From Hydrotalea sp. (lineage in GTDB: Bacteria; Bacteroidota; Bacteroidia; Chitinophagales; Chitinophagaceae): a stretch of DNA of 64,000 nucleotides. The number at the start of each line of letters is the position of its first letter. Within the stretch, counting starts at the first letter, position 1. Below, one piece after another: positions 1 through 64,000 of this stretch. The notes under the pieces are model-generated. The model was not told where the DNA came from, did not search any database, and saw nothing but the letters and a program-made list of their open reading frames with translations. The stretch spans positions 1 to 64,000 of the forward strand of contig JAKRSC010000008.1 in the NCBI GenBank assembly GCA_022402565.1. The letters run 5' to 3'. The position numbers and the translations under genes were made by a program.

Positions 1-32
1 AAAGGTAACTTATTCTCTGTGCAAAGGGTATT

Positions 33-63
33 AAAATAATAGCGGCCTTAAAAAGACCGCTAT
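33..63 (-). terminator. Rho-independent terminator after the LTxxQ-protein gene
   Basis: On the minus strand a 9-bp stem (positions 55-63 pairing with 39-47, one G-U pair) encloses a 7-nt loop and is followed by a U-rich tail. It lies 15 bases past the stop codon of the minus-strand gene ending at 78. Confidence 0.6.
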
Positions 64-77
64 ATTCAAAATTCATC

Positions 78-680
78 TCATTGCCTCATTCTTCCCTTGC
101 GATGTTGCATAGGTCTTTCACCTTCTCTAGCTATACTTTGCCATTTTTTCCATTGCTCCTCTGTTAGAATAGCTTTCATTTCTTCCATGTGCTCCCTACC
201 TTTTTGACGCATATCATTAGGTTGTTTTGGGCCAGCTACATTGGGCTTATTTTTTGCTTGAAGTGCTTCAATTTTTGCAACCTGCTCAGGTGTAAGGTCT
301 AACTGAATTTTCATTTTTTCTAAGCGTGCTTTAGCTTCAGCATTTCTTAAGTCATCGCGTTTTTGTTTTTCTTTTTTCCAAGTAGCTTGTTGCTCAGGAG
401 TGAGTATTTTCAATATGTCTTGTTCATGTTGCTCGAAAAGTTCTGTTGCTTTTTTTCTTGCATCGCCCTGCGACATTTTATCATTATTTTGTATCTCTTG
501 TACTTTTAGTTGATGGGCTTTTCTTAAATCTTTTAATTGTTGTTTTTGAGCATCTGTGAGTTGTAATGATCCCATTCCAATCATTTCTTGATCACCTCTT
601 TTTCCCATTTGTTTTCTTGGCTGCGCTTCAATGCTAGAAATAGCTACCAATAAGGCAGCAATAATTAATAAACGTTTCAT
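78..680 (-). CDS. LTxxQ-motif (Spy/CpxP-like) periplasmic protein
   Basis: Secreted helical protein of 200 residues. I chose the start at 680 because it begins a clear signal peptide (MKRLLIIAALLVAISSIEAQ); the frame stays open further upstream without a plausible leader. The mature part is very rich in K, Q, E and M and holds four LT-x-x-Q/W motifs (LTDAQ, LTPEQQ, LTPEQV, LTEEQW), the signature of the Spy/CpxP/LTXXQ superfamily. Members are periplasmic chaperones or envelope-stress sensors, and copies in Bacteroidota are mostly uncharacterised. It appears monocistronic, with a hairpin terminator directly downstream. A stress-chaperone role is inferred from the family only; metal binding cannot be judged. 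Confidence 0.75.
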   Translation of the reverse strand: MKRLLIIAALLVAISSIEAQPRKQMGKRGDQEMIGMGSLQLTDAQKQQLKDLRKAHQLKVQEIQNNDKMSQGDARKKATELFEQHEQDILKILTPEQQATWKKEKQKRDDLRNAEAKARLEKMKIQLDLTPEQVAKIEALQAKNKPNVAGPKQPNDMRQKGREHMEEMKAILTEEQWKKWQSIAREGERPMQHRKGRMRQ

Positions 681-756
681 GTCTTTTTGTTTTGTGGTAC
701 AATAAAGAGACTTGAAAACGTGTAGCAAGTTTAATATTCCAAAATGTTATATGTAA

Positions 757-1803
757 CTATTGATCTTTATTCGCAAGCTGCCCGCATGCAGCGTCAATAT
801 CTTTACCACGACTTCTGCGAAGTTTGGCATTTACATTTTTAGAACCCAAATATTGCATGAATTTTTGAACAGCGTCTTCTTCTGGCTTTTCAAATTTGAA
901 AAAATCAATCGGATTGTATTCAATAATATTTACCAAGTCGGCAGGCACTTGTCTATAAATTTTCACCAACTCATCTGCATCTTTTTGTCCATCATTTAAG
1001 TCTTTGAATAAGATGTATTCGAGCGTGATTTCATTTTTTGTTTTTCTGTAGAAATAATTCAGCGAATCAATAAGTACCTTAATGTTATTTGATTCATTAA
1101 TAGGCATGATTTTATTTCTCTTATCATCATTTGCCGCATGTAAACTAAGTGCCAGTTTAAATCGAACTTGATCATCGCCCAATTTCTGAATCATTTTGGC
1201 AACACCAGCTGTTGATACCGTAATTCTTCTGGCACTCATGCCTAAAGCTTCAGGGGAAGTGATTCTCTCAATGGCCTTTAGTACTTGCGTATAATTCAGC
1301 AAAGGCTCACCCATGCCCATAAAAACAATATTCGAGAGGCGTTGATTGTGAATGCGTTCAGATTGCTCGTTGATTAAAGTAACTTGGTCAACTATTTCAT
1401 CGAATTGTAGATTTCTCTTCCGATCCATGTAGCCAGTAGCGCAAAATTTGCAGCTTAAACTACAGCCTATTTGAGACGAAACACATGCTGTTTTTCTTTC
1501 TTCAGTAGGAATTAGAACTCCTTCTATTAAGTGATTGTCGTATGTTCTGAATCTGGATTTTACCGTGCCATCTGCACTGTATTGTGTTGTGTCAACTTGA
1601 AGGGCTGGGAAGCTGAAATCGTTTGCTAATGAACTTCTTAGCTCCTTGCTTAAGTTGCTCATTGCTTCAAAACTGCGGGCATTTTTTTGCCAAATCCACT
1701 CATAAACCTGTGCTGCTCTAAACTTCTTTTCCCCCTTCGAGATAAAGTAATTTGTTAAATCTTCAACGGATTGTTCTCGTATGTTGGGAATCTTATTCAT
1801 CAT
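757..1803 (-). CDS. rlmN: 23S rRNA (adenine(2503)-C(2))-methyltransferase RlmN
   Basis: Radical-SAM enzyme that methylates C2 of A2503 in 23S rRNA and, in characterised homologues, A37 of some tRNAs. The 348-residue length is normal. The radical-SAM cluster motif Cx3Cx2C is at C114, C118 and C121, and the two catalytic cysteines expected from E. coli RlmN fall at C107 and C340. MGMGEPLLN, the glycine-rich SAM-binding stretch, is intact. Two ATG codons lie in tandem at the start. A consensus promoter ends 4 nt before the first, so the mRNA is probably leaderless. The assignment is secure. Confidence 0.97.
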   Translation of the reverse strand: MMNKIPNIREQSVEDLTNYFISKGEKKFRAAQVYEWIWQKNARSFEAMSNLSKELRSSLANDFSFPALQVDTTQYSADGTVKSRFRTYDNHLIEGVLIPTEERKTACVSSQIGCSLSCKFCATGYMDRKRNLQFDEIVDQVTLINEQSERIHNQRLSNIVFMGMGEPLLNYTQVLKAIERITSPEALGMSARRITVSTAGVAKMIQKLGDDQVRFKLALSLHAANDDKRNKIMPINESNNIKVLIDSLNYFYRKTKNEITLEYILFKDLNDGQKDADELVKIYRQVPADLVNIIEYNPIDFFKFEKPEEDAVQKFMQYLGSKNVNAKLRRSRGKDIDAACGQLANKDQ

Positions 1804-1807
1804 TGAA

Positions 1808-1836
1808 CAAAGCTACTTTAAATTTGTCTTATCAAA
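1808..1836 (-). promoter_or_regulatory. Bacteroidota-type promoter of rlmN
   Basis: On the minus strand TTTG is followed after 17 nt by TAGCTTTG, matching the Bacteroidota TTTG-N17-23-TAnnTTTG consensus. The -7 box ends only 4 nt before the first ATG of rlmN, which predicts a transcript starting at or next to the start codon. Confidence 0.7.
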
Positions 1837-1906
1837 AATCTGTGCAGGTTATTGCTAATCGCCTTACATTTATGCCCTATATTGCAAACCCCTAATTGTA
1901 GAAGAG

Positions 1907-2368
1907 ATGGTGACTCCTGAAGACATCAAACGCAGGAATAAGCGATTGTTTTTGTTCTTTAAAGACTCCGGTGTGGATGAAATCCGTTTAATCGGTAATG
2001 ACAACTGCCCCGCTGTATTATATAAAGAGCGATTTGTGCTTAGCTGCTATGTAAAAAATTTTGAGTTGATTTTTACCAATCAACCTCAGCAAGGCGAAGA
2101 GGTGGCTCGTATTAAATTGCACCACGGTGCTCGAACTGAAAAGTCGGAGCTAATTAAGTTGCTCGATAACTGTGAGCATAGAAAGGTTTTTCGTGTAAAG
2201 ATGCGTGATGCTGATTTGTACTTGGCTGGCTACAACTTTGTTGATAAAGAGAATGTAGATGGTCGTTATCCTGTTTTTGCCCGTTTTAACACGAAAGTTT
2301 ATTTCGATCGTGAGTATGCTGAGCAAATTTGTAAGGATTACGAAGACTACAATCTTGTTGTGGTATAA
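1907..2368 (+). CDS. Conserved-looking protein of unknown function
   Basis: Soluble protein of 153 residues that I do not recognise. There is no signal peptide or membrane segment. The N-terminus is basic (IKRRNKRLF), and the rest is mixed alpha/beta with many charged and aromatic residues, including a VDGRYPVFARF stretch near residue 120 and an acidic, tyrosine-rich tail. Codon usage and composition resemble the neighbours, and it sits 25 bp upstream of the thiolase gene on the same strand, so the two may be co-transcribed. Cytoplasmic location is inferred. No catalytic motif is visible. Confidence 0.75.
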   Translation: MVTPEDIKRRNKRLFLFFKDSGVDEIRLIGNDNCPAVLYKERFVLSCYVKNFELIFTNQPQQGEEVARIKLHHGARTEKSELIKLLDNCEHRKVFRVKMRDADLYLAGYNFVDKENVDGRYPVFARFNTKVYFDREYAEQICKDYEDYNLVVV

Positions 2369-2393
2369 ATAGAGCTAATAAATAGATTTATTT

Positions 2394-3590
2394 ATGAAAG
2401 AAGCTTGCTATGTCGTTGATGCGGCACGTACTCCTATTGCCCGTTATGGAGGGAAATTAAGCGCTATTCGTCCAGATGATTTGTTGGCACATGTCATACG
2501 TCAACTGATAGCCAGAAATCCTCAAATTGATTCGGCTCTAATTGAAGACATCATTGCTGGCGCAGCTAATCAGAGTGGGGAAGACAATAGAAATGTTGCT
2601 CGAATGGCAGGATTATTAGCAGGCCTTCCAACTTCAGTAGGAGGAAATACTGTTAATAGGCTTTGTGCAAGCGGATTGCAAAGTATTATGGATGCAAGCA
2701 GGGCTATTCTTTGTGGTGAAGGAGCAGTTTACATTGCTGGTGGTGTAGAAAGTATGACGCGAGCCCCTTTTGTTATGGCTAAATCTGATGGACCCTGGTC
2801 CCGCAAGACAGAAATATATGACACTACAATTGGATGGAGGTTCACAAACCCGCAATTAGCTGCCCTCTATCACCCCTTTTCTATGGGGGAAACAGCAGAA
2901 AATGTAGCTAAACAATGGAGTATTAGCAGGGAAGAACAGGATGCCTTTGCTTTTTCTTCTCAGGAGAAATATCAGCAAGCATTAGCAGCAGGAAGGTGGA
3001 AGGAAGAAATAGTTCCGGTTGAAATTACTGAAAACAAACAGCCTACAGTATTTGAAGTGGATGAACATCCCAGAAAAACAACGATTGAAAAACTTGCAGG
3101 ATTGAAACCTGCCTTCGCAAAAGATGGGACGGTTACTGCGGGAAATAGCAGTGGCATTAATGATGGGGCGGCTGCACTTATATTAGTGAATGAAAACACA
3201 CTTCGTCAATTAAACCTTACCCCACTTGCTAGGGTTGCAGCAATGGCAATTGCAGGTGTAGATCCTTCTATTATGGGCATAGGTCCAGTTCCTGCTATGA
3301 AAAAGGCGGTTCAAAGAGCTGGAATAGGCTTAAATGACTTGAATTTGGTAGAATTAAATGAAGCCTTTGCCAGTCAAAGTATTGCCTGCATACGCGATTT
3401 GAATTTGGACCCTGCATTTGTGAATGTGAATGGCGGCTCAATTGCGTTAGGACATCCTTTGGGAGCGAGTGGAAGTAGAATTGCTACCACTTTGTTATAC
3501 GAAATGAGAAGAAGAAAAGTTCGTTGGGGGGCGGCCAGTATGTGTGTGGGTGTTGGACAAGGTGCAGCAGTGGTTTTTGAAGGCTGCTAA
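2394..3590 (+). CDS. Thiolase (acetyl-CoA C-acyltransferase), 3-oxoadipyl-CoA-thiolase-like
   Basis: Thiolase of 398 residues that cleaves a 3-oxoacyl-CoA with CoA to acetyl-CoA plus a shortened acyl-CoA. The nucleophile is C91 in NRLCASG; H354 in GHPLG and C384 in CVGVGQG complete the active site. Two stretches, EDNRNVARM and DTTIGWRF, are typical of the PcaF/PaaJ branch (3-oxoadipyl-CoA thiolase, aromatic-ring catabolism) rather than generic FadA or AtoB. No other ring-catabolism gene lies nearby, so the physiological substrate is uncertain and a fatty-acid beta-oxidation role remains possible. Thiolase identity is secure; the subfamily is moderately sure. Confidence 0.92.
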   Translation: MKEACYVVDAARTPIARYGGKLSAIRPDDLLAHVIRQLIARNPQIDSALIEDIIAGAANQSGEDNRNVARMAGLLAGLPTSVGGNTVNRLCASGLQSIMDASRAILCGEGAVYIAGGVESMTRAPFVMAKSDGPWSRKTEIYDTTIGWRFTNPQLAALYHPFSMGETAENVAKQWSISREEQDAFAFSSQEKYQQALAAGRWKEEIVPVEITENKQPTVFEVDEHPRKTTIEKLAGLKPAFAKDGTVTAGNSSGINDGAAALILVNENTLRQLNLTPLARVAAMAIAGVDPSIMGIGPVPAMKKAVQRAGIGLNDLNLVELNEAFASQSIACIRDLNLDPAFVNVNGGSIALGHPLGASGSRIATTLLYEMRRRKVRWGAASMCVGVGQGAAVVFEGC

Positions 3591-3624
3591 TTGCTTTGTA
3601 TATTTATTCCAAACAACATTAGAT

Positions 3625-3999
3625 ATGAAGAAGGTTTTAATTTTGCTCGTGCTTTTCTTTGCTTTTTTTCAATCAAACTTATTTGCGCAAACTGACTCTT
3701 TGCAAGCCTATGTTGGAAGGTATGTTTTTCAACAGGGTGCTATTATTCCTGATGTTTCGGTGCAAGTTGATAATGGCTCTCTTGTTATGGTTGCTGCTAT
3801 GGGAAGCGCTGCTTTGGTGAAGACTGGTGTTGATGAATTTTCTATACCTTCTTACAGCGGTGTTGCTGTTTTTAAAAGGAACAACGAGGGTAAAGTAATT
3901 GGGGTTAGAATAGAGGCTATGGGAAATATTTTAGAAGGTAATAAAGAAAACTTTGCGCTAGCTTATTTTCGTAGGCTTACTTGTTTGGAAGTACGCTGA
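3625..3999 (+). CDS. Secreted stand-alone DUF3471-like domain protein
   Basis: Small exported protein of 124 residues. The chosen ATG at 3625 begins a good signal peptide (MKKVLILLVLFFAFFQ...FAQ); an upstream in-frame ATG would overlap the thiolase gene. The mature part (YVGRYVFQQG..., VDNGSLV, DEFSIPSYSGVAVFKRNNEGKV) resembles the beta-rich DUF3471 domain that usually forms the C-terminus of Bacteroidota serine hydrolases, such as the one at 48840-50660. Here it stands alone without a catalytic domain. Its last 37 bp overlap the convergent gene at 3963. A ligand-binding or lipocalin-like role is possible but not shown. Confidence 0.65.
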   Translation: MKKVLILLVLFFAFFQSNLFAQTDSLQAYVGRYVFQQGAIIPDVSVQVDNGSLVMVAAMGSAALVKTGVDEFSIPSYSGVAVFKRNNEGKVIGVRIEAMGNILEGNKENFALAYFRRLTCLEVR

Positions 4000-5069
4000 A
4001 TCGTTTGAATCCATCTAATATCTGGAAATTGTGCAACATGACGATGCGCCAATAGGTATACTCCAACTGAATTATTTTTTCCTATGCGATACTGCAATCC
4101 CCATCGGTGGTACCAAATAGGGACTTCACTTGAAGGACGAATAGCATATAAGCCTAATTGTTGACTGAACTTTAGTTTCCCCCAAACAAATTGATGGCCG
4201 CCTAATAATCCGAGTCTTCCAGCAGGTTTCACTTGATTGTCCCTGCTAATTTGATGAGCCAGTGCATGGTCTTGAATCCATTCAGCTCCAACAGTCCAAG
4301 CATGCGTTCTTTTTGTTATAAATGTCTTTTGTAGGCCTAGTCCCCATATTCCAAATCTTGTTTCGCTATCAGCATCTAAACTGCGTACCGAACCAAAAAC
4401 AATAACATCCAGTTCTGTCCCTTTTTCAAAAGGAAGTGATTGGTATTGCTTGGTCAATTCTCTGGTTGATTTTTTTCCTGTTGGAAAATATGCTATTCCA
4501 AGCTCGCCTGTGACCCAGTTGATTCCCTTATTGGGCATACTTAATCCTGCATTAGAGATATGACGATATTGAGCTCCAGCAAATATTTGCCAATGTTGAT
4601 TGAGCTGCAAATAAGGATATGCTCCAAGTGCTAGATAACTATTAATATGGGTGCTATATGAATTGTTATTTGGATTTCGAGCAGGGTGGAAGGGGCGATT
4701 ATGATAGCTGAAACCAATTTGAGCCCGCATCATTATTCCTGTATGTTTAGAGAAGCGAATGGATGGTTCAATAAAGTAAGAAGCTCCAATTGTATTCCCT
4801 AAAACTTCATTGTTATAATCGAATATGTGCAGAGATATTCCCTGTGACGGAAGTCCATTTAGCTTTTTAAAAAAAGAAGAATCGGTTCTACGCCATGCAT
4901 AGTCTACTTGAATGCCTGTAGGTTGAGCACCTCTGGTATTCTCTACATCCTGTGTGTGTGCATAAATAAATCCTCTAGCACCTATAACCGACCATCTGCG
5001 TTCAGCAGATTGCGCAAATGATGAAACTGCAAGTAGTAAGCTTATTAAAATAGTCGCGAAACGATACAT
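3963..5069 (-). CDS. PagL-like acyloxyacyl hydrolase / lipid A 3-O-deacylase family protein
   Basis: Outer-membrane beta-barrel candidate of 368 residues with a signal peptide (residues 1-19, cleaved after FAQ). Around residues 169-184 it carries the PagL-family signature RHISNAG...PNKGIN, with the expected catalytic His (H170) and Ser (S172). PagL removes the 3-O-acyl chain of lipid A at the outer membrane. From memory of P. aeruginosa PagL (H126, S128, E140), the acidic residue would fall at position 184, where this protein has Asn, so activity is uncertain. The C-terminal half has alternating aromatic strands typical of a barrel. The 3' end overlaps the convergent DUF3471 gene. Confidence 0.75.
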   Translation of the reverse strand: MYRFATILISLLLAVSSFAQSAERRWSVIGARGFIYAHTQDVENTRGAQPTGIQVDYAWRRTDSSFFKKLNGLPSQGISLHIFDYNNEVLGNTIGASYFIEPSIRFSKHTGIMMRAQIGFSYHNRPFHPARNPNNNSYSTHINSYLALGAYPYLQLNQHWQIFAGAQYRHISNAGLSMPNKGINWVTGELGIAYFPTGKKSTRELTKQYQSLPFEKGTELDVIVFGSVRSLDADSETRFGIWGLGLQKTFITKRTHAWTVGAEWIQDHALAHQISRDNQVKPAGRLGLLGGHQFVWGKLKFSQQLGLYAIRPSSEVPIWYHRWGLQYRIGKNNSVGVYLLAHRHVAQFPDIRWIQTIQRTSKQVSLRK

Positions 5070-5142
5070 ATCATAAAAATAGCGTTTTACGGCATTTTGC
5101 TGTTATGCTACTTGTTAAGAACCTGATAAATGGGTTTGCGAA

Positions 5143-6516
5143 TTAGCCTTCAAACACATATTGCAAAAGCTGTGATTGATTGATACTTTCTTGTTGGCCA
5201 GTAGTTAAATTTTTAACAACACAGCTATTTGTTTCAACCTCCTTAGCACCTAAAATAATTACATAAGGAATTTGCTTTTTTTCAGCATACTTAAACTGCT
5301 TATCGAACTTAGCCGACTCATGAAACATTTCGGCTCTCACTCCTGATTTACGAAGTTGTTGCATCAAATTAAATGCAACCAACGAAGCTTCAGGTTCTAA
5401 ATGAAAAAATAGAACTTGCGTTCCAGCTTGAACACTTGTAGGGAAACGTTTGAGTTCTTCTATAACATCATACACCCTATCTACGCCAAATGATATACCT
5501 GCGCCAGGAACCCCAGGAACACCAAAGCTACCAGTTAGGTTGTCGTATCTGCCTCCGCCACCAATACTACCCATAGCCACTTCCTTAGATTTGATCTCGA
5601 AAATGCAACCCGTATAATAGTTCAATCCTCGTGCAAGGGTAAAATCAATCATTAACTCTTGCTTTAAATTTGTGAGGGATGGAAACTGTAATATTTGTTT
5701 AAAGTCGGCAATAGCTTGTTGAGCTGAAGGAATATTTCCTAGGATTTGTTCAGCAGCAGTAATTTTTTCTTCATTTGTTCCAGAAATTTCAAGATAAGCT
5801 TGAATCTTTTTCCAAGCGTCTTCAGAAACTCCTTTAGAGATGAGTTCAGATTTCACTTGCTCTAAACCAACTTTTTCAAGTTTATCAATTGCAACGGTAA
5901 TAGGCGTCATCCATTGTTCGCCACCACAAGCTTCAGCAAGTGCAGCAAGAATTTGACGGTGGTTAATTCTTATTTCAACCTTAAGCTGTAAAGCTGAGAA
6001 CACATCATCATACATATGAATGAATTCAACCTCATTCAGCAAGCTTTTACTCCCAACAACATCTGCATCGCACTGGTAGAATTCGCGGTAGCGGCCTTTT
6101 TGGGGACGGTCTGCACGCCAAACTGGCTGCATCTGAAAGCGTTTAAAAGGCATGGTAAGTTGGCCATGATGTGTTGCAACATACCTTGCAAAGGGAATAG
6201 TTAAATCGTAGCGTAGCGCTCTTTCAGTAATATCTTTAGAGCTTTTGCCAGCCATTACCTGATCAAACGCATCCTGAACTTTTTGCTTTTTATCGGGATG
6301 ATTCAATCCGTTGTTTAATATTTTAAAAATCAGTTGATCCCCTTCATCTCCATACTTTCCCATAAGAGTTTCCAATTGTTCGAAAGATGGTGTTTCTAAG
6401 GGCTGATAGCCATATCTCTCAAAAACAGATCGTATAGTAGAGAAAATGTATTGTCTCTTATAGACAGTTTCTGCGTTAAAGTCGCGCGTACCTTGTGGAA
6501 GAGTTGGTTTAGGCAT
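5143..6516 (-). CDS. hisS: Histidyl-tRNA synthetase
   Basis: Class II aminoacyl-tRNA synthetase that charges tRNA-His with histidine in the cytoplasm. The 457 residues match the bacterial enzyme. The N-terminus (LPQGTRDF) is typical; motif 2 is near residues 123-150 (FKRFQMQPVWRAD...REFYQCD), the histidine-specific stretch RGLNYYTG is near 295, and GISFGVDR (motif 3) is followed by a C-terminal anticodon-binding domain (from about 360). The start lies 3 bp after the stop codon of the phosphatase gene, so the two are almost certainly one operon read from the phosphatase promoter. Confidence 0.97.
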   Translation of the reverse strand: MPKPTLPQGTRDFNAETVYKRQYIFSTIRSVFERYGYQPLETPSFEQLETLMGKYGDEGDQLIFKILNNGLNHPDKKQKVQDAFDQVMAGKSSKDITERALRYDLTIPFARYVATHHGQLTMPFKRFQMQPVWRADRPQKGRYREFYQCDADVVGSKSLLNEVEFIHMYDDVFSALQLKVEIRINHRQILAALAEACGGEQWMTPITVAIDKLEKVGLEQVKSELISKGVSEDAWKKIQAYLEISGTNEEKITAAEQILGNIPSAQQAIADFKQILQFPSLTNLKQELMIDFTLARGLNYYTGCIFEIKSKEVAMGSIGGGGRYDNLTGSFGVPGVPGAGISFGVDRVYDVIEELKRFPTSVQAGTQVLFFHLEPEASLVAFNLMQQLRKSGVRAEMFHESAKFDKQFKYAEKKQIPYVIILGAKEVETNSCVVKNLTTGQQESINQSQLLQYVFEG

Positions 6517-6519
6517 ACA

Positions 6520-6981
6520 TTATTTTTCTGAAAGTAAATGATCTAATACACGGTTACAAGCCTTATCGAGCAAAAGAAAGACTTCTTCATAGAGTGGTTC
6601 TTCGCCGTACCAAGGGTCTGGCACTTCTCGGTCTTCTCCAGGGTAAAGAAAATTTAAGATAAGATGAACCTTATGAGCTGCATCTTTTCCAAGTATATGG
6701 ATTGTATTTTTGTAATTCTCTCGGTCCATTACAAAAATGGCATCAAAAGTATTTGCATCTTTCGGATCCAGCTTTCTGCAACGTTGATTAGAAATTGAAA
6801 TACCGTGATTTGAGGCAATTTTTTGAGAAAGTTTGTGTGGAGGTTCTCCTATATGGTAACTTGCTGTTCCCGCACTATCAACAGTCCAAGAAAGGCCTTT
6901 GTCTTCAATTTTTTGACGCATTATTCCTTCTGCAAGGGGGCTACGACAAATATTTCCTAAGCACACCATCAACAATTTCAT
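6520..6981 (-). CDS. Low-molecular-weight protein-tyrosine phosphatase
   Basis: Cytoplasmic phosphatase of 153 residues. The P-loop CLGNICRS places the nucleophile at C7 and the phosphate-binding arginine at R13; the general acid is D122 in VPDPWYG. The start at 6981 is preferred over the longer frame because the family begins just before the P-loop and a consensus -7 box lies 4 nt upstream. It is the first gene of an operon with hisS. In other bacteria LMW phosphatases counter tyrosine kinases of exopolysaccharide export, but no such kinase is in this window, so the substrate is unknown. Confidence 0.93.
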   Translation of the reverse strand: MKLLMVCLGNICRSPLAEGIMRQKIEDKGLSWTVDSAGTASYHIGEPPHKLSQKIASNHGISISNQRCRKLDPKDANTFDAIFVMDRENYKNTIHILGKDAAHKVHLILNFLYPGEDREVPDPWYGEEPLYEEVFLLLDKACNRVLDHLLSEK

Positions 6982-6985
6982 GGCG

Positions 6986-6993
6986 CAAAGATA
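6986..6993 (-). promoter_or_regulatory. -7 promoter box of the phosphatase-hisS operon
   Basis: TATCTTTG on the minus strand matches the Bacteroidota TAnnTTTG box and ends exactly 4 nt before the ATG at 6981. A -33 TTTG at standard spacing is not clear. Confidence 0.5.
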
Positions 6994-7209
6994 ATAGGCC
7001 ACTCGAAAGGCTGTATTATTTATGGAAAATGAGGCATGTACGCATCTTAAACGAAATGATTTTGTTGAACAAATTGTGGAAGAGGTTAAAAAAAGGTGAA
7101 ATTCGGGTACAAATCATTGCCCGTATACATTCGCATGAAGAGCTTCTTATCAATTTCGTTGGTCAGAATTCAATTTATTAACTATATTGCTCACCCCATT
7201 GAGAACAAG

Positions 7210-7449
7210 ATGATAGAGCCAAGATACCAGGAAAGACGAAAGAAGACATTTAAAATCATGCGCTTGATTTATGATGTAGGGATGGGTGCTCTCATTTTGG
7301 GTATGAGTGCAGTAATGTTCTTTGGAGACAGGTGGGAAATCCCACAAGTTGCAGAATCAGATGCTTCATTTAGATATTTATTTGGAGGTATTTGTTTGCT
7401 ATACGGTGGTTTTCGAGTTTATAGAGGATTTAATCAACCCCAGTCATGA
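7210..7449 (+). CDS. Small two-helix membrane protein
   Basis: Protein of 79 residues from the ATG at 7210, beginning with a basic cytoplasmic stretch (RYQERRKKTFK). Two hydrophobic segments follow at about residues 20-37 (VGMGALILGMSAVMFFG) and 53-66 (YLFGGICLLYGGF), then a short polar tail. I do not recognise a family. An in-frame ATG at 7096 exists, but its extra residues look like read-through. The stop overlaps the start of the PstS-like gene (ATGA), which implies translational coupling and a shared role in the operon ending at 10097. Confidence 0.7.
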   Translation: MIEPRYQERRKKTFKIMRLIYDVGMGALILGMSAVMFFGDRWEIPQVAESDASFRYLFGGICLLYGGFRVYRGFNQPQS

Positions 7450-8363
7450 GATTAGTTGCCATGTTATTCATGTTATGGGGGATAATTAATTTGTATTCCT
7501 GCACTAGTCAAAGCGATGCTGATACCATGAAAGATACTCCTTCACGTGGTACTATTTACATAAGTGTAGACGAAAGCTTTAGGCCAGTTATTGAGCAGCA
7601 AATTAAAATGTACGAAGCCTCTTTTCCAGAGACAAAAATTATTGCTTCCTACAAATCTGAAGCAGATTGTTTTAGAGATCTTGCTAAAGATAGTACAAGG
7701 ATGATTTTAGTTTCAAGAGGATTAAAAAAACAAGAAGAAGAGTTCTTTGAAGAAAAATTATCTTATAAGCCCTTTTTTGGGGTTTTAGCTTACGATGCTG
7801 TAGTGTTGCTGCAGAATCAAAAGAGAGCCGATAGTACTTTTAGTATGGAAAGATTAAAAAAGCTATTAGGCGGAGAAGAAAAAACCACTGTAGTAATGGA
7901 TGGTAAAAATGCTACCAGTACAGTGAGGTTTTTGCAGGATAGTATTTTGAAGGGTGCAGCTTTTGGTTCTAATGTAGCCTCAGGAAAAAGTAGCAAAGAA
8001 GTGTTGGACCTAGTGTCTAACAACGAACAAATAATGGGTTTTGTTGGATTTGGGTGGATTGGTGATGTGTATGATAAGGAGCAAACAAACTATCTGAAAA
8101 AGATTAGAATGACCTTATTGCAATGTACAGTTTGTGATGATACATCCTTGTATGCCATGCCATCGCAACAAAGTATAACATACCTATATTACCCTTTGGC
8201 ACGACCCTTGTATTACATATTAAAGGAAAATGCTGCTGGGTTAGGAACTGGCTTTATGAATTTTATGAGCCTCGAAAGAGGGCAACTAATCTTTAGAAGA
8301 GCTAACTTGGCACCTGCAAAAATGAATTTGAACAAACGTTCGGGAAAAATAAATGAAGACTAA
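7446..8363 (+). CDS. PstS-like substrate-binding lipoprotein
   Basis: Periplasmic binding-protein fold of the PstS/phosphate-ABC family, 305 residues. A lipoprotein signal ends in LYSC, making C19 the lipidated residue. The mature part starts GTIYISVDESFRPVIEQQ and contains the typical alternation seen in PstS-like proteins, including FGVLAYDAVVLL and a late IGYVG-like segment (IMGFVGFGWIGD). No phosphate permease or ATPase genes are nearby. It overlaps the upstream small membrane gene by 4 bp and lies directly before the TPR gene. PstS-like plus TPR pairs are often seen next to ExbBD-TonB genes in Bacteroidota, so a link to TonB energisation is possible but inferred. Confidence 0.8.
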   Translation: MRLVAMLFMLWGIINLYSCTSQSDADTMKDTPSRGTIYISVDESFRPVIEQQIKMYEASFPETKIIASYKSEADCFRDLAKDSTRMILVSRGLKKQEEEFFEEKLSYKPFFGVLAYDAVVLLQNQKRADSTFSMERLKKLLGGEEKTTVVMDGKNATSTVRFLQDSILKGAAFGSNVASGKSSKEVLDLVSNNEQIMGFVGFGWIGDVYDKEQTNYLKKIRMTLLQCTVCDDTSLYAMPSQQSITYLYYPLARPLYYILKENAAGLGTGFMNFMSLERGQLIFRRANLAPAKMNLNKRSGKINED

Positions 8364-8399
8364 ATGAGCACCTATTCAGTAAACAATAAAAAACACACG

Positions 8400-10097
8400 A
8401 TGAAGAAGACCGTTCTTGTGATGCTTGCAGCATGTATTTCAGTTTACAGTGTTACCGCACAAACAATAGCTGATGGCATTAAGTATTTGAATTACGAAAA
8501 GAACAAAAGTGCGTTGGATGCATTTCGGAAATTGCATGATAAGAGCCCTAAAGATGGCCAAACTACCTATTGGCTAGGACAGGCTATGCTTGCCAATGAT
8601 GATGTAAAAGGCGCAAAAGAATTGTACCAAAAAGCTCTACAAGAAAATGGATCTGATCCATGGGTTGTAGTTGGTATGGGGCATATTGATATTTTAGAAG
8701 GTCGCGATATAAACGAGGCAAAACAAAAGTTTGAGCAAGCGATAACTGCATCTACCAAAGAAGGCAAGAAAAAGGCAAAAATTGAAGATGCTGGTATATT
8801 AAATGCAATTGGAAGGGCTAACAGTGTAAGTTTACAAGGCAATAGCAAAATTGGTGACCCATTGTATGGAATTGAAAAGCTAAAGCGTGCTGCTGAGCTT
8901 GATTTAACGAATCCTGATATTTTCATCAATATGGGGGTTTGTTATTTAAAAATGGGTGGTGAATATGGAGGTGAAGCCGTAAAATCTTTCCAAGAAGCCA
9001 TTAGTCGCGATCCTAAGAACGCAAAAGCTAACTATCGTATTGGTAGAATTTATTATAGCCAGCAGAATAAGGACTTGTATGATACTTGGTTTGGTAATGC
9101 AATTTTAGCAGATGAAACATTTCCTCCTGTATACTTTACTTATTATGATTATTATTCAACCAAGAATGTGAATGTTGCAAAAGAGTATTTGGACAAGTTC
9201 ATTATGTATGCAGATAAAGATTGTGCAACCGATTATTTCTACGGCGATTATTTATTCCGTGCTGGTAAATACCAAGAATCATTACAAAAAGCAAATGAAA
9301 TGCAGGGAGGCGCATGTGCTTCTTATTATGGAACTCCATTGTTGTTTGCTTACAACAATGATCGCTTAGGAGATTCATTAACTGCAAAAGGATATTTGGA
9401 AAAATTCTTTGCAAATGCGCCTGAAAGTAAAGTTCAGCCTCAACACTTTGAATTTGCAGCTAATTTATTTGCTAAGTTCCCTGGAAGTGAGATGCAAGCA
9501 ATGACTTACATCGAAAAAGCAATTGAGTTTGATACTTTAAAAGCTAATAAGATTAATTATATGAATAAGGCTGCTGATATTTTTGGTAAGGCTAAAAAGT
9601 ATGATTTACAGTTGGGCTGGTTTAAGAAAGTAGTTGAAATTCAGGGGCAAACAACAGAATATGACTATTACAGAATGTCATTAGCAGCTTATAATGCAAA
9701 ATTATATGAAGAAACCATGAATATAGCTAAGGGGTATATTGAGGCACATCCTGATAAGCCAAATGGCTATGTTTTTAATGTGCGAGCTGCTAAAATGGTA
9801 GATACTGCTAATGCAACTGGGGTATATTTCAATGCTGTTAGTCTATACAATGATTTTTTGATTAAAGATCCAGAAAAAAATAAGCAGACCTTAGTAAATA
9901 ACTTTTATATCATGCTAGGGTACTACAACGACGCGCTTCAGGATTATGCAAAGGCGTTGGAAGTATGTGATAAAATTCTTCAATTAATTCCTGACGAGCC
10001 ACAAACAGTTAGAATTAGAGGAATTATTGAAAAGAATATGCAGAAAAAAAATGGGACTCAACCAGCTTCAAAATCAAGCGGAACTACACCTAAGTAA
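8400..10097 (+). CDS. Secreted tetratricopeptide-repeat protein
   Basis: Periplasmic or surface TPR solenoid of 565 residues. The ATG at 8400 gives a clean signal peptide (MKKTVLVMLAACISVYSVTAQ); an in-frame ATG at 8364, directly after the PstS-like stop, would add 12 polar residues. The mature protein is almost entirely TPR-like helix pairs, for example SPKDGQTTYWLGQAMLANDD, NPDIFINMGVCYLKMGGEYG and NAKANYRIGRIYYSQQNKD. There is no catalytic domain, so it is a likely scaffold. It is the last gene of a three-gene operon, and a strong terminator starts 48 bp after its stop. Confidence 0.85.
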   Translation: MKKTVLVMLAACISVYSVTAQTIADGIKYLNYEKNKSALDAFRKLHDKSPKDGQTTYWLGQAMLANDDVKGAKELYQKALQENGSDPWVVVGMGHIDILEGRDINEAKQKFEQAITASTKEGKKKAKIEDAGILNAIGRANSVSLQGNSKIGDPLYGIEKLKRAAELDLTNPDIFINMGVCYLKMGGEYGGEAVKSFQEAISRDPKNAKANYRIGRIYYSQQNKDLYDTWFGNAILADETFPPVYFTYYDYYSTKNVNVAKEYLDKFIMYADKDCATDYFYGDYLFRAGKYQESLQKANEMQGGACASYYGTPLLFAYNNDRLGDSLTAKGYLEKFFANAPESKVQPQHFEFAANLFAKFPGSEMQAMTYIEKAIEFDTLKANKINYMNKAADIFGKAKKYDLQLGWFKKVVEIQGQTTEYDYYRMSLAAYNAKLYEETMNIAKGYIEAHPDKPNGYVFNVRAAKMVDTANATGVYFNAVSLYNDFLIKDPEKNKQTLVNNFYIMLGYYNDALQDYAKALEVCDKILQLIPDEPQTVRIRGIIEKNMQKKNGTQPASKSSGTTPK

Positions 10098-10144
10098 GAT
10101 TTCCTTATCACATTTGTGAATAAAAGGTCTAAATTTTAACCTTT

Positions 10145-10173
10145 AAACAACTCCCCGTTTTGGGGAGTTGTTT
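10145..10173 (+). terminator. Strong hairpin terminator between the TPR gene and nuoA
   Basis: A perfect 12-bp inverted repeat (10145-10156 with 10162-10173) has a 5-nt loop, and the right arm ends in T residues. The stem is also U-rich in reverse, but no convergent gene uses it. It isolates the nuo operon from upstream transcription. Confidence 0.85.
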
Positions 10174-10193
10174 ATTTATATGCTCTGCAAGCT

Positions 10194-10201
10194 TATTTTT
10201 G
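10194..10201 (+). promoter_or_regulatory. Likely -7 promoter box of the nuo operon
   Basis: TATTTTTG matches TAnnTTTG and lies 17 nt before the ATG at 10219, directly after the terminator. A TTG inside the terminator arm (10168-10170) is 23 nt upstream, at the long end of allowed spacing, so the -33 element is weak. Confidence 0.45.
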
Positions 10202-10218
10202 CGACTCAAATTGACCGT

Positions 10219-10623
10219 ATGCTTTGGACAAACTTCCTGATGAACGTGAGTACAGCATCTAATACAGCTGTTGACTATTTCCCAATTGGTATTCAGTTAA
10301 TTTTTGCAGTAGGCTTTGTGGCTACTATGATTGGGGTATCGGCCCTTATTGGTCCAAAGCGTCAAACTTCAGATAAATTACAAAGCTTTGAGAGTGGTAT
10401 TGAGAGCGTGGGAAATGCCCGTCAGCCCATGGCAATTAAGTATTTCCTAGTTGCTATTCTATTTGTATTATTTGATGTTGAAGTCATTTTTTTCTATCCG
10501 TATGCCATTAATTTTAGGGATTTAGGATGGAATGGTTTTTTTGCTGTTTTAATGTTCGTAAGCCTGTTTTTAGCAGGGTTTATTTATATCATTAAAAAGG
10601 GAGCCCTTAAGTGGGAAGATTAA
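10219..10623 (+). CDS. nuoA: NADH-quinone oxidoreductase subunit A
   Basis: Membrane subunit of complex I, 134 residues from the ATG at 10219 (a second ATG at 10240 is possible; upstream in-frame codons overlap the terminator). Three hydrophobic helices are visible, with the conserved KLQSFESGIE loop and the FDVEVIFFYP motif, whose acidic residues line the quinone/proton junction. It is the first gene of a 14-subunit nuo operon running to 23942. No ribosome-binding site stands out, as is usual in this phylum. Confidence 0.95.
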   Translation: MLWTNFLMNVSTASNTAVDYFPIGIQLIFAVGFVATMIGVSALIGPKRQTSDKLQSFESGIESVGNARQPMAIKYFLVAILFVLFDVEVIFFYPYAINFRDLGWNGFFAVLMFVSLFLAGFIYIIKKGALKWED

Positions 10624-10684
10624 CAACCTTTTATATGGTAGGCTGTTGTAAGGTTTGAACTTCAATTAATTAAAAAAATTACAC

Positions 10685-11272
10685 ATGCGTCCGGTACGTT
10701 TTAACATTAACCCAATCCAAGCCAATACAAAAGACTCATTGGCAATGGTTGAAGCCCCAGAAGGATATTCGGGAGAAGGCTTTTTTGCAACAAAACTGAG
10801 TGATGTAGTAGGTTTAGCTAGAAAGAATTCACTTTGGCCGCTGCCTTTCGCTACTTCATGCTGTGGAATTGAGTTTATGGCAACTATGGCTAGTCACTAC
10901 GATTTGGCTCGATTTGGAAGTGAAAGAGTAGGATTTTCTCCTCGCCAGTGCGACTTGCTAATGGTTATGGGAACAATTGCTAAGAAAATGGCACCCGTTC
11001 TTCGTCAGGTTTACCTGCAAATGGCAGAACCAAGATGGGTAATAGCTGTAGGGGCTTGTGCTTCTTCGGGAGGTATTTTTGACACGTACAGTGTTTTACA
11101 AGGAATTGATCAGGTAATACCTGTTGATGTGTATGTGCCAGGTTGCCCACCAAGGCCAGAAGCCATTTTAGATGGATTCATGAAAGTTCAAGATTTGGTA
11201 GGTCAAGAAAGCCTGCGTCGTAGAAATAGTGAGCAATACACCGCACTTCTGGAAACCTATGGAATTCAGTAA
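10685..11272 (+). CDS. nuoB: NADH-quinone oxidoreductase subunit B
   Basis: Peripheral-arm subunit of 195 residues that holds iron-sulfur cluster N2, the last electron donor to quinone. All four cluster ligands are present: the tandem C59-C60 in SCCGIEF, C125 in VGACASSGG, and C154 in VPGCPPRPE. The first 35 residues form a variable extension. It lies 61 bp after nuoA and 16 bp before nuoC. Confidence 0.97.
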   Translation: MRPVRFNINPIQANTKDSLAMVEAPEGYSGEGFFATKLSDVVGLARKNSLWPLPFATSCCGIEFMATMASHYDLARFGSERVGFSPRQCDLLMVMGTIAKKMAPVLRQVYLQMAEPRWVIAVGACASSGGIFDTYSVLQGIDQVIPVDVYVPGCPPRPEAILDGFMKVQDLVGQESLRRRNSEQYTALLETYGIQ

Positions 11273-11288
11273 GTAAATAAAAATTGAT

Positions 11289-11807
11289 ATGGCATTAACA
11301 TACGAACACATACAATCGGCTCTAGTAAATAAATTTGGTGAGGCAATTACAAACTGGCAAATAGGCGTTGATATGGCAAGTTTTGAAGCGCCTAAGGAAG
11401 CCAATTTAAAGGTCTTACAGTTTCTATACGAAGAGTCAAGTTTAGGATTTCAATTTTTAACAGATATAACCGCAGTTCATTATCCAGATCAGTTGGGTAA
11501 GGAACTTGCTGTGGTTTATCATTTGCATAATCTTGTAGAAAATGTGCGTCTTCGCTTTAAAGTATTTACTTCAATAGAAGACCCTACCATTTTTACAGCA
11601 ACACAATTGTTTTCTAGTGCAAACTGGATGGAAAGAGAGACCTATGATTTCTTTGGAATTCAATTTGTAGGACATCCTAATCTAAAGAGGATTTTGAACG
11701 TAGACGAAATGGAATACTTCCCTTTACGAAAAGAATTTCCATTAGAAGACCAAACTAGGATTGACAAAGACGACGAAATGTTCGGTCGCGGCGGATCTAT
11801 CAGATAA
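11289..11807 (+). CDS. nuoC: NADH-quinone oxidoreductase subunit C (30 kDa)
   Basis: Connecting subunit of the hydrophilic arm, 172 residues. The family signature appears in the C-terminal third: WMERETYDFFGIQFVGHP, then LKRIL and PLRKEFPLED. NuoC is separate from NuoD here, unlike the fused NuoCD of E. coli. It sits between nuoB and nuoD with gaps of 16 and 21 bp. Confidence 0.95.
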   Translation: MALTYEHIQSALVNKFGEAITNWQIGVDMASFEAPKEANLKVLQFLYEESSLGFQFLTDITAVHYPDQLGKELAVVYHLHNLVENVRLRFKVFTSIEDPTIFTATQLFSSANWMERETYDFFGIQFVGHPNLKRILNVDEMEYFPLRKEFPLEDQTRIDKDDEMFGRGGSIR

Positions 11808-11828
11808 TGTTATTTAAAGACTTTAACA

Positions 11829-13055
11829 ATGAACGATCACAAACATATTATTCTAGAGGAAGGTAACATTCAAAAGCAAACTACCACCCTTAATCTTGGG
11901 CCTACACACCCGGCAACACATGGTGTGTTCCAAAATATTGTTGAATTAGATGGAGAAAGGGTAGTGAAAGCAGAACAAACTGTTGGCTATATTCATCGTG
12001 CTTTTGAAAAACTTGCTGAGCGCCGTCCTTTATATCAGGTAACGCCCATTACAGATCGTTTAAATTATTGTAGTAGTCCAATTAATAATATTGGCTGGCA
12101 TTTAACTTGCGAGAAGCTGTTAGGTGTTAAAACGCCTAAGAGGGTTGATTATTTGCGCGTTATTGTAATGGAACTAGCCCGCATTGCCGATCACTTAATT
12201 TGTAATTCAATTGTAGGTGTAGATACGGGAGCTTTTACAGGATTTTTATACGTATTCCAATACAGGGAGTTGATTTATGAAATTTATGAAGAAATCTGTG
12301 GAAGCAGATTGACAACTAATATTGGAAGAATTGGTGGTTTTGAAAGAGATTTTACTCCTGCTGCTTTCGAAAAGATTGAGAAGTTTCTAAAAGAATACCC
12401 TGCTGTTTTAAAAGAATTTGAAGATCTGTTTAACCGTAATAGAATTTTCATGGAGCGTACGCAGGGTACAGGAGGCATTAGTGCTGAAAGAGCCTTGAAC
12501 TATGGATTCACAGGTCCAAATTTACGTGCTGCTGGTGTTGACTATGATGTACGTGTACACAATCCTTATTGCAGTTATGAAGATTTCGACTTCGAAGTGC
12601 CGGTAGGGAGTACAGGAGATAATTATGATCGTTTCTTGGTTAGAAATGGAGAAATGTGGCAGAGTCTTTCAATTATCAAGCAAGCGATGCAAAAATTAGA
12701 GCAGTTTAAAGGAACAGATGCAGATGTATATCATGCAGATGTCCCAGAATATTACCTTCCTGAGAAGAAAGACGTTTACACCAAGATGGAAGCGCTCATT
12801 TGGCATTTCAAAATAATCATGGGAGAAATTGATATGCCTAAAGGAGAAGTTTATTTTTCAGTGGAGGGTGGTAATGGAGAACTAGGCTATTACTTGATTA
12901 GTGATGGCGGCAGAACTCCATATAGATTGCATTTTAGAAGACCATGCTTTATTTATTATCAGGCATTTGAAGAAATAGTAAAAGGTTCTATGTTGAGTGA
13001 TACAATTGTTACACTCAGTAGCTTGAATTTGATAGCTGGTGAAATGGATGCATAA
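11829..13055 (+). CDS. nuoD: NADH-quinone oxidoreductase subunit D (49 kDa)
   Basis: Quinone-site subunit of 408 residues, homologous to the large subunit of NiFe hydrogenases. The early block NLGPTHPATHG and the helix ending GYIHRAFEKLAERR are intact; the C-terminal EGGNGELGYYLISDGG...PYRLHFRRPCF block supplies the substrate-cavity residues. The nickel-binding cysteines of hydrogenases are absent, as expected for complex I. It ends 34 bp before the chosen nuoE start. Confidence 0.97.
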   Translation: MNDHKHIILEEGNIQKQTTTLNLGPTHPATHGVFQNIVELDGERVVKAEQTVGYIHRAFEKLAERRPLYQVTPITDRLNYCSSPINNIGWHLTCEKLLGVKTPKRVDYLRVIVMELARIADHLICNSIVGVDTGAFTGFLYVFQYRELIYEIYEEICGSRLTTNIGRIGGFERDFTPAAFEKIEKFLKEYPAVLKEFEDLFNRNRIFMERTQGTGGISAERALNYGFTGPNLRAAGVDYDVRVHNPYCSYEDFDFEVPVGSTGDNYDRFLVRNGEMWQSLSIIKQAMQKLEQFKGTDADVYHADVPEYYLPEKKDVYTKMEALIWHFKIIMGEIDMPKGEVYFSVEGGNGELGYYLISDGGRTPYRLHFRRPCFIYYQAFEEIVKGSMLSDTIVTLSSLNLIAGEMDA

Positions 13056-13089
13056 TAACTTTGAAAGAAATTATATTATAAATCGAATT

Positions 13090-13590
13090 ATGGCACAATT
13101 CAATGAGGCGCAAATGGCTGAGTTTAAGAGGCTCGTAGCACGTTATCCCGAGGGAAAACATAAGAGTGCTTTATTGCCAGTTTTACATTTAGCGCAAGAT
13201 AGCTTTGGAGGTTGGTTAAGTTCTGAAACAATGGATTATGTGGCAGAGTTACTCCAAATTAAACCAATTGAAGTGTATGAGGTAGCTACTTTTTACACGA
13301 TGTACAATTTAAAACCAGTTGGAAAATATTTATTCGAAGTTTGTCAAACTGGTCCTTGTATGCTGAATGGCAGTGACGATGTGGTAGAGCATATTTTTAA
13401 CACCTTAGGTATTCGTCCTGGTGAAACTACAAGCGATGGTATGTTTACTTTAAAGGTTGTAGAATGTTTGGGGGCTTGTGGTTATGCACCTATGATGCAA
13501 CTAGGTAAAACCTATAGAGAGCACTTAACTAAACAGAAGGTGGATGAAATTATTGCAGAGTGCAGAAAGAATGCAGCAGTAAATAATTAA
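13090..13590 (+). CDS. nuoE: NADH-quinone oxidoreductase subunit E (24 kDa)
   Basis: Thioredoxin-like subunit of 166 residues carrying the 2Fe-2S cluster N1a of the NADH-dehydrogenase module. Ligands are C85 and C90 (CQTGPC) and C126 and C130 (CLGAC). The ATG at 13090 is preferred; an upstream in-frame ATG at 13039 would overlap nuoD and add unconserved residues. It is followed after only 7 bp by an unrelated secreted gene rather than by nuoF. Confidence 0.96.
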   Translation: MAQFNEAQMAEFKRLVARYPEGKHKSALLPVLHLAQDSFGGWLSSETMDYVAELLQIKPIEVYEVATFYTMYNLKPVGKYLFEVCQTGPCMLNGSDDVVEHIFNTLGIRPGETTSDGMFTLKVVECLGACGYAPMMQLGKTYREHLTKQKVDEIIAECRKNAAVNN

Positions 13591-13597
13591 CTATAAA

Positions 13598-14053
13598 ATG
13601 ATTCAACAAACTATCATATTCCCATCATTGATTAGGAAGCCAATTTGTTTGCTTCTTATTATGATGTTTGTTGGTCAAACTGCCTTCAGTCAAGATACTC
13701 TACAATTACGTAAGCAGATCAATCAGTTGCATTCAGCTCTTGTAAATAAGGATGTTAATGAACTTCAATTATTGCTTCATCCTAGTTTGAGTTATGGGCA
13801 CAGTAATGGTTGGGTTCAAAATATAAACGATATGAGTGCCGATTTGCTTTCAGGTAAAATTGTTTATAAAAAATTGGAAGCAACACCTGGGCAGATTAGT
13901 GTACAAAAAAATATTGCACAGGTTCGATGTGAAAATGATGTAGAGGGGGTAGTTAATGGGAATAATTTTTCCATGAAGCTGCATGTATTGCAGGTGTGGG
14001 TTTGGGAAGATAATAAGTGGACAATTATTGCCAGGCAGAGTACAAAATTGTAA
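13598..14053 (+). CDS. Secreted NTF2/SnoaL-like protein embedded in the nuo operon
   Basis: Protein of 151 residues with an N-terminal export signal (hydrophobic LLLIMMFVGQTAF, cleavage likely after FSQ near residue 32). The mature part is a small cone-like alpha/beta domain of the NTF2/DUF4440 type: an amphipathic helix (LRKQINQLHSALVNKDVNEL), the HPSLSYGHSNG segment, and strands ending VWVWEDNKWTIIARQSTK. It is not a complex I subunit in any organism known to me. It sits 7 bp after nuoE and 23 bp before nuoF in the same orientation, so it is co-transcribed. The role is unknown; a periplasmic ligand-binding or assembly function is speculation. Confidence 0.8.
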   Translation: MIQQTIIFPSLIRKPICLLLIMMFVGQTAFSQDTLQLRKQINQLHSALVNKDVNELQLLLHPSLSYGHSNGWVQNINDMSADLLSGKIVYKKLEATPGQISVQKNIAQVRCENDVEGVVNGNNFSMKLHVLQVWVWEDNKWTIIARQSTKL

Positions 14054-14076
14054 AAAAGCCAAAAGCTTAAGATAAC

Positions 14077-15432
14077 ATGAGAAGAAAATTATTATTAGAA
14101 AAAGCTCACGTACCAGGTATTAGAACCTATGAGGTATACCGCAAAGAGGGCGGATATAGGAGTGTAGAAAAAGCACTTAAGTCTATGTCTCCCGATGAAG
14201 TGGTAGAAGAGGTGAAGAAGAGCGGATTGAGAGGAAGAGGTGGAGCGGGATTCCCAACGGGCATGAAGTGGAGTTTTCTTGCAAAGCCTGAAGGTGTGCC
14301 TCGTTATTTGGTTTGCAATGCAGATGAGAGTGAGCCTGGTACTTTTAAAGACAGATATCTCATGGAATTCATTCCGCACTTACTAATTGAAGGAATGATT
14401 ACATCATCTTACGCTTTAGGTGCAAATACTTCTTACATCTATATAAGAGGGGAGTATGCTTGGATTACGGATATATTAGAGCAAGCTATTGAAGAAGCCA
14501 AACACAATGGTTGGTTAGGAAACAACATATTAGGTACTGGATATTCATTGGATTTATATGTTCAGCGTGGTGCGGGAGCATATATATGTGGAGAAGAAAC
14601 AGCTTTATTAGAGAGTCTAGAAGGCAAGAGAGGGAACCCACGAATTAAACCTCCATTCCCTGCTGTAAAAGGCCTTTGGGATTGTCCAACCGTTGTAAAC
14701 AATGTTGAAACTATTGCAGCTGTTGTACCAATTGTAAATGATGGTGGAGAGGAGTATGCAAAAATTGGTGTAGGTAGATCAACAGGAACAAAATTGATTT
14801 CAGCTTGTGGAAATATCAATAAGCCTGGTGTGTACGAAATTGATATGACTATTAGTGTTGAGGAATTTATTTATAGCGATGAGTATTGTGGAGGAATTCC
14901 AAATGGTAAGCGACTAAAAGCTTGTATACCTGGAGGTTCTTCAGTTCCTATTCTACCTGCAAATTTGCTTTTAAAAACAGCGAAGGGTGAAACACGCATC
15001 ATGAATTATGAAAGTTTATCGGATGGTGGTTTTGCTACGGGTTCTATGATGGGAAGTGGTGGCTTTATTGTGCTAGATGAAGACCAATGTGTTGTGAAGC
15101 ATACTTATACTTTGGCTCGTTTCTATCGTCATGAAAGTTGCGGACAGTGTTCCCCATGTAGAGAAGGAACAGGCTGGATGGAAAAAATTCTTTTGCGCTT
15201 AGATCGTGGTCAAGGTAAAATGGAAGATATTGATTTGCTTTGGGACATTCAGCGTAAAATTGAAGGCAACACAATTTGTCCGCTAGGTGATGCGGCTGCA
15301 TGGCCAGTAGCTGCAGCTATTCGTCATTTTAGAGATGAATTTGAGTGGCATGTATTGCATCCAGAAGAGGCACAAAAAAGAAATTATGGATTAGCGCATT
15401 ATGCAGATCCAATTCATGTACCAGTTGCATAA
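14077..15432 (+). CDS. nuoF: NADH-quinone oxidoreductase subunit F (51 kDa, NADH-binding)
   Basis: Entry point for electrons: binds NADH and FMN and holds 4Fe-4S cluster N3. In 451 residues it shows the glycine-rich nucleotide site GLRGRGGAGFPTG (about 50-62), the FMN region with CNADESEPGTFKDR, and cluster ligands C355, C358 and C361 (CGQCSPC) plus C401 (TICPLGD). Length and order are typical. It resumes the nuo operon after the NTF2-like insertion. Confidence 0.97.
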   Translation: MRRKLLLEKAHVPGIRTYEVYRKEGGYRSVEKALKSMSPDEVVEEVKKSGLRGRGGAGFPTGMKWSFLAKPEGVPRYLVCNADESEPGTFKDRYLMEFIPHLLIEGMITSSYALGANTSYIYIRGEYAWITDILEQAIEEAKHNGWLGNNILGTGYSLDLYVQRGAGAYICGEETALLESLEGKRGNPRIKPPFPAVKGLWDCPTVVNNVETIAAVVPIVNDGGEEYAKIGVGRSTGTKLISACGNINKPGVYEIDMTISVEEFIYSDEYCGGIPNGKRLKACIPGGSSVPILPANLLLKTAKGETRIMNYESLSDGGFATGSMMGSGGFIVLDEDQCVVKHTYTLARFYRHESCGQCSPCREGTGWMEKILLRLDRGQGKMEDIDLLWDIQRKIEGNTICPLGDAAAWPVAAAIRHFRDEFEWHVLHPEEAQKRNYGLAHYADPIHVPVA

Positions 15433-15477
15433 ATGCAAAAGGAAACAAATAACAAGAACCGGTTAATTTTTTGAAAT

Positions 15478-16572
15478 ATGTCTGAAAATCTGGTGAAAGT
15501 AACCATCGACAACATTACAGTGGAAGTTCCAATGGGAACAACCATATTGCAAGCTGCTCGAAAAGTTGGTGGAGAAGTTGCGCCACCTGCAATGTGTTAT
15601 TATAGCAAGCTAGAGGGTAGTGGTGGGAAATGCAGAACCTGCTTGGTTGAGGTAAGTAAAGGATCTGAAAAAGATCCTCGTCCTATGCCGAAGCTCGTTG
15701 CAAGCTGCAGAACTACTGTTATGGATGGAATGGAAGTAAAGAATATTACCAGTGAAAAAGTGTTGGATGCTAGAAAAGGTGTTGTAGAGTTCTTATTAAT
15801 CAACCATCCTTTAGATTGCCCAATTTGTGATCAAGCAGGTGAGTGTCATCTACAAGACTTAAGTTACGAACACGGAGCAGAGGGAACTCGTTATGAGTTT
15901 CAGCGCCGTACATTCAAGAAGCACGATTTAGGCGAATATATTCAGTTACACATGACACGCTGTATTTTGTGTTATCGTTGTGTGTATACAGCTGATCAAT
16001 TAACGAAAACTCGTGAGCACGGAGTTCTTGACAGAGGTGATCATGCTGAAATTGCAACTTTTATTGAAAAGAATTTAAAAAATGATTTTATTGGAAATGT
16101 AATTGATGTTTGTCCTGTTGGAGCATTAACCGATAAAACCTTCCGCTTTAAAAACAGGGTTTGGTTTACTAAACCTGTTAATGCACATCGCGATTGCGAT
16201 ACTTGTTGCGGTGAAGTACAGTTGTGGATGAGAGGAGATGAAGTGTTTAGAGTAACAGCAAGAAAAGATGAGTGGGGTGAAGTAAAAGACAGTTCTAAGG
16301 GAGGTACAGGTTGGATTTGCAATACTTGTAGATTTGATAAAAAGCAAGCAAGTGATTGGGTTGTAGAAGGACCTGCTGAGGTAAATCGTCACTCTGTGAT
16401 TTCACAAGGACATTATGAGAAACTGGTTGTTCCTCAAGAAACATTTGAAGCTGTCATGGATGGAAGAAGTCCTAAGTTGCTCATGGATATTCATTCGGTG
16501 AGCGAGGTGAATAAGCCAGAAAAATCGCTTTCACTATTAGATAGACCTGCACACTCAACTGATTTTGAATAG
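15478..16572 (+). CDS. nuoG: NADH-quinone oxidoreductase subunit G, short form
   Basis: Iron-sulfur subunit of the peripheral arm, only 364 residues against 700-900 for the long NuoG. Present clusters: 2Fe-2S N1b (C40, C52, C55, C77); His-ligated N5 (H110, C114, C117, C123); N6a (C162, C165, C168 with C212, whose partner cluster lies in NuoI); and a further cysteine set C240, C243, C244, C281 and C284 resembling N7. The protein ends soon after, with no molybdopterin-like domain. The stop is followed closely by nuoH and the C-terminus is unbroken, so this is the compact form seen in Bacteroidota, not a truncation in this strain. Confidence 0.93.
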   Translation: MSENLVKVTIDNITVEVPMGTTILQAARKVGGEVAPPAMCYYSKLEGSGGKCRTCLVEVSKGSEKDPRPMPKLVASCRTTVMDGMEVKNITSEKVLDARKGVVEFLLINHPLDCPICDQAGECHLQDLSYEHGAEGTRYEFQRRTFKKHDLGEYIQLHMTRCILCYRCVYTADQLTKTREHGVLDRGDHAEIATFIEKNLKNDFIGNVIDVCPVGALTDKTFRFKNRVWFTKPVNAHRDCDTCCGEVQLWMRGDEVFRVTARKDEWGEVKDSSKGGTGWICNTCRFDKKQASDWVVEGPAEVNRHSVISQGHYEKLVVPQETFEAVMDGRSPKLLMDIHSVSEVNKPEKSLSLLDRPAHSTDFE

Positions 16573-16585
16573 GAAATTTTAAAGC

Positions 16586-17638
16586 ATGAACACAATTTTA
16601 TTAGCATTTGATTTGGCTTTATTCTTAGAAAAACTCATTCTAATTGCAGTAATCATTTTCGCAAGTTTAGGTATTGCATTATATACCACATTTGCCGAAA
16701 GGAAAGTTGCTGCATTGCTTCAAGATAGGAGTGGCCCTAACAGGGTTGGTCCATTTGGTTTGTTCCAGCCGTTTGCAGACGGTTTGAAGTTGTTAATGAA
16801 AGAAGAAATCATTCCAAATACATCCAATAAGTTTCTTTTTATTCTTGGGCCTTTTATGGCAATGACAGCTGCTTTAATGACTTGTGCTGTAATTCCTTGG
16901 GGCAACCAAGTTGAAATGTTTGGAAGAACTATTCAACTTCAGATTGCTGATATTAACATTGGTGTCTTGTATGTTTTTGGAGTAGTTAGTTTAGGTGTAT
17001 ATGGCATGTTAATTGGTGGCTGGGCTTCGAACAACAAGTTTTCTTTAATGGCTGCTCTAAGAGGTGCATCTCAGGCTATTAGTTACGAATTAGCTATGGG
17101 ATTATCTCTGATTGCATTATTAATGCTTACAGGGTCATTAAGCATGAAGACTATTGTTGAGCAACAGATGGATTCTTATTGGAATATTCTTTATCAGCCT
17201 CTAGGCTTCCTTATATTCATCATTTGTGTGTTTGCTGAGTGTAACCGTACTCCATTTGATTTACCTGAGGCAGAAAATGAATTAAATTTTGGATATCACC
17301 AAGAGTATTCTTCAATGAAACTTGGATTTTATTTATTTGCTGAATATATCCACATGTTTATTGGCAGTGCTGTTATGTCGACTCTTTATTTTGGAGGATA
17401 TGATGTTCCATTTTTGGATGAGTCTACATTAAGCAGCAATGTGGCTGCATTGGTGGGTATTGCTTCCTTAATGGCAAAAATTGTATTCTTTTTATTTTTA
17501 TTTATGTGGGTACGATGGACCATTCCGCGTTTCCGCTATGACCAACTTATGAATTTAGGTTGGAAGAGCTTAATTCCTTTGGCTTTATTCAATATGCTTT
17601 TAACGGGAGCATTAATTCTAGCCAAATCTGGACTTTAA
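16586..17638 (+). CDS. nuoH: NADH-quinone oxidoreductase subunit H
   Basis: Membrane subunit that forms the quinone channel with NuoB and NuoD, 350 residues, about eight helices. The conserved loop is recognisable: AERKVAALLQDRSGPNRVG near residues 38-55 and the acidic AECNRTPFDLPEAENEL near 224-240, which carries residues needed for coupling. The start is 13 bp after the nuoG stop. Confidence 0.97.
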   Translation: MNTILLAFDLALFLEKLILIAVIIFASLGIALYTTFAERKVAALLQDRSGPNRVGPFGLFQPFADGLKLLMKEEIIPNTSNKFLFILGPFMAMTAALMTCAVIPWGNQVEMFGRTIQLQIADINIGVLYVFGVVSLGVYGMLIGGWASNNKFSLMAALRGASQAISYELAMGLSLIALLMLTGSLSMKTIVEQQMDSYWNILYQPLGFLIFIICVFAECNRTPFDLPEAENELNFGYHQEYSSMKLGFYLFAEYIHMFIGSAVMSTLYFGGYDVPFLDESTLSSNVAALVGIASLMAKIVFFLFLFMWVRWTIPRFRYDQLMNLGWKSLIPLALFNMLLTGALILAKSGL

Positions 17639-17728
17639 TACAAAATGTTCATTCATTCAAGTGCTTTTATCTTGTTTGGTTGAACGCAAAAAACAATATT
17701 TGCAAATCTTAAAAAAGAAGAGCTACAT

Positions 17729-18265
17729 ATGCAGGCCTTAACTCAAAGAGCGAAAGCAGTAGATCGTAAACCCATGACTTGGTGGGAAAAGTTGTATTTA
17801 CCCTCCATTCTTAAGGGTATGGCAATTACTTTTGGACATTCATTCAAAAAGCGTCCTACTATTAATTATCCTGAAGAAACACGTCCTTTTAGCCCTGTTT
17901 TCCGTGGATTACATGTATTGAATAGAGATGAAGAAGGTCGTGAGCGCTGCACTGCTTGTGGTTTATGTGCCGTTGCTTGTCCAGCCGAAGCAATTACCAT
18001 GGAGGCTGCTGAGAGGATAGAAGGAGAAGAGAATTTGTACAGAGAAGAAAAATATGCTGCCAAGTATGAAATAAATATGTTGCGTTGCATTTTCTGCGGA
18101 CTGTGCGAAGAAGCTTGTCCAAAAGATGCTATTTATTTAAGTGAAACTTTTGCGCCTTCTAACTATACAAGAAAAGGATTTATTTACGGCAAGGATGAGC
18201 TTTTAATTCCACATCCAATTCAAGACCCAGAGGGGTATGCAAAAGCTAAAGGATTAAACAACTAA
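17729..18265 (+). CDS. nuoI: NADH-quinone oxidoreductase subunit I (23 kDa, two 4Fe-4S clusters)
   Basis: Ferredoxin-like subunit of 178 residues holding clusters N6a/N6b. Two canonical Cx2Cx2Cx3C motifs are present at C74, C77, C80, C84 and at C120, C123, C126, C130. The first 40 residues include an amphipathic region that docks to the membrane arm. The 90-bp gap before it, the largest in the operon, contains AATATTTG at about 17696, a weak resemblance to a -7 box, so an internal promoter cannot be excluded. Confidence 0.96.
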   Translation: MQALTQRAKAVDRKPMTWWEKLYLPSILKGMAITFGHSFKKRPTINYPEETRPFSPVFRGLHVLNRDEEGRERCTACGLCAVACPAEAITMEAAERIEGEENLYREEKYAAKYEINMLRCIFCGLCEEACPKDAIYLSETFAPSNYTRKGFIYGKDELLIPHPIQDPEGYAKAKGLNN

Positions 18266-18277
18266 TTCAGCCTAAAA

Positions 18278-18781
18278 ATGAGTATAACAGAGATTTTATT
18301 TTGGTTCCTCAGTGCATTAGCCTTGGTTGGTGCTTTGATGGTAGTGCTGAGTCGTAATCCGGTACACAGTGTATTGTGGTTGGTTGCAACCTTCTTTGCT
18401 ATTTCTGGCCATTATATTTTGATGAATGCGCAATTCTTGGCTATTGTAAACATCATTGTTTATGCTGGAGCAATTATGGTACTATTCTTATTCGTTATCA
18501 TGTTAATGAATTTGAACTCTGAAGCAGAGCCTCGAAAGAGTTGGATGATGCAATTGGCTGGCGTTTTAGCAGGCGGTTGCTTTATGATGGTATTGGTTTC
18601 TCTAGTAAGACAAACTGCGGAATTAGGAGGAAAAACAGCATTAGTAAAAGAAGGTAATATAGGCTTGATTAAGCAGCTTGGTATGAAGCTCTTTTCAGAG
18701 TATACAGTGCCTTTTGAAATTAGTAGTGTTTTGTTTTTAAGTGCAATGGTTGGTGCAGTTGTGATTGGTAAAAAAGATTAA
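18278..18781 (+). CDS. nuoJ: NADH-quinone oxidoreductase subunit J
   Basis: Membrane subunit of 167 residues with about five hydrophobic helices. The block NPVHSVLWLVATFFAIS, then FLAIVNIIVYAGAIMVLFLFVIMLMNL, is the NuoJ/ND6 signature containing the pi-bulge helix that transmits conformational change. It is 12 bp after nuoI. Confidence 0.96.
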   Translation: MSITEILFWFLSALALVGALMVVLSRNPVHSVLWLVATFFAISGHYILMNAQFLAIVNIIVYAGAIMVLFLFVIMLMNLNSEAEPRKSWMMQLAGVLAGGCFMMVLVSLVRQTAELGGKTALVKEGNIGLIKQLGMKLFSEYTVPFEISSVLFLSAMVGAVVIGKKD

Positions 18782-18790
18782 ATAAGAACT

Positions 18791-19126
18791 ATGCCTATTC
18801 AATATTATATATTTCTAGCACTTGCATTATTCAGTATTGGAATTATTGGAGTGCTAACACGTAGAAATGCAATTATTGTTTTTATGTGTATTGAGTTAAT
18901 GCTCAATTCTGTGAATTTATTATTGGTAGCATTTTCCAAGATGCATCATGCAGAAGCACTAACAGCAGTTGCGGATACAACTATAGGAATAGATGCTCAG
19001 TTGTTTGTCTTTTTTATAATGGTTGTAGCAGCCGCGGAAGTTGCAGTTGGACTAGCAATCATTGTAATGATGTTTCGTAACACCCATTCAGTGGATGTTC
19101 ATTTCTTAAATAGGTTAAAAAACTAA
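18791..19126 (+). CDS. nuoK: NADH-quinone oxidoreductase subunit K
   Basis: Three-helix subunit of 111 residues, slightly longer than the usual 100. Key acidic residues of the proton path are present in [17 protein letters not shown] and in [13 protein letters not shown]. It lies 9 bp after nuoJ. Confidence 0.96.
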
Positions 19127-19166
19127 TGGAATAGATCTATGATCTTTTTCATGTAAATGAAGATAT

Positions 19167-21095
19167 ATGAGTCAGCTTGTTTTCTTGGTCCCATTATTCC
19201 CATTAATTGGTTTTCTAATAACCGGTTTAGGAAGAAATTATTTATCGAAAACTGCAACAGGATATATTGCTAGTGGATCTATTTTAGGTGCATTCATTGT
19301 ATCCTGCTTGTTATTCAGTCAAGTCTATGGATCAGGCAGTGGGCAAGTATTTACACTCTTCCATTTCATACAAACCGAAGGATTTTCAATTCCTTTTGCT
19401 TTTCAGGTAGATCAGTTGTCGTCTTTGTTTTTGCTCATTATTACTGGTATTGGATTTTTGATTCATGTTTATTCAACCAGCTACATGCATGAAGAAGATG
19501 CTCACCATTTCGCAAGATTTTTTGCTTACATGAATTTGTTTGTTTTCTCAATGCTTTTGTTGGTATTGGGAGCAAACTATGTTATCATGTTTATTGGTTG
19601 GGAAGGTGTTGGTTTGTGTTCTTACCTATTAATAGGTTATTGGTTCAAAAATGGCGATTATAATTATGCTGCTAAGAAAGCATTTATTATGAACCGAATT
19701 GGTGACCTCGGATTTTTACTAGCTGTATTTTGGATGTTAGCCAAACTAGGAACAGCAACTTATGGTGAAGTGTTCTCTCAAGTGGCTACACTTTCTACTT
19801 TCGATATTACAGCAATAACCATGTTGTTGTTTGTTGGTGCAATGGGAAAGAGTGCTCAAATTCCGTTGTATACTTGGTTGCCCGACGCAATGGCTGGTCC
19901 AACGCCTGTATCAGCACTTATTCATGCTGCAACAATGGTAACCGCGGGTATTTATATGATTGCAAGAAGCAATGTGTTATATACGCTTGCTCCATTTTCA
20001 CAAGGATTTGTGGCTATGATTGGTTTAGCAACAGCTATATTCGCTGCGACCATTGCATTGCGACAAAATGATATTAAAAAAGTTCTAGCATACTCAACAG
20101 TTAGTCAACTTGGCTACATGTTTTTAGGTCTAGGAGTTGGTGCTTACACAGGTGCTGTATTTCATGTAATGACACATGCATTTTTTAAAGCATTATTATT
20201 TTTGGGTGCAGGTTCAGTAATACATGCACTTCATCATGAACAAGACATAAGAAAAATGGGAGGTTTGAAAAAGCAACTTCCAATTACACATATTACATTT
20301 TTGCTTGGATGTATAGCCATTGCAGGAATTCCTCCATTCTCTGGTTTCTTTTCAAAAGATGAAATTTTAATGGCTACTTATGCCCATCAACCTTGGATGT
20401 ATTTCATTGCAATGGGTGGTGCTTTAATGACTGCATTTTATATGTTCCGTTTGTATAGTTTGACTTTTCTAGGTAGTTATAGAGGACATACAGACGCTGC
20501 GCATCCAATTCATGAGAGCCCATTATCTATGACATTTCCCTTGATGGTATTAGCTGTACTTTCAGTAGTAGGTGGTTTTATAGGTATTCCAGCAGTATTT
20601 GCAGAAAACGCTCATTGGCTAGAGCATTTCTTAGCGCCTGTTTTTCAACCTTCTAATGAGTTAGTACAACATACGCATTTAGATCATGCAACAGAGTATT
20701 TGCTCATGGGGATCAGCACGGTACTGGTTTTAATTATGATACTTCTTGCTGTAAAATTGTTTGGAAAAGATGATGTTGATGTTAAGAAAGATGATACTGG
20801 TATTAAGAAATGGATGGCTAACAAGTGGTATATAGATGAACTTTATCAGGCTGTTATCATTCAACCATTACATATTTTTTCAGTTCTATTAAAAAATTTA
20901 GTAGAAAAAAATATCATTGACGGGGCAGTTAATGGTGTAGGAAGGCTAGTGCATTATGGAGCAAGACAGTTTAGATTAATTCAGAGTGGGCAGGTTGGAA
21001 ATTATTTGCTCTTCATGATTTTATCAATTGTTGTATTTATATTGATTTGGTTCAATGATGCAACAATACTCCGTGCTTTAAACAACATTTTTTAA
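19167..21095 (+). CDS. nuoL: NADH-quinone oxidoreductase subunit L (antiporter-like)
   Basis: Largest proton-pumping subunit, 642 residues, ND5/Mrp family. Recognisable blocks are VYSTSYMHEEDAHHFARFFAYMN, FIGWEGVGLCSYLLIGYW (essential Glu) and KSAQIPLYTWLPDAMAGPTPVSALIHAATMVTAG (conserved Lys and His). The C-terminal extension includes an amphipathic region before a last hydrophobic helix, corresponding to the lateral helix. Downstream nuoM starts after 15 bp. Confidence 0.97.
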   Translation: MSQLVFLVPLFPLIGFLITGLGRNYLSKTATGYIASGSILGAFIVSCLLFSQVYGSGSGQVFTLFHFIQTEGFSIPFAFQVDQLSSLFLLIITGIGFLIHVYSTSYMHEEDAHHFARFFAYMNLFVFSMLLLVLGANYVIMFIGWEGVGLCSYLLIGYWFKNGDYNYAAKKAFIMNRIGDLGFLLAVFWMLAKLGTATYGEVFSQVATLSTFDITAITMLLFVGAMGKSAQIPLYTWLPDAMAGPTPVSALIHAATMVTAGIYMIARSNVLYTLAPFSQGFVAMIGLATAIFAATIALRQNDIKKVLAYSTVSQLGYMFLGLGVGAYTGAVFHVMTHAFFKALLFLGAGSVIHALHHEQDIRKMGGLKKQLPITHITFLLGCIAIAGIPPFSGFFSKDEILMATYAHQPWMYFIAMGGALMTAFYMFRLYSLTFLGSYRGHTDAAHPIHESPLSMTFPLMVLAVLSVVGGFIGIPAVFAENAHWLEHFLAPVFQPSNELVQHTHLDHATEYLLMGISTVLVLIMILLAVKLFGKDDVDVKKDDTGIKKWMANKWYIDELYQAVIIQPLHIFSVLLKNLVEKNIIDGAVNGVGRLVHYGARQFRLIQSGQVGNYLLFMILSIVVFILIWFNDATILRALNNIF

Positions 21096-21110
21096 AGATA
21101 TTATTGGAAT

Positions 21111-22541
21111 ATGATACCTGTATTACTCATTACTCTACCCATTTTTAGCGGACTTATGGCTTTTTTCATGAAGGGCCAATCTGTAAAATCATGGGCGCTG
21201 CTTTCAAGTTTTGCAGTACTTGGAATTAGTATTTGGTCTTTATTTTCTGATGCAAATTTATTGTCGTATAGTCAAGCTTGGCTTCCATCTTTAGGAAGCA
21301 GATTTGATTTGACTATGCAGGATGGTCTTTCAAAATTGATGTGTTTGTTAACGGCACTATCATTCCCGTTAGTTTTAATATCAACTCAGCAAAATAGCAG
21401 CAATCAATCACCTCATTTTTTTGCATTAATGTTGTTAACCCAAGCTGGATTAATGGGCGTGTTTCTTGCCGCTGATGCATTGTTATTTTATTTCTTTTGG
21501 GAACTAGCACTTATCCCAGTTTATTTTCTATGCTCTATTTGGGGTGGTGAAAAGCGAATTGCAGTTACTTTCAAGTTTTTCATTTACACTTTTGTTGGAT
21601 CAATATTGATGCTTGTTGGGATATTGAGTCTATATTATATGCAGGATACACCAAGTTTTGCTTGGAGCAGCTTAACGGCAAATGCATCGAAGGGTATTTA
21701 TCCCAATTGGGCATTTTGGTTATTTTTCTTAGCATTTGCAATTAAGATGCCTATTTTCCCACTGCATACCTGGCAGCCAGATGCATATGAGCAGTCGCCT
21801 ACACCTGTTACAATGATTTTAAGTGGTGTAATGGTTAAAATGGGACTTTTTGCAGCTATTAGATGGCTCTTGCCTTTGTTTCCAAAAGCTACAGAGCAAT
21901 TTGCATGGGTTATTGTTTGTTGTTCTGTAATAGGAATGATTTACGCTTCATTACTTGCTATTCGTCAAGATGATATTAAACGTTTGATTGCATATTCATC
22001 TATTGCACACATTGGTTTAATGAGTGCGGTAATTTTTAGTGGCAATGCAAGTGGAATGGGGGGTGTAATGATACAAATGTTTCACCATGGTGTAAACGTA
22101 ATTGGATTGTGGATTGTTGCTAATGCAATAGAGCAAAAGCTTGGTACGAGGTCATTATCTGAAATGGGTGGCTTAGCTCAAAAGGCGCCTACATTGTCTA
22201 TACTTCTTGTAGTAATGAGTTTGGCAAATGTGGCATTGCCGCTAACAAATGCCTTTGTAGGTGAGTTTCTTATGTTCAATAGTTTATTTAAGTACAATGT
22301 TTGGTTAACTGCTGTAGCTGGAATAAGCATCATTCTTGCAGCTGTTTATACTTTAAATATGGTACAAAAAGTAATTTATGGAGAGGTGAACTCATTGACT
22401 GAAAAGGCAACCGACACACCTTTTAATGTAAACTTTAGCTTGGTGTTGATTGCAATACTAATTGTAGTAATGGGTGTGTATCCACAGCCACTACTTGATT
22501 TAACAAAGGATGCAGTAACACAATTATTTGCTCAACAGTAA
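21111..22541 (+). CDS. nuoM: NADH-quinone oxidoreductase subunit M (antiporter-like)
   Basis: Second antiporter-like subunit, 476 residues, ND4 family. The early FFWELALIPVYFLCSIWGG contains the essential Glu, and KMPIFPLHTWQPDAYEQSPTPVTMILSGVMVKMG is the central Lys-containing helix pair. About fourteen helices are expected. No irregularity is seen. Confidence 0.97.
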   Translation: MIPVLLITLPIFSGLMAFFMKGQSVKSWALLSSFAVLGISIWSLFSDANLLSYSQAWLPSLGSRFDLTMQDGLSKLMCLLTALSFPLVLISTQQNSSNQSPHFFALMLLTQAGLMGVFLAADALLFYFFWELALIPVYFLCSIWGGEKRIAVTFKFFIYTFVGSILMLVGILSLYYMQDTPSFAWSSLTANASKGIYPNWAFWLFFLAFAIKMPIFPLHTWQPDAYEQSPTPVTMILSGVMVKMGLFAAIRWLLPLFPKATEQFAWVIVCCSVIGMIYASLLAIRQDDIKRLIAYSSIAHIGLMSAVIFSGNASGMGGVMIQMFHHGVNVIGLWIVANAIEQKLGTRSLSEMGGLAQKAPTLSILLVVMSLANVALPLTNAFVGEFLMFNSLFKYNVWLTAVAGISIILAAVYTLNMVQKVIYGEVNSLTEKATDTPFNVNFSLVLIAILIVVMGVYPQPLLDLTKDAVTQLFAQQ

Positions 22542-22553
22542 TAGAATAAGGAT

Positions 22554-23942
22554 ATGAATGCAATTATAGTATCGGCTGTTTTTGGTGTTTTAATGATGTT
22601 TGCTAGCTTTCTAGTAAACAACAAAAATGTATATCGTTATTTGGCTATTATTGGCTTATCAGTGCTTTTGTTAGCAAATATTTTAGAGACATATGCTATA
22701 TGGTCAATTAAGTTTGACTCATTTCTTCAACTATCATTTGAGCGATTTGGCTTGTTCTTTAATTCAATTGCAATTGCCGCAACACTTTTTTATGTTCTAC
22801 TGAGCGGAAAAGATATAGTGCGAGTAGGAAACTATAGTGCCGAATATTTTGTGCTGATATTTTTTATTCTTTGTGGTGTGTCTTTAATAACATCTTATAA
22901 TAGTTTGTTGATGTTGTTTTTAGGAATCGAGATTATTTCAATTCCACTTTACATTCTAACGGGCTCAGACAAGAAAAATTTAAAGAGTAATGAAGCCGCA
23001 CTAAAATACTTTTTGATGGGTGCTTTTTCAACAGGACTCATGTTAATGGGAATTGCGCTTAGTTATGGTGCAGTTGGTAATTTTGGTTTAGAGGGAAGAG
23101 GTGTAGTTGCGTTTGGTGGAAGCATGCGTGTTTCATTTTTAGAAGTAGCGGGTTTATTATTACTTTTTATTTCGATGTCTTTTAAAGCATCTGCTGCTCC
23201 TTTTCATTTCTGGACTCCAGATGTATATGAAGGAGCTCCAAGTGTTTTCACATCATTCATGGCAACTATAGTAAAGGCAACTGTTTTTATTGGAATGATA
23301 AAGCTGCTTGAAGCACGCACAGGAATTTTTGGTCCAACCTGGCAAATTATTCTTCCATTGATGATTGTATTAACCTTAGCAATAGGAAATATTACAGCTG
23401 TATTTCAACAGAGTGTGAAGCGTATGCTAGCTTATTCAAGTATTGCACAAGCAGGTTTTATGCTTTTTGCATTGTGGAGCGCTAATGATATGGGAAGGGA
23501 GGGTATTCTTTTATATTCTGTTGCTTACACTCTTGCTACAGTAGGAATTTTTGCTGTTCTTGTAAAAATGAAAGATTACACTTTTGATGGATTTAATGGG
23601 TTGGCAGCAAAACAACCACTTGTTGCAGCATCAGTTGCTGTATTTGTTCTATCACTTGCTGGGATTCCATTGACAGCTGGCTTTTTTGCAAAATATTTCA
23701 TGTTAGCATCTGCTATTAAGAGTGGGGCAGGCGTTTGGCTATTGGTTGTAGCAGTTGTTTTTGCAGCCGTAAGTGTTTATTATTACTTTAGGCTCATTCA
23801 AGCTATGTATTTTAAAGAGGGTGAGGCAGAAATGTTTGAGCAACCCACCAACTCTTTCAAGGGAATGCTTGCAATATTTGCTGTTTTACTAATAGTGCTT
23901 GGTATTGCTCCTTCATTATTGTTCAATTACCTTTATTTTTAA
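22554..23942 (+). CDS. nuoN: NADH-quinone oxidoreductase subunit N (antiporter-like)
   Basis: Third antiporter-like subunit, 462 residues, ND2 family, and last gene of the nuo operon. LFLGIEIISIPLYILTG and KASAAPFHFWTPDVYEGAPSVFTSFMATIVKA carry the conserved Glu and Lys. There is no clear hairpin terminator in the 72 bp before the next plus-strand gene, so some read-through into the MacB-type permease is possible. Confidence 0.96.
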   Translation: MNAIIVSAVFGVLMMFASFLVNNKNVYRYLAIIGLSVLLLANILETYAIWSIKFDSFLQLSFERFGLFFNSIAIAATLFYVLLSGKDIVRVGNYSAEYFVLIFFILCGVSLITSYNSLLMLFLGIEIISIPLYILTGSDKKNLKSNEAALKYFLMGAFSTGLMLMGIALSYGAVGNFGLEGRGVVAFGGSMRVSFLEVAGLLLLFISMSFKASAAPFHFWTPDVYEGAPSVFTSFMATIVKATVFIGMIKLLEARTGIFGPTWQIILPLMIVLTLAIGNITAVFQQSVKRMLAYSSIAQAGFMLFALWSANDMGREGILLYSVAYTLATVGIFAVLVKMKDYTFDGFNGLAAKQPLVAASVAVFVLSLAGIPLTAGFFAKYFMLASAIKSGAGVWLLVVAVVFAAVSVYYYFRLIQAMYFKEGEAEMFEQPTNSFKGMLAIFAVLLIVLGIAPSLLFNYLYF

Positions 23943-24014
23943 CCGCTCTTCCCAAAACATAATTTGAATGGGTGCTGGCTTATGTATCTTTAGGGTTAGA
24001 AAGAAATAGCTTTT

Positions 24015-25289
24015 ATGACCTTATTAGACACATTCTCCCTCGCATTTAGAACTATTAAAGGCAATCGTCTTCGTACCGGTATTACCGTTGCAATTATTGC
24101 CTTTGGTATTATGGCACTAATAGGTATTATTACTGCTATAGAGGCTATGAATAAGTCACTTAAAGAAAGCTTTTCCTCTATGGGTGCAAATGCCTTTAGT
24201 ATTCGTTTTAAAGAATCACGGGTGAATTTTGGCGGAGGCGATGATGTAAAAAAGTCGAAAAGGGGCCAAAAAAAGGAAAAGAAATCGGCTTTAGGTAAAC
24301 CAATTAGGCGAGAAGAGGCTGAATTATTCAAACAAGCCTATTATTTTCCAGGAGCAGCCGTTAGCATGTATCAAAGAGGTGGTGGAGGCTGGGAAGTTCA
24401 ATTTAAAGATAGAAAGACGAATCCAAATATTAATGTGTGGGGTGGAGATGAAAACTATTTGCAGGTAAATGGATACCAGTTAAGTCATGGTAGAAATTTC
24501 AATTCCATGGATGTTCAAACTGGTAGAAATGTATGTGTAATTGGAAATAGTTTAGTTAACAAGTTGTTTAAAGGCAAACCTGAATCGGCTTTAGATCAAG
24601 TTATAAAACTTGGTAGCATTCCTTATCGGGTAATTGGAGTGTTAAAAGAAAAAGGGTCGAGTGCTTTTTTGCGGCAGGATGATGTTGTAGTTACCACATA
24701 TACAAATTCAAGGCGATTACCCAATGCAAGTTCTTCGTATTTGTTAGGAGTTCTCGTTGCCGATGTGAAGCAATTAGATGTAGCAACAGATCAAGCAACT
24801 GCTGTTTTTAGAGGAATTCGGAAAACAACTCCTATTGAGGAAAGCAATTTTGTAATTGAAAAGAGTGACAAGTTTGCTGAGTTGTTTATTGGCTTTTTAA
24901 GCAGCATTACGGGTTCTGCTGGTGCTATTGGACTAATAACACTAATAGGAGCAGCCATTGGATTAATGAATATTATGTTGGTTGCTGTAAATGAAAGAAC
25001 CAGAGAAGTAGGCCTAATAAAAGCAATAGGTGGAAAACGAAAAGATGTGAGACTTCAGTTTTTATTTGAAAGTATGATCATTAGTATTTTAGGTGCAATA
25101 TTTGGAATTATTTTAGGCGTATTGGTAGGGAATCTTTTTGGATTGGTATTAGATACTGGATTTATTATTCCATGGTTTTGGGTTGGAATTGGAATAGTTA
25201 TTTGTAGCATTGTTGGCTTATTGGCTGGTATTTATCCGGCCATGAAAGCAGCTAAATTAAATCCAATTGTGGCTTTGAGATACGAGTAG
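24015..25289 (+). CDS. MacB-type ABC transporter permease
   Basis: Inner-membrane permease of 424 residues with the MacB/FtsX arrangement: one N-terminal helix (about 20-42), a large periplasmic MacB-PCD domain, and three C-terminal helices from about 296 (FtsX domain with NERTREVGLIKAIGGKRKDV). Family members move lipoproteins, peptides or signals using an ATPase of the LolD type. No ATPase adjoins it; two LolD-like ATPases occur at 40652 and 42000. Near residues 76-92 the periplasmic domain has an unusually basic stretch (KKSKRGQKKEKK). The exact substrate is unknown. Confidence 0.88.
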   Translation: MTLLDTFSLAFRTIKGNRLRTGITVAIIAFGIMALIGIITAIEAMNKSLKESFSSMGANAFSIRFKESRVNFGGGDDVKKSKRGQKKEKKSALGKPIRREEAELFKQAYYFPGAAVSMYQRGGGGWEVQFKDRKTNPNINVWGGDENYLQVNGYQLSHGRNFNSMDVQTGRNVCVIGNSLVNKLFKGKPESALDQVIKLGSIPYRVIGVLKEKGSSAFLRQDDVVVTTYTNSRRLPNASSSYLLGVLVADVKQLDVATDQATAVFRGIRKTTPIEESNFVIEKSDKFAELFIGFLSSITGSAGAIGLITLIGAAIGLMNIMLVAVNERTREVGLIKAIGGKRKDVRLQFLFESMIISILGAIFGIILGVLVGNLFGLVLDTGFIIPWFWVGIGIVICSIVGLLAGIYPAMKAAKLNPIVALRYE

Positions 25290-25292
25290 AAA

Positions 25293-26018
25293 TTAATTTC
25301 CGCTTCTTCTTTTATCTGCTTTTAATCGGTCGTTGATATAATACTTAACATCAACCTCTGAAGGGTGTTTTCTAAGCCATTCGTAGGTAGGACGATGCCT
25401 TTGCATGAAGTCTTGCAGAGCTTCATCTTTAAAGCCAGTAAACTGCTCAACGATTTTTTTCGAGAACCTGTAGTTAATGTATTCCTCTCTTTCATTTTCA
25501 TCAAAAAAATCAAAAGCGTTTCGTTTTCTTTTTTCCTTTTTATAGAAGTAGTCAATGTTAACGCCCATACCTGCTCCTGAGTTTGAATTACTAACTGCGG
25601 GTAATTTACTATTTCCAACAGAGGCTAAAAATTTTCTTCTTCTATCCATACTATCGAGTTGATATTGTGACCAACGAGAATTAGCTGTTACAGTTACATC
25701 TCCCAAATTTCCACTCAAGGTTTTCAGATAGAAAATTACTGTGTCGGAACCTGAAATATATTTTTCAGTAATTCTAAGCGTATCAAAATAATACCCTATG
25801 GCAGCAAAGCTTAGTAGATGCCCATCTTTATACTCAATTTTAAAAGTACCTCTTGTAGAAGTCATGACTGTTTTTTTTGTCATTAAGTTGGTTACACTTG
25901 CTAGTTCAATTGGAGTTTTAGAAGTGCTATCGAGAAGTAAGCCTATGGCTGTTTTGTTTTGAGCATAGATAGAAACACTCAAAAGACAAACAACGGTTAT
26001 TATTAAAAACTGTTTCAT
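25293..26018 (-). CDS. Secreted carboxypeptidase-regulatory-like protein
   Basis: Exported protein of 241 residues with a signal peptide (residues 1-19, ending IYAQ). Residues 22-100 resemble the CarboxypepD_reg-like beta-sandwich common in Bacteroidota surface proteins (LLDSTSKTPIELASVTNL...TSTRGTFKIEY...GYYFDTL). The rest is highly charged and helical and has no recognised domain. It is too short for a TonB-dependent receptor and lacks a plug or barrel. It converges on the MacB-type permease with only 3 bp between the stops. TATCTTTA just upstream of the start is one base off the -7 consensus. Confidence 0.72.
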   Translation of the reverse strand: MKQFLIITVVCLLSVSIYAQNKTAIGLLLDSTSKTPIELASVTNLMTKKTVMTSTRGTFKIEYKDGHLLSFAAIGYYFDTLRITEKYISGSDTVIFYLKTLSGNLGDVTVTANSRWSQYQLDSMDRRRKFLASVGNSKLPAVSNSNSGAGMGVNIDYFYKKEKRKRNAFDFFDENEREEYINYRFSKKIVEQFTGFKDEALQDFMQRHRPTYEWLRKHPSEVDVKYYINDRLKADKRRSGN

Positions 26019-26085
26019 ATATGTAAAGATACGGTTGATAGTTAAAGAAATTCAGGCAAAGATTTATCATGTGATTGTATAAAAA

Positions 26086-26114
26086 AAAGCCCCAGTGCTA
26101 TGCACCAGGGCTTT
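26086..26114 (-). terminator. Hairpin terminator after the zinc metalloprotease gene
   Basis: On the minus strand AAAGCCC pairs with GGGCTTT, with an inner GTGC/GCAC stem separated by a two-base mismatch, and is followed by eight T residues. It lies 19 bp past the stop of the metalloprotease gene. Confidence 0.8.
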
Positions 26115-26132
26115 AAAAACACAATAGAATTC

Positions 26133-28685
26133 TTATTTAGGATCCAATGCTTTTTTGATTTTTTCAGAAAGATCTTGCAAATGCAATTTGCTTAAACGAT
26201 CTGTTGTTGCTGGAATAGCAGCATTAACTTGACTTCTTAGCGAGGTTAATTGTCCTCTTACAATTGCAGGAATATCTGATCTGCTAGTTGATGAAGTTAC
26301 TGTAAGTACAATACCTCCAATATTTTGACTAGAAGGAGCTGGAGGGTTCAGCATTGCAGATAGTTTATCAATATAACTTTTCTGCAAGAGTCTTCTATAC
26401 ATATCAATTGATTTGCGAGAAGCTAATTCGCTGAATAAACCCTTTTCAACATCAGATAACATTTCTAATGCGCTGTAAGCTTTATCTGCACCAAAGCGCT
26501 CAACACTTAACTGCAAACGATTTAATCTGTCAGCAGAAACTAATCCTGATAAACCACCTTCTTGTGCAGAGGCAACTGGATCAAGAGAAGTAGGGTTGTT
26601 GAAGCGATTCCAGATATCTTTATTGATGAGCCATGTAGGTGTTTCAAACAATTGCTTGTTTAAGAAAGCAACTGCTTCACGCTGATGAGCTTTAGGTGTT
26701 ACTTCATACACAGCACCGGTTTCATCATCTGCTTTAAATGTTTCATAAACACCAGCTACATTTTTAGTTACGTGTCCAATATATCTTCTGAACTGACCAA
26801 CAAGTTGTAGGTACATTTCAGGAAGATTTCTTGTGATTTGACCGTTTTCTTTAGTCCATTCAGGAAGATTAGGTAAAATACGCTTCAAGTTTGCAATTCC
26901 GTATTCACTAGCTTTCATAGCGTTGTCGCCTAGATCTTCGCTTTGTGCTCTTGGATCGTTAATATTACCTAATTCGTAGGTTCCAAAGTATCTTCTAGCA
27001 TTGGCTTTAATGCTTTCAGTAATTAATTTATTACTGTTGCGCATTTTTTCCTCTTCGGTTTCACCAGCAATAAATCCATATCCCCAGCGAATTGCCCAGT
27101 TGTCATAATCGCCAATTCGAGGGTATAGACCTTTTCTGGTAATATTGTCTTCTGGTTGTGCAACATAGTTAAAACGAGCATAATCCATGATAGAAGCTGT
27201 GTGACCATTTGCTTCAACCCATGCTTTGTCACGCAATTTTTCAACTGGAGTTTTACTGCTGCTAGCCATATTATGAAGAAGACCAATGGTATGTCCCACT
27301 TCATGGCTGCTCACAAAGCGAATTAAATCGCCCATTAATTCATCATCAAACTTCATGCTTCTAGCACCAGGATCAACAGCAGCAGTTTGAATTAAATACC
27401 AATCGTGTACAAGTTTCATAACGTTGTGGTACCATCCAATATGGCTTTCCAAAATTTCACCACTGCGAGGGTCGTGCACATTTGGTCCATAAGCATTAGG
27501 AATATCAGAGGCAAAATAGCGTAATACGGAGAAGCGAGCATCTTCTAAACTCATAGTTGAGTCATTTTCAGGCCACTCTTCACCACGAATTGCATTCATA
27601 AATCCAGCTTTTTCGAAAGCCTTTTGCCAGTCATTGATACCAGCAATTAAGTGCTTACGCCACTGTTTAGGAGTTGCGGGATCAATGTAATAAACAATTG
27701 GTTTTTTGGGAACAACCAATTCTCCACGTTTCCATTTTTCAACATCTTCATCGCGAGGTTCTAAGCGCCAGCGTACAATAAATCTTTTCTCTTCAACCTT
27801 TTGTTGGTCATCGCTGTATTTTACATAATCTTCTGGGAAGTAGCCTACACGAGGATCCCAGTAGCGGCGTTCCATAGGTTTCTTTGGAAGTAGAATCATG
27901 GAAGTATTCACTTCCATAGTAACAGCACCTGCATTATTTGCTGCAGGTAAAGAAGCGCCACCAAAAGGAGAAGGTGCTGATAGACCAGGTATTCCACCAC
28001 CTGCAGCGGCATTAAATGTTTTTACAGTTCTAACTTCTGTGTTAATTGGGAAACTGCTAATTTTTTCAATGAATGAGCGATCAGAAGCAATAGCAGTTAA
28101 GTTGAATGAGCGTTTTTGTCTTGGGCTAACGCTTACCACTTGGTTATCTAATCTAAAGAAGTCTGTAACATCAATTACATACGATTTATTGATGCTATCT
28201 TTTCCAAAGGCTGCAATCGGGAATTGAGCTGCAATGGGATTTACATTTGAATTAGTTACTGCTTTGAAAATGGTTTGCGTACTATCTGCGTAGTTTACCA
28301 AAGTAATAGAGCGAAGAAAGAGATTGTTATTTGGTCCTTTTTCAAAGCTCAATGTTTGTTGGTTTGAAAGTTCACCTCCATAGCCAGCTCCTGTTGGAAC
28401 CTTAGCTAAACGTGTAATTGCAAGGAACTCTCTTCCTAGAATTGAGTCTGCAATTTCAAAGTAGTATTTATCGTCTACTTTATGAACTGTAAATAATCCT
28501 TTTTGAGTTTTAGCCTTGTCGGTAATTACATCTTTGAAAGGTTTTGGGGATTGACGTTGACCTCCCATCATACCACCTAATCCGCCGGGGCCTTGCGTCA
28601 TAGTAACGTTAGGCACTGTTGGAGGTTGCTGGGCAATGGCAGACAACGCAAACAGCAAGGATGCTGCAAAGAGATGTCGTTTCAT
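26133..28685 (-). CDS. Large secreted zinc-dependent metalloprotease (DUF5117/DUF5118 type)
   Basis: Exported metalloprotease of 850 residues with a signal peptide (about 1-19, ending AIAQ). The metzincin motif HEVGHTIGLLH gives zinc ligands H461, H465 and H471 with catalytic E462. A PRDEDVEKWKRGELVVPKKPI...YYIDPATP stretch before it and a SIMDYARFNY Met-turn after it are typical of the Bacteroidota family annotated DUF5117/DUF4953. The N-terminal part has a Gly/Met/Gln-rich linker (about 30-45), then the DUF5118-like segment. It is likely periplasmic or surface-exposed. Substrate unknown. Confidence 0.9.
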   Translation of the reverse strand: MKRHLFAASLLFALSAIAQQPPTVPNVTMTQGPGGLGGMMGGQRQSPKPFKDVITDKAKTQKGLFTVHKVDDKYYFEIADSILGREFLAITRLAKVPTGAGYGGELSNQQTLSFEKGPNNNLFLRSITLVNYADSTQTIFKAVTNSNVNPIAAQFPIAAFGKDSINKSYVIDVTDFFRLDNQVVSVSPRQKRSFNLTAIASDRSFIEKISSFPINTEVRTVKTFNAAAGGGIPGLSAPSPFGGASLPAANNAGAVTMEVNTSMILLPKKPMERRYWDPRVGYFPEDYVKYSDDQQKVEEKRFIVRWRLEPRDEDVEKWKRGELVVPKKPIVYYIDPATPKQWRKHLIAGINDWQKAFEKAGFMNAIRGEEWPENDSTMSLEDARFSVLRYFASDIPNAYGPNVHDPRSGEILESHIGWYHNVMKLVHDWYLIQTAAVDPGARSMKFDDELMGDLIRFVSSHEVGHTIGLLHNMASSSKTPVEKLRDKAWVEANGHTASIMDYARFNYVAQPEDNITRKGLYPRIGDYDNWAIRWGYGFIAGETEEEKMRNSNKLITESIKANARRYFGTYELGNINDPRAQSEDLGDNAMKASEYGIANLKRILPNLPEWTKENGQITRNLPEMYLQLVGQFRRYIGHVTKNVAGVYETFKADDETGAVYEVTPKAHQREAVAFLNKQLFETPTWLINKDIWNRFNNPTSLDPVASAQEGGLSGLVSADRLNRLQLSVERFGADKAYSALEMLSDVEKGLFSELASRKSIDMYRRLLQKSYIDKLSAMLNPPAPSSQNIGGIVLTVTSSTSRSDIPAIVRGQLTSLRSQVNAAIPATTDRLSKLHLQDLSEKIKKALDPK

Positions 28686-28988
28686 AAATACAGTTGATTT
28701 TTTAAATGAGCACTAAAGATAAGGGGCAAAAGCAGCATTTAATGATTTGTTCATCTAAGATTTTATAAACGGTTAAATTCATTTTGCAATTGAGGTAATA
28801 AGCTGAAAACTGAGCAATTGAGGGACTTATAAGCGGCCAGAATAGTTGGATAGGCGGTTAAAAATTCATAATTTGCTGCCGTTCGTAATAAAAAACTATA
28901 ATTTTTTGTGCTTTCAATACAAATTTTCATTAGCATTGCGAACCTATTTATCAACAGAAAAATTCATAAACCAAAAATCAATTGAATC
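28686..28988. other. Divergent intergenic region between metalloprotease and exbB
   Basis: These 303 bp separate two divergent genes and should hold both promoters. On the minus strand TATCTTTA (28714-28721) is one base from the TAnnTTTG box and about 28 nt from the metalloprotease ATG. On the plus strand only approximate boxes are visible near 28900 (a T-run followed by G). No convincing coding region or structured RNA was seen. Confidence 0.4.
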
Positions 28989-29852
28989 ATGGCTGAAACT
29001 AAACCAACTGCCACAGCTGCTGCGAAACCGCAAACTTCTGTTCAACCTAAGAAAAGCAGCAACCTTATCGCTACGATTGCCCCTTTCGTTTGTTTGTTTT
29101 TAGGTTACGTTATTTGGCGTTTCGTTTTAGGGGATCCTTCTAATTTTACTAATCCAGATATGTCTGGTGGTTTCTGGCCCAATCACTTAGGTCCAATTGG
29201 TACTTGGCCAAAGATGTATGAAGGTGGTATTGTTGTACCTATCTTGATCGCTAACTTTTTAGTAGTTATTACATTTACTATTGAGCGTTTATTAACAATT
29301 ACTAAAGCTACTGGTAAGGGTAACATTGCTGAGTTTATTCGTAAGGTTCAGTACAACCTTGCTAACAAAGAAGTTGACAAGGCTATTGCTGAGTGCGACA
29401 AGCAAAAAGGTTCTGTTGGCAATGTTATGAAGGCTGGACTTCGTAAGTATAAGGAAATGATTACCAATGAAGAGTTGGAAACAGAACAAAAAGTATTGAA
29501 CATTCAAAAAGAAATTGAAGAAGCGACAGCTCTTGAATTGCCAATGTTAGAAAAGAACTTGGTATTCTTGTCTACTATTGCTTCGGTAGCGACTCTACTT
29601 GGTCTATTTGGAACAGTATTAGGTATGATTCGTTCGTTCTCAAAACTTGGTGACGAAGGTGGTGGTGAAGCTGCTCGTGAACTATCAAAAGGTATCTCTG
29701 AAGCTCTTTTCTGTACAGCTTTAGGTATTGGTACATCAGCTGTGGCTATTGTTATGTATAACGTATTTACTACCCGTATTGATGCCATTACCTATGGTAT
29801 TGACGAGTCTGGTTTCACTTTAACTCAAAGTTTTGCTGCTAATTACAAGTAA
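28989..29852 (+). CDS. exbB: ExbB/TolQ/MotA-family proton channel protein
   Basis: Inner-membrane channel subunit that converts the proton motive force into motion of TonB. In 287 residues there is a polar Ala/Thr/Lys-rich start, a first hydrophobic helix (about 24-46), a second at about 80-100, a long charged cytoplasmic loop, and the diagnostic pair LVFLSTIASVATLLGLFGTVLGMI (about 187-212) and ALFCTALGIGTSAVAIVMYNVF (about 235-257). An extra N-terminal helix compared with E. coli ExbB is common in this phylum. It leads the exbB-exbD-exbD-tonB cluster. Confidence 0.94.
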   Translation: MAETKPTATAAAKPQTSVQPKKSSNLIATIAPFVCLFLGYVIWRFVLGDPSNFTNPDMSGGFWPNHLGPIGTWPKMYEGGIVVPILIANFLVVITFTIERLLTITKATGKGNIAEFIRKVQYNLANKEVDKAIAECDKQKGSVGNVMKAGLRKYKEMITNEELETEQKVLNIQKEIEEATALELPMLEKNLVFLSTIASVATLLGLFGTVLGMIRSFSKLGDEGGGEAARELSKGISEALFCTALGIGTSAVAIVMYNVFTTRIDAITYGIDESGFTLTQSFAANYK

Positions 29853-29928
29853 TTGGCAATAAACTGAGTTCGATTTGTGAAAAAAATAGATTCGTGCATC
29901 TCCATTAATGGAACAATAAATTAAAAAC

Positions 29929-30579
29929 ATGGGTAGAGCCAAATTACCTCGTAAAAGTACTAACATCGATATGACGGCGATGTGTGATGTGGCTTTCCTG
30001 CTATTGTCCTTCTTTATCTTGACAACCAAGTTTAAGCCGGCCGAAGCAGTTGAAGTAAACATCCCTAGTTCAGTAGCAGCAAAAGTTGCTCCTGAAAAAG
30101 ACATCGTATTAGTGTCTATTGATAAAGATGGCAAGGTTTTTCTTTCAATTGATGACGAGGGACAGAGAGAGATTATTGCTAATGCCATCAACACAACAAA
30201 AAACCTCAACTTAAATGTAGCTGCTTTTAAACAAGCTAAGTTCTTTGGTTCATCTTTTGCTCAATTACCGCAATACCTTGCTATTCCTGAGGATAACAGA
30301 AAAGCAAATGCGCTTAGTGGAATACCTGCAAAAGATAGTTCTAATAATGAAATGATTGAATGGATGAGATATGTGCAACAGGCATATTTAGGCAAGAAAA
30401 TGAACCTTTTATTAAAAGGCGATAATGTTGCAAAGTATCCTGCATTTAAAAACGTCATTGATGCATTTAAGAAAAACGATTTTCTGAAATTCCAAATGGT
30501 AACCAGTCCAACTTCTGTTCCAGTAGGTACAGATTTGTGGAAGAATAACCAGAAAGGATTAACCAGAGAAGAAGAATAA
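29929..30579 (+). CDS. exbD: ExbD/TolR-family biopolymer transport protein (first copy)
   Basis: Proton-channel partner of ExbB, 216 residues. A short basic cytoplasmic start is followed by one transmembrane helix (CDVAFLLLSFFILTT) containing the essential protonatable aspartate D20, then a periplasmic domain longer than the usual 100-120 residues. The extended periplasmic part (about 45-216) has charged helices without a known motif. It lies 76 bp after exbB and 24 bp before the second exbD; paired exbD genes are standard in Bacteroidota and suggest a hetero-oligomer. Confidence 0.92.
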   Translation: MGRAKLPRKSTNIDMTAMCDVAFLLLSFFILTTKFKPAEAVEVNIPSSVAAKVAPEKDIVLVSIDKDGKVFLSIDDEGQREIIANAINTTKNLNLNVAAFKQAKFFGSSFAQLPQYLAIPEDNRKANALSGIPAKDSSNNEMIEWMRYVQQAYLGKKMNLLLKGDNVAKYPAFKNVIDAFKKNDFLKFQMVTSPTSVPVGTDLWKNNQKGLTREEE

Positions 30580-30603
30580 TTAACTTTTAAAAATCCTTGT
30601 CGT

Positions 30604-31155
30604 ATGGCAGAAATGGATACCTCGTCGCAAGGCGGGCATAAAAAAGGACCAGGTGTAAAGAAGTCGAAAAAATTATCAACTAGGGTTGACCTTACTCCTA
30701 TGGTGGATTTGGGTTTCCTACTAATTACATTCTTCATATTCACTACAACTATGAGTCAGCCTACTGCTATGAAGCTGAATCTTCCTAAGGATACAGAAAA
30801 TCCAGAAGAGCAGAACAAAGCAAAGGAATCAGGAACTTTGACTCTTTTATTGGGTAGTAACAATAACGTATTCTACTATGAAGGGGTTTTAGCTCCTGAT
30901 GCTTCCAACTTTAAATCGAGCAGTTTTGGAGAAATTCGTGAGGTAATAACAAACAAAAAAAGCTGGGTGATTCAGAATATGAAAGAATCTGACTTCGTGG
31001 TAGTAATTAAGCCATCTGATGGATGCACTTATAAAAACGTGGTAGACATTTTAGATGAGATGTCCATCAATGTGGTGAAGAAGTATGCTATGGTAGATAT
31101 TTCTGAAGTAGAGGCCAAATTAGTTGCTATTACAGAAGGAAACCCTGCTAAATAA
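30604..31155 (+). CDS. exbD: ExbD/TolR-family biopolymer transport protein (second copy)
   Basis: Second ExbD of 183 residues. A Ser/Gly/Lys-rich cytoplasmic stretch of about 28 residues precedes RVDLTPMVDLGFLLITFFIFTTT, where D35 is the conserved membrane aspartate. The periplasmic domain is diverged from the first copy, so the two are not recent duplicates. It is directly upstream of tonB copy 1. Confidence 0.92.
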   Translation: MAEMDTSSQGGHKKGPGVKKSKKLSTRVDLTPMVDLGFLLITFFIFTTTMSQPTAMKLNLPKDTENPEEQNKAKESGTLTLLLGSNNNVFYYEGVLAPDASNFKSSSFGEIREVITNKKSWVIQNMKESDFVVVIKPSDGCTYKNVVDILDEMSINVVKKYAMVDISEVEAKLVAITEGNPAK

Positions 31156-31219
31156 AATAAATTTCTTCAGCGAATATGTAATTTCTTGAATACTGCATCT
31201 AAGTAGTAAACCTAGTCAA

Positions 31220-32056
31220 ATGGAAAAAGAAAAAATTTTAAAATCGGACGTTCTAGACATCATTTTTGATGGACGGAACAAGGAATACGGAGCTTATCAG
31301 TTACGTAAATCCTATAACCGCCGTATTACTATTGCTCTAGTAGGAACTGTTGCCATTTGTGTGATAACAATTCTTTCAAGTGTAATAGCAAGTGCAACCA
31401 AAAAGAACGATAAGTCTGAAATTTTCGTTCAGGATATGGAGTTGCAAGATGTGAAACAGGAAGAGAAAAAGCCTGAGCCACCTCCACCACCTCCACCACC
31501 AGCACCAGAGCCGCCAAAGGTAGAGATCACCAAATTTACACCTCCAAAAATTGTAAAAGACGAAGAGGTGAAAGAAGAGGATGAAATTAAAGAAGTAGAA
31601 AAATTGGAGGATACTAAAATTGGTGTTATTAACCAAGAGGGTATTAAAGACGATGGTTTTGTTGCACCTCCAGTAGAAAGTAAAGGTACTGGCGTGGTTG
31701 AAGCTCCTAAAGTAGAGGAAGATTACGATAAAGTATTTACTGTGGTTCAAATTGCTGCTGAATTCCCAGGTGGTTTATCTGCATGGCAGAAATACCTTGA
31801 GCGTAATTTGAATCGTGATTTACCAGTTGATAATGGTGCGCCTCCAGGTAAATACACTGTTACTGTATCATTTATTGTAGACAAAACAGGAGTTATCAGT
31901 GACGTAAAAGCTGAAAACAATCCTGGATATGGTACAGCAGATGAAGCGGTTCGAGTTATTCGTAAGGGACCAAACTGGAAGCCTGCAGTTCAAAATGGTA
32001 GGAACGTAATTTACCGCCACAAGCAAAATATTACGTTCGTAGTTTCCGAAGATTAG
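31220..32056 (+). CDS. tonB: Energy transducer TonB, tandem copy 1
   Basis: TonB-family protein of 278 residues that carries ExbBD-derived energy to outer-membrane receptors. A conserved cytoplasmic start (DVLDIIFDGRNKEYGAYQLRKSY) precedes one transmembrane helix (about 31-54), a proline-rich and acidic periplasmic spacer (PEPPPPPPPPAPEPPK, about 83-99), and the C-terminal TonB domain (about 190-278, with the VSFIVDKTGVISDV and WKPAVQNGRNV blocks). It is the first of three similar genes and has its own terminator. It may be co-transcribed with exbBDD. Confidence 0.95.
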   Translation: MEKEKILKSDVLDIIFDGRNKEYGAYQLRKSYNRRITIALVGTVAICVITILSSVIASATKKNDKSEIFVQDMELQDVKQEEKKPEPPPPPPPPAPEPPKVEITKFTPPKIVKDEEVKEEDEIKEVEKLEDTKIGVINQEGIKDDGFVAPPVESKGTGVVEAPKVEEDYDKVFTVVQIAAEFPGGLSAWQKYLERNLNRDLPVDNGAPPGKYTVTVSFIVDKTGVISDVKAENNPGYGTADEAVRVIRKGPNWKPAVQNGRNVIYRHKQNITFVVSED

Positions 32057-32076
32057 TGTTTTAACATCTATAATTC

Positions 32077-32107
32077 AAAGACCAGCTTTAAGCTGGTCTT
32101 TTTTTTC
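32077..32107 (+). terminator. Hairpin terminator after tonB copy 1
   Basis: A 10-bp stem (32077-32086 with 32092-32101), a 5-nt loop and a run of T. Its stem core AAGACCAG/CTGGTCTT also occurs in the terminator after copy 2, which suggests the duplicated unit included the terminator. Confidence 0.9.
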
Positions 32108-32205
32108 ATTGCATTCTCTTGCTTACATTCATTATTTCTCTAAATAAGTATTCTTTTCATATGTAATTTAATGATGTCTTGCATCCTATATGAAAATCAC
32201 TTCAT

Positions 32206-33039
32206 ATGGAAAAGGATAAAATTTTACAGTCAGATATTCTGGACATCCTGTTCGATGGAAGGAATAAAGGTTATGGAGCTTACCAATTACGTAAGTCATA
32301 TAACAGGCGTGTTACTACCGCGCTAATTGGTACACTTATTATTTGTGCAATAATTATTTTGACCAATGTATTTGCAAATGCAGCCGACAAGAATGTGAAA
32401 ACAGAAATTTATGTGCAAGACATGGAGTTGCAAGATATGCAACAGGAGGAGAAAAAGGTGGAACCACTGCCTCCGCCTCCAGCTCAAGAAGAGCCTCAAA
32501 AAATAGAGACCGTTCAGTTCACAGCTCCCATCGTTTCTAAAGATCAGGATGTACATGAAGATGACCAAATAACAGAAGTAGATCGATTAGAAAATACAAA
32601 GATTGGGTTAGTGAATCAAGATGGAATTAAAGATGATGGGATTGTTGCTCCTATTATTGAAAGTAAAGGGACTGGAATTGTAGAAGCTCCTAAAGTAGTA
32701 GAAGCTATTGATGAAGTATTTACCGTGGTTCAAATTGCTGCTGAATTTCCAGGTGGAGTTACTGCATGGCAGAAATATCTAGAGCGTAATTTAAATCGTG
32801 ATTTACCAGTTGATCAAGGAGCACCTTCGGGAAAGTATACTGTAACTGTTTCCTTTATAGTTGATAAAACGGGCAGAATAAGTGATGTTAAAGCTGAGAA
32901 TAATCCGGGTTATGGAACTGCAGAAGAAGCTGTTCGTGTGATCAAAAAAGGGCCTAATTGGAAACCAGCTGTACAAAATGGAAAAAACGTAATTTACAGG
33001 CACAAGCAAAACATTACATTCATTGTAGCGGAGAATTAA
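32206..33039 (+). CDS. tonB: Energy transducer TonB, tandem copy 2
   Basis: TonB paralogue of 277 residues, very close to copy 1 along its whole length, especially the first 35 and last 90 residues. It differs mainly in the spacer, where the proline run is short (LPPPPAQEEPQK). Its TonB domain and membrane helix are intact, so it looks functional. The 149-bp gap after copy 1 contains a terminator, so it likely has its own promoter, although no consensus box is evident. Differential pairing with receptors is an inference. Confidence 0.94.
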   Translation: MEKDKILQSDILDILFDGRNKGYGAYQLRKSYNRRVTTALIGTLIICAIIILTNVFANAADKNVKTEIYVQDMELQDMQQEEKKVEPLPPPPAQEEPQKIETVQFTAPIVSKDQDVHEDDQITEVDRLENTKIGLVNQDGIKDDGIVAPIIESKGTGIVEAPKVVEAIDEVFTVVQIAAEFPGGVTAWQKYLERNLNRDLPVDQGAPSGKYTVTVSFIVDKTGRISDVKAENNPGYGTAEEAVRVIKKGPNWKPAVQNGKNVIYRHKQNITFIVAEN

Positions 33040-33055
33040 ATCCAAAATAGCAGAT

Positions 33056-33082
33056 AAGACCAGACAACATCTGGTCTTTTTT
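33056..33082 (+). terminator. Hairpin terminator after tonB copy 2
   Basis: A perfect 9-bp stem (33056-33064 with 33070-33078), a 5-nt loop, then T residues. It shares its stem core with the terminator of copy 1. Confidence 0.9.
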
Positions 33083-33198
33083 GTATCTAATTGATAGTTA
33101 TAATATTAAGCTCATGTGGATATCCAATTAGAGCATTTACTAACTCCAAAAGCCTACTAAAGTCATGTTTTTGCATGACAACGCTCATATTTTAAGGA

Positions 33199-33227
33199 TT
33201 GACAATGGGTGAACTTTATAGTGTCAA
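33199..33227. promoter_or_regulatory. Inverted repeat upstream of tonB copy 3
   Basis: TTGACA and its exact reverse complement TGTCAA are separated by 17 nt, about 60 bp before the tonB start. It could be an operator for a dimeric regulator. The arms are only 6 bp, so chance cannot be excluded. Confidence 0.25.
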
Positions 33228-33288
33228 ATGAAGCCATTATGCCAAGCAAGCCAAAGCTTCAATTGTTTACACTCTAAAAACCAAAGTC

Positions 33289-34137
33289 ATGGAAATCAAT
33301 AAAATTTTGCAGGCAGATCTTCTCGATATTTTGTTTGACGGGAAGAATAAGGAGTACGGAGCGTATGAGCTTCGTAAGAGTTATAGTCGCAGAATTAGCG
33401 CTGCGCTGTTATACACTACATTGATATGTATAGCTTTAGTTGCTTTTTCTTATATACCTAACATGAAACCAAAAGAAGAAGCTATACAAATGTTTGTACA
33501 AGATGTTACACTAGAAGATTTAAAACAAGAAGAGAAAAAACAAGAACTTCCACCACCGCCACCAGTACAAGAAGAGCCACCAAAAGTAGAGATTACCAAA
33601 TTTACTCCCCCAGTGATTGTAAAGGATAATGAGGTAAAAGAAGACGACGAAATAAAAGAGGTTGCTAAATTAGAGGACACAAAAATTGGAACCATTAATC
33701 AAGAGGGTGTAAAAGATGAAGGATTTGTGATAACAGCTGTTGGAGATGGCAAAGGAACAGGATTGGTTGAGGGTCCAAAGGTTGAGAAAGAGGATTATGA
33801 TAGAGTTTTTACCAGTGTTCAAATTCCAGCAGAGTTTCCTGGTGGGTTGGAAGCATGGAATAGATACTTGGAGAGAAATCTCAATAGAGATTTACCAGTA
33901 GATAATGGAGCTCCTCCAGGACGTTATGTTGTAGCTGTTACATTTATTGTTGATAAAGAAGGACGAGTGAGTGATGTAAAAGCTGAGAACAATCCTGGTT
34001 ATGGTACAGCAGACGAAGCAATAAGAGTTATTCAAAAAGGCCCTAATTGGAAGCCAGCTGTTCAAAATGGTAGAAATGTAATTTATAGAAATAAGCAAAA
34101 CATCATTTTTATGGTTGTTAGAGATGATGAGAAATAA
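33289..34137 (+). CDS. tonB: Energy transducer TonB, tandem copy 3
   Basis: Third TonB paralogue, 282 residues, with the same order of parts: cytoplasmic DLLDILFDGKNKEYGAYELRKSY, one transmembrane helix (about 31-52), spacer with LPPPPPVQEEPPK, and the TonB domain ending in IIFMVVRDDEK. It is the most diverged of the three in the membrane helix. It stands 249 bp after copy 2, beyond a terminator, so is probably transcribed separately. Confidence 0.94.
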   Translation: MEINKILQADLLDILFDGKNKEYGAYELRKSYSRRISAALLYTTLICIALVAFSYIPNMKPKEEAIQMFVQDVTLEDLKQEEKKQELPPPPPVQEEPPKVEITKFTPPVIVKDNEVKEDDEIKEVAKLEDTKIGTINQEGVKDEGFVITAVGDGKGTGLVEGPKVEKEDYDRVFTSVQIPAEFPGGLEAWNRYLERNLNRDLPVDNGAPPGRYVVAVTFIVDKEGRVSDVKAENNPGYGTADEAIRVIQKGPNWKPAVQNGRNVIYRNKQNIIFMVVRDDEK

Positions 34138-34179
34138 AATACTGCTGCTTGGCAGTTTATATGTGGTTTTTATGAGTGC

Positions 34180-34208
34180 AAATGCCCGCGAAAGCGGGCA
34201 TTTGTTTT
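34180..34208 (+). terminator. Hairpin terminator after tonB copy 3
   Basis: A perfect 10-bp GC-rich stem (34180-34189 with 34194-34203) closed by a GAAA tetraloop, followed by GTTTT. Its stem differs from those of copies 1 and 2. It lies directly upstream of the mnmE promoter. Confidence 0.9.
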
Positions 34209-34226
34209 AAGCAAATAGAAACTCTG

Positions 34227-34234
34227 TACTTTTG
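34227..34234 (+). promoter_or_regulatory. -7 promoter box of mnmE
   Basis: TACTTTTG matches TAnnTTTG and lies 11 nt before the GTG start. A TTTG at 34201-34204 is 22 nt upstream and overlaps the preceding terminator. Confidence 0.5.
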
Positions 34235-34245
34235 TATTAAAACAA

Positions 34246-35616
34246 GTGCATACATCTGTTTCTTGGAAAGATACCATTGTTGCTTTGGCAACGCCCCAAG
34301 GAGTTGGAGCTATTGGAGTTATTCGTATAAGTGGTCCAGAATCCATTCACTATATTAATCAGCTTTTTTCTTCCAAAAATCTACTAGAACAAAAATCTCA
34401 TACTCTCCATGTAGGTATTTTAAAAGATGAATTTGATCAACCTCTTGATGAAGTAGTTATTTCATTATTCAGGGGGCCGCGTTCTTATACAGGAGAAGAC
34501 GTGGTTGAAATAAGTTGTCATGGTTCTTCTTTTATTTTACAAAAAGTGATGCAAGCCATAACCCATTTGGGTGCAAGAATGGCTCGTCCAGGTGAATTTA
34601 CCCAACGTGCTTTTTTACATGGAAAAATGGATTTAACTCAGGCTGAAGCGGTTGCCGATTTAATTGCTAGTAGTAACGCAGCAAGCGCACGACAGGCATT
34701 ACATCATATAAAAGGTGGTTTCTCAAAGGTTTTGTTGCAATTAAGAGAAGAGCTTATTCGCTTTTCAGCATTAATAGAATTAGAACTTGATTTTTCACAA
34801 GAAGATGTTGAATTCGCTGATAGAAAAGAATTGGTTGCATTAATTTCTCATATCAAAAAACATGTGCATGAATTACTTCAGTCTTTTCAATGGGGAAATG
34901 TAATTAAGCAAGGCGTGAATGTTGCAATTGTGGGTAAGCCAAATGCAGGTAAAAGTACACTGCTCAATGCATTACTGAATGAAAATAGAGCCATTGTAAG
35001 TGATATAGCGGGTACCACAAGGGATACAATAGAAGAGGTTTTACAAATAGATGGAATTTTATTTCGCTTAATTGATACTGCAGGAATTCGTGAACATACC
35101 AGTGATATGATTGAGCAAATTGGTGTTGAGAAAAGTTTACAGAAAATTAAAGAAGCCGATTTGATTTTATATGTGTATGATGTTGCATCTGAAACTGAAG
35201 CAGACATTCAAGAAATGAGTACTCGCTTAGTTGAGTCTGGTGCACCCGTGATTTACATTGGTAATAAAGCAGATCAAAACCATACCATTAACTTTTCTGT
35301 TGATAATAACATTTTTATTTCTGCAAAGCAGGGAGCGGGATTAGATGAATTGAGATATAAAATGGTGGCTTCCGTTCAAGAAGGAAAAGTAGATGGAGAT
35401 ACAACGTTAGTTACCAATGCTCGTCATGTTGAAGTTCTACAAAAACTTTATGCTGCTTTGGTAGATGTAGAACAAGCAGCACATGATCGTGTTCCGGGCG
35501 ATTTAATGGCAATAGATATACGTCAGTGTTTACAATATTTGGGAGAGATAACTGGGCAAATTTCTCACGAGGATCAGTTGGATTATATTTTTAGTAAGTT
35601 CTGTATCGGGAAGTGA
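34246..35616 (+). CDS. mnmE: tRNA modification GTPase MnmE
   Basis: GTPase that, with MnmG, installs the 5-carboxymethylaminomethyl group on wobble uridine of certain tRNAs. In 456 residues: an N-terminal folate-binding domain, a helical domain, and an inserted G domain with G1 GKPNAGKST (about 229), G2 GTTRDT, G3 DTAG and G4 NKAD. The C-terminal CIGK gives the catalytic cysteine. It starts with GTG at 34246, the first in-frame start after the promoter. It is followed by selU, another wobble-U34 modifier. Confidence 0.97.
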   Translation: MHTSVSWKDTIVALATPQGVGAIGVIRISGPESIHYINQLFSSKNLLEQKSHTLHVGILKDEFDQPLDEVVISLFRGPRSYTGEDVVEISCHGSSFILQKVMQAITHLGARMARPGEFTQRAFLHGKMDLTQAEAVADLIASSNAASARQALHHIKGGFSKVLLQLREELIRFSALIELELDFSQEDVEFADRKELVALISHIKKHVHELLQSFQWGNVIKQGVNVAIVGKPNAGKSTLLNALLNENRAIVSDIAGTTRDTIEEVLQIDGILFRLIDTAGIREHTSDMIEQIGVEKSLQKIKEADLILYVYDVASETEADIQEMSTRLVESGAPVIYIGNKADQNHTINFSVDNNIFISAKQGAGLDELRYKMVASVQEGKVDGDTTLVTNARHVEVLQKLYAALVDVEQAAHDRVPGDLMAIDIRQCLQYLGEITGQISHEDQLDYIFSKFCIGK

Positions 35617-35859
35617 TTCAAATAATTGACATTATACTTTATATAGATACCTTTAATAAAAGATGTTTTCTTTTTTCGGATAAGGTAGTTTCTGATTTAA
35701 GAGGATAGTATTACAGTCTTTTTATAAGTTGGATTTTAAGGAAAAAGTGCTTTCTTATAAAATTATTGGCTATATAGTATATACAATTAGAGTTGGTTAT
35801 AGATAAAGATTGATTTATCACATATGAATTTAGAGGTCGTTAAGTATTCATTTCTATAG

Positions 35860-35867
35860 TACATTTG
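35860..35867 (+). promoter_or_regulatory. -7 promoter box of selU
   Basis: TACATTTG is a full match to TAnnTTTG and ends 4 nt before the ATG at 35872, predicting a leaderless transcript. A clear -33 TTTG is missing. The 255 bp between mnmE and this gene are AT-rich and show no open frame or hairpin. Confidence 0.5.
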
Positions 35868-35871
35868 AAAT

Positions 35872-36921
35872 ATGCCCTTTCAATCTGTTTCATGGGAAAC
35901 GTTTATAGCGCAAAGCCATACTTGGCCTGTGATAGATGTTAGAAGTCCTAATGAGTATACACATGCACATATTCCATCTGCATATTCACTTCCAATTTTT
36001 AATAATGAGGAAAGGCATGAAATAGGACTTACTTATAAGCAAAAGAGCTCCTCAAAAGCTATTCAAATTGGACTAGATTATTTTGGTCCGAAAATGAAGT
36101 CCTTTGTTTTGCAAGCAGAGCAATTATTCTCTTGTAAGAATGAGTTGTTGATTCACTGTTGGAGAGGAGGAATGCGGAGTGAAGCTATGTGTTGGCTATT
36201 AGGTTTATACGGATGGAAAGTATATCAACTAGAAGGTGGATACAAATCATTTCGTAGCTGGGTATTACAACAATTTCAACAATCATATCCATTAATCGTG
36301 TTGGGTGGGTATACGGGTAGTAGTAAAACTGAATTGTTACAACAATTATCTAATGTTGGAGAAGTTGTAGTTGACCTAGAACAAATTGCAGGTCATAAAG
36401 GGTCGGCATTTGGAAATCTTGGGCTTCCACCTCAAGAAAGTGCAGAGCAATTTGAAAATAAATTAGCATTGGCATTGCATCATGCAGAAAGGCTTCGTAT
36501 TGTTAATCATAAAAAGTGGATATGGGTTGAAGGTGAAAGTCAACGCATAGGTCAATTAAATATTCCTTCAGCTGTCTATCAACAAATGAAATCGGCTCCT
36601 AACTTATTCATGTATGTTCCTTTTGATGAACGACTTGAAAAAGTGGTGACAGAATATGGTAATCATGAGAAGGAAGCTTTGGTTCATGCTGTGATGAGAA
36701 TCAGAAAAAGATTAGGTGGATTGTACACCAAAGAGGTTGTCAATTTTCTCTTAGAGAATAAAGTGCAATCTGCATTTCACATTCTTTTATCCTATTACGA
36801 TCGTTTTTATGATAGAAGTAGTAAAGATGGGGTTTCATCCACTTATGAAATTCGTGTTGATGAAATTCCTTTTAGGGATAGAGCAGCATATTTGATTGAT
36901 TGGGTTCAAAAAAATATATAG
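35872..36921 (+). CDS. selU: tRNA 2-selenouridine synthase (SelU/MnmH)
   Basis: Replaces sulfur by selenium in the 2-thiouridine of tRNA wobble position 34, using selenophosphate. The 349 residues comprise an N-terminal rhodanese domain (IDVRSPNEYTHAHIPSA, catalytic C96 in HCWRGGMRSE) and a C-terminal P-loop domain. The Walker A is GGYTGSSKT at 145-153: the glycine before the lysine is replaced by Ser151, a deviation from GxxxxGK[ST]. It is followed 2 bp later by selD, which makes its selenium donor, so the pair is a functional unit. Confidence 0.95.
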   Translation: MPFQSVSWETFIAQSHTWPVIDVRSPNEYTHAHIPSAYSLPIFNNEERHEIGLTYKQKSSSKAIQIGLDYFGPKMKSFVLQAEQLFSCKNELLIHCWRGGMRSEAMCWLLGLYGWKVYQLEGGYKSFRSWVLQQFQQSYPLIVLGGYTGSSKTELLQQLSNVGEVVVDLEQIAGHKGSAFGNLGLPPQESAEQFENKLALALHHAERLRIVNHKKWIWVEGESQRIGQLNIPSAVYQQMKSAPNLFMYVPFDERLEKVVTEYGNHEKEALVHAVMRIRKRLGGLYTKEVVNFLLENKVQSAFHILLSYYDRFYDRSSKDGVSSTYEIRVDEIPFRDRAAYLIDWVQKNI

Positions 36922-36923
36922 TT

Positions 36924-37997
36924 ATGTCGCAACAAGATCAACTAAGACTTACTCAGTTTGCTCATGGAGCAGGGTGTGGTTGTAAAATTAGCCCACAGGT
37001 TCTTAAAGAAATTTTAGCTGGTTCACCAGCGCAAAATGATGTAAGGCTTTTAGTTGGGTTCGATTTACAAGATGATGCGGCAGTATATAGATTAGATGGA
37101 GATCGTGTGTTGATTAGTACAGTTGATTTTTTTACACCAATTGTAGATGATCCTTTTGTATATGGACAAGTTGCAGCAGCAAATGCATTAAGCGATGTAT
37201 ACGCAATGGGCGGAACCCCTTTACTAGCTATTGCTGTTTTGGGTTGGCCAGTTGAAAAGTTGCCACCAGCCATGGCAGGAGAAGTTATTAGAGGGGCAAG
37301 GAGTATTTGTGAATTGGCAGGTATACCTTTAGCTGGGGGACATAGCATTGAATCTCCAGAACCTTTTTTTGGATTGCATGTAACAGGCGAATCTAAAGAG
37401 CAGTATATCAAGAAGAATTCAACAGCTAAAGAAGGAGATTTACTTTTTTTAACCAAGCCACTTGGAATTGGCATAATGACAACTGCGGCCAAGCGTGGGT
37501 TATTAAGGGAAGAGCATAAGCATAATTTGTATAGGCAATTAACACAATTGAATTCATTTGGTGGTACATTAGGACAAGTAGAGGGAGTTCATGCTATGAC
37601 AGATATTACAGGCTTTGGCTTGGCTGGGCATGTTTTAGAAATGGCACAAGGTAGTGGCCTTACTGCTGAACTTTATTATAAGAATTTGCCTATTCTAGAT
37701 GAAGCTAGAGAATATATGAAACAACAAATAGTTCCAGATGCTACTTATAGAAATTGGAATGCATATTCGGGTTCTATAAAAATAGAACAAGGTGTTCCTA
37801 TGATGGAAGCATTTCAGATTATGCCAGATCCACAAACAAATGGTGGATTGCTTGTAGCAGTTGCTCCTGCTGCATTAAATATATTCCATGTGCTCTGCAA
37901 AGAACACGGACTTAACGAACCAGCTCCTATTGGTAAAATGATTCAGCAACAAGAAATAGGAATTATGCTTCAATCTCAAGAGCCACTAATTGATTGA
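36924..37997 (+). CDS. selD: Selenide, water dikinase (selenophosphate synthetase)
   Basis: Makes selenophosphate from selenide and ATP. From the ATG at 36924, 2 bp after selU, it has 357 residues. The active-site stretch HGAGCGCK has C18 and C20, so this is the cysteine form and needs no selenocysteine insertion. Nucleotide- and metal-binding blocks VDFFTPIVDDPFVYGQVAAANALSD and the glycine-rich DITGFGLAGH are intact. The last 22 bp overlap the convergent esterase gene. No selA, selB or selC is present in the window. Confidence 0.97.
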   Translation: MSQQDQLRLTQFAHGAGCGCKISPQVLKEILAGSPAQNDVRLLVGFDLQDDAAVYRLDGDRVLISTVDFFTPIVDDPFVYGQVAAANALSDVYAMGGTPLLAIAVLGWPVEKLPPAMAGEVIRGARSICELAGIPLAGGHSIESPEPFFGLHVTGESKEQYIKKNSTAKEGDLLFLTKPLGIGIMTTAAKRGLLREEHKHNLYRQLTQLNSFGGTLGQVEGVHAMTDITGFGLAGHVLEMAQGSGLTAELYYKNLPILDEAREYMKQQIVPDATYRNWNAYSGSIKIEQGVPMMEAFQIMPDPQTNGGLLVAVAPAALNIFHVLCKEHGLNEPAPIGKMIQQQEIGIMLQSQEPLID

Positions 37998-38800
37998 AAA
38001 TGTCTATAAAAGAAAAGAGCTTGGTGATGAATTGATTCAGTCCAGTAATTAAAGTCATGTCCCCCTGGTCGCTCTATGTATTCATGTGGAATTTTTAATT
38101 GTAACATCTTTTCATGAACAGCTCTGTTCATGGGAAGTACACGATCTTCTGTTCCACAGTCGATTATTATTTTAAAGCTTTCAGAAGTTTTGTTTTCAAT
38201 AATATCTAAAACACTCCAGTCTTTCCAATAGCTAGAATTAGCAGTGGGATCGCCGAGTCTTTTTTCAACATCATATCCTCTTGTAATAACGCTAATATGT
38301 AATGCCCCGCTTGTACTTCCACAAGCACTGAATAAATCTGGATGACGATAAGTAAGAAAAATACCTCCATGTCCGCCCATGCTTAATCCAGTGATAGCTC
38401 TACCATTTCTGTTTGCAACGGTTGGATAGTTGCGATCTATGTGGGAGATAAGTTCTTTAGTTATAAAAGTCTCATAACGATAAGTACTATCAATAGGACT
38501 ATCAAAATACCAGCTAGTATGACCGCCATCTGGACAAACAATCATCATCCCATATTGGTCTGCCAATTGTTTGATTGCCGGAACTTTTATGATCCAGTTA
38601 TTGTACTTTCCAAAAGCACCGTGTAAAAGGTATAGAACGGGAAGTTTTTTGTTAGCTGAAATTCCTTCAGTAGGCATTACTACCACAACAGGAACACGCT
38701 TATTCATAGAAGCACTATATACTTGAAGCGAATCAACTCTTGCAGCAAATAAGGAGACAATAAAAATTAGAAAACAAACAGTCAGTACAAATTTTTTCAT
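37976..38800 (-). CDS. Secreted alpha/beta-hydrolase esterase (esterase D/Fes-like)
   Basis: Exported esterase of 274 residues, taken from the ATG at 38800 that starts the signal peptide (MKKFVLTVCFLIFIVSLFA). The fold is the PF00756 putative-esterase type: the oxyanion LLHGAFG stretch, the nucleophile elbow GLSMGG, an acidic residue in IDCGTED, and the histidine in PGGHDFNYW. Homologues act on S-formylglutathione, trehalose esters, feruloyl esters or siderophores, and none can be singled out. A TATTTTCG box, one base off consensus, ends 4 nt upstream of the ATG. Confidence 0.9.
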   Translation of the reverse strand: MKKFVLTVCFLIFIVSLFAARVDSLQVYSASMNKRVPVVVVMPTEGISANKKLPVLYLLHGAFGKYNNWIIKVPAIKQLADQYGMMIVCPDGGHTSWYFDSPIDSTYRYETFITKELISHIDRNYPTVANRNGRAITGLSMGGHGGIFLTYRHPDLFSACGSTSGALHISVITRGYDVEKRLGDPTANSSYWKDWSVLDIIENKTSESFKIIIDCGTEDRVLPMNRAVHEKMLQLKIPHEYIERPGGHDFNYWTESIHHQALFFYRHFQSISGS

Positions 38801-38813
38801 GCTCCGAAAATAG

Positions 38814-38845
38814 CATAAAAAAAGTGCAGTTGATAACTGCACTTT
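38814..38845 (-). terminator. Hairpin terminator after the 44-aa membrane-peptide gene
   Basis: A perfect 11-bp inverted repeat (38821-38831 with 38835-38845) with a 3-nt loop, followed on the minus strand by seven T. It lies 27 bp beyond the stop of the small open frame, supporting that frame as a real gene. Confidence 0.75.
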
Positions 38846-38872
38846 GGGGGCATTGGATATTAACCAAGCATT

Positions 38873-39007
38873 TCATTCATCAATGGCAGCAGCACCTTTG
38901 TAAGCCCAAAACAGGCACAGCAGATACACGGCCAGTAAGGATACAACCAACATATTACGGGGGATTTGTTGACGTGGTTTAAAGAACTTGCTTGTGAAGT
39001 TAAACAT
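38873..39007 (-). CDS. Small single-helix membrane peptide (44 aa)
   Basis: Open frame of 44 codons, too short for a usual length cutoff. The product starts MFNFTSKFFKPRQQIPRN, a basic amphipathic stretch, then has one strongly hydrophobic segment at about residues 19-36 (MLVVSLLAVYLLCLFWAY), and ends KGAAAIDE. This positive-inside layout predicts a single-pass protein with the N-terminus in the cytoplasm. A hairpin terminator follows on the same strand, and the frame fills most of an otherwise empty 0.3-kb gap. No family is recognised, and a TAnnTTTG box was not found upstream. Confidence 0.6.
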   Translation of the reverse strand: MFNFTSKFFKPRQQIPRNMLVVSLLAVYLLCLFWAYKGAAAIDE

Positions 39008-39125
39008 TTCACATGTGTAATATTACTAAATTATTAACACAATGTGCATTGATATTATTATAAAATTTTCCTTAAAACCTTCATCCAAACGCTCAGAATA
39101 GTCTTTTTACCAAAAACGAAACAGG

Positions 39126-39133
39126 TACATTTG
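39126..39133 (+). promoter_or_regulatory. -7 promoter box of the GT2 glycosyltransferase gene
   Basis: TACATTTG, 6 nt before the ATG at 39140, with a TTTTT run 17 nt upstream as an approximate -33 element. The transcript would be leaderless or nearly so. Confidence 0.5.
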
Positions 39134-39139
39134 TATAAC

Positions 39140-40267
39140 ATGTTGTGGTTCACAATTTTAGTTTTTTTTGTTGGCCTTTGGATATATCTGCTGTATCCGG
39201 TAATCTTTATTATTTCATCCAAAGGGCATAATAATAAAGAAGCTGAAACTCCCGAAGAACTTCCTTCGGTTGAGATAATTATTCCGGCTTACCTAGAGTT
39301 TAAAAATATTCACTATTTAATGAACGACTGCCTCAGGCAGCATTATCCAGCTGATTTACTGAAAATTACATTGGTTGTAGACGGCCCATTACCTGAGAAT
39401 TTTAAAGATCAACTCCCTTCAAAGGTTCAATTGCTTCATTCTTCAAAGCGCATGGGAAAAGCACAAGCACTAAATAGGGCCGTGGCCTTATCGAATGCAG
39501 AAGTAGTATTTTTTTTAGATGCTAACATTCGAATTGAGGACCATGCTGTGCAAAAAATGGTGCAAGCAATTTTAAAGGATATTACGGTAACTATGGTCTT
39601 TGGAAGAAAGCTGGTTATGGATGAACCTTCCTTAGTTGGGTCTGAGTCTGTTTATTGGAATTATGAGCACAGCATAAAAATGAAAGAGCAAAATGCCGGT
39701 CGCCTTTTTGCAGCAACAGGAGAGCTAATTGCTATGAGGAGAATTCATTACTGTACCCTTCCAGAGCGGATTATACTAGACGATTTGTATCAAAGTATCG
39801 TCCATATTCAAACAGGTGGAAGACTACATTATGTGCATGATGCGGTATCTACAGAATTGGCATCTAGCAATTTATTGCAAGAAATACAAAGAAAGGTAAG
39901 AATTGGAAGGGGTGGAGCTCAATTACTTGCTTATGTAGGGTGGTTGCCATTTGCTTCTAGTTCTTTTAATCATCATTTTTGGCATCGAAAAATTGCTAGG
40001 TGGTTGCTTTTTCCTATTATGCTTCAAGCGTGGATAGTCTGTATTTTGGTATTTGGCTTTTCTGAACATTTTAATATCCTACTATTTTCAATAGTCATTT
40101 GGATAATCTTATTTGTTAGCCAAATTGCTGGTACGCGAATAGCCATTTTAAGTAATATTAGTCGCTATTTAGTCTATTTTCCTTTGATGCAAATAGCAGT
40201 AGGCTGGGGTTTCTTATCTTTTTATATAGGTTTCCAATCCCATTTATGGCACAAAATTTCCCGTTGA
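39140..40267 (+). CDS. Membrane-bound family 2 glycosyltransferase
   Basis: Processive-type GT2 enzyme of 375 residues. It begins with a transmembrane helix (about 2-26); the catalytic domain shows VEIIIPAYLEFKNI, the nucleotide-binding VVDGP, an FLDANI stretch in place of the metal-binding DxD, ILDDLYQS as the probable catalytic-base region, and RKVRIGRGG in place of the QxxRW motif. Three or so hydrophobic helices end the protein. ATG at 39140 is preferred to an upstream TTG. The sugar and acceptor are unknown; an envelope or exopolysaccharide role is inferred. Confidence 0.88.
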   Translation: MLWFTILVFFVGLWIYLLYPVIFIISSKGHNNKEAETPEELPSVEIIIPAYLEFKNIHYLMNDCLRQHYPADLLKITLVVDGPLPENFKDQLPSKVQLLHSSKRMGKAQALNRAVALSNAEVVFFLDANIRIEDHAVQKMVQAILKDITVTMVFGRKLVMDEPSLVGSESVYWNYEHSIKMKEQNAGRLFAATGELIAMRRIHYCTLPERIILDDLYQSIVHIQTGGRLHYVHDAVSTELASSNLLQEIQRKVRIGRGGAQLLAYVGWLPFASSSFNHHFWHRKIARWLLFPIMLQAWIVCILVFGFSEHFNILLFSIVIWIILFVSQIAGTRIAILSNISRYLVYFPLMQIAVGWGFLSFYIGFQSHLWHKISR

Positions 40268-40340
40268 TAACTCATTCCAACTAGATTTCACTTTTTTAAG
40301 CCTTTTAACCCATTTCGATTTAATCCTAGTTTGTTTCATT

Positions 40341-40348
40341 TACTTTTG
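40341..40348 (+). promoter_or_regulatory. -7 promoter box of gatC
   Basis: TACTTTTG, a full TAnnTTTG match, ends 4 nt before the ATG at 40353. No clear -33 element at standard spacing. Confidence 0.5.
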
Positions 40349-40352
40349 GAAT

Positions 40353-40646
40353 ATGCAGATAACTACCCAAGAGCTACACAAATTGGCTAAGCTAGCGCAG
40401 ATTGAAATTTCTCAGCAAGAGGAAGTGCAATTACTCCAGCATATGCATGCTATGTTTGCTATGGTAGAACGTTTGCAAGAGGTTGATACAACTGGGGTAG
40501 AACCATTAACACATTTGGTGGAAGAAACTCAACAAAGGTTTAGATCAGATGAACTTCAACCAACTTTGACCAACCAAGAAGTGGTAGAGCAAGCACCAAT
40601 TTCAGACGGTACATTTTTTCAAGTTCCTAAAGTCATCAGAAAATAA
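40353..40646 (+). CDS. gatC: Asp-tRNA(Asn)/Glu-tRNA(Gln) amidotransferase subunit C
   Basis: Small stabilising subunit of the GatCAB transamidase, 97 residues. The family pattern is clear: [13 protein letters not shown] near the start, then [16 protein letters not shown], and a C-terminal FQVPKVIRK. gatA and gatB are not adjacent, which is common in this phylum. It lies 5 bp before the LolD-like ATPase and is probably co-transcribed with it. Confidence 0.93.
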
Positions 40647-40651
40647 TTGTT

Positions 40652-41356
40652 ATGAGCGGCATCATTCATCTAGAAAATATTCAGAAGAGCTATTTCATGG
40701 GGGCTCAAGCTATCCCCGTTCTTAAGGGTTTGTCATTAGATATACATAAAAACGAATATGTTGCTTTAATGGGGCCATCAGGGAGCGGAAAAAGTACCTT
40801 AATGAATATTCTTGGCTGTTTAGATACGCTAACCGATGGAAAATACGTATTGAATGGAAAGGATGTTTCAAAAATGAGTGATGATGAATTGGCTGAAGTT
40901 AGAAATAAGGAAATTGGATTTGTGTTCCAGCAATTCAACTTATTGCCTCGCTTAAGTGCCGCCGAAAATGTTGCACTACCATTGATTTATGCTGGTATAA
41001 GTAAAAAGGACAGAATGGAAAGGGCATTAGAGGCTTTAGGTAAAGTAGGATTAGCTGATAGAAGCCACCATAAATCCAATGAGCTCAGTGGAGGACAAAT
41101 TCAGCGTGTTGCTATTGCGCGTGCTTTAGTGAATAGACCATCTATTTTACTAGCAGATGAGCCTACAGGTAACCTTGATACCAAAACATCTAAGGAAGTG
41201 ATGGAAATTTTCGGGCAAATTCAGGCAGCAGGAAATACAGTCATCTTGGTTACTCACGAAGAAGATATTGCTGCTTATGCTAAACGAGTAGTTCGTTTGC
41301 GGGATGGAGTGATAGAAAGCGATACCCTTCAAGAACAACGTATTTTTGCGCATTAG
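40652..41356 (+). CDS. ABC transporter ATP-binding protein, LolD/MacB type (first)
   Basis: ATPase of 234 residues. Walker [10 protein letters not shown] is at 41-49; a Q-loop ([14 protein letters not shown]), signature [15 protein letters not shown], Walker [14 protein letters not shown] and switch histidine VTHEE follow. The LolD/MacB branch drives permeases with the FtsX fold. No permease is adjacent; the orphan MacB-type permease at 24015 is a candidate partner, but that is inference. Confidence 0.93.
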
Positions 41357-41415
41357 GCTTCAAGCACATACTTTCCACAATTACTGATTTTTGTTTTTCT
41401 TGAACAATCGGTCAT

Positions 41416-41423
41416 TACTTTTG
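41416..41423 (+). promoter_or_regulatory. -7 promoter box of the cobalamin adenosyltransferase gene
   Basis: TACTTTTG matches TAnnTTTG, with TTTG 22 nt upstream. The start codon is 26 nt downstream, and an AGGAG (41435-41439) ten bases before the ATG is one of the few Shine-Dalgarno-like sequences in the window. Confidence 0.5.
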
Positions 41424-41449
41424 TCTCTTATCCCTAGGAGAAATTATTT

Positions 41450-42016
41450 ATGGCATTTAAGATTTATACTAAAACAGGCGATCAAGGTAAAACTTCATTA
41501 ATTGGTGGAACTAAGGTTCCTAAATCACACATTCGCATTGAGTCGTACGGAACCGTAGATGAACTCAACTCATATATTGGCTGGGTGGCAGATCAACTAG
41601 AAGATACAGGCAGCAAGACTACTTTAAAAGAAATTCAAGACCGACTATTCACCATAGGTTCTTCTTTAGCATGTGATCCAGATAAGGAGCCACTCATGAA
41701 GATCCCCGATTTGCTGAAAACAGATGTACAGTTTCTAGAGCAAGAAATTGATCGGATGAATGAGGCTTTACCACCTATGAAATTCTTCATATTACCGGGA
41801 GGGCATCCAGCTATTTCAACAGCACATGTAGCACGCTGTGTGTGCAGAAGAGCAGAAAGGATTTGTGTTCAAATGAAAGAAGAAGGCATGTTTATTGAAC
41901 CTCTTGTAATTCAATACATCAATCGTTTAAGCGATTATTTATTTGTATTAGCAAGATATATTGGGCATCTTTTACAAGTTGCCGAAATTCCTTGGAAGCC
42001 TAGGGTAAAGAGCTAA
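41450..42016 (+). CDS. PduO-type ATP:cob(I)alamin adenosyltransferase
   Basis: Transfers the adenosyl group of ATP to cob(I)alamin or cobyrinic acid a,c-diamide, giving the B12 coenzyme form. The 188-residue protein has the PduO signatures: [11 protein letters not shown] at the N-terminus (ATP site), [20 protein letters not shown], and the CRRAER stretch; the C-terminus is [12 protein letters not shown]. No other cobalamin gene is nearby, fitting use of salvaged corrinoids. Its last 17 bp overlap the convergent ATPase gene. Confidence 0.94.
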
Positions 42017-42662
42017 TTTTTCCATCTTTCATGTGAATTATTCGGTCGCTAATTCTAGCTAGTTCTTCGTTGTGGGTTACCAGTAAAAAGGTCTGACCAA
42101 ATTCCTTTCTTAATTTAAACAGAAGGGTATGGAACTCATGTGCAGTGTCGCTATCAAGGTTCCCGGTTGGTTCATCAGCAAAAATGATGCTTGGTCTATT
42201 TAACATGGCTCTGGCAATTGCAACCCTTTGTTGTTCACCTCCACTTAGTTCACCAGGTTTGTGCAGCATTCTTTCAGAGAGCCCTAGTTCAGCCAATATT
42301 GTTTTAGCTTGTTGCTCTACTTCACTAGGTTTCTTTCCTGCAATCCAACCTGGTATAGAAACATTCTCCAAAGCGGTAAATTCAGGAAGCAAGTGATGAA
42401 ATTGGAATACAAAGCCAATATGTTGATTTCTAAAATGGGCGAGTTCTTTAGGCTTAAGTTGATGTAAAGCAGTGCCGCAAATTTCTAATTCGCCTGTATC
42501 AGGCCTATCAAGTGTTCCTAAAATATGGAGTAAAGTGCTCTTGCCAGCTCCTGAGCTTCCAACAATAGAAACTATTTCCCCTTCAGCTATGTCTAAATCA
42601 ACACCTTTGAGAACCTGCAAAGAGCCATATTTTTTTTGAATATTAGAGGCTTTTAAGATCAT
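42000..42662 (-). CDS. lolD: ABC transporter ATP-binding protein, LolD type (second)
   Basis: ATPase of 220 residues close to lipoprotein-releasing LolD. Walker [10 protein letters not shown] is at about 35-43; [18 protein letters not shown], signature [15 protein letters not shown] and Walker [14 protein letters not shown] follow. [10 protein letters not shown] is typical of LolD, which powers release of lipoproteins from the inner membrane. LolC/E is not in the window. The assignment as LolD rather than another MacB-class ATPase is moderately sure. Confidence 0.9.
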
Positions 42663-42752
42663 TTCCGCTTTCTTTTCGGTGTAAACTTACATGATACAGG
42701 TTACCATAGCTCTATTTTATCAAAATCTTTACATACTGTGTGTAAACCTAGA

Positions 42753-42783
42753 TTTGGAAATTTCGTTTATACGGTTACATTTG
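42753..42783 (+). promoter_or_regulatory. Full consensus promoter of the DUF2795 gene
   Basis: TTTG (42753-42756), 19 nt, then TACATTTG (42776-42783): an exact TTTG-N19-TAnnTTTG match. The ATG follows 17 nt later. Confidence 0.7.
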
Positions 42784-42800
42784 CACAAAAATCAAGGCGT

Positions 42801-43022
42801 ATGTTTTGGACACTCGAATTAGCTAGTTACCTCGAAGAAGCACCCTGGCCTGCAACTAAGGATGAATTGATTGATTATTCCATTCGTTCGGGCGCACCTT
42901 TGGAAGTGGTAGAAAACTTACAGGAGTTAGACGATGAAGGAGAGGTGTACGAGAGCATTGAAGATATTTGGCCTGATTATCCAAGTCAGGAAGACTTCAT
43001 GTTCAATGAAGACGAATATTAA
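42801..43022 (+). CDS. DUF2795 small acidic protein
   Basis: Cytoplasmic protein of 73 residues, from the ATG at 42801 placed after a perfect promoter. MFWTLELASYLEEAPWPATKDELIDYSIRSG and the VVENLQELDDEGEVYESIEDIWPDYP region form the DUF2795 pattern, widespread as small proteins in Bacteroidota. It is strongly acidic, which would suit a binding partner or regulator. Function unknown. It has its own promoter and terminator, so it is monocistronic. Confidence 0.85.
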   Translation: MFWTLELASYLEEAPWPATKDELIDYSIRSGAPLEVVENLQELDDEGEVYESIEDIWPDYPSQEDFMFNEDEY

Positions 43023-43043
43023 AAGCAACAAGAGCATAATAAG

Positions 43044-43072
43044 AACCGCCTTAGGGCGGTTTTCTTTTTTTA
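43044..43072 (+). terminator. Hairpin terminator after the DUF2795 gene
   Basis: AACCGCC pairs with GGCGGTT (43044-43050 with 43055-43061) over a 4-nt loop, then a T-rich tail. The next gene starts 15 bp later. Confidence 0.85.
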
Positions 43073-43086
43073 GGTTATTTTGCAGC

Positions 43087-44745
43087 ATGCAATTAAGCAA
43101 AGCAGGTGGTACAATATTTTGGGCACTCATTGGTGCGCTGCTGTTTATTCCATTTAATGGGAATGTACATTTGTTTGATTGGGATGAAATCAATTTTGCA
43201 GAGATTGCTCGTGAAATGGTTTTGCTGAATAACTTTCAAGAGCCTTTTATCAATTTTGTATCCTTTACAGAAAAGCCCCCTTTGTTCTTTTGGCTGCAAG
43301 CTTGTAGTATGATGATTTGGGGGGTAAATGAATTCGCTGCACGTTTTCCAAACGCAATTTTAGGCGCAATAACATTGGCCTGTTTATTTAGATGGGGAAG
43401 TGGAATGGGGGGTGCAAGATTTGGTTATTTGTGGGCATTGGTATATGCAGGCTCTGTATTGCCTCATCTTTACTTCAAAAGTGGTATCATAGATCCTTGG
43501 TTTAATTTTTTTATTTTTTTAGGCATATTAGGGCTATTTAGAGGTGTGCAAGAAAAAAAGAAGGGTGGCAGGTATTTTAAGTGGATGTGGTTGGCGGGAT
43601 TGGCAACAGGACTTGGCATTCTCACAAAAGGTCCTGTGGCATTGTTAATTACGGGACTAATGGTCTTTGTGCTATTGGCTATGAAGCTATTTAGAGGGCC
43701 ATTTAGTTTTGCCCAGCTTTTTCATTATGGTAGCTCAGTGATACTTACAACTGCTCTTTGGATGGGGTATAATTTTATGGTGAATGGAGAGAAGTTCATA
43801 GTTGAATTTACCATTCGTCAATGGGCATTGTTAACCACGCCAGATGCGGGTCATGGTGGATTTTTGATGTATCATTTTGTTGTGTTATTATGGGGCTGTT
43901 TTCCAATGGCAGCGTTTATGATTTTTGGTTTCTTTCAAAGAGAAACCAAAAGTGAATTATTGGCAACAATGAAACAGTGGATGCAGGTTTTGTTTTGGGT
44001 GGTGCTTATACTTTTCACTTTAGTGAATACTAAAATTGTTCATTATTCATCGCTCTGTTATTTCCCGATGAGCTTTTTAGCAGCTTTGAGTATTGATAGA
44101 ATTATTGCCAATAAATGGCGCTATAGTGCATGGGTTAAATATGTACTTTGGTTAACTGCACTACCGTATTTATTGGTACCTATCGCGTTTGCTTATTTGG
44201 GACAAAACATTGATGAACTCAAACCTTTATTAGAGGCAGATCCTTTTGCACAGGCCAATCTGGCGGCTGAAGTAAAGTGGACGGGTTGGGAATGGCTGCC
44301 TGCTCTTTGGATATTGGTTGTACTAATGTTGTTTACTTGGTTACAACAACAAAATAAGTGGATGCGTGCCGTACAGGTTCTTTTCTGGGGCGCTGCAGTT
44401 TGGGTGCAAGCGGGATTGTTTTTCTATATTAAACGAGTAGAAGGGTATAGTCAGCGCGCAAATATTGAATTTTGGGAAAGCAAGCAAGGAGAAGATGCTT
44501 ACTTAACTTCCTTTGGTTATAAAACCTATACACATTATTTCTATGGAAGAATTCAGCCGCCTAAGAACCCAAAGTATCATGAACCCGAATGGTTATTAAA
44601 AGGAGCGGTTGATAAGCCTGTTTACATTAGTGTGAAAATTACCCAAGAAGCTGAACTCAAGCAAGCCTTGCCTGATGCCGAATTATTATACAGCAAAAAT
44701 GGTTTTTCGTTTTATGAACGTCGACCTTTGCTGCCCGCCAAGTAG
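43087..44745 (+). CDS. ArnT/PMT-like membrane glycosyltransferase (GT39/GT83 type)
   Basis: Multi-pass membrane protein of 552 residues of the dolichyl/undecaprenyl-phosphate-sugar transferase superfamily. The first periplasmic loop has FDWDEINFAEIAREM, containing the acidic catalytic DE motif; FTEKPPLFFWLQ and FAARFPNAI follow, typical of ArnT-like enzymes, which move a sugar from a polyprenyl phosphate to lipid A or another acceptor. About eleven hydrophobic segments precede a C-terminal periplasmic domain. The ATG at 43087 starts a proper first helix; earlier in-frame ATGs run through the upstream gene and terminator. It converges with the DPM-like gene by a 34-bp overlap. Confidence 0.87.
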   Translation: MQLSKAGGTIFWALIGALLFIPFNGNVHLFDWDEINFAEIAREMVLLNNFQEPFINFVSFTEKPPLFFWLQACSMMIWGVNEFAARFPNAILGAITLACLFRWGSGMGGARFGYLWALVYAGSVLPHLYFKSGIIDPWFNFFIFLGILGLFRGVQEKKKGGRYFKWMWLAGLATGLGILTKGPVALLITGLMVFVLLAMKLFRGPFSFAQLFHYGSSVILTTALWMGYNFMVNGEKFIVEFTIRQWALLTTPDAGHGGFLMYHFVVLLWGCFPMAAFMIFGFFQRETKSELLATMKQWMQVLFWVVLILFTLVNTKIVHYSSLCYFPMSFLAALSIDRIIANKWRYSAWVKYVLWLTALPYLLVPIAFAYLGQNIDELKPLLEADPFAQANLAAEVKWTGWEWLPALWILVVLMLFTWLQQQNKWMRAVQVLFWGAAVWVQAGLFFYIKRVEGYSQRANIEFWESKQGEDAYLTSFGYKTYTHYFYGRIQPPKNPKYHEPEWLLKGAVDKPVYISVKITQEAELKQALPDAELLYSKNGFSFYERRPLLPAK

Positions 44746-45473
44746 TGTGATTGAATAATGCCCCATTTGTTGAGTCTATATTGAATACTCACCCAAATAA
44801 CCCCTAGGCCATATATAGCACTTCGCTTGAGATTGATAGAGGAGGCTTCTTCGAAGTATTTTGTTGGACAAGTGATTTCACCAATTTCAAATCCTTCATA
44901 AAATACTTGTGCAACCATTTGATTGTCGAACACAAAATCGTCTGATAAACAATTATAGTTAACAGCGTCTAATACTTCTTTTGAAAATGCACGATAGCCA
45001 GTGTGGTATTCACTCAGCTTTTGCGACATTAAAATATTTTGAAATAGGGTTAATAAACGATTGGCTATGTATTTGTACCAAGGCATACCACCTTTTAGTG
45101 CACCTTTTCCTAAAATGCGGCTTGCAAATACAACAGGATATAATCCCTGTGCAATTACATAAGCCATGCTATGAATGAGCTTTGGCGTATATTGGTAATC
45201 GGGATGTAGCATGATAACAATATCTGCGCCTAATTCTCTTGCTTTGTTATAGCAACTTTTTTGATTTCCTCCATAACCCTTGTTCTGTTCATGTTGTACA
45301 ATGTGTTGGATGCCTAAGTTTTTAGCAACAGCTACGGTGTTGTCTTTACTAAAGTCATCCACCATAACTACATCATCTACTATATCGAATGGAATTTCTT
45401 TGTAAGTCCTTTCGATTGTTTGAGCTGCATTATAAGCAGGTAATACAATTATGAGTTTCTTTCCTAGTATCAT
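44712..45473 (-). CDS. DPM1-like family 2 glycosyltransferase
   Basis: Soluble GT2 of 253 residues. IIVLPAYNAAQTIERTYKEIP, VDDFSKDNT, NKGYGGNQKSCYNKARELGADIVIMLHPDYQY and GYRAFSKEVL match dolichol-phosphate-mannose-synthase-like enzymes, which make polyprenyl-phosphate sugars. HPDYQY carries the metal-binding position in place of DAD. Such enzymes supply donors to ArnT/PMT-type transferases like the convergent neighbour. The start overlaps the SemiSWEET stop by 4 bp, so the two are coupled. Confidence 0.9.
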   Translation of the reverse strand: MILGKKLIIVLPAYNAAQTIERTYKEIPFDIVDDVVMVDDFSKDNTVAVAKNLGIQHIVQHEQNKGYGGNQKSCYNKARELGADIVIMLHPDYQYTPKLIHSMAYVIAQGLYPVVFASRILGKGALKGGMPWYKYIANRLLTLFQNILMSQKLSEYHTGYRAFSKEVLDAVNYNCLSDDFVFDNQMVAQVFYEGFEIGEITCPTKYFEEASSINLKRSAIYGLGVIWVSIQYRLNKWGIIQSHYLAGSKGRRS

Positions 45474-45754
45474 GCTTGGTTAGAAGGATCTTTGCTAAAG
45501 CTTATTTTAAAATAAATGAGTAATGCGCTTAACACCATAATGATACTGTTGCAAATAACAACAGGTAGTAGAATGCCTTTCTCATTAAACAGACCGTATG
45601 CCAACCAAACAATAGTGCTGGTAAAGACTATAAGCATCATAGACATGCTAAGGTCAGCAACTCTTCGACTTTTCCAGGTTTTATAAACCTGAGGTAGGAA
45701 AGTGATGCTACTTAAAAAAGCACCAGCATGCCCCACCCATTCCATTGTATCCAT
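45470..45754 (-). CDS. SemiSWEET-type sugar transporter
   Basis: Triple-helix membrane protein of 94 residues. GHAGAFLSSITFLPQVYKTWKSRRVADLSMSMMLIVF is the PQ-loop/MtN3 signature, and three hydrophobic helices fill the chain. SemiSWEETs form homodimers that let sugars cross the inner membrane. It is 15 bp after fabI and overlaps the DPM-like gene, so all three are one transcription unit. An intronless duplication of the domain is absent, as expected. The physiological sugar is unknown. Confidence 0.9.
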   Translation of the reverse strand: MDTMEWVGHAGAFLSSITFLPQVYKTWKSRRVADLSMSMMLIVFTSTIVWLAYGLFNEKGILLPVVICNSIIMVLSALLIYFKISFSKDPSNQA

Positions 45755-45769
45755 TGAAAAGAATTTAAT

Positions 45770-46585
45770 TTAGTCTTCCATCCGCTCAATTACTGCAGGT
45801 GTTACTCCTGTAAAGCTAAATCCACCATCATGGAACAAATTCTGCATAGTTACCATTCTGGTATAATCACTAAAGAGGCTAACACAATAGGCCGCACAAT
45901 CTTCAGCAGAAGCGTTACCTAATGGGCTCATTTTTTCAGCATAATTAATAAAGCCATCAAATCCTTTCACTCCGCTACCAGCAGTTGTTCTTGTTGGCGA
46001 TTGTGATACTGTATTAATGCGCACTTTGTTTCTAACTCCAAAGTGATATCCAAAGCTGCGGGCAATACTTTCTAGTAGTGCTTTTGCATCGGCCATTTCG
46101 TTGTAATCAGGGAAAACTCTTTGTGCAGCAATATAGGTAAGGGCAACAATGCTTCCCCAGTCATTCATAGCATCGAGTTCATAAGCTGTTTGACAAACCC
46201 TATGCAAACTCATTGCAGAAATATCTAAGGTCTTATGCTGAAACTCGTGGTTAAGGCCTGTATAAGTATTTCCCTTTCTAATATTCATACTCATGCCAAC
46301 GCTATGAAGGATGAAGTCAATTTTGCCGCCGAAATGCTCCATGGACTTTTCAAAGAGATTTTTAAGGTCGTCCATATTGGTAACATCAGCACCAATAACA
46401 GGGGCATTATTACAAGCTTCGGCTAGCTTATTTATTTCACCCATTCGTAATGCAATTGGCGCATTACTTAAAACAATTGAAGCGCCAGCTTGGTGACAAA
46501 GTTCAGCTGCTTTCCATGCTATAGATTGGTCGTTTAGAGCGCCGAAGATGATTCCTCTTTTACCTTCAAGTATTTTGTGTGCCAT
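45770..46585 (-). CDS. fabI: Enoyl-[acyl-carrier-protein] reductase (NADH), FabI
   Basis: Final step of each fatty-acid elongation cycle, reducing enoyl-ACP. The 271 residues from the ATG at 46585 begin AHKILEGKRGIIFGALND, the usual FabI start; another ATG 9 bp upstream is possible. The short-chain dehydrogenase fold has the divergent FabI active site with Tyr-x6-Lys geometry: LTYIAAQRVFPDYNEMADAKALLES. The SQSPTRT stretch is the NAD-binding loop. A box CATATTTG lies 21 nt before the chosen ATG, one base off consensus. Confidence 0.95.
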   Translation of the reverse strand: MAHKILEGKRGIIFGALNDQSIAWKAAELCHQAGASIVLSNAPIALRMGEINKLAEACNNAPVIGADVTNMDDLKNLFEKSMEHFGGKIDFILHSVGMSMNIRKGNTYTGLNHEFQHKTLDISAMSLHRVCQTAYELDAMNDWGSIVALTYIAAQRVFPDYNEMADAKALLESIARSFGYHFGVRNKVRINTVSQSPTRTTAGSGVKGFDGFINYAEKMSPLGNASAEDCAAYCVSLFSDYTRMVTMQNLFHDGGFSFTGVTPAVIERMED

Positions 46586-46657
46586 AGAATTCATTCTTTT
46601 GTTCAGCAAATATGCTACAAATATCTCATTTGAAAGAACAGGACCCATTTTTAACCT

Positions 46658-48313
46658 TTAACGCATCATTTCTCGCGCGTTATTTAGGGCTGCATCACTT
46701 GGATTCTCTCCGCTAAGCATTTTTGCAATAGCCAAAGTTCGTCCTGCTTCATCTAGTGTACGAATACGTGTGTTAATGACTTTATTCTGTTCTTCCTTGT
46801 ATAAGTAAAAATGAGCATCGGCTTTTCCTGCTATCTGGGGCTGATGCGTAATGCAAATGATCTGTCGGTTTTTACCCATGTTTTTCATTATATCGGCTAC
46901 TTGTTTTGCAGCCTCTCCACTAATGCCTGTATCAATCTCATCAAAAATCATGGTTGACCAAGCTACCTTTTCTGCTACCAGCGATTTAATACAAAGCATC
47001 AGTCGACTTAATTCACCTCCGCTTGCAACTTTTTGAATTTTCTCAAATTTGCCACTCTTGTTAGCATCAAATAAAAAGTCAATTTGATCGAGACCGTCTT
47101 GTTGTTCAGTTTTTGTTTCTAATGCCACTTGTATTGAGGCATTGGGCATACCTACTTTTTTTAGTAATTGATCCACTGATTTTGTAAGAATAGGGATTTG
47201 TACTTTTCTAGCTTCGGATAATTGTTTGCCTTCTCGCAGTAATTGCTGATGTGTTTCTTCTGTTTGTTTCTTTGCTTTTGCTAATTCATCATCTAGGTTA
47301 GCATGCGCTTGTAAAGATGCATCTAGTTTAGCTTGTATGGCCAATAAATCATCTGTTGTTTGAACACCATGCTTCTTGAGCAATTTATACCCAGCATTAA
47401 GGCGGTCTTGCATCTGCTGAATTTTTTCAGCGTCATAATGTATATCATCATTTACTGATTGAATATCTGATGCAATATCTGCCCATTCAGTATATAACGA
47501 TTGCAGTCTTTCGTAAGCCTGCTGTAAGTTTGGTTGATTGGTAGCGAAAGGTTGTAATTGATGTATTTGTTGCTTCAATTTTGGGAGCAAAGCATTATCA
47601 GAGTCAAGCCACGCATCTTGCAAAGATCCAAGAACAGCTTTTACAGATTCGGTCTGTGAAAGCCATTGAAGCTCTTGGTCAATTTTTTCTAATTCGTTTG
47701 GTTGAAGATTTATTTCACTTAACTCATCTAGAAGAAACTGGTTATAGTCAATTTCTTTTGATTGTTGTATTTGCATGGATTCTAATCGCTTCCATTCATC
47801 GCGATAAGATTGCCATTTTTTAAAAGTTTGCTGATAACTATTCAGTCGTTGTTGGTTGCCCGCCATTGCATCTAATACCCTCAATTGAAAAGCTGTAGAA
47901 GCAATTTCTAAAGTATCGAATTGCTGGTGCAAATCTACCAGTGAAGCACTTAGTTCTTTTAATTGTTGCAAATTCACAGGTGTATCATTAATAAATGTCC
48001 TTGATTTGCCTTGCCCGCTTAATTCTCTTCTAACAATAAGTTCGTTTGATTCTTCTATTTCCCATTTTTGAAGAAGGTCCGAAATTTGATCACCTTGATC
48101 TTTTATATGAAAAATTCCTTCTACAATACATTTGCTACCCGATTGTTTCAAAACAGAACTGTCTGCCCGCTCGCCCAATATTAAAGAAAGAGCACCTAAT
48201 AAAATACTTTTACCAGCTCCAGTTTCTCCAGTCATGATGTTTAGTCCTGGATGAAATTGGATATCCAATTCGTCGATAATTGCGTAATTCTGAACGTGGA
48301 GTGAGTACAACAT
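46658..48313 (-). CDS. recN: DNA repair protein RecN
   Basis: SMC-like ATPase of double-strand-break repair, 551 residues. An N-terminal head with Walker A GETGAGKS (about 29-36), a long coiled-coil region (about 155-370) and a C-terminal head with signature ASGGELSRLMLCIKSL and Walker B TMIFDEIDTGISG are in the usual order. Near the start a near-consensus -7 box (ATAAAATTTG) ends 4 nt before the ATG. fabI starts 72 bp beyond the recN stop. Confidence 0.96.
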   Translation of the reverse strand: MLYSLHVQNYAIIDELDIQFHPGLNIMTGETGAGKSILLGALSLILGERADSSVLKQSGSKCIVEGIFHIKDQGDQISDLLQKWEIEESNELIVRRELSGQGKSRTFINDTPVNLQQLKELSASLVDLHQQFDTLEIASTAFQLRVLDAMAGNQQRLNSYQQTFKKWQSYRDEWKRLESMQIQQSKEIDYNQFLLDELSEINLQPNELEKIDQELQWLSQTESVKAVLGSLQDAWLDSDNALLPKLKQQIHQLQPFATNQPNLQQAYERLQSLYTEWADIASDIQSVNDDIHYDAEKIQQMQDRLNAGYKLLKKHGVQTTDDLLAIQAKLDASLQAHANLDDELAKAKKQTEETHQQLLREGKQLSEARKVQIPILTKSVDQLLKKVGMPNASIQVALETKTEQQDGLDQIDFLFDANKSGKFEKIQKVASGGELSRLMLCIKSLVAEKVAWSTMIFDEIDTGISGEAAKQVADIMKNMGKNRQIICITHQPQIAGKADAHFYLYKEEQNKVINTRIRTLDEAGRTLAIAKMLSGENPSDAALNNAREMMR

Positions 48314-48367
48314 GCCACAAATTTTATCTTTTTTAACGGATATGCAATGATAGTTGAAGTTTTTGTA

Positions 48368-48835
48368 TCAAGCCGAAATATCAAGTATTCCATTGATCCA
48401 TTCAGGATCTAAATTAGCTTTGTACCTTTTATAAAAATTGATAGCTGGTTCATTCCATTCCAAAACCTGCCATACCATCCTTTTTAGTTCTCTTCGCTTT
48501 ACTTCTTCAATGAGTTCATCGAATAGCAACTTCCCAACACCTTTTCCGCGCATAGATTCTGTTACTAATAAGTCTTCTAAGTATAAGCACTGTCCTTTCC
48601 AAGTGCTATAACGGATATAATAAAGTGCAAATCCAACCACTGTTTTATTTCCCAACTCCACAGTTTCCGCTACGAATGCCCACCAAACTGGTTTTTCTCC
48701 AAATCCACTTTCTTCAAAATGCGATAAAGTGACCGTTACTTCATTGGGTGCTTTTTCGTACACAGCTAGCTCCTGAATGAGTTCTAGTAACCTTGCACAA
48801 TCTCCTTTTTCTGCTCTTCTAATGATGATTTCCAT
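48368..48835 (-). CDS. GNAT-family N-acetyltransferase
   Basis: Acetyltransferase of 155 residues from the ATG at 48835. The start MEIIIRRAEKGDCARLLELIQELAVYEK, the central LYLEDLLVTESMRGKGVGKLLFDELI with the acetyl-CoA pyrophosphate loop RGKGVG, and ENPAINFYKRY-like WNEPAINFYKRY are close to diamine/spermidine N-acetyltransferase (SAT)-like proteins, and the substrate may be an amine. The frame extends upstream into the hydrolase gene, but the chosen ATG is 4 bp after that gene's stop, so they share an operon. Confidence 0.9.
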   Translation of the reverse strand: MEIIIRRAEKGDCARLLELIQELAVYEKAPNEVTVTLSHFEESGFGEKPVWWAFVAETVELGNKTVVGFALYYIRYSTWKGQCLYLEDLLVTESMRGKGVGKLLFDELIEEVKRRELKRMVWQVLEWNEPAINFYKRYKANLDPEWINGILDISA

Positions 48836-48839
48836 TTGC

Positions 48840-50660
48840 TTATTTTTTCTTCTTGGCTTTAAAGGTTCCATTTGGTTGAATAAAAGAAACAGAAGTTGGG
48901 TTTCCTTCTTTGTCCATTTCGAATTCTGTATAGAAACCATTTAGCACTTTGAGGGCAAATTTGTTGTTGCCAGACGGGACTAATTCATATTCTGGTTGTC
49001 CGGCAATGAAAGCAAATAAAATATTGTTTTTTAAATAAAATTTCGCTTCTGCTCCAGGGGCAAATTCGTAGATGCCTTCATACTTTTTTAAGTTGTCGGC
49101 AGATATAGCAACAGCTCTTAATTGGCGTTTCCATTTTAAAGCCTCTAACGTTGGTTCAAGCTGAAGCATTAATCCGTCTATATCGCCTGCATCATTCATT
49201 GTAAAGTGAACTCTAGCTGGACTATTTTCTGCTGTGTCTATTCCGCGAGTTGGGTGTTTCGTGAAAGGCTGAAAAATATTGTAATGCACATGCTTTAGCC
49301 AATCGTTGTGCTTTCCAAAGCTAATATGTAATGAATCATTTCTAAATGCCACATCTATTGTACCATAACCAGGGTGGCTGTATAAACCATCGAATGCTGA
49401 TAATGGATGAGATGTTGTTGTTCTTTCCTTTTTGTTAGATGAAATTGTTGATTGAACAGCTTTAGCCGATTCTTTTGCTTTTTTATCTGCCTCTAATTTT
49501 TCACCAAGCCAATCGTGTTGTTTTAAACCAAGCATTCTATCTGCCAATATGTTTCTAACAATATTATTTACAGATGAACCATTTTGATTGGTAAGCACTA
49601 TGATACCAAGACTATCTGATGGGAAGAAAGCAATGTTTGCACTGAATCCGTCAATATTGCCACCATGCTCTACTCTATAATGCCCTTTATAAGAACTCAT
49701 GAACCATCCAAATCCATATGTTGAAAAATGTAATTCAGGTTTTTCCTTTCCTGGAAGTCCAGCACTAATGATGCTTTGTGCACTTATTGCTTCTTGTATA
49801 TAGGTAGTTGGCAAAACTTCTTTATCATTCCACTTGCCAGCATAAATCCATAGTTGAAGCCAATTGGAAAGATCTTTCACATTACTAATAATACTTCCTG
49901 CTGGTCCCATGGCATCAATGTCGTAGTAAGGCATTTTTTCAATAATACTATCTTTCCATACTTGATATCCTCTTGCGCCTTTTGGGTCTTTGCTTAAAGT
50001 GTTGACAGAAAAATAGGTTTGCTTCATGTTAAGTGGATCGAGAAGGTTGTTTTTTACATTTTCTTCCCAACTCTTTCCCATCAGTTTTTCACTGATCATT
50101 CCCTGAACCAAATACATAAAATTGTTATACTGCCATCTTTGCCTTAAACCAAATGTAGGTTCTTGGTACTGAATTCTTTTCAATAAACTATCGCGTGATT
50201 TACTTGGAAATCCATACCATGAATAATCGTGGCGTGGTAATCCTGTTCTATGTGTAATAACATCACGTACAGTAGTGTATTGATTCATTTCATCATTGAA
50301 GAAGGTTAACTCTGGAAGATACTTGCGTACTTTTTCATCGAGCTTTAGTTTTCCTTCTTTATCTAACACGCCCATAAGTGCTGCAGTAAATGCTTTTGTG
50401 CAAGAGCCAATTGCAAAGGGGGTTTCATCTGTTACTGGTATTTTATTTTCCCAATCGCTATAACCATAACCCTTCGATAAAACAATTTGGTTTTTGTGTA
50501 CAATAGCTACAGCCATTCCTGGTGCTTTCAATTCTAGTAGTACACGTTCTAATGTTGTATCAATTCCTTGTAAAGGCTGATTGGGTGTTACTGTTTTTTT
50601 CTTTTGTGCAATGCTGGTTCCAACAGTAAGCGAGAATAGCAGAATGAGAAGATGGCGCAT
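48840..50660 (-). CDS. Secreted serine hydrolase (beta-lactamase/PBP4* family) with DUF3471
   Basis: Exported class-C beta-lactamase-like hydrolase of 606 residues with a signal peptide (1-19). Active-site motifs: SxxK at S86-CT-K89, YxN at Y178-N-N180, and HGG starting at H332 in place of KTG. After the catalytic domain (about 30-390) there is a charged linker and a C-terminal DUF3471-like beta domain (about 425-600). The family includes D-aminopeptidases and peptidoglycan or peptide hydrolases, so beta-lactamase activity should not be assumed. It ends in KAKKKK. Confidence 0.92.
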   Translation of the reverse strand: MRHLLILLFSLTVGTSIAQKKKTVTPNQPLQGIDTTLERVLLELKAPGMAVAIVHKNQIVLSKGYGYSDWENKIPVTDETPFAIGSCTKAFTAALMGVLDKEGKLKLDEKVRKYLPELTFFNDEMNQYTTVRDVITHRTGLPRHDYSWYGFPSKSRDSLLKRIQYQEPTFGLRQRWQYNNFMYLVQGMISEKLMGKSWEENVKNNLLDPLNMKQTYFSVNTLSKDPKGARGYQVWKDSIIEKMPYYDIDAMGPAGSIISNVKDLSNWLQLWIYAGKWNDKEVLPTTYIQEAISAQSIISAGLPGKEKPELHFSTYGFGWFMSSYKGHYRVEHGGNIDGFSANIAFFPSDSLGIIVLTNQNGSSVNNIVRNILADRMLGLKQHDWLGEKLEADKKAKESAKAVQSTISSNKKERTTTSHPLSAFDGLYSHPGYGTIDVAFRNDSLHISFGKHNDWLKHVHYNIFQPFTKHPTRGIDTAENSPARVHFTMNDAGDIDGLMLQLEPTLEALKWKRQLRAVAISADNLKKYEGIYEFAPGAEAKFYLKNNILFAFIAGQPEYELVPSGNNKFALKVLNGFYTEFEMDKEGNPTSVSFIQPNGTFKAKKKK

Positions 50661-50669
50661 AGTTTATTT

Positions 50670-51914
50670 TTATTTTGAAAGTTGACTAGTTTGTAATGCT
50701 TGATCAAGGTCATCTTTGATATCTTCCACATATTCAATTCCAACACTCATACGAATAAGTCCATCTGTAATGCCATACTTCGCTTTCTCTTCAGCAGACA
50801 CACCAAAGTGTGTCATAGATGCAGGATGAGAAATTAAAGTATCTACAGTTCCTAACGATACTGCTCGCACACACATTTTTAGTGCATCAATGAATTTCTT
50901 GCCTGCAGCAAGTCCGCCTTTCAATTCAAAACTTAGCATTGGGCCAGGGTGTTTCATTTGCTTCATACAGGTTGCATGATCGGGATGAGAAGCAAATCCA
51001 GCATAATTCACATGTGCAACTGCTGGATGTTGTTGTAAATATTCAGCAATAGCTAGTCCATTACTGCAGTGCCGTTCCATCCGCACCTCTAAAGTTTTCA
51101 TTCCTTGAGACAGCAAGAACGCATCAAAGGGATTACTATTCCCACCCAAAAGAGCATACCACTTCCATGCCTTGGTTTTCATAAACTCAATATCTTTTCC
51201 AAGTAATACACCACCAATTGCATTGCCATGGCCGTTTAAAAACTTTGTAGTTGAATGAAATACAAAATCAACACCATATGCGAAAGGTTGTTGCAAGTAA
51301 GGTGTTGCAAAAGTGTTATCGACTGTTACCAACTTACCATAATGATGAGCGAGTTTTGTTACAGCTTCTATATCTACACATTGAATAGTTGGATTAGCTG
51401 GTGTTTCAATATGAACCAGTTTAATTTTTGGATATTGTTTTAAAGCCTGCTCTAGCGACTCAAGGTTTCGTAAATCTTCAATGATTGTTTGCACTCCAGT
51501 TTGGGCAAGCACTTTATGCATCAGTTCATAAGTGCCACCATACAACGAGTAGTGAGAAAGTATCGCATCACCTGCTTGTAAATTGCTCATGAACATGGTT
51601 GTCATAGCAGCCTGTCCAGATGCATGCAGTAACGCTTTCACTTGAAGTTGTTCGCCAGCAGAATCTTTAAGTCTAAAAGTTTCCAGCTGTTCTATTGTTT
51701 GTTCAGCAGCTTTGAATGTTGGGTTTCCCCATCGAGAATAAATTTGAGATTTATCGCTGTTTTTAAATCTTTCCATTCCTTCCTCAGCAGTAGGAAATGT
51801 AAAGGTTGAGGTAGCATATATTGGAACTAAATGTGCGTCGCTGTCATGTTCATTACCATTGGCATGCATAGCCACTGTACTAATTCCTTTCCAGCTGTTA
51901 TTTTTTGGTTTCAT
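50670..51914 (-). CDS. PLP-dependent cystathionine/methionine gamma-family enzyme
   Basis: Trans-sulfuration-family (Cys/Met metabolism PLP) enzyme of 414 residues from the ATG at 51914. The PLP lysine is K224 in HSTTKFLNGHGN; VHIETPANPT and VDNTFATPYLQQP are the usual flanks, and RYSRWGNPT-like YSRWGNPTFKAAEQ is present. The short block preceding the lysine does not separate methionine gamma-lyase, cystathionine gamma-synthase or O-acetylhomoserine sulfhydrylase. Its stop is 9 bp after the serine hydrolase start codon on the same strand order, so they may be co-transcribed. Confidence 0.92.
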   Translation of the reverse strand: MKPKNNSWKGISTVAMHANGNEHDSDAHLVPIYATSTFTFPTAEEGMERFKNSDKSQIYSRWGNPTFKAAEQTIEQLETFRLKDSAGEQLQVKALLHASGQAAMTTMFMSNLQAGDAILSHYSLYGGTYELMHKVLAQTGVQTIIEDLRNLESLEQALKQYPKIKLVHIETPANPTIQCVDIEAVTKLAHHYGKLVTVDNTFATPYLQQPFAYGVDFVFHSTTKFLNGHGNAIGGVLLGKDIEFMKTKAWKWYALLGGNSNPFDAFLLSQGMKTLEVRMERHCSNGLAIAEYLQQHPAVAHVNYAGFASHPDHATCMKQMKHPGPMLSFELKGGLAAGKKFIDALKMCVRAVSLGTVDTLISHPASMTHFGVSAEEKAKYGITDGLIRMSVGIEYVEDIKDDLDQALQTSQLSK

Positions 51915-51933
51915 CTTATGTTTTCTTAGTTTA

Positions 51934-51941
51934 CAAATGTA
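51934..51941 (-). promoter_or_regulatory. -7 promoter box of the PLP-enzyme gene
   Basis: TACATTTG on the minus strand, 19 nt before the ATG at 51914. A clear -33 element was not seen. Confidence 0.45.
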
Positions 51942-52045
51942 GGTATCCTTATTGCTTAGCATAAGCATTGTGAATGGTCGGTGTATAAAAATGATGAATG
52001 TCATGTGTGGCTTAGAAATGATTGGTTAGGTTGCAACAAAAAAAT

Positions 52046-53710
52046 ATGCTTTCAGATATAGCTATTGCACAGCAGGCCAAGATGTTACACATAAAGGATA
52101 TTGCAGCTAAATTGGGTGTTTCATCAGACGATTTAGAGTATTATGGCAAGTATAAGGCAAAGCTGCCTTTGTCGTTAAAAGCAAACGCCCCCAGTGGAAA
52201 GCTTGTATTGGTTACAGCCATGACGCCAACACCTGCTGGTGAAGGCAAAACCACCACCAGTATAGGATTGGCGGATGGTATGAATAGATTGGGACATAAA
52301 ACAGTAGTTGTTTTGAGAGAGCCATCTCTGGGTCCCGTATTTGGTTTAAAAGGAGGTGCCGCAGGCGGAGGGTATGCACAAGTGGTTCCTATGGAAGACA
52401 TTAACTTACATTTTACAGGTGATTTTAGTGCTGTAGAAAAGGCCAATAATCTATTAGCAGCTATGATTGACAATCATCTTCATTATAAAAAGAGTGGGGA
52501 TGGACTAGATCCAAGAACGGTGGTTTGGAAGCGTGTGATGGATATGAATGATAGGTCATTGCGACAAATTGTTGTAGGATTAGGAGGTAAGCAAAATGGA
52601 TTGCCTAGAGAAGATGGTTTTCATATTACGCCTGCTTCAGAAATAATGGCTATTCTATGTATGGCCGAAGATTTCAAAGACCTCAAAAAGAGGTTGGCCA
52701 ATATTTATATTGGACAAACTTATACTGGCGAACCCGTATTTGCGAAAGATTTAAAAGCTGTTGGAGCAATGGCTGTTTTATTAAAGGACGCTATTCAGCC
52801 TAATTTGGTACAGACCTTAGAAGGTAATCCAGCTATTATTCATGGAGGACCATTTGCTAGCATTGCTCAAGGAACGAATACTGTTATTGCTACCAAAATG
52901 GGTTTGTCACTTGCAGACTGGGTTATAACCGAAGCTGGTTTTGCGGCCGATTTAGGTGCTGAAAAGTTTTTTGATATCAAATGTAAGTCGGCTGGTTTAT
53001 ATCCTGTTGCCTCTGTATTGGTTGTAACCATTAGAGCATTGCGTCATCATGGTGGTGCTTTGAAAAAAGAATTAACTACACCCAATATTGACAAAGTAAA
53101 ATTGGGAATGTTGAATGTGGAGAAGCATATTGAAAACATACAAAAATTTGGTATACAACCAGTAATTGCTATTAATATGTTTCCTGGAGACACTCAGGAA
53201 GAAACCCAATTAGTGATTGATATATGTAAGGAATTAGGTGTGAAAGCTATTCCTTGTACCGCTTTTGCAGAAGGAGGTAGAGGGGCAGAGGCTTTAGCGA
53301 GAGCTTTGGTCCAGCAAGTAGAGCATCAACCCGGAAATTTTCAACCTTTATACAATTGGAATTTATCGATTGAAGAAAAAATTCATTGCGTAGCTACAGA
53401 AATTTATGGCGCTAAAGAGGTTGTATATTCTGTAAAGGCATTGTCGCAGCTCACTCAAATTAAACAACTTGGTTTTTCTAATTTGCCTGTTTGTATTGCT
53501 AAAACACCTAAGAGCTTAAGCGATGATGAACGTAAAAGAGGAAGGCCAGAAGGCTTTACAATTACTGTTAGGGAATTTGAGCTTTCAGCAGGAGCAGGGT
53601 TTGTAATTCCTGTATTAGGTGAAATGATGCGTATGCCTGGACTACCACAAATTCCAGCAGCAGAGCAAATAGATATTGATGATGCTGGGAATATTTCTGG
53701 TATGTTTTAG
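52046..53710 (+). CDS. fhs: Formate-tetrahydrofolate ligase
   Basis: Joins formate to tetrahydrofolate with ATP, feeding one-carbon metabolism. The 554 residues from the ATG at 52046 match the bacterial enzyme. The nucleotide-binding block MTPTPAGEGKTTTSIGLADG is near residue 60; LREPSLGPVFGLKGGAAGGGYAQV follows. C-terminal GFTITVREFELSAGAGF and PGLPQIPAAEQID are intact. A TTG 24 bp upstream is unlikely as start. Converges with the LOG-family gene with a 3-bp gap. Confidence 0.97.
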   Translation: MLSDIAIAQQAKMLHIKDIAAKLGVSSDDLEYYGKYKAKLPLSLKANAPSGKLVLVTAMTPTPAGEGKTTTSIGLADGMNRLGHKTVVVLREPSLGPVFGLKGGAAGGGYAQVVPMEDINLHFTGDFSAVEKANNLLAAMIDNHLHYKKSGDGLDPRTVVWKRVMDMNDRSLRQIVVGLGGKQNGLPREDGFHITPASEIMAILCMAEDFKDLKKRLANIYIGQTYTGEPVFAKDLKAVGAMAVLLKDAIQPNLVQTLEGNPAIIHGGPFASIAQGTNTVIATKMGLSLADWVITEAGFAADLGAEKFFDIKCKSAGLYPVASVLVVTIRALRHHGGALKKELTTPNIDKVKLGMLNVEKHIENIQKFGIQPVIAINMFPGDTQEETQLVIDICKELGVKAIPCTAFAEGGRGAEALARALVQQVEHQPGNFQPLYNWNLSIEEKIHCVATEIYGAKEVVYSVKALSQLTQIKQLGFSNLPVCIAKTPKSLSDDERKRGRPEGFTITVREFELSAGAGFVIPVLGEMMRMPGLPQIPAAEQIDIDDAGNISGMF

Positions 53711-53713
53711 TGT

Positions 53714-54265
53714 TTATGCAATAGTACACCCAAGTTGTTGCAAGGCTTCATGTGGAGTTGCAGCAATTTTTATTCTTTTGTAAACAGGCTCATACAAAAA
53801 CTGCTGTTGGTGCATTTGCTCAAGCATGACAATAAGCGGACGATAATATTGTGCAGTATTTAAAATCACAATTTGTTTGTCGTGTATTTGTAATGTATTC
53901 CAAGTGAGCATTTCAAAAAACTCATCCATTGTTCCATATCCACCTGGTAAAATAATTGCTGCATCACACATTTCATACATCATTTTTTTTCTCACATGCA
54001 TATCCGCAACAATATGTAATTCGGTAATGCCTTCATGATGATGTTCCCATCCTTTTAGCACTTCAGGAATAACGCCTACCACCTCTCCACCTCTTGCCAT
54101 CATTTCATTTGCAATGGCACCCATCAATCCTTTGTTTCCTCCACCATATACCAGTCTAATTCCTTGTTGAGCAATGAGCTTGCCCAAACTTTTTGCATGC
54201 TCTTGATAAATTTCATCTCTTCCAGGCTGTGAACCACAAAATACTGCTATGCTCTTTGGTGTCAT
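53714..54265 (-). CDS. LOG-family protein (cytokinin riboside 5'-monophosphate phosphoribohydrolase-like)
   Basis: Lysine-decarboxylase-like fold protein of 183 residues. Two family motifs are intact: PGG-x-GTxxE as PGGYGTMDEFFE and the nucleotide-binding GGGNKGLMGAIA. Plant and bacterial LOG enzymes release the base from nucleoside 5'-monophosphates; in bacteria they are also called Rossmann-fold TIGR00730 proteins with uncertain role. ATG at 54265 begins MTPKSIAVFCGS, the family start. It diverges from the symporter gene. Confidence 0.92.
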   Translation of the reverse strand: MTPKSIAVFCGSQPGRDEIYQEHAKSLGKLIAQQGIRLVYGGGNKGLMGAIANEMMARGGEVVGVIPEVLKGWEHHHEGITELHIVADMHVRKKMMYEMCDAAIILPGGYGTMDEFFEMLTWNTLQIHDKQIVILNTAQYYRPLIVMLEQMHQQQFLYEPVYKRIKIAATPHEALQQLGCTIA

Positions 54266-54342
54266 ATTCAATGATTTAGCAGCCAATTTAGGTGAAATAT
54301 TTTTACTACTTTTCCACTTTATTCCATTTCACACAAACTTTT

Positions 54343-55869
54343 ATGAGTCCAACATTGCTGTTTTCATTCGTATTGGGTTATTTCTTGATCTTATTAGTGG
54401 TTGCTTGGTATACCAGCAGAGGATCGAATAACGAATCTTTCTTTATTGGTAACAGAAGCAGTAACTGGATGCTAGTAGCGTTTGGAATGATTGGTACCTC
54501 GTTGAGTGGAGTAACATTTGTGAGCGTTCCTGGAACAGTAGGAGCAGGTGCATTCCAATATTTTCAAGTGGTGATTGGTTACTTTATAGGTTATTTAGTC
54601 ATTGCGTTCATTTTACTTCCATTGTATTATAAACTCAATCTTACTTCTATTTACAACTACCTCGAGCAAAGATTTGGTGTTACAAGCTACAAAACAGGGG
54701 CAAGCTTTTTTATTCTTTCTAGAACACTAGGCGCAACAGCTAGAATGTATTTGGTGGTGAATATTTTACAAATATTCATTTTAGATAGTATGGGTATTCC
54801 ATTTTGGTTAACAGCTTTGGTGATGCTCATTTTAATACTTCTATATACGTTTGAGGGGGGTGTTAAAACAATTGTTTATACCGATACACTGCAAACTAGT
54901 TGTATGCTCTTGGGTTTGATTGTATGTATTATTGCAATTATGAATAAAATGGATTTTAGCTTTGCCCAAACAATGTCGGCTTTACAGGACAAGGGCATGA
55001 CTAGAATTTTTAATACCGATATTCAGTCGCCTGCGTTTTTTCTCAAGCAAATTTTAGGTGGTGCTTTTATTACTATTGCTATGACAGGTTTGGATCAGGA
55101 AATGATGCAGAAAAACATCAGTGTAAAAACCCTGAAAGGCTCTCAGAAAAATGTAATGACTTTAAGTTTTGTGCTTTTATTGGTGAACTTTTTGTTCTTA
55201 CTCATGGGTGGGCTATTGTATTTATATGCTGAATACATGGGGCTGTCTGTAAAGGGAGATGATTTGTTTCCAACAGTTGCTTTGGGTAATTATTTAACCG
55301 CAGGTATAGGGGTTATATTCATTATTGGCCTAATATCTGCACTTTTTCCAAGTGCCGATGGGGCTTTAACAGCTTTGACTTCTTCCTTTTGTATTGATAT
55401 TTTGGGATTGAAGAAAAGAAATGATTTAGATGAAAAGCAGAAGAAGAGAACTCGCTTAACAGTTCACCTCACTTTTACTGTTGTGTTTTTTCTTTGTGTG
55501 ATGGTTTTTAAATGGATCAATGATAAATCAATTATTGATGTTATTTTAAAGGTAGCCGGGTATACATATGGTCCATTGTTAGGGCTATTTGCATTTGGAA
55601 TTCTAACCAAACGTAGTATTCGTGATCAAAAAGCTTTATTAGTTTGCACTCTTGCGCCTGTCTTTGTTTTTGTGATAGACCTTTTTAACAATCCAGAATG
55701 GTTTGTGGCAAAGTTGGGAATTGGAGAAGCTACCGCACAATGGTTGTTGAGTCAAAGTGCTTCCTTGTTTCAGGGCTATAGAATTGGAATTGAAATCCTG
55801 ATTATTAATGGGTTATTCACATTTCTAGGACTTTGGTTCATTTCTTCACCTCAAAGAAAGTTGGCATAA
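54343..55869 (+). CDS. Sodium:solute symporter (SSS family)
   Basis: Thirteen-helix-type sodium-coupled transporter of 508 residues from the ATG at 54343, where the first helix starts. Key parts are GNRSSNWMLVAFGMIGTSLSGVTFVSVPG (sodium site), RFGVTSYKTGASFFILSRTLGATARMYLV, GGVKTIVYTDTLQ, and GLISALFPSADGALTALTSSF in TM8 (second sodium site). The substrate (sugar, amino acid, sialic acid or other) cannot be read from the sequence. Its stop overlaps the next ATG (TAATG). Confidence 0.92.
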   Translation: MSPTLLFSFVLGYFLILLVVAWYTSRGSNNESFFIGNRSSNWMLVAFGMIGTSLSGVTFVSVPGTVGAGAFQYFQVVIGYFIGYLVIAFILLPLYYKLNLTSIYNYLEQRFGVTSYKTGASFFILSRTLGATARMYLVVNILQIFILDSMGIPFWLTALVMLILILLYTFEGGVKTIVYTDTLQTSCMLLGLIVCIIAIMNKMDFSFAQTMSALQDKGMTRIFNTDIQSPAFFLKQILGGAFITIAMTGLDQEMMQKNISVKTLKGSQKNVMTLSFVLLLVNFLFLLMGGLLYLYAEYMGLSVKGDDLFPTVALGNYLTAGIGVIFIIGLISALFPSADGALTALTSSFCIDILGLKKRNDLDEKQKKRTRLTVHLTFTVVFFLCVMVFKWINDKSIIDVILKVAGYTYGPLLGLFAFGILTKRSIRDQKALLVCTLAPVFVFVIDLFNNPEWFVAKLGIGEATAQWLLSQSASLFQGYRIGIEILIINGLFTFLGLWFISSPQRKLA

Positions 55870-56522
55870 TGGAATGGATGGATCCGCTGGTGGCAGCGTA
55901 TGCAGACAAATTTACTTCCCCGGATGACGCATTACTGGCTGATATTCAACAACAAACAAAGGAAATGCATCCGCATGCTCATTTAATGAGCAGTCCACTT
56001 CAAGGTAAATTATTATCCTTCTTAAGTAATATGATTGCGCCTCAATACGTTCTAGAATTGGGAACCTTTACTGGTTATAGCGCATTATGTCTGGCGTCGG
56101 GACTGGTTGAAGGTGGAGAATTGCACACTATTGAGTGTAGGGAAGAGGATGCAAAAAAGGCTCAGGAGAATTTCAGCAAATCTTTAAGAAATAAGCAAAT
56201 ACATTTACACCTCGGAAATGCAGCTGATTGGATAGAACAATTGATGAAGCCTTGGGACCTAGTATTTATAGATGCCGATAAAACCGCTTATATCAATTAT
56301 TACGAGTTGCTGGTACCTAAAATGAAAGCAGGTGCATGGCTCATTGTTGATAATGTTCTTTTTCATGGACAGGTCATTCAAGAGCCGCTAAAAGGAAAAA
56401 ATGCTAAAGCCATTCATGCCTTTAACGAATGGGTGGCAAAAGACAGGAGAACAGAACAAGTTCTGTTGCCTGTAAGAGATGGATTGATGATTATAAAAAA
56501 ATGCCCCGATGAAACAAATTAA
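55869..56522 (+). CDS. SAM-dependent O-methyltransferase (class I, caffeoyl-CoA-OMT-like)
   Basis: Methyltransferase of 217 residues from the ATG at 55869, which overlaps the symporter stop by one base. Motif I is LELGTFTGYSALCLASGL, and the metal-coordinating LVFIDADKTAYINYY follows. This family methylates catechol-like or tRNA substrates (TrmR-like members exist), and the target here is unknown. Overlap with both neighbours indicates a translationally coupled operon. Confidence 0.93.
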   Translation: MEWMDPLVAAYADKFTSPDDALLADIQQQTKEMHPHAHLMSSPLQGKLLSFLSNMIAPQYVLELGTFTGYSALCLASGLVEGGELHTIECREEDAKKAQENFSKSLRNKQIHLHLGNAADWIEQLMKPWDLVFIDADKTAYINYYELLVPKMKAGAWLIVDNVLFHGQVIQEPLKGKNAKAIHAFNEWVAKDRRTEQVLLPVRDGLMIIKKCPDETN

Positions 56523-57627
56523 ATATTGGTTTTTAATTCTTGGACTTTGTACCGTGCAGTTGCTGTATGCGCAAATTAATCCGAGGGTTGTAACCTATAT
56601 TGAGCAATACAAAGAGTTAGCTATGCAGGAAATGATTAGAACTGGTGTTCCTGCATCAATTAAGTTAGCACAAGGGATTTTAGAATCTCAGTTTGGAGAA
56701 AGTGAATTAGCTATTAAAGCAAATAATCATTTTGGTATAAAATGTAAAACTGAGTGGACGGGCGGAAGAATATTTAAAGACGATGATGCAAAAAATGAAT
56801 GTTTTAGAGCCTATGAGGATGCAATGGCATCTTATCAAGATCATTCAAACTTTTTAAAAACACGGCCACATTACGCATTTTTGTTTCAATTAGATCCAAC
56901 CGATTATCAGGCTTGGGCGCATGGATTAAAAAAGGCTGGATATGCAACGTTGCCTACTTATCCTCAAAGACTTATTAAAGTAATTGAAGATTATAATTTA
57001 CAAACGTTTACATTACTAGCGCTTTCTAGAAAGCAACAATCAGATTTTGCAAAAAATGAATCTCGAGTTGAAACTAAGCAAGCTGAAAGCCAAGCTTTAA
57101 AACAAGTGATTGAAACTAAAGAAACAAAAGAGGAGGGTGAAGAATTAGAAGAAGAGCCAGAAGAACAAGAGACTCAAGTAGTAGAGGAGTTAAAAGCAAC
57201 TCAGCAACATAATACTAGCACTACTTCAAGTCCAAGAGTTATTGAAGAGAAAAAAAGCAATTATCCATCTGGAATTTTTGTCATTAATCACGCTCGTGTG
57301 GTGTTTATAGAAGCTGGAACATCTTTGTTATCAGTTGCAAAACAGTATGATATTGCAATGGCTAAGCTTATAGAGTTCAATGATTATCAATTGCCTGAAA
57401 TTTTAGAAAAGGATTGTCTTGTTTTTTTAGAGAAGAAACTTAAAAAAGGGAGTGTAGAAACCTATGTTGCTGACGAATCTTGCAGTTTGTTTGAAGTTGC
57501 TCAAAAAACAGGTGTACGTTTAGATGTCCTATCAGAAATCAACAAAAAGCAGGCAACTACCCAAGTAAGAGTAGGTGAAAAAATTTGGTTGCGAGCTCCT
57601 TCTGAAAAGTCAAAATCAGTTAAATAG
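56509..57627 (+). CDS. Secreted glucosaminidase with two LysM domains
   Basis: Peptidoglycan hydrolase of 372 residues with a signal peptide (about 1-21, ending LYAQ). The N-terminal FlgJ/AcmA-type glucosaminidase domain (about 25-165) has the catalytic Glu in GILESQFGESELA and a NNHFGIKC loop. An acidic Glu/Gln/Lys-rich linker (about 195-245) leads to two LysM repeats (about 260-305 and 320-365) for glycan binding. It overlaps the methyltransferase gene by 14 bp. A cell-wall remodelling or daughter-cell separation role is inferred. Confidence 0.92.
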   Translation: MKQIKYWFLILGLCTVQLLYAQINPRVVTYIEQYKELAMQEMIRTGVPASIKLAQGILESQFGESELAIKANNHFGIKCKTEWTGGRIFKDDDAKNECFRAYEDAMASYQDHSNFLKTRPHYAFLFQLDPTDYQAWAHGLKKAGYATLPTYPQRLIKVIEDYNLQTFTLLALSRKQQSDFAKNESRVETKQAESQALKQVIETKETKEEGEELEEEPEEQETQVVEELKATQQHNTSTTSSPRVIEEKKSNYPSGIFVINHARVVFIEAGTSLLSVAKQYDIAMAKLIEFNDYQLPEILEKDCLVFLEKKLKKGSVETYVADESCSLFEVAQKTGVRLDVLSEINKKQATTQVRVGEKIWLRAPSEKSKSVK

Positions 57628-57632
57628 TGTCT

Positions 57633-58175
57633 ATGAATAATGTTGAATTACACGGAAAGACTTTTGTTCCATATTTAACGGCAGATCAAATTCAGGATGC
57701 TATTAGGAAACTTGCCAAGCAGTTAGATGAAGAGTATGCAGGTAAAAAGCCACTATTTATTGGTGTTCTGAATGGCTCATTCATGTTTGCTTCGGATTTA
57801 TTCAAGTATCTTACTATTGAGGCAGAGATATGTTTTATTAAGTTAGCTTCTTATAAAGGCACGAAAAGTACCGGTCATGTTATTACGGCAATTGGATTAG
57901 ATACCGATGTTACTCAAAGACATGTAATTATTTTAGAAGACATCATTGATACAGGCAAAACCATGCATAGTTTTTTGCCACAGCTTTTTAATCAGCAACC
58001 TCATAGCGTAAAAGTGGCAGTTTTGTTGCATAAACCAGAAGCTACAGTTTTTAATGTCCCAATTGATTACACTTGTTTTTCTATCCCTAATAAATTTGTT
58101 TTAGGCTATGGGCTAGATTTTGATGGTTTTGGGAGAAACTTACCTGAGATTTATCAACTAGCAGACGGCGAATAG
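57633..58175 (+). CDS. hpt: Hypoxanthine phosphoribosyltransferase
   Basis: Purine-salvage enzyme of 180 residues that makes IMP (and possibly GMP) from the free base and PRPP. The PRPP motif VIILEDIIDTGKT is near residue 98-110, with flexible loop residues SYKGTKSTG before and YTCFSIPNKFVLGYGLDF base-binding region after. The ATG at 57633 is chosen; a GTG six bases upstream overlaps the preceding stop and would add two residues. Confidence 0.95.
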   Translation: MNNVELHGKTFVPYLTADQIQDAIRKLAKQLDEEYAGKKPLFIGVLNGSFMFASDLFKYLTIEAEICFIKLASYKGTKSTGHVITAIGLDTDVTQRHVIILEDIIDTGKTMHSFLPQLFNQQPHSVKVAVLLHKPEATVFNVPIDYTCFSIPNKFVLGYGLDFDGFGRNLPEIYQLADGE

Positions 58176-58254
58176 TTCAAACAGTCGCCAACGTCCTTTT
58201 CCTTATCTTGCGGATAAATATTCATCGACTTAAAAGAGTTGAAAACCTTGTATT

Positions 58255-59553
58255 ATGAAATTTCATCCACTAGATCCCGATATTTTTATCCAAAATAGAA
58301 AGCGTTTTCAGAAACGCATGAAACCTAATAGTATTGCTGTTTTTGTTAGTAATGATGAGTGGCCTTCGAATGGAGACGCTTTGCATGGTTTTAAGCAAAA
58401 CAGCGATTTGTATTGGCTTACTGGCATTACACAAGAAGATTCAACGCTGATGTTATTTCCGAATCATCCTGATCCTAAGATGCGTGAAGTTTTGGTGTTA
58501 ACCCGTCCAAATGAGATGAAAGAAAAATGGGATGGAAAAAGATTAAGAGCATCTGAAGCAACAGCCATTTCTGGTGTTTCTACAGTGATATGGTCAGATA
58601 GCTGGGAGCCTGTTTTTCAAACTTGTATGCATTTAGCTGAAAACATTTATCTCGATTCAAATGAAAATGATAGAAAAGCTAGTTGGATTGCAACCAGAGA
58701 GTACAGGTTTATTGAAGAAATGAGGCGTAAGTATCCATTGCATGAGTATATGCGTGCAGCTCCTATTATGCGCGATCTTAGAGCTATAAAGCAACCGAAA
58801 GAAATTGAGGTGGTAAAAGAGGCCATTGCTATTACCGAAGCTACTTTTCGCGACCTATTAGGACTGATTCGTCCAGGTATCTTCGAATATGAAATTGAAG
58901 CAGCTATTTATTTCGGATTTCTAAGTAGAAGAGCAACCGGTCCTGCTTATGGAAGCATTATTGCCAGCGGTGATCGAGCTCGCACATTGCATTATGTGTC
59001 TAATAACCAAGAGTGTAAAGATGGTGAGTTGTTATTGATGGATTTTGGTGCAGAGTATGGCGGATATTGTGCTGATCTGACTAGAACGATTCCCGTAAAT
59101 GGAAAGTTTTCAAAGCGACAAAAAGAAGTATACAACGCTTGCTTACATTTACATGACTATGCCAAATCAATTTTAAAGCCTGGCATTAGTGTTATTGATT
59201 ATACAGAGAAGGTAGGCGATGAAGCTACTAAGCAATTCATTAAAATTGGATTGCTTCAAAAGTCTGATGTGAAGAACGAAGACCCAAATAATAGGGCATA
59301 CAGAAAGTACTTATATCATGGTATATCGCACCATTTAGGAATTGATGTTCATGATTTAGGTACAAGAACTGAGCCAGTTCAAGCAGGTATGTTGTTTACT
59401 GTTGAGCCTGGAATTTATATTGAAGAAGAGCAAATGGGTATTAGAATTGAGAATAATATTTGGCTCACTAAAACTGGCCATATTGATCTCATGAAAACCA
59501 TTCCAATTACAGTGGAAGAGATTGAAACTTGCATGAAAAAAGGAAGAAAATGA
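58255..59553 (+). CDS. pepP: Xaa-Pro aminopeptidase (M24B, PepP type)
   Basis: Metallo-aminopeptidase of 432 residues that removes an N-terminal residue preceding proline. An N-terminal AMP_N domain (about 1-130) precedes the pita-bread domain with the five metal ligands in MDFGAEYGGYCADLTRTIP (two Asp), HGISHHLGIDVHD (His), FTVEPGIYIEE (Glu) and IRIENN (Glu). There is no signal peptide. It is 80 bp after hpt, and its stop overlaps the pssA start. Confidence 0.96.
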   Translation: MKFHPLDPDIFIQNRKRFQKRMKPNSIAVFVSNDEWPSNGDALHGFKQNSDLYWLTGITQEDSTLMLFPNHPDPKMREVLVLTRPNEMKEKWDGKRLRASEATAISGVSTVIWSDSWEPVFQTCMHLAENIYLDSNENDRKASWIATREYRFIEEMRRKYPLHEYMRAAPIMRDLRAIKQPKEIEVVKEAIAITEATFRDLLGLIRPGIFEYEIEAAIYFGFLSRRATGPAYGSIIASGDRARTLHYVSNNQECKDGELLLMDFGAEYGGYCADLTRTIPVNGKFSKRQKEVYNACLHLHDYAKSILKPGISVIDYTEKVGDEATKQFIKIGLLQKSDVKNEDPNNRAYRKYLYHGISHHLGIDVHDLGTRTEPVQAGMLFTVEPGIYIEEEQMGIRIENNIWLTKTGHIDLMKTIPITVEEIETCMKKGRK

Positions 59554-60320
59554 ATTGGCTAAAACAAATTCCGAATCTGGTTACATTAATGAATCTGTTC
59601 CTAGGTTGTTGGGCCATTGTTTGGATTATGCAACCCGGATTATCCATCAGTTCTAGTATTGAGGGCGATACACTGGTAAACTTACCAGAATCTATGGTGT
59701 TAGGAAGCTTCTGCATTTTTGGGGCGGCTATTGTAGATTTTTTCGACGGATTTGTTGCAAGACTTTTAAAAGCTGACTCAGCACTTGGTAAGCAACTCGA
59801 TTCGCTTGCTGATGTGGTAAGTTTTGGGGTAGCTCCGTCACTTATTATTTATCAATTTCTTCGCTTAGCTTTTGCAGGAAGAGAAGATGGGTTGGATATT
59901 GACATAATATGGTTGTTTCCAGCCTTTTTGCCTGCATTAGCCAGCGCTTATAGATTGGGAAGATTCAACATTACTGAGTCTGCTTCAACAGGTTTTAGTG
60001 GAGTTCCAGCTCCAGCAGCAGGAATCACAATTGCTGCATTTCCTTTAATCTATTGGTATGCATCCTCTATGACTTGGCTGGTAGATCTTTTAATGTCGGA
60101 ATACTTTTGGTACGCTAGTATTTTGATAGTTGCTTATTTGCAGGTGAGTACGCTACCAATGCTATCTTTGAAAATGAAGCACCTTAACCTAAAAACTATG
60201 TTGCCTTGGTTAATTCTAGCATTTGTAGCTTTAGGAACAGCTTTCTTTTTTTCATGGTTATCCATTCCAATTGCCTTTCTTGCTTATGTAATTATATCTT
60301 TGATCTTTCAAACAAAATAA
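59550..60320 (+). CDS. pssA: CDP-diacylglycerol-serine O-phosphatidyltransferase
   Basis: Makes phosphatidylserine, precursor of phosphatidylethanolamine, from CDP-diacylglycerol and serine at the inner membrane. The CDP-alcohol transferase signature DG-x2-AR-x8-G-x3-D-x3-D is complete in DGFVARLLKADSALGKQLDSLAD. About eight hydrophobic segments fit in 256 residues. ATG at 59550 overlaps the pepP stop (ATGA). A CDP-alcohol transferase with another alcohol is possible, but the N-terminal NLVTLMNLFLGC favours PssA. Confidence 0.92.
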   Translation: MNWLKQIPNLVTLMNLFLGCWAIVWIMQPGLSISSSIEGDTLVNLPESMVLGSFCIFGAAIVDFFDGFVARLLKADSALGKQLDSLADVVSFGVAPSLIIYQFLRLAFAGREDGLDIDIIWLFPAFLPALASAYRLGRFNITESASTGFSGVPAPAAGITIAAFPLIYWYASSMTWLVDLLMSEYFWYASILIVAYLQVSTLPMLSLKMKHLNLKTMLPWLILAFVALGTAFFFSWLSIPIAFLAYVIISLIFQTK

Positions 60321-60321
60321 C

Positions 60322-60570
60322 ATGTTATACCACGTTCAAATAAAAGTAATGCCTCTAAAGGACTTATTAGATCCTCAGGGAAAAGCTGTATTAGGCGGAT
60401 TACATAATCTAGGTCTGGAATCGGTTCAGGATGTTCGTGTAGGCAAGCATATTACATTAGATATTGAAGCCAATGATGCAAATTCAGCAAAAGCAATAGC
60501 AGAAGAGGCTGGAAAAAAATTATTGGCTAATCCAGTTATGGAATTCTTCGAAATTGAATTGATTAACTAA
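60322..60570 (+). CDS. purS: Phosphoribosylformylglycinamidine synthase subunit PurS
   Basis: Small subunit of the split FGAM synthase (PurL-PurQ-PurS), 82 residues. YHVQIKVMPLKDLLDPQGKAVLGGLHNLGLESVQDVRVGKHI is the family pattern. PurL and PurQ are elsewhere. It starts one base after the pssA stop and 14 bp before rsmI, so it is within a lipid/ribosome operon, an unexpected context for a purine gene. Confidence 0.94.
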   Translation: MLYHVQIKVMPLKDLLDPQGKAVLGGLHNLGLESVQDVRVGKHITLDIEANDANSAKAIAEEAGKKLLANPVMEFFEIELIN

Positions 60571-60584
60571 GTGGTTAGACAAAG

Positions 60585-61253
60585 ATGTTGTATCTCGTCC
60601 CCACACCTGTAGGTAATTTAAAAGATATTACCCTCCGTGCAATTGAGACGCTCCAAGAGGTTGATTTAATTCTCTGCGAGGATACCAGAACATCTTCTAA
60701 GTTATTGCAGCACTATCAGATACAAAGGCCACTTAGCCCTTTTCACCAGCATAATGAACACAAAGTTGTACCCCATTTAGTAGAGCAATTAAGTGCTGGA
60801 AAAAAAATTGCTTTAATTACAGATGCAGGCACTCCCGGTATTAGTGACCCAGCCTTTTTATTGGTAAGAGCTGCAGTGCAAGCAGGTATTCAGGTCCAAA
60901 CACTTCCAGGTGCAACAGCATTTGTTCCCGCATTGGTCAGCAGTGGTTTGCCTGCGCATAGTTTTTATTTTGAAGGCTTTCTTCCTGTTAAAAAAGGCCG
61001 AAAAACGAGGCTCTCTGCATTAGCGGTATTACCTGTTACCTTTATTTTGTATGAGAGCCCGCTAAGGTTACCTCGTACGATTGCTGATTTAATTGAGCAC
61101 TGTGGTGGAGATAGGAAGGCTTCTGTATCGAGAGAAATTAGTAAAATGTTTGAAGAGCATATTCGAGGAAGTTTGCATGAGTTAGAGGCTCATTTTAAAC
61201 AGCATCCTCCAAGAGGTGAGATAGTCATAGTGATAGAAGGAATTGAAGAATAA
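60585..61253 (+). CDS. rsmI: 16S rRNA (cytidine(1402)-2'-O)-methyltransferase RsmI
   Basis: Methylates the ribose of C1402 in the 30S decoding centre. The 222 residues show LYLVPTPVGNLKDITLRAIETL, CEDTRTSSKLLQHY, LITDAGTPGISDPAFLLV, and LPGATAFVPALVSSGLP, all diagnostic. It is somewhat shorter than the E. coli protein, as the C-terminal domain is minimal. It is 24 bp before the M1 peptidase gene. Confidence 0.96.
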   Translation: MLYLVPTPVGNLKDITLRAIETLQEVDLILCEDTRTSSKLLQHYQIQRPLSPFHQHNEHKVVPHLVEQLSAGKKIALITDAGTPGISDPAFLLVRAAVQAGIQVQTLPGATAFVPALVSSGLPAHSFYFEGFLPVKKGRKTRLSALAVLPVTFILYESPLRLPRTIADLIEHCGGDRKASVSREISKMFEEHIRGSLHELEAHFKQHPPRGEIVIVIEGIEE

Positions 61254-61277
61254 AATAGAAACGCGTAAATACATCAT

Positions 61278-63299
61278 ATGAAAAGAGTATTCTGGTTATT
61301 GTTGGCTTGTATAGGATTTGTAAACTTGCAAGCACAAGTAAAAAAGCAAACAGCTTCTAAGAAGCCTGCTACAATAAGTACATCGAAGTCAGCTAGCCCA
61401 TCATGGGAGCAAGAACTGCCGCAAAATCGTTGGCAACAAAAAATAAATTATCAGATTGAAGTAGACATGGATGTTAAGACCAATAAGTTTTCTGGAAAGC
61501 AGAAGATCACATATTGGAACAATTCTCCAGATACATTAAAGCAAGTATATTTCCATACTTACTGGAACGCGTTTCAACCCAATAGTAGTATGGATGTTAG
61601 AAGTAGAGAGTTGGGCAAATTGGTACTTCGAAGAGACGCAAGAGGAAATGAAGTACGGGATTGGGACGCTCGTGTGCGCGATCGAATTGCCAATTTAAAA
61701 GAAGATGAAATTGGTATACAGCAAGTAAAAGCAGTTCGAGTGAACGGAGTTCCTCAAAAAACAAAATCTTACGAAACCATTCTTCAGGTGCAGTTGGAAC
61801 AAGCTATTCTGCCTAAATCAAAAGTAGAGATGGAAGTAGATTTTGATGCACAGGTGCCTATTCAAATTAGAAGAAGTGGACGCGACAATGCAGAAGGTGT
61901 TCGTTATAGTATGGCACAATGGTATCCTAAATTAGTTGAATATGATTATCAGGGTTGGAATGCTAATTTTTATATTGCCAGAGAGTTCTATGGTGTTTGG
62001 GGTGATTATGACGTGAAGATTAGTATAGATCGTGATTATATGATTGCAGGAAGTGGCGTGCTTCAAAATGCACAGCAAATAGGTTTTGGCTATGAAGCAC
62101 CCGGTACAAAGGTGGAGCGTTCAAATACTCCTAAATTAACTTGGCATTTTATTGCAAATCAAGTGCACGATTTTATGTGGGCAGCTGACAATAACTACAA
62201 GCATATTTCAAAACAAATTAGAAAGGATTTAACCATACATGCTTTCTATAAGGCTGGTACACCAGCTCAGGACAGTGCTTGGAACAATGTATTATGGGCT
62301 GCTGAAAAAGTATTGCCATATATGGAAGAGCGCTTTGGAAAATATCCATATCCGCAGTATTCATTTATTCAAGGCGGAGATGGAGGAATGGAATATGCCA
62401 TGGCAACATTACTAAAAGGGAGTGGATTGGGAACTGTATTTCATGAGTGGGCACATAGTTGGTATCAAATGTTGTTAGGCACGAATGAAAGTTTATTTGC
62501 TTGGATGGATGAAGGATTTACTCAATATGCAACTGATGAAATAAGTGCTCATTATTATCAAAATTTTGCAGATCAGTCGCCTTATATCACTGAAGCTGCC
62601 AAAAAAGCAGTAGTTATGCAGCGAGAGACTTATAAACGGTTGCCGTTGCATCAAGCATCTGCATACAGCAGCTATATTACATTAGCAAAGAGTGGAGTTG
62701 AAGAGCCATTATCTACTCATGCCGATCATTTCAATAATAACTACGCTTACAGTACAGCTTCTTATTCAAAAGGAGCGGTGTTTATAAATCAGCTTGGATA
62801 TATTGTAGGAAATCAAGTACGCGACCAAATTCTATTAGCTTACTACGACACATGGAAGTACAAGCATCCCAATGCCAACGATTTCATTCGTATTGCTGAA
62901 AAAGTAAGTGGTATTACACTGCAGTGGTATAAAGAGTATTGGGTGAATAGTGTGAAGACCATTGACTATGCAGTTGGAGATATAAATACAGAAGATGGCA
63001 GAGCTGTGGTTGAAATTAAACGAGTAGGGTATATGCCAATGCCAATTGATGTATTGGTAACCTATAAAGATGGCAAGGAAGTATTGCATCACATTCCATT
63101 AGATATGATGTTTGGTGCAAAAGCAGATGAAGGATTCGTGAAAAATAGAAAGGTTCATCCGCACTGGAAGTGGACACATCCTTTATATGCTTTTCCAATT
63201 GAAGGAAGTGTTCGTGATATTAAATCTGTGGAGATAGATCCAACTCAACGAATGGCTGATATTAACCGCAATAATAATAAGATTGTAATACCGGATTAA
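61278..63299 (+). CDS. Secreted M1-family metallopeptidase
   Basis: Zinc aminopeptidase of 673 residues with a signal peptide (1-19, ending LQAQ). HEWAH at 389-393 and E412 eighteen residues later give the HExxH-x18-E zinc site. GGMEYA, which takes the place of the GAMEN exopeptidase motif, lies about 20 residues earlier. An N-terminal beta-domain (about 50-250) with IRRSGRDNAEGVRYSMAQWYPKL is typical of Bacteroidota M1 members. Probably periplasmic peptide degradation. Confidence 0.93.
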   Translation: MKRVFWLLLACIGFVNLQAQVKKQTASKKPATISTSKSASPSWEQELPQNRWQQKINYQIEVDMDVKTNKFSGKQKITYWNNSPDTLKQVYFHTYWNAFQPNSSMDVRSRELGKLVLRRDARGNEVRDWDARVRDRIANLKEDEIGIQQVKAVRVNGVPQKTKSYETILQVQLEQAILPKSKVEMEVDFDAQVPIQIRRSGRDNAEGVRYSMAQWYPKLVEYDYQGWNANFYIAREFYGVWGDYDVKISIDRDYMIAGSGVLQNAQQIGFGYEAPGTKVERSNTPKLTWHFIANQVHDFMWAADNNYKHISKQIRKDLTIHAFYKAGTPAQDSAWNNVLWAAEKVLPYMEERFGKYPYPQYSFIQGGDGGMEYAMATLLKGSGLGTVFHEWAHSWYQMLLGTNESLFAWMDEGFTQYATDEISAHYYQNFADQSPYITEAAKKAVVMQRETYKRLPLHQASAYSSYITLAKSGVEEPLSTHADHFNNNYAYSTASYSKGAVFINQLGYIVGNQVRDQILLAYYDTWKYKHPNANDFIRIAEKVSGITLQWYKEYWVNSVKTIDYAVGDINTEDGRAVVEIKRVGYMPMPIDVLVTYKDGKEVLHHIPLDMMFGAKADEGFVKNRKVHPHWKWTHPLYAFPIEGSVRDIKSVEIDPTQRMADINRNNNKIVIPD

Positions 63300-63319
63300 G
63301 TAACTCTAGTATAGCTAAG

Positions 63320-63346
63320 AAGCCTCCGTTTTAGGAGGCTTTTTTA
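63320..63346 (+). terminator. Hairpin terminator after the M1 peptidase gene
   Basis: An 8-bp stem (63320-63327 with 63334-63341), a 6-nt loop and a T run. It lies between convergent genes and likely stops transcription from the pepP-to-M1 run. Confidence 0.85.
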
Positions 63347-63364
63347 TGATAAGATGTTAGACAT

Positions 63365-63994
63365 TTATACTTTGGCTACATGTACAATATATTTCTCTTG
63401 GAAATAGGACTCTTTAAATAGTTCCGAGATAGGCATCATACGAGGGCGAACACCACTTTCAAAAATCTCTTGAGCCAAATCGCCGCCTTTCAGGCAAATT
63501 AAACCATTTGCTAACAAGCCATTTTGCCCTTTTCTAATAAGTGGTTTGGCCCAGCTCCATAAATCTTTTAAAGGAGCAACTGCTCGACTAATTGCATAAT
63601 CAAATTTTCGGTCACGTATTGCTTCAGAACGGGTATGTTGGGTGGTTACATTTTTTAACTGAAGGGCATCCACAACTGCATCTACCACTTTCAGCTTTTT
63701 TCCAATGCTATCGGTAAGATGGAATTGAACTTCAGGAAAAAATATTGAAAGAGGAATTCCTGGGAATCCGCCACCAGTACCAATATCAATCACTTTAGTT
63801 CCCGGCTTCCATTCAGCAATAGCTGCTATGGCTAAACTATGGAGCACATGGTGCTCATAAAAGTGATCTATATCTTTCCTTGAAATAACATTAATCTTCT
63901 CATTCCACTCAGTATAAACACCTTTTAGCAAGTCAAATTGTTGTTGCTGTTCTGGGGTAAAATCATCAAAATAAGGTTGTAATAATTCTATCAT
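63365..63994 (-). CDS. rsmG: 16S rRNA (guanine(527)-N(7))-methyltransferase RsmG
   Basis: Methylates N7 of G527 in 16S rRNA. The 209 residues include the SAM motif DIGTGGGFPGIPLSIFFP and FDYAISRAVAPLKDLWSW. The gene begins 6 bases before the window end; the ATG is visible but its promoter is outside. Confidence 0.95.
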   Translation of the reverse strand: MIELLQPYFDDFTPEQQQQFDLLKGVYTEWNEKINVISRKDIDHFYEHHVLHSLAIAAIAEWKPGTKVIDIGTGGGFPGIPLSIFFPEVQFHLTDSIGKKLKVVDAVVDALQLKNVTTQHTRSEAIRDRKFDYAISRAVAPLKDLWSWAKPLIRKGQNGLLANGLICLKGGDLAQEIFESGVRPRMMPISELFKESYFQEKYIVHVAKV

Positions 63995-64000
63995 TAGTTC

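What the first reader, a model, noticed from the sequence alone, without database searches (positions are those of the whole stretch)
13598..14053. Secreted NTF2-like protein inside the complex I operon
Between nuoE and nuoF, which normally adjoin, lies a gene for an exported NTF2/DUF4440-like protein with only 7 and 23 bp gaps. Complex I has no known periplasmic subunit of this type and nuoE and nuoF act in the cytoplasm. It could be a neutral passenger, a periplasmic assembly aid, or a sensor co-expressed with respiration.
Basis: partly seen in the sequence, partly recalled or inferred. Interest (0 to 1): 0.55.

Follow-up and report, generated by a model that had tools for sequence, protein, structure and literature searches.

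The report
Exported protein gene inside respiratory operon
A gene for a small, probably exported protein sits between two genes of the respiratory complex I operon, and it is not a one-off insertion: the same gene lives at that exact spot in many genera of one bacterial family, although others, including this genome's closest relatives, do without it.

Summary
Confirmed: a 151-aa DUF4440 (NTF2-fold) gene with a signal-peptide-like start lies at 13598-14053, 7 bp after nuoE and 23 bp before nuoF, without repeat scar, terminator or visible promoter. It is not strain-specific. With one genome per genus of the window's family, the nuoE-nuoF gap is occupied (>=240 bp) in 47 of 72 measurable genera and holds DUF4440 in 28. 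In a separate scan 75 of 80 close homologues lie between nuoE and nuoF. A tree of 77 resident and 29 other copies needs 2 changes of residence (shuffled mean 25.5). Close pairs of residents give dN/dS 0.08-0.25. Both congeners held have an empty gap, so the gene is dispensable. Inserts of >=350 bp concentrate at the two junctions of the NADH module (E-F 33/49, F-G 24/50; other eleven junctions 10/527), and the two junctions carry different gene families. Best reading: a non-subunit periplasmic ligand-binding or converting protein, co-expressed with complex I, mostly inherited vertically and often lost. Export, co-transcription and ligand are inferred or unknown. An obligatory subunit role is unlikely.

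The parts
13598..14053 (+). gene for a 151-aa DUF4440 / NTF2-fold protein, lineage B2 of the nuo residents
13598..13690 (+). signal-peptide-like segment (residues 1-31, cleavage site inferred)
   Evidence: sequence; hydropathy rule
13706..14026 (+). DUF4440 domain
   Evidence: PF14534 match
13039..13590 (+). nuoE (likely start at the ATG at 13090)
14077..15432 (+). nuoF
15478..16572 (+). nuoG, short form; the nuoF-nuoG gap is empty in this window
10144..10174 (+). terminator-like hairpin between the upstream TPR gene and nuoA
10194..10201 (+). TATTTTTG, a match to the TAnnTTTG promoter element recalled for this phylum; none found in 13560-14100
   Evidence: 39 such sites on the + strand of the whole window, so weak

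Best explanation
The gene is a long-term resident of the nuoE-nuoF junction of this bacterial family (Chitinophagaceae, judging by the titles of many homologous records). It encodes a periplasmic NTF2-fold protein with conserved polar residues that probably binds or converts a small molecule, and it is made from the complex I transcript so that its level follows respiration. It is not a complex I subunit. Shown here: position, spread over the family, absence of the arrangement from other families sampled, purifying selection in relatives, predicted fold. Inferred: export, co-transcription, pocket function, ligand. The junction behaves as a slot: the gene is mostly inherited vertically, often lost cleanly, and sometimes replaced by other genes (NlpE-type lipoprotein, VOC, AHSA1, DNA alkylation repair), possibly by recombination through the conserved nuoE and nuoF flanks (inferred).
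For: Same position in 28 of 72 genera and in 75 of 80 loci of a separate scan. Residence changes twice in a tree of 106 copies against a shuffled mean of 25.5. Class-level homologues: 3 of 3 loci from the family beside nuo, 0 of 26 from other families. dN/dS 0.116 and 0.253 (lineages A and B of G012/G311), 0.108 (G131/G257), 0.075 (G257/G206), 0.139 (G131/G206). Lineage B2 tree near the nuoDEFG tree (delta logL 23 against 186-275 for shuffled tips; SH p 0.417). NTF2-fold model with pLDDT 91.6, best match 2r4i. Residue 90 is Tyr in 75 of 77 residents, Phe in 26 of 29 non-residents. Of 18 multi-gene E-F islands, 14 are informative about order and all 14 fit {A, NlpE or DNA alkylation} < {VOC or AHSA1} < B.
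Against: The AU test rejects the nuo topology for all three lineages (A: delta logL 263, also rejected by SH; B1: AU 0.002; B2: AU 0.008), so transfer or replacement has also occurred. Both congeners lack the gene, and presence on the nuo tree needs 22 changes. G007, with a split operon, breaks the cargo order. Among pairs at dS near 1, dN/dS reaches 0.31. No ligand, transcript or localisation data.
Confidence: 0.5

Rival explanations
1. Neutral or weakly useful passenger: the nuoE-nuoF junction tolerates inserts and gives steady expression, so small genes of no respiratory relevance settle there and come and go.
For: Presence is patchy (28 of 72 genera; 22 changes); congeners have an empty gap; the same gap holds unrelated families; the next junction, F-G, carries GxxExxY and 23S rRNA-intervening four-helix genes.
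Against: Purifying selection in the measured pairs; one clade tied to one site; own signature residue Y90; strict separation of E-F and F-G cargo.
Confidence: 0.3
2. A true accessory subunit or periplasmic assembly aid of complex I.
For: Co-residence with nuoE and nuoF over the family; SecDF_P1_head fusions in two loci hint at work near the export machinery.
Against: 44 of 72 genera with nuoE-nuoF lack it at the site; nuoE and nuoF products act in the cytoplasm (established knowledge); the slot is also filled by unrelated proteins.
Confidence: 0.1
3. A recent strain-specific insertion into the operon.
For: The two other genomes held of the genus have an empty gap; closest homologue is only 48% identical.
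Against: The best homologues sit at the same site in other genera; no repeats or mobile genes at the ends; base composition like nuoE. Regain from another genus is not excluded.
Confidence: 0.05

Closest known systems
DUF4440 / SnoaL-like NTF2 superfamily (PF14534); solved relatives 2r4i (Cytophaga hutchinsonii CHU_1428) and 3fsd (Rhodospirillum rubrum), both of unknown function
   Same: Profile score over the curated cut-off and the same predicted fold; weak but significant sequence match.
   Different: 2r4i and 3fsd lack the YGHS motif in the alignments shown; the nuo-resident clade has Tyr at position 90 and a fixed genomic site.
Extra non-core genes inside complex I operons of other bacteria (recalled: nhaD and pcd in Rhodothermus marinus, unassigned reading frames in Paracoccus)
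   Same: Extra gene embedded between nuo genes.
   Different: Different gene families and organisms. From memory only: searches did not list the primary papers, and the passages seen of PMC8115037 do not speak of such genes.
GxxExxY (TIGR04256) and 23S rRNA-intervening four-helix (TIGR02436) genes at nuoF-nuoG in the same bacterial family
   Same: Cargo between genes of the same operon module.
   Different: In this sample none was at E-F (0 of 27) and no DUF4440 at F-G (0 of 52).

Membership tests
DUF4440 (PF14534) | profile score above the curated cut-off over the full domain | tested here: met
   58.6 bits against 25.2, profile positions 1-107 of 107
NTF2-like fold | fold matching solved members | tested here: met
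   predicted model only: pLDDT 91.6, pTM 0.77; Foldseek 2r4i E 1.3e-9, TM normalised by target 0.90
Exported protein | cleavable signal peptide | tested here: inconclusive
   hydrophobic-core rule met by 52 of 52 residents, lipobox-like match in 1; the rule is not specific
Catalytic SnoaL / ketosteroid-isomerase-type enzyme | known catalytic residues and substrate | not testable with these tools
   H68, Y90 and R146 conserved, but no activity is known
Complex I subunit | present wherever complex I is present | tested here: not met
   44 of 72 genera lack DUF4440 at the site; some may hold a copy elsewhere, but the two congeners have only weak partial hits
Complex I subunit | co-purifies with the complex | not testable with these tools
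   needs an experiment
Mobile insertion element | terminal repeats, transposase, target duplication | tested here: not met
   no inverted repeats and no direct repeat at the gene ends in 13400-14300; the gap holds only this ORF

The most novel reading that the evidence does not exclude
The NADH module of complex I in this family is a two-slot cargo platform. Slot E-F keeps a distinct Tyr90 subfamily of periplasmic NTF2-fold proteins that handle a compound or stress specific to respiration, slot F-G takes selfish-looking genes, and cargo is exchanged between genera by recombination through the conserved nuoE, nuoF and nuoG flanks.
Probability: 0.15. Interest if true: 0.7.

Novelty: new variant of a known kind. 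Interest (0 to 1): 0.5.

Why it matters
It gives an uncharacterised protein family a firm genomic anchor, expression with complex I, so that its function becomes testable. It also shows that a well conserved bacterial operon has, in one family, two specific places where other genes live and turn over while eleven neighbouring junctions stay nearly closed. Why those two junctions are open is a concrete question about operon translation and assembly of the NADH module. No paper describing this appeared in the listings of the searches named in the report.

Tried and rejected
Rejected: strain-specific insertion; mobile element; known structured RNA at the site (no Rfam match at gathering threshold in 9900-15600); compositional island (G+C about 0.35 over the gene, like nuoE); obligatory complex I subunit. 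NCBIfam gave no family for the protein. Sequence search of solved structures gave two NTF2-like proteins of unknown function; the top hit 7ong and also 7onc came from designed repeat proteins with no stretch significant on its own, and were set aside.

Little use: paper searches (15 of 146 papers listed; 4 of 4; 1 of 1; 1 of 1; none; 3 of 3; 8 of 26; 8 of 24): listings and abstract starts seen. Passages seen of PMC3924330, PMC8115037, PMC9696053 (only a reference-list match). No paper was read whole.

Limits. The one-per-genus set (78 genera listed, 72 measured) joins family genomes with 20 further genera from the printed part, which lists nearer NuoF first, so it leans to nearer genera. Unmeasured: G007, G014, G034, G039, G040, G048. 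G016, whose EFG genes are divergent, is among the empty ones; G117 has a 379-bp gap without an ORF of 90 aa. The 20 genomes were chosen partly because they hold DUF4440 and are left out of the rates (22 measured in that second group with the two congeners, 14 with DUF4440); they are in the trees, islands and cluster counts. Non-resident rows of the gene tree were search hits away from nuo, so lower-scoring by choice. The trees are quick ones, the gene tree on 130 columns with few supported forks; it does not place the window gene in any starred set. Junction counts include the three genomes of the window's genus and G016; with a threshold of 250 bp instead of 350 the other eleven junctions rise from 10 to 18 of 527 (C-D 5, H-I 7). 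For one search I used 60 of the 71 rows (left out: 3 family rows, G438 with a partial hit, 7 weak rows). nuoE comparisons with G206 looked misaligned and were not used. Labels such as glycosyltransferase, polysaccharide deacetylase, GNAT and sugar catabolism are from inspection, not from a call.

Full report
Observation. The window holds a nuo operon from nuoA (ORF 10168-10623, true start uncertain) to nuoN (22554-23942). Between nuoE and nuoF lies a 151-aa ORF, 13598-14053, 7 and 23 nt from its neighbours. It is a DUF4440 protein (58.6 bits, cut-off 25.2) with a hydrophobic N-terminus ending in TAFSQ. The genome has one match to this protein and two DUF4440 domains over the Pfam cut-off in all. 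No inverted repeat, terminator-like site or TAnnTTTG motif was found around it (the sigma-70-type scan found no more sites than shuffles do). A terminator-like hairpin (10144-10174) and a TATTTTTG site (10194) lie before the likely nuoA start. This fits one transcript for the operon but does not prove it.

Distribution. A protein search of 99 relatives found homologues in 48, and NuoF matches at E 1e-60 in 83 of the 99. I fetched regions around nuoF and measured the junctions. With one genome per genus of the family, the E-F gap could be measured in 72 of 78 genera: 25 are empty (under 240 bp), 28 hold DUF4440, 10 a VOC protein, 7 an NlpE-type lipoprotein, and 2 each AHSA1, DNA alkylation repair, an aspartic protease and an unnamed family, 6 an unclustered ORF; some hold more than one (Pfam names for representatives). 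Of the 54 best-scoring loci of two searches, the window included, 45 lie beside nuoE or nuoF. A separate scan of GTDB r220 genomes with motifs from six sequences returned 80 loci (the best of 123): 75 have nuoE before and nuoF after the homologue, 2 have one of them at or near a contig end, and 3 have neither (L309, L312, L323). These genomes overlap in part with those behind the G handles. In the class, 198 genomes gave 29 loci: 3 have nuo genes within 1.5 kb, all three from the family; 0 of the other 26 do.

Junction control. In family genomes with whole operons, inserts of 350 bp or more occur at E-F in 33 of 49 and at F-G in 24 of 50, but at the other eleven junctions together in 10 of 527 (Fisher p 8.5e-33 and 5.4e-21, which ignore relatedness). 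With a threshold of 250 bp the other junctions give 18 of 527. In the other families of the order, 0 of 9 at E-F and 1 of 9 at F-G reach 250 bp. In the class outside the family, E-F inserts of 350 bp or more occur in 6 of 57, so the junction is mildly open there too. By blastp clusters the cargo is junction-specific: DUF4440 52 of 52, VOC 10 of 10 and NlpE 8 of 8 at E-F; GxxExxY 18 of 18 and the 23S rRNA-intervening four-helix family 9 of 9 at F-G (family names). Occupancy of the two junctions is not clearly linked (24 both, 19 E-F only, 7 F-G only, 16 neither; p 0.07).

Descent. On a nuoDEFG tree of 100 rows, presence of DUF4440 at E-F needs 22 changes (14 forced by starred branches; shuffled mean 30.6): widespread and patchy. 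In a tree of 106 DUF4440 copies, 77 resident and 29 elsewhere, the label changes twice (shuffled mean 25.5), and 27 of the 29 non-residents form one starred clade. Residents fall in lineages A and B (B1, B2) and a small pair C; several genomes carry A followed by B. Of 18 multi-gene E-F islands 14 tell something about order, and all 14 fit {A, NlpE or DNA alkylation} before {VOC or AHSA1} before B. G007, whose operon is split after this cargo, has B before AHSA1. Against strict vertical descent, AU rejects the nuo topology for A (delta logL 263), B1 (35) and B2 (23); SH rejects A but not B1 (0.137) or B2 (0.417); shuffled tips are far worse (364-545, 115-140 and 186-275). In the B2 likelihood tree, whose support was not computed, the window gene groups with the copies of G311, G012, G371 and G270, as its nuo genes do among the B2 carriers; the larger tree does not resolve its place. 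Both congeners held (G001, G002) have an empty 31-bp gap and only weak partial profile hits elsewhere (E 7e-4 and 3e-4). Loss there seems the simpler reading; regain here is not excluded.

Selection. Comparisons with dS under 0.6 give dN/dS 0.116 and 0.253 (lineages A and B of G012/G311), 0.108 (G131/G257), 0.139 (G131/G206) and 0.075 (G257/G206); the last three share genomes. nuoE gives 0.065 (G012/G311) and 0.052 (G131/G257), nuoF about 0.02. More distant pairs with finite dS reach 0.31. Residents are thus constrained, less than the subunits. The window gene has no relative close enough to measure.

Structure. AlphaFold2 on the window protein with 77 homologues gives pLDDT 91.6 and pTM 0.77. 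Foldseek ranks NTF2-like proteins of unknown function first, best 2r4i (TM 0.90 by target length), then 3fsd. H68, S69, R146 and Q147 are nearly invariant in residents and non-residents alike; residue 90 is Tyr in 75 of 77 residents and Phe in 26 of 29 non-residents, a possible sign of a different ligand. That these residues line one pocket is inferred; coordinates were not examined.

Interpretation. The most likely reading is a periplasmic protein that binds or converts a small molecule, expressed with complex I but not part of it (0.5). For it: spread, position, selection, own signature residue. Against a subunit: frequent absence and replacement by unrelated proteins. The passenger reading stays open at 0.3. 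Why E-F and F-G accept genes is unexplained; looser translational coupling inside the NADH module is a guess.

Literature. Passages of PMC3924330 describe secreted NTF2-like domains with proposed ligand-binding roles, and name DUF4440 once, as co-occurring with hydrolase domains. The listings of searches (15 of 146 papers seen) showed no paper on a gene between nuoE and nuoF in these bacteria; the library holds open-licence papers only. Extra genes in complex I operons elsewhere (Rhodothermus, Paracoccus) are recalled, not read.

Noticed in passing
nuoF-nuoG junction of L139, L141, L146, L147, L149, L156, L162, L163, L165, L166: A second cargo site in relatives holds GxxExxY and 23S rRNA-intervening four-helix genes, also glycosyltransferase-like genes and a 280-aa secreted-looking protein.
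   Followed up: partly
L063:3582-4424 and L091:3608-4492: DUF4440 fused behind a SecDF_P1_head domain at the nuoE-nuoF junction.
   Followed up: no
window 15478-16572: NuoG is only 364 aa, with the N-terminal Fe-S domains and no molybdopterin-type domain in the Pfam scan.
   Followed up: no
L136 and L067 (G007): The nuo operon is split just after nuoE-DUF4440-AHSA1; nuoF lies on another contig with an unrelated gene upstream.
   Followed up: partly
L300:4416-6139 and L212: Two further genes, deacetylase-like and acetyltransferase-like by inspection, sit between DUF4440 and nuoF.
   Followed up: no
L263, L271, L276, L279: Non-resident DUF4440 copies fall in one starred clade, and several sit beside what look like sugar-catabolism genes (labels by inspection).
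   Followed up: no
G408, G494, G472, G426, G463, G493: Six genomes of the class outside the family also have 418-1364 bp between nuoE and nuoF; the content was not read.
   Followed up: no
L282, L325: Records titled Azovibrio restrictus and Phycisphaerales carry the nuoE-DUF4440-nuoF arrangement, so these MAG titles are probably wrong.
   Followed up: no
window 10144-10201: Strong terminator-like hairpin and a TAnnTTTG match between the upstream TPR gene and nuoA.
   Followed up: no
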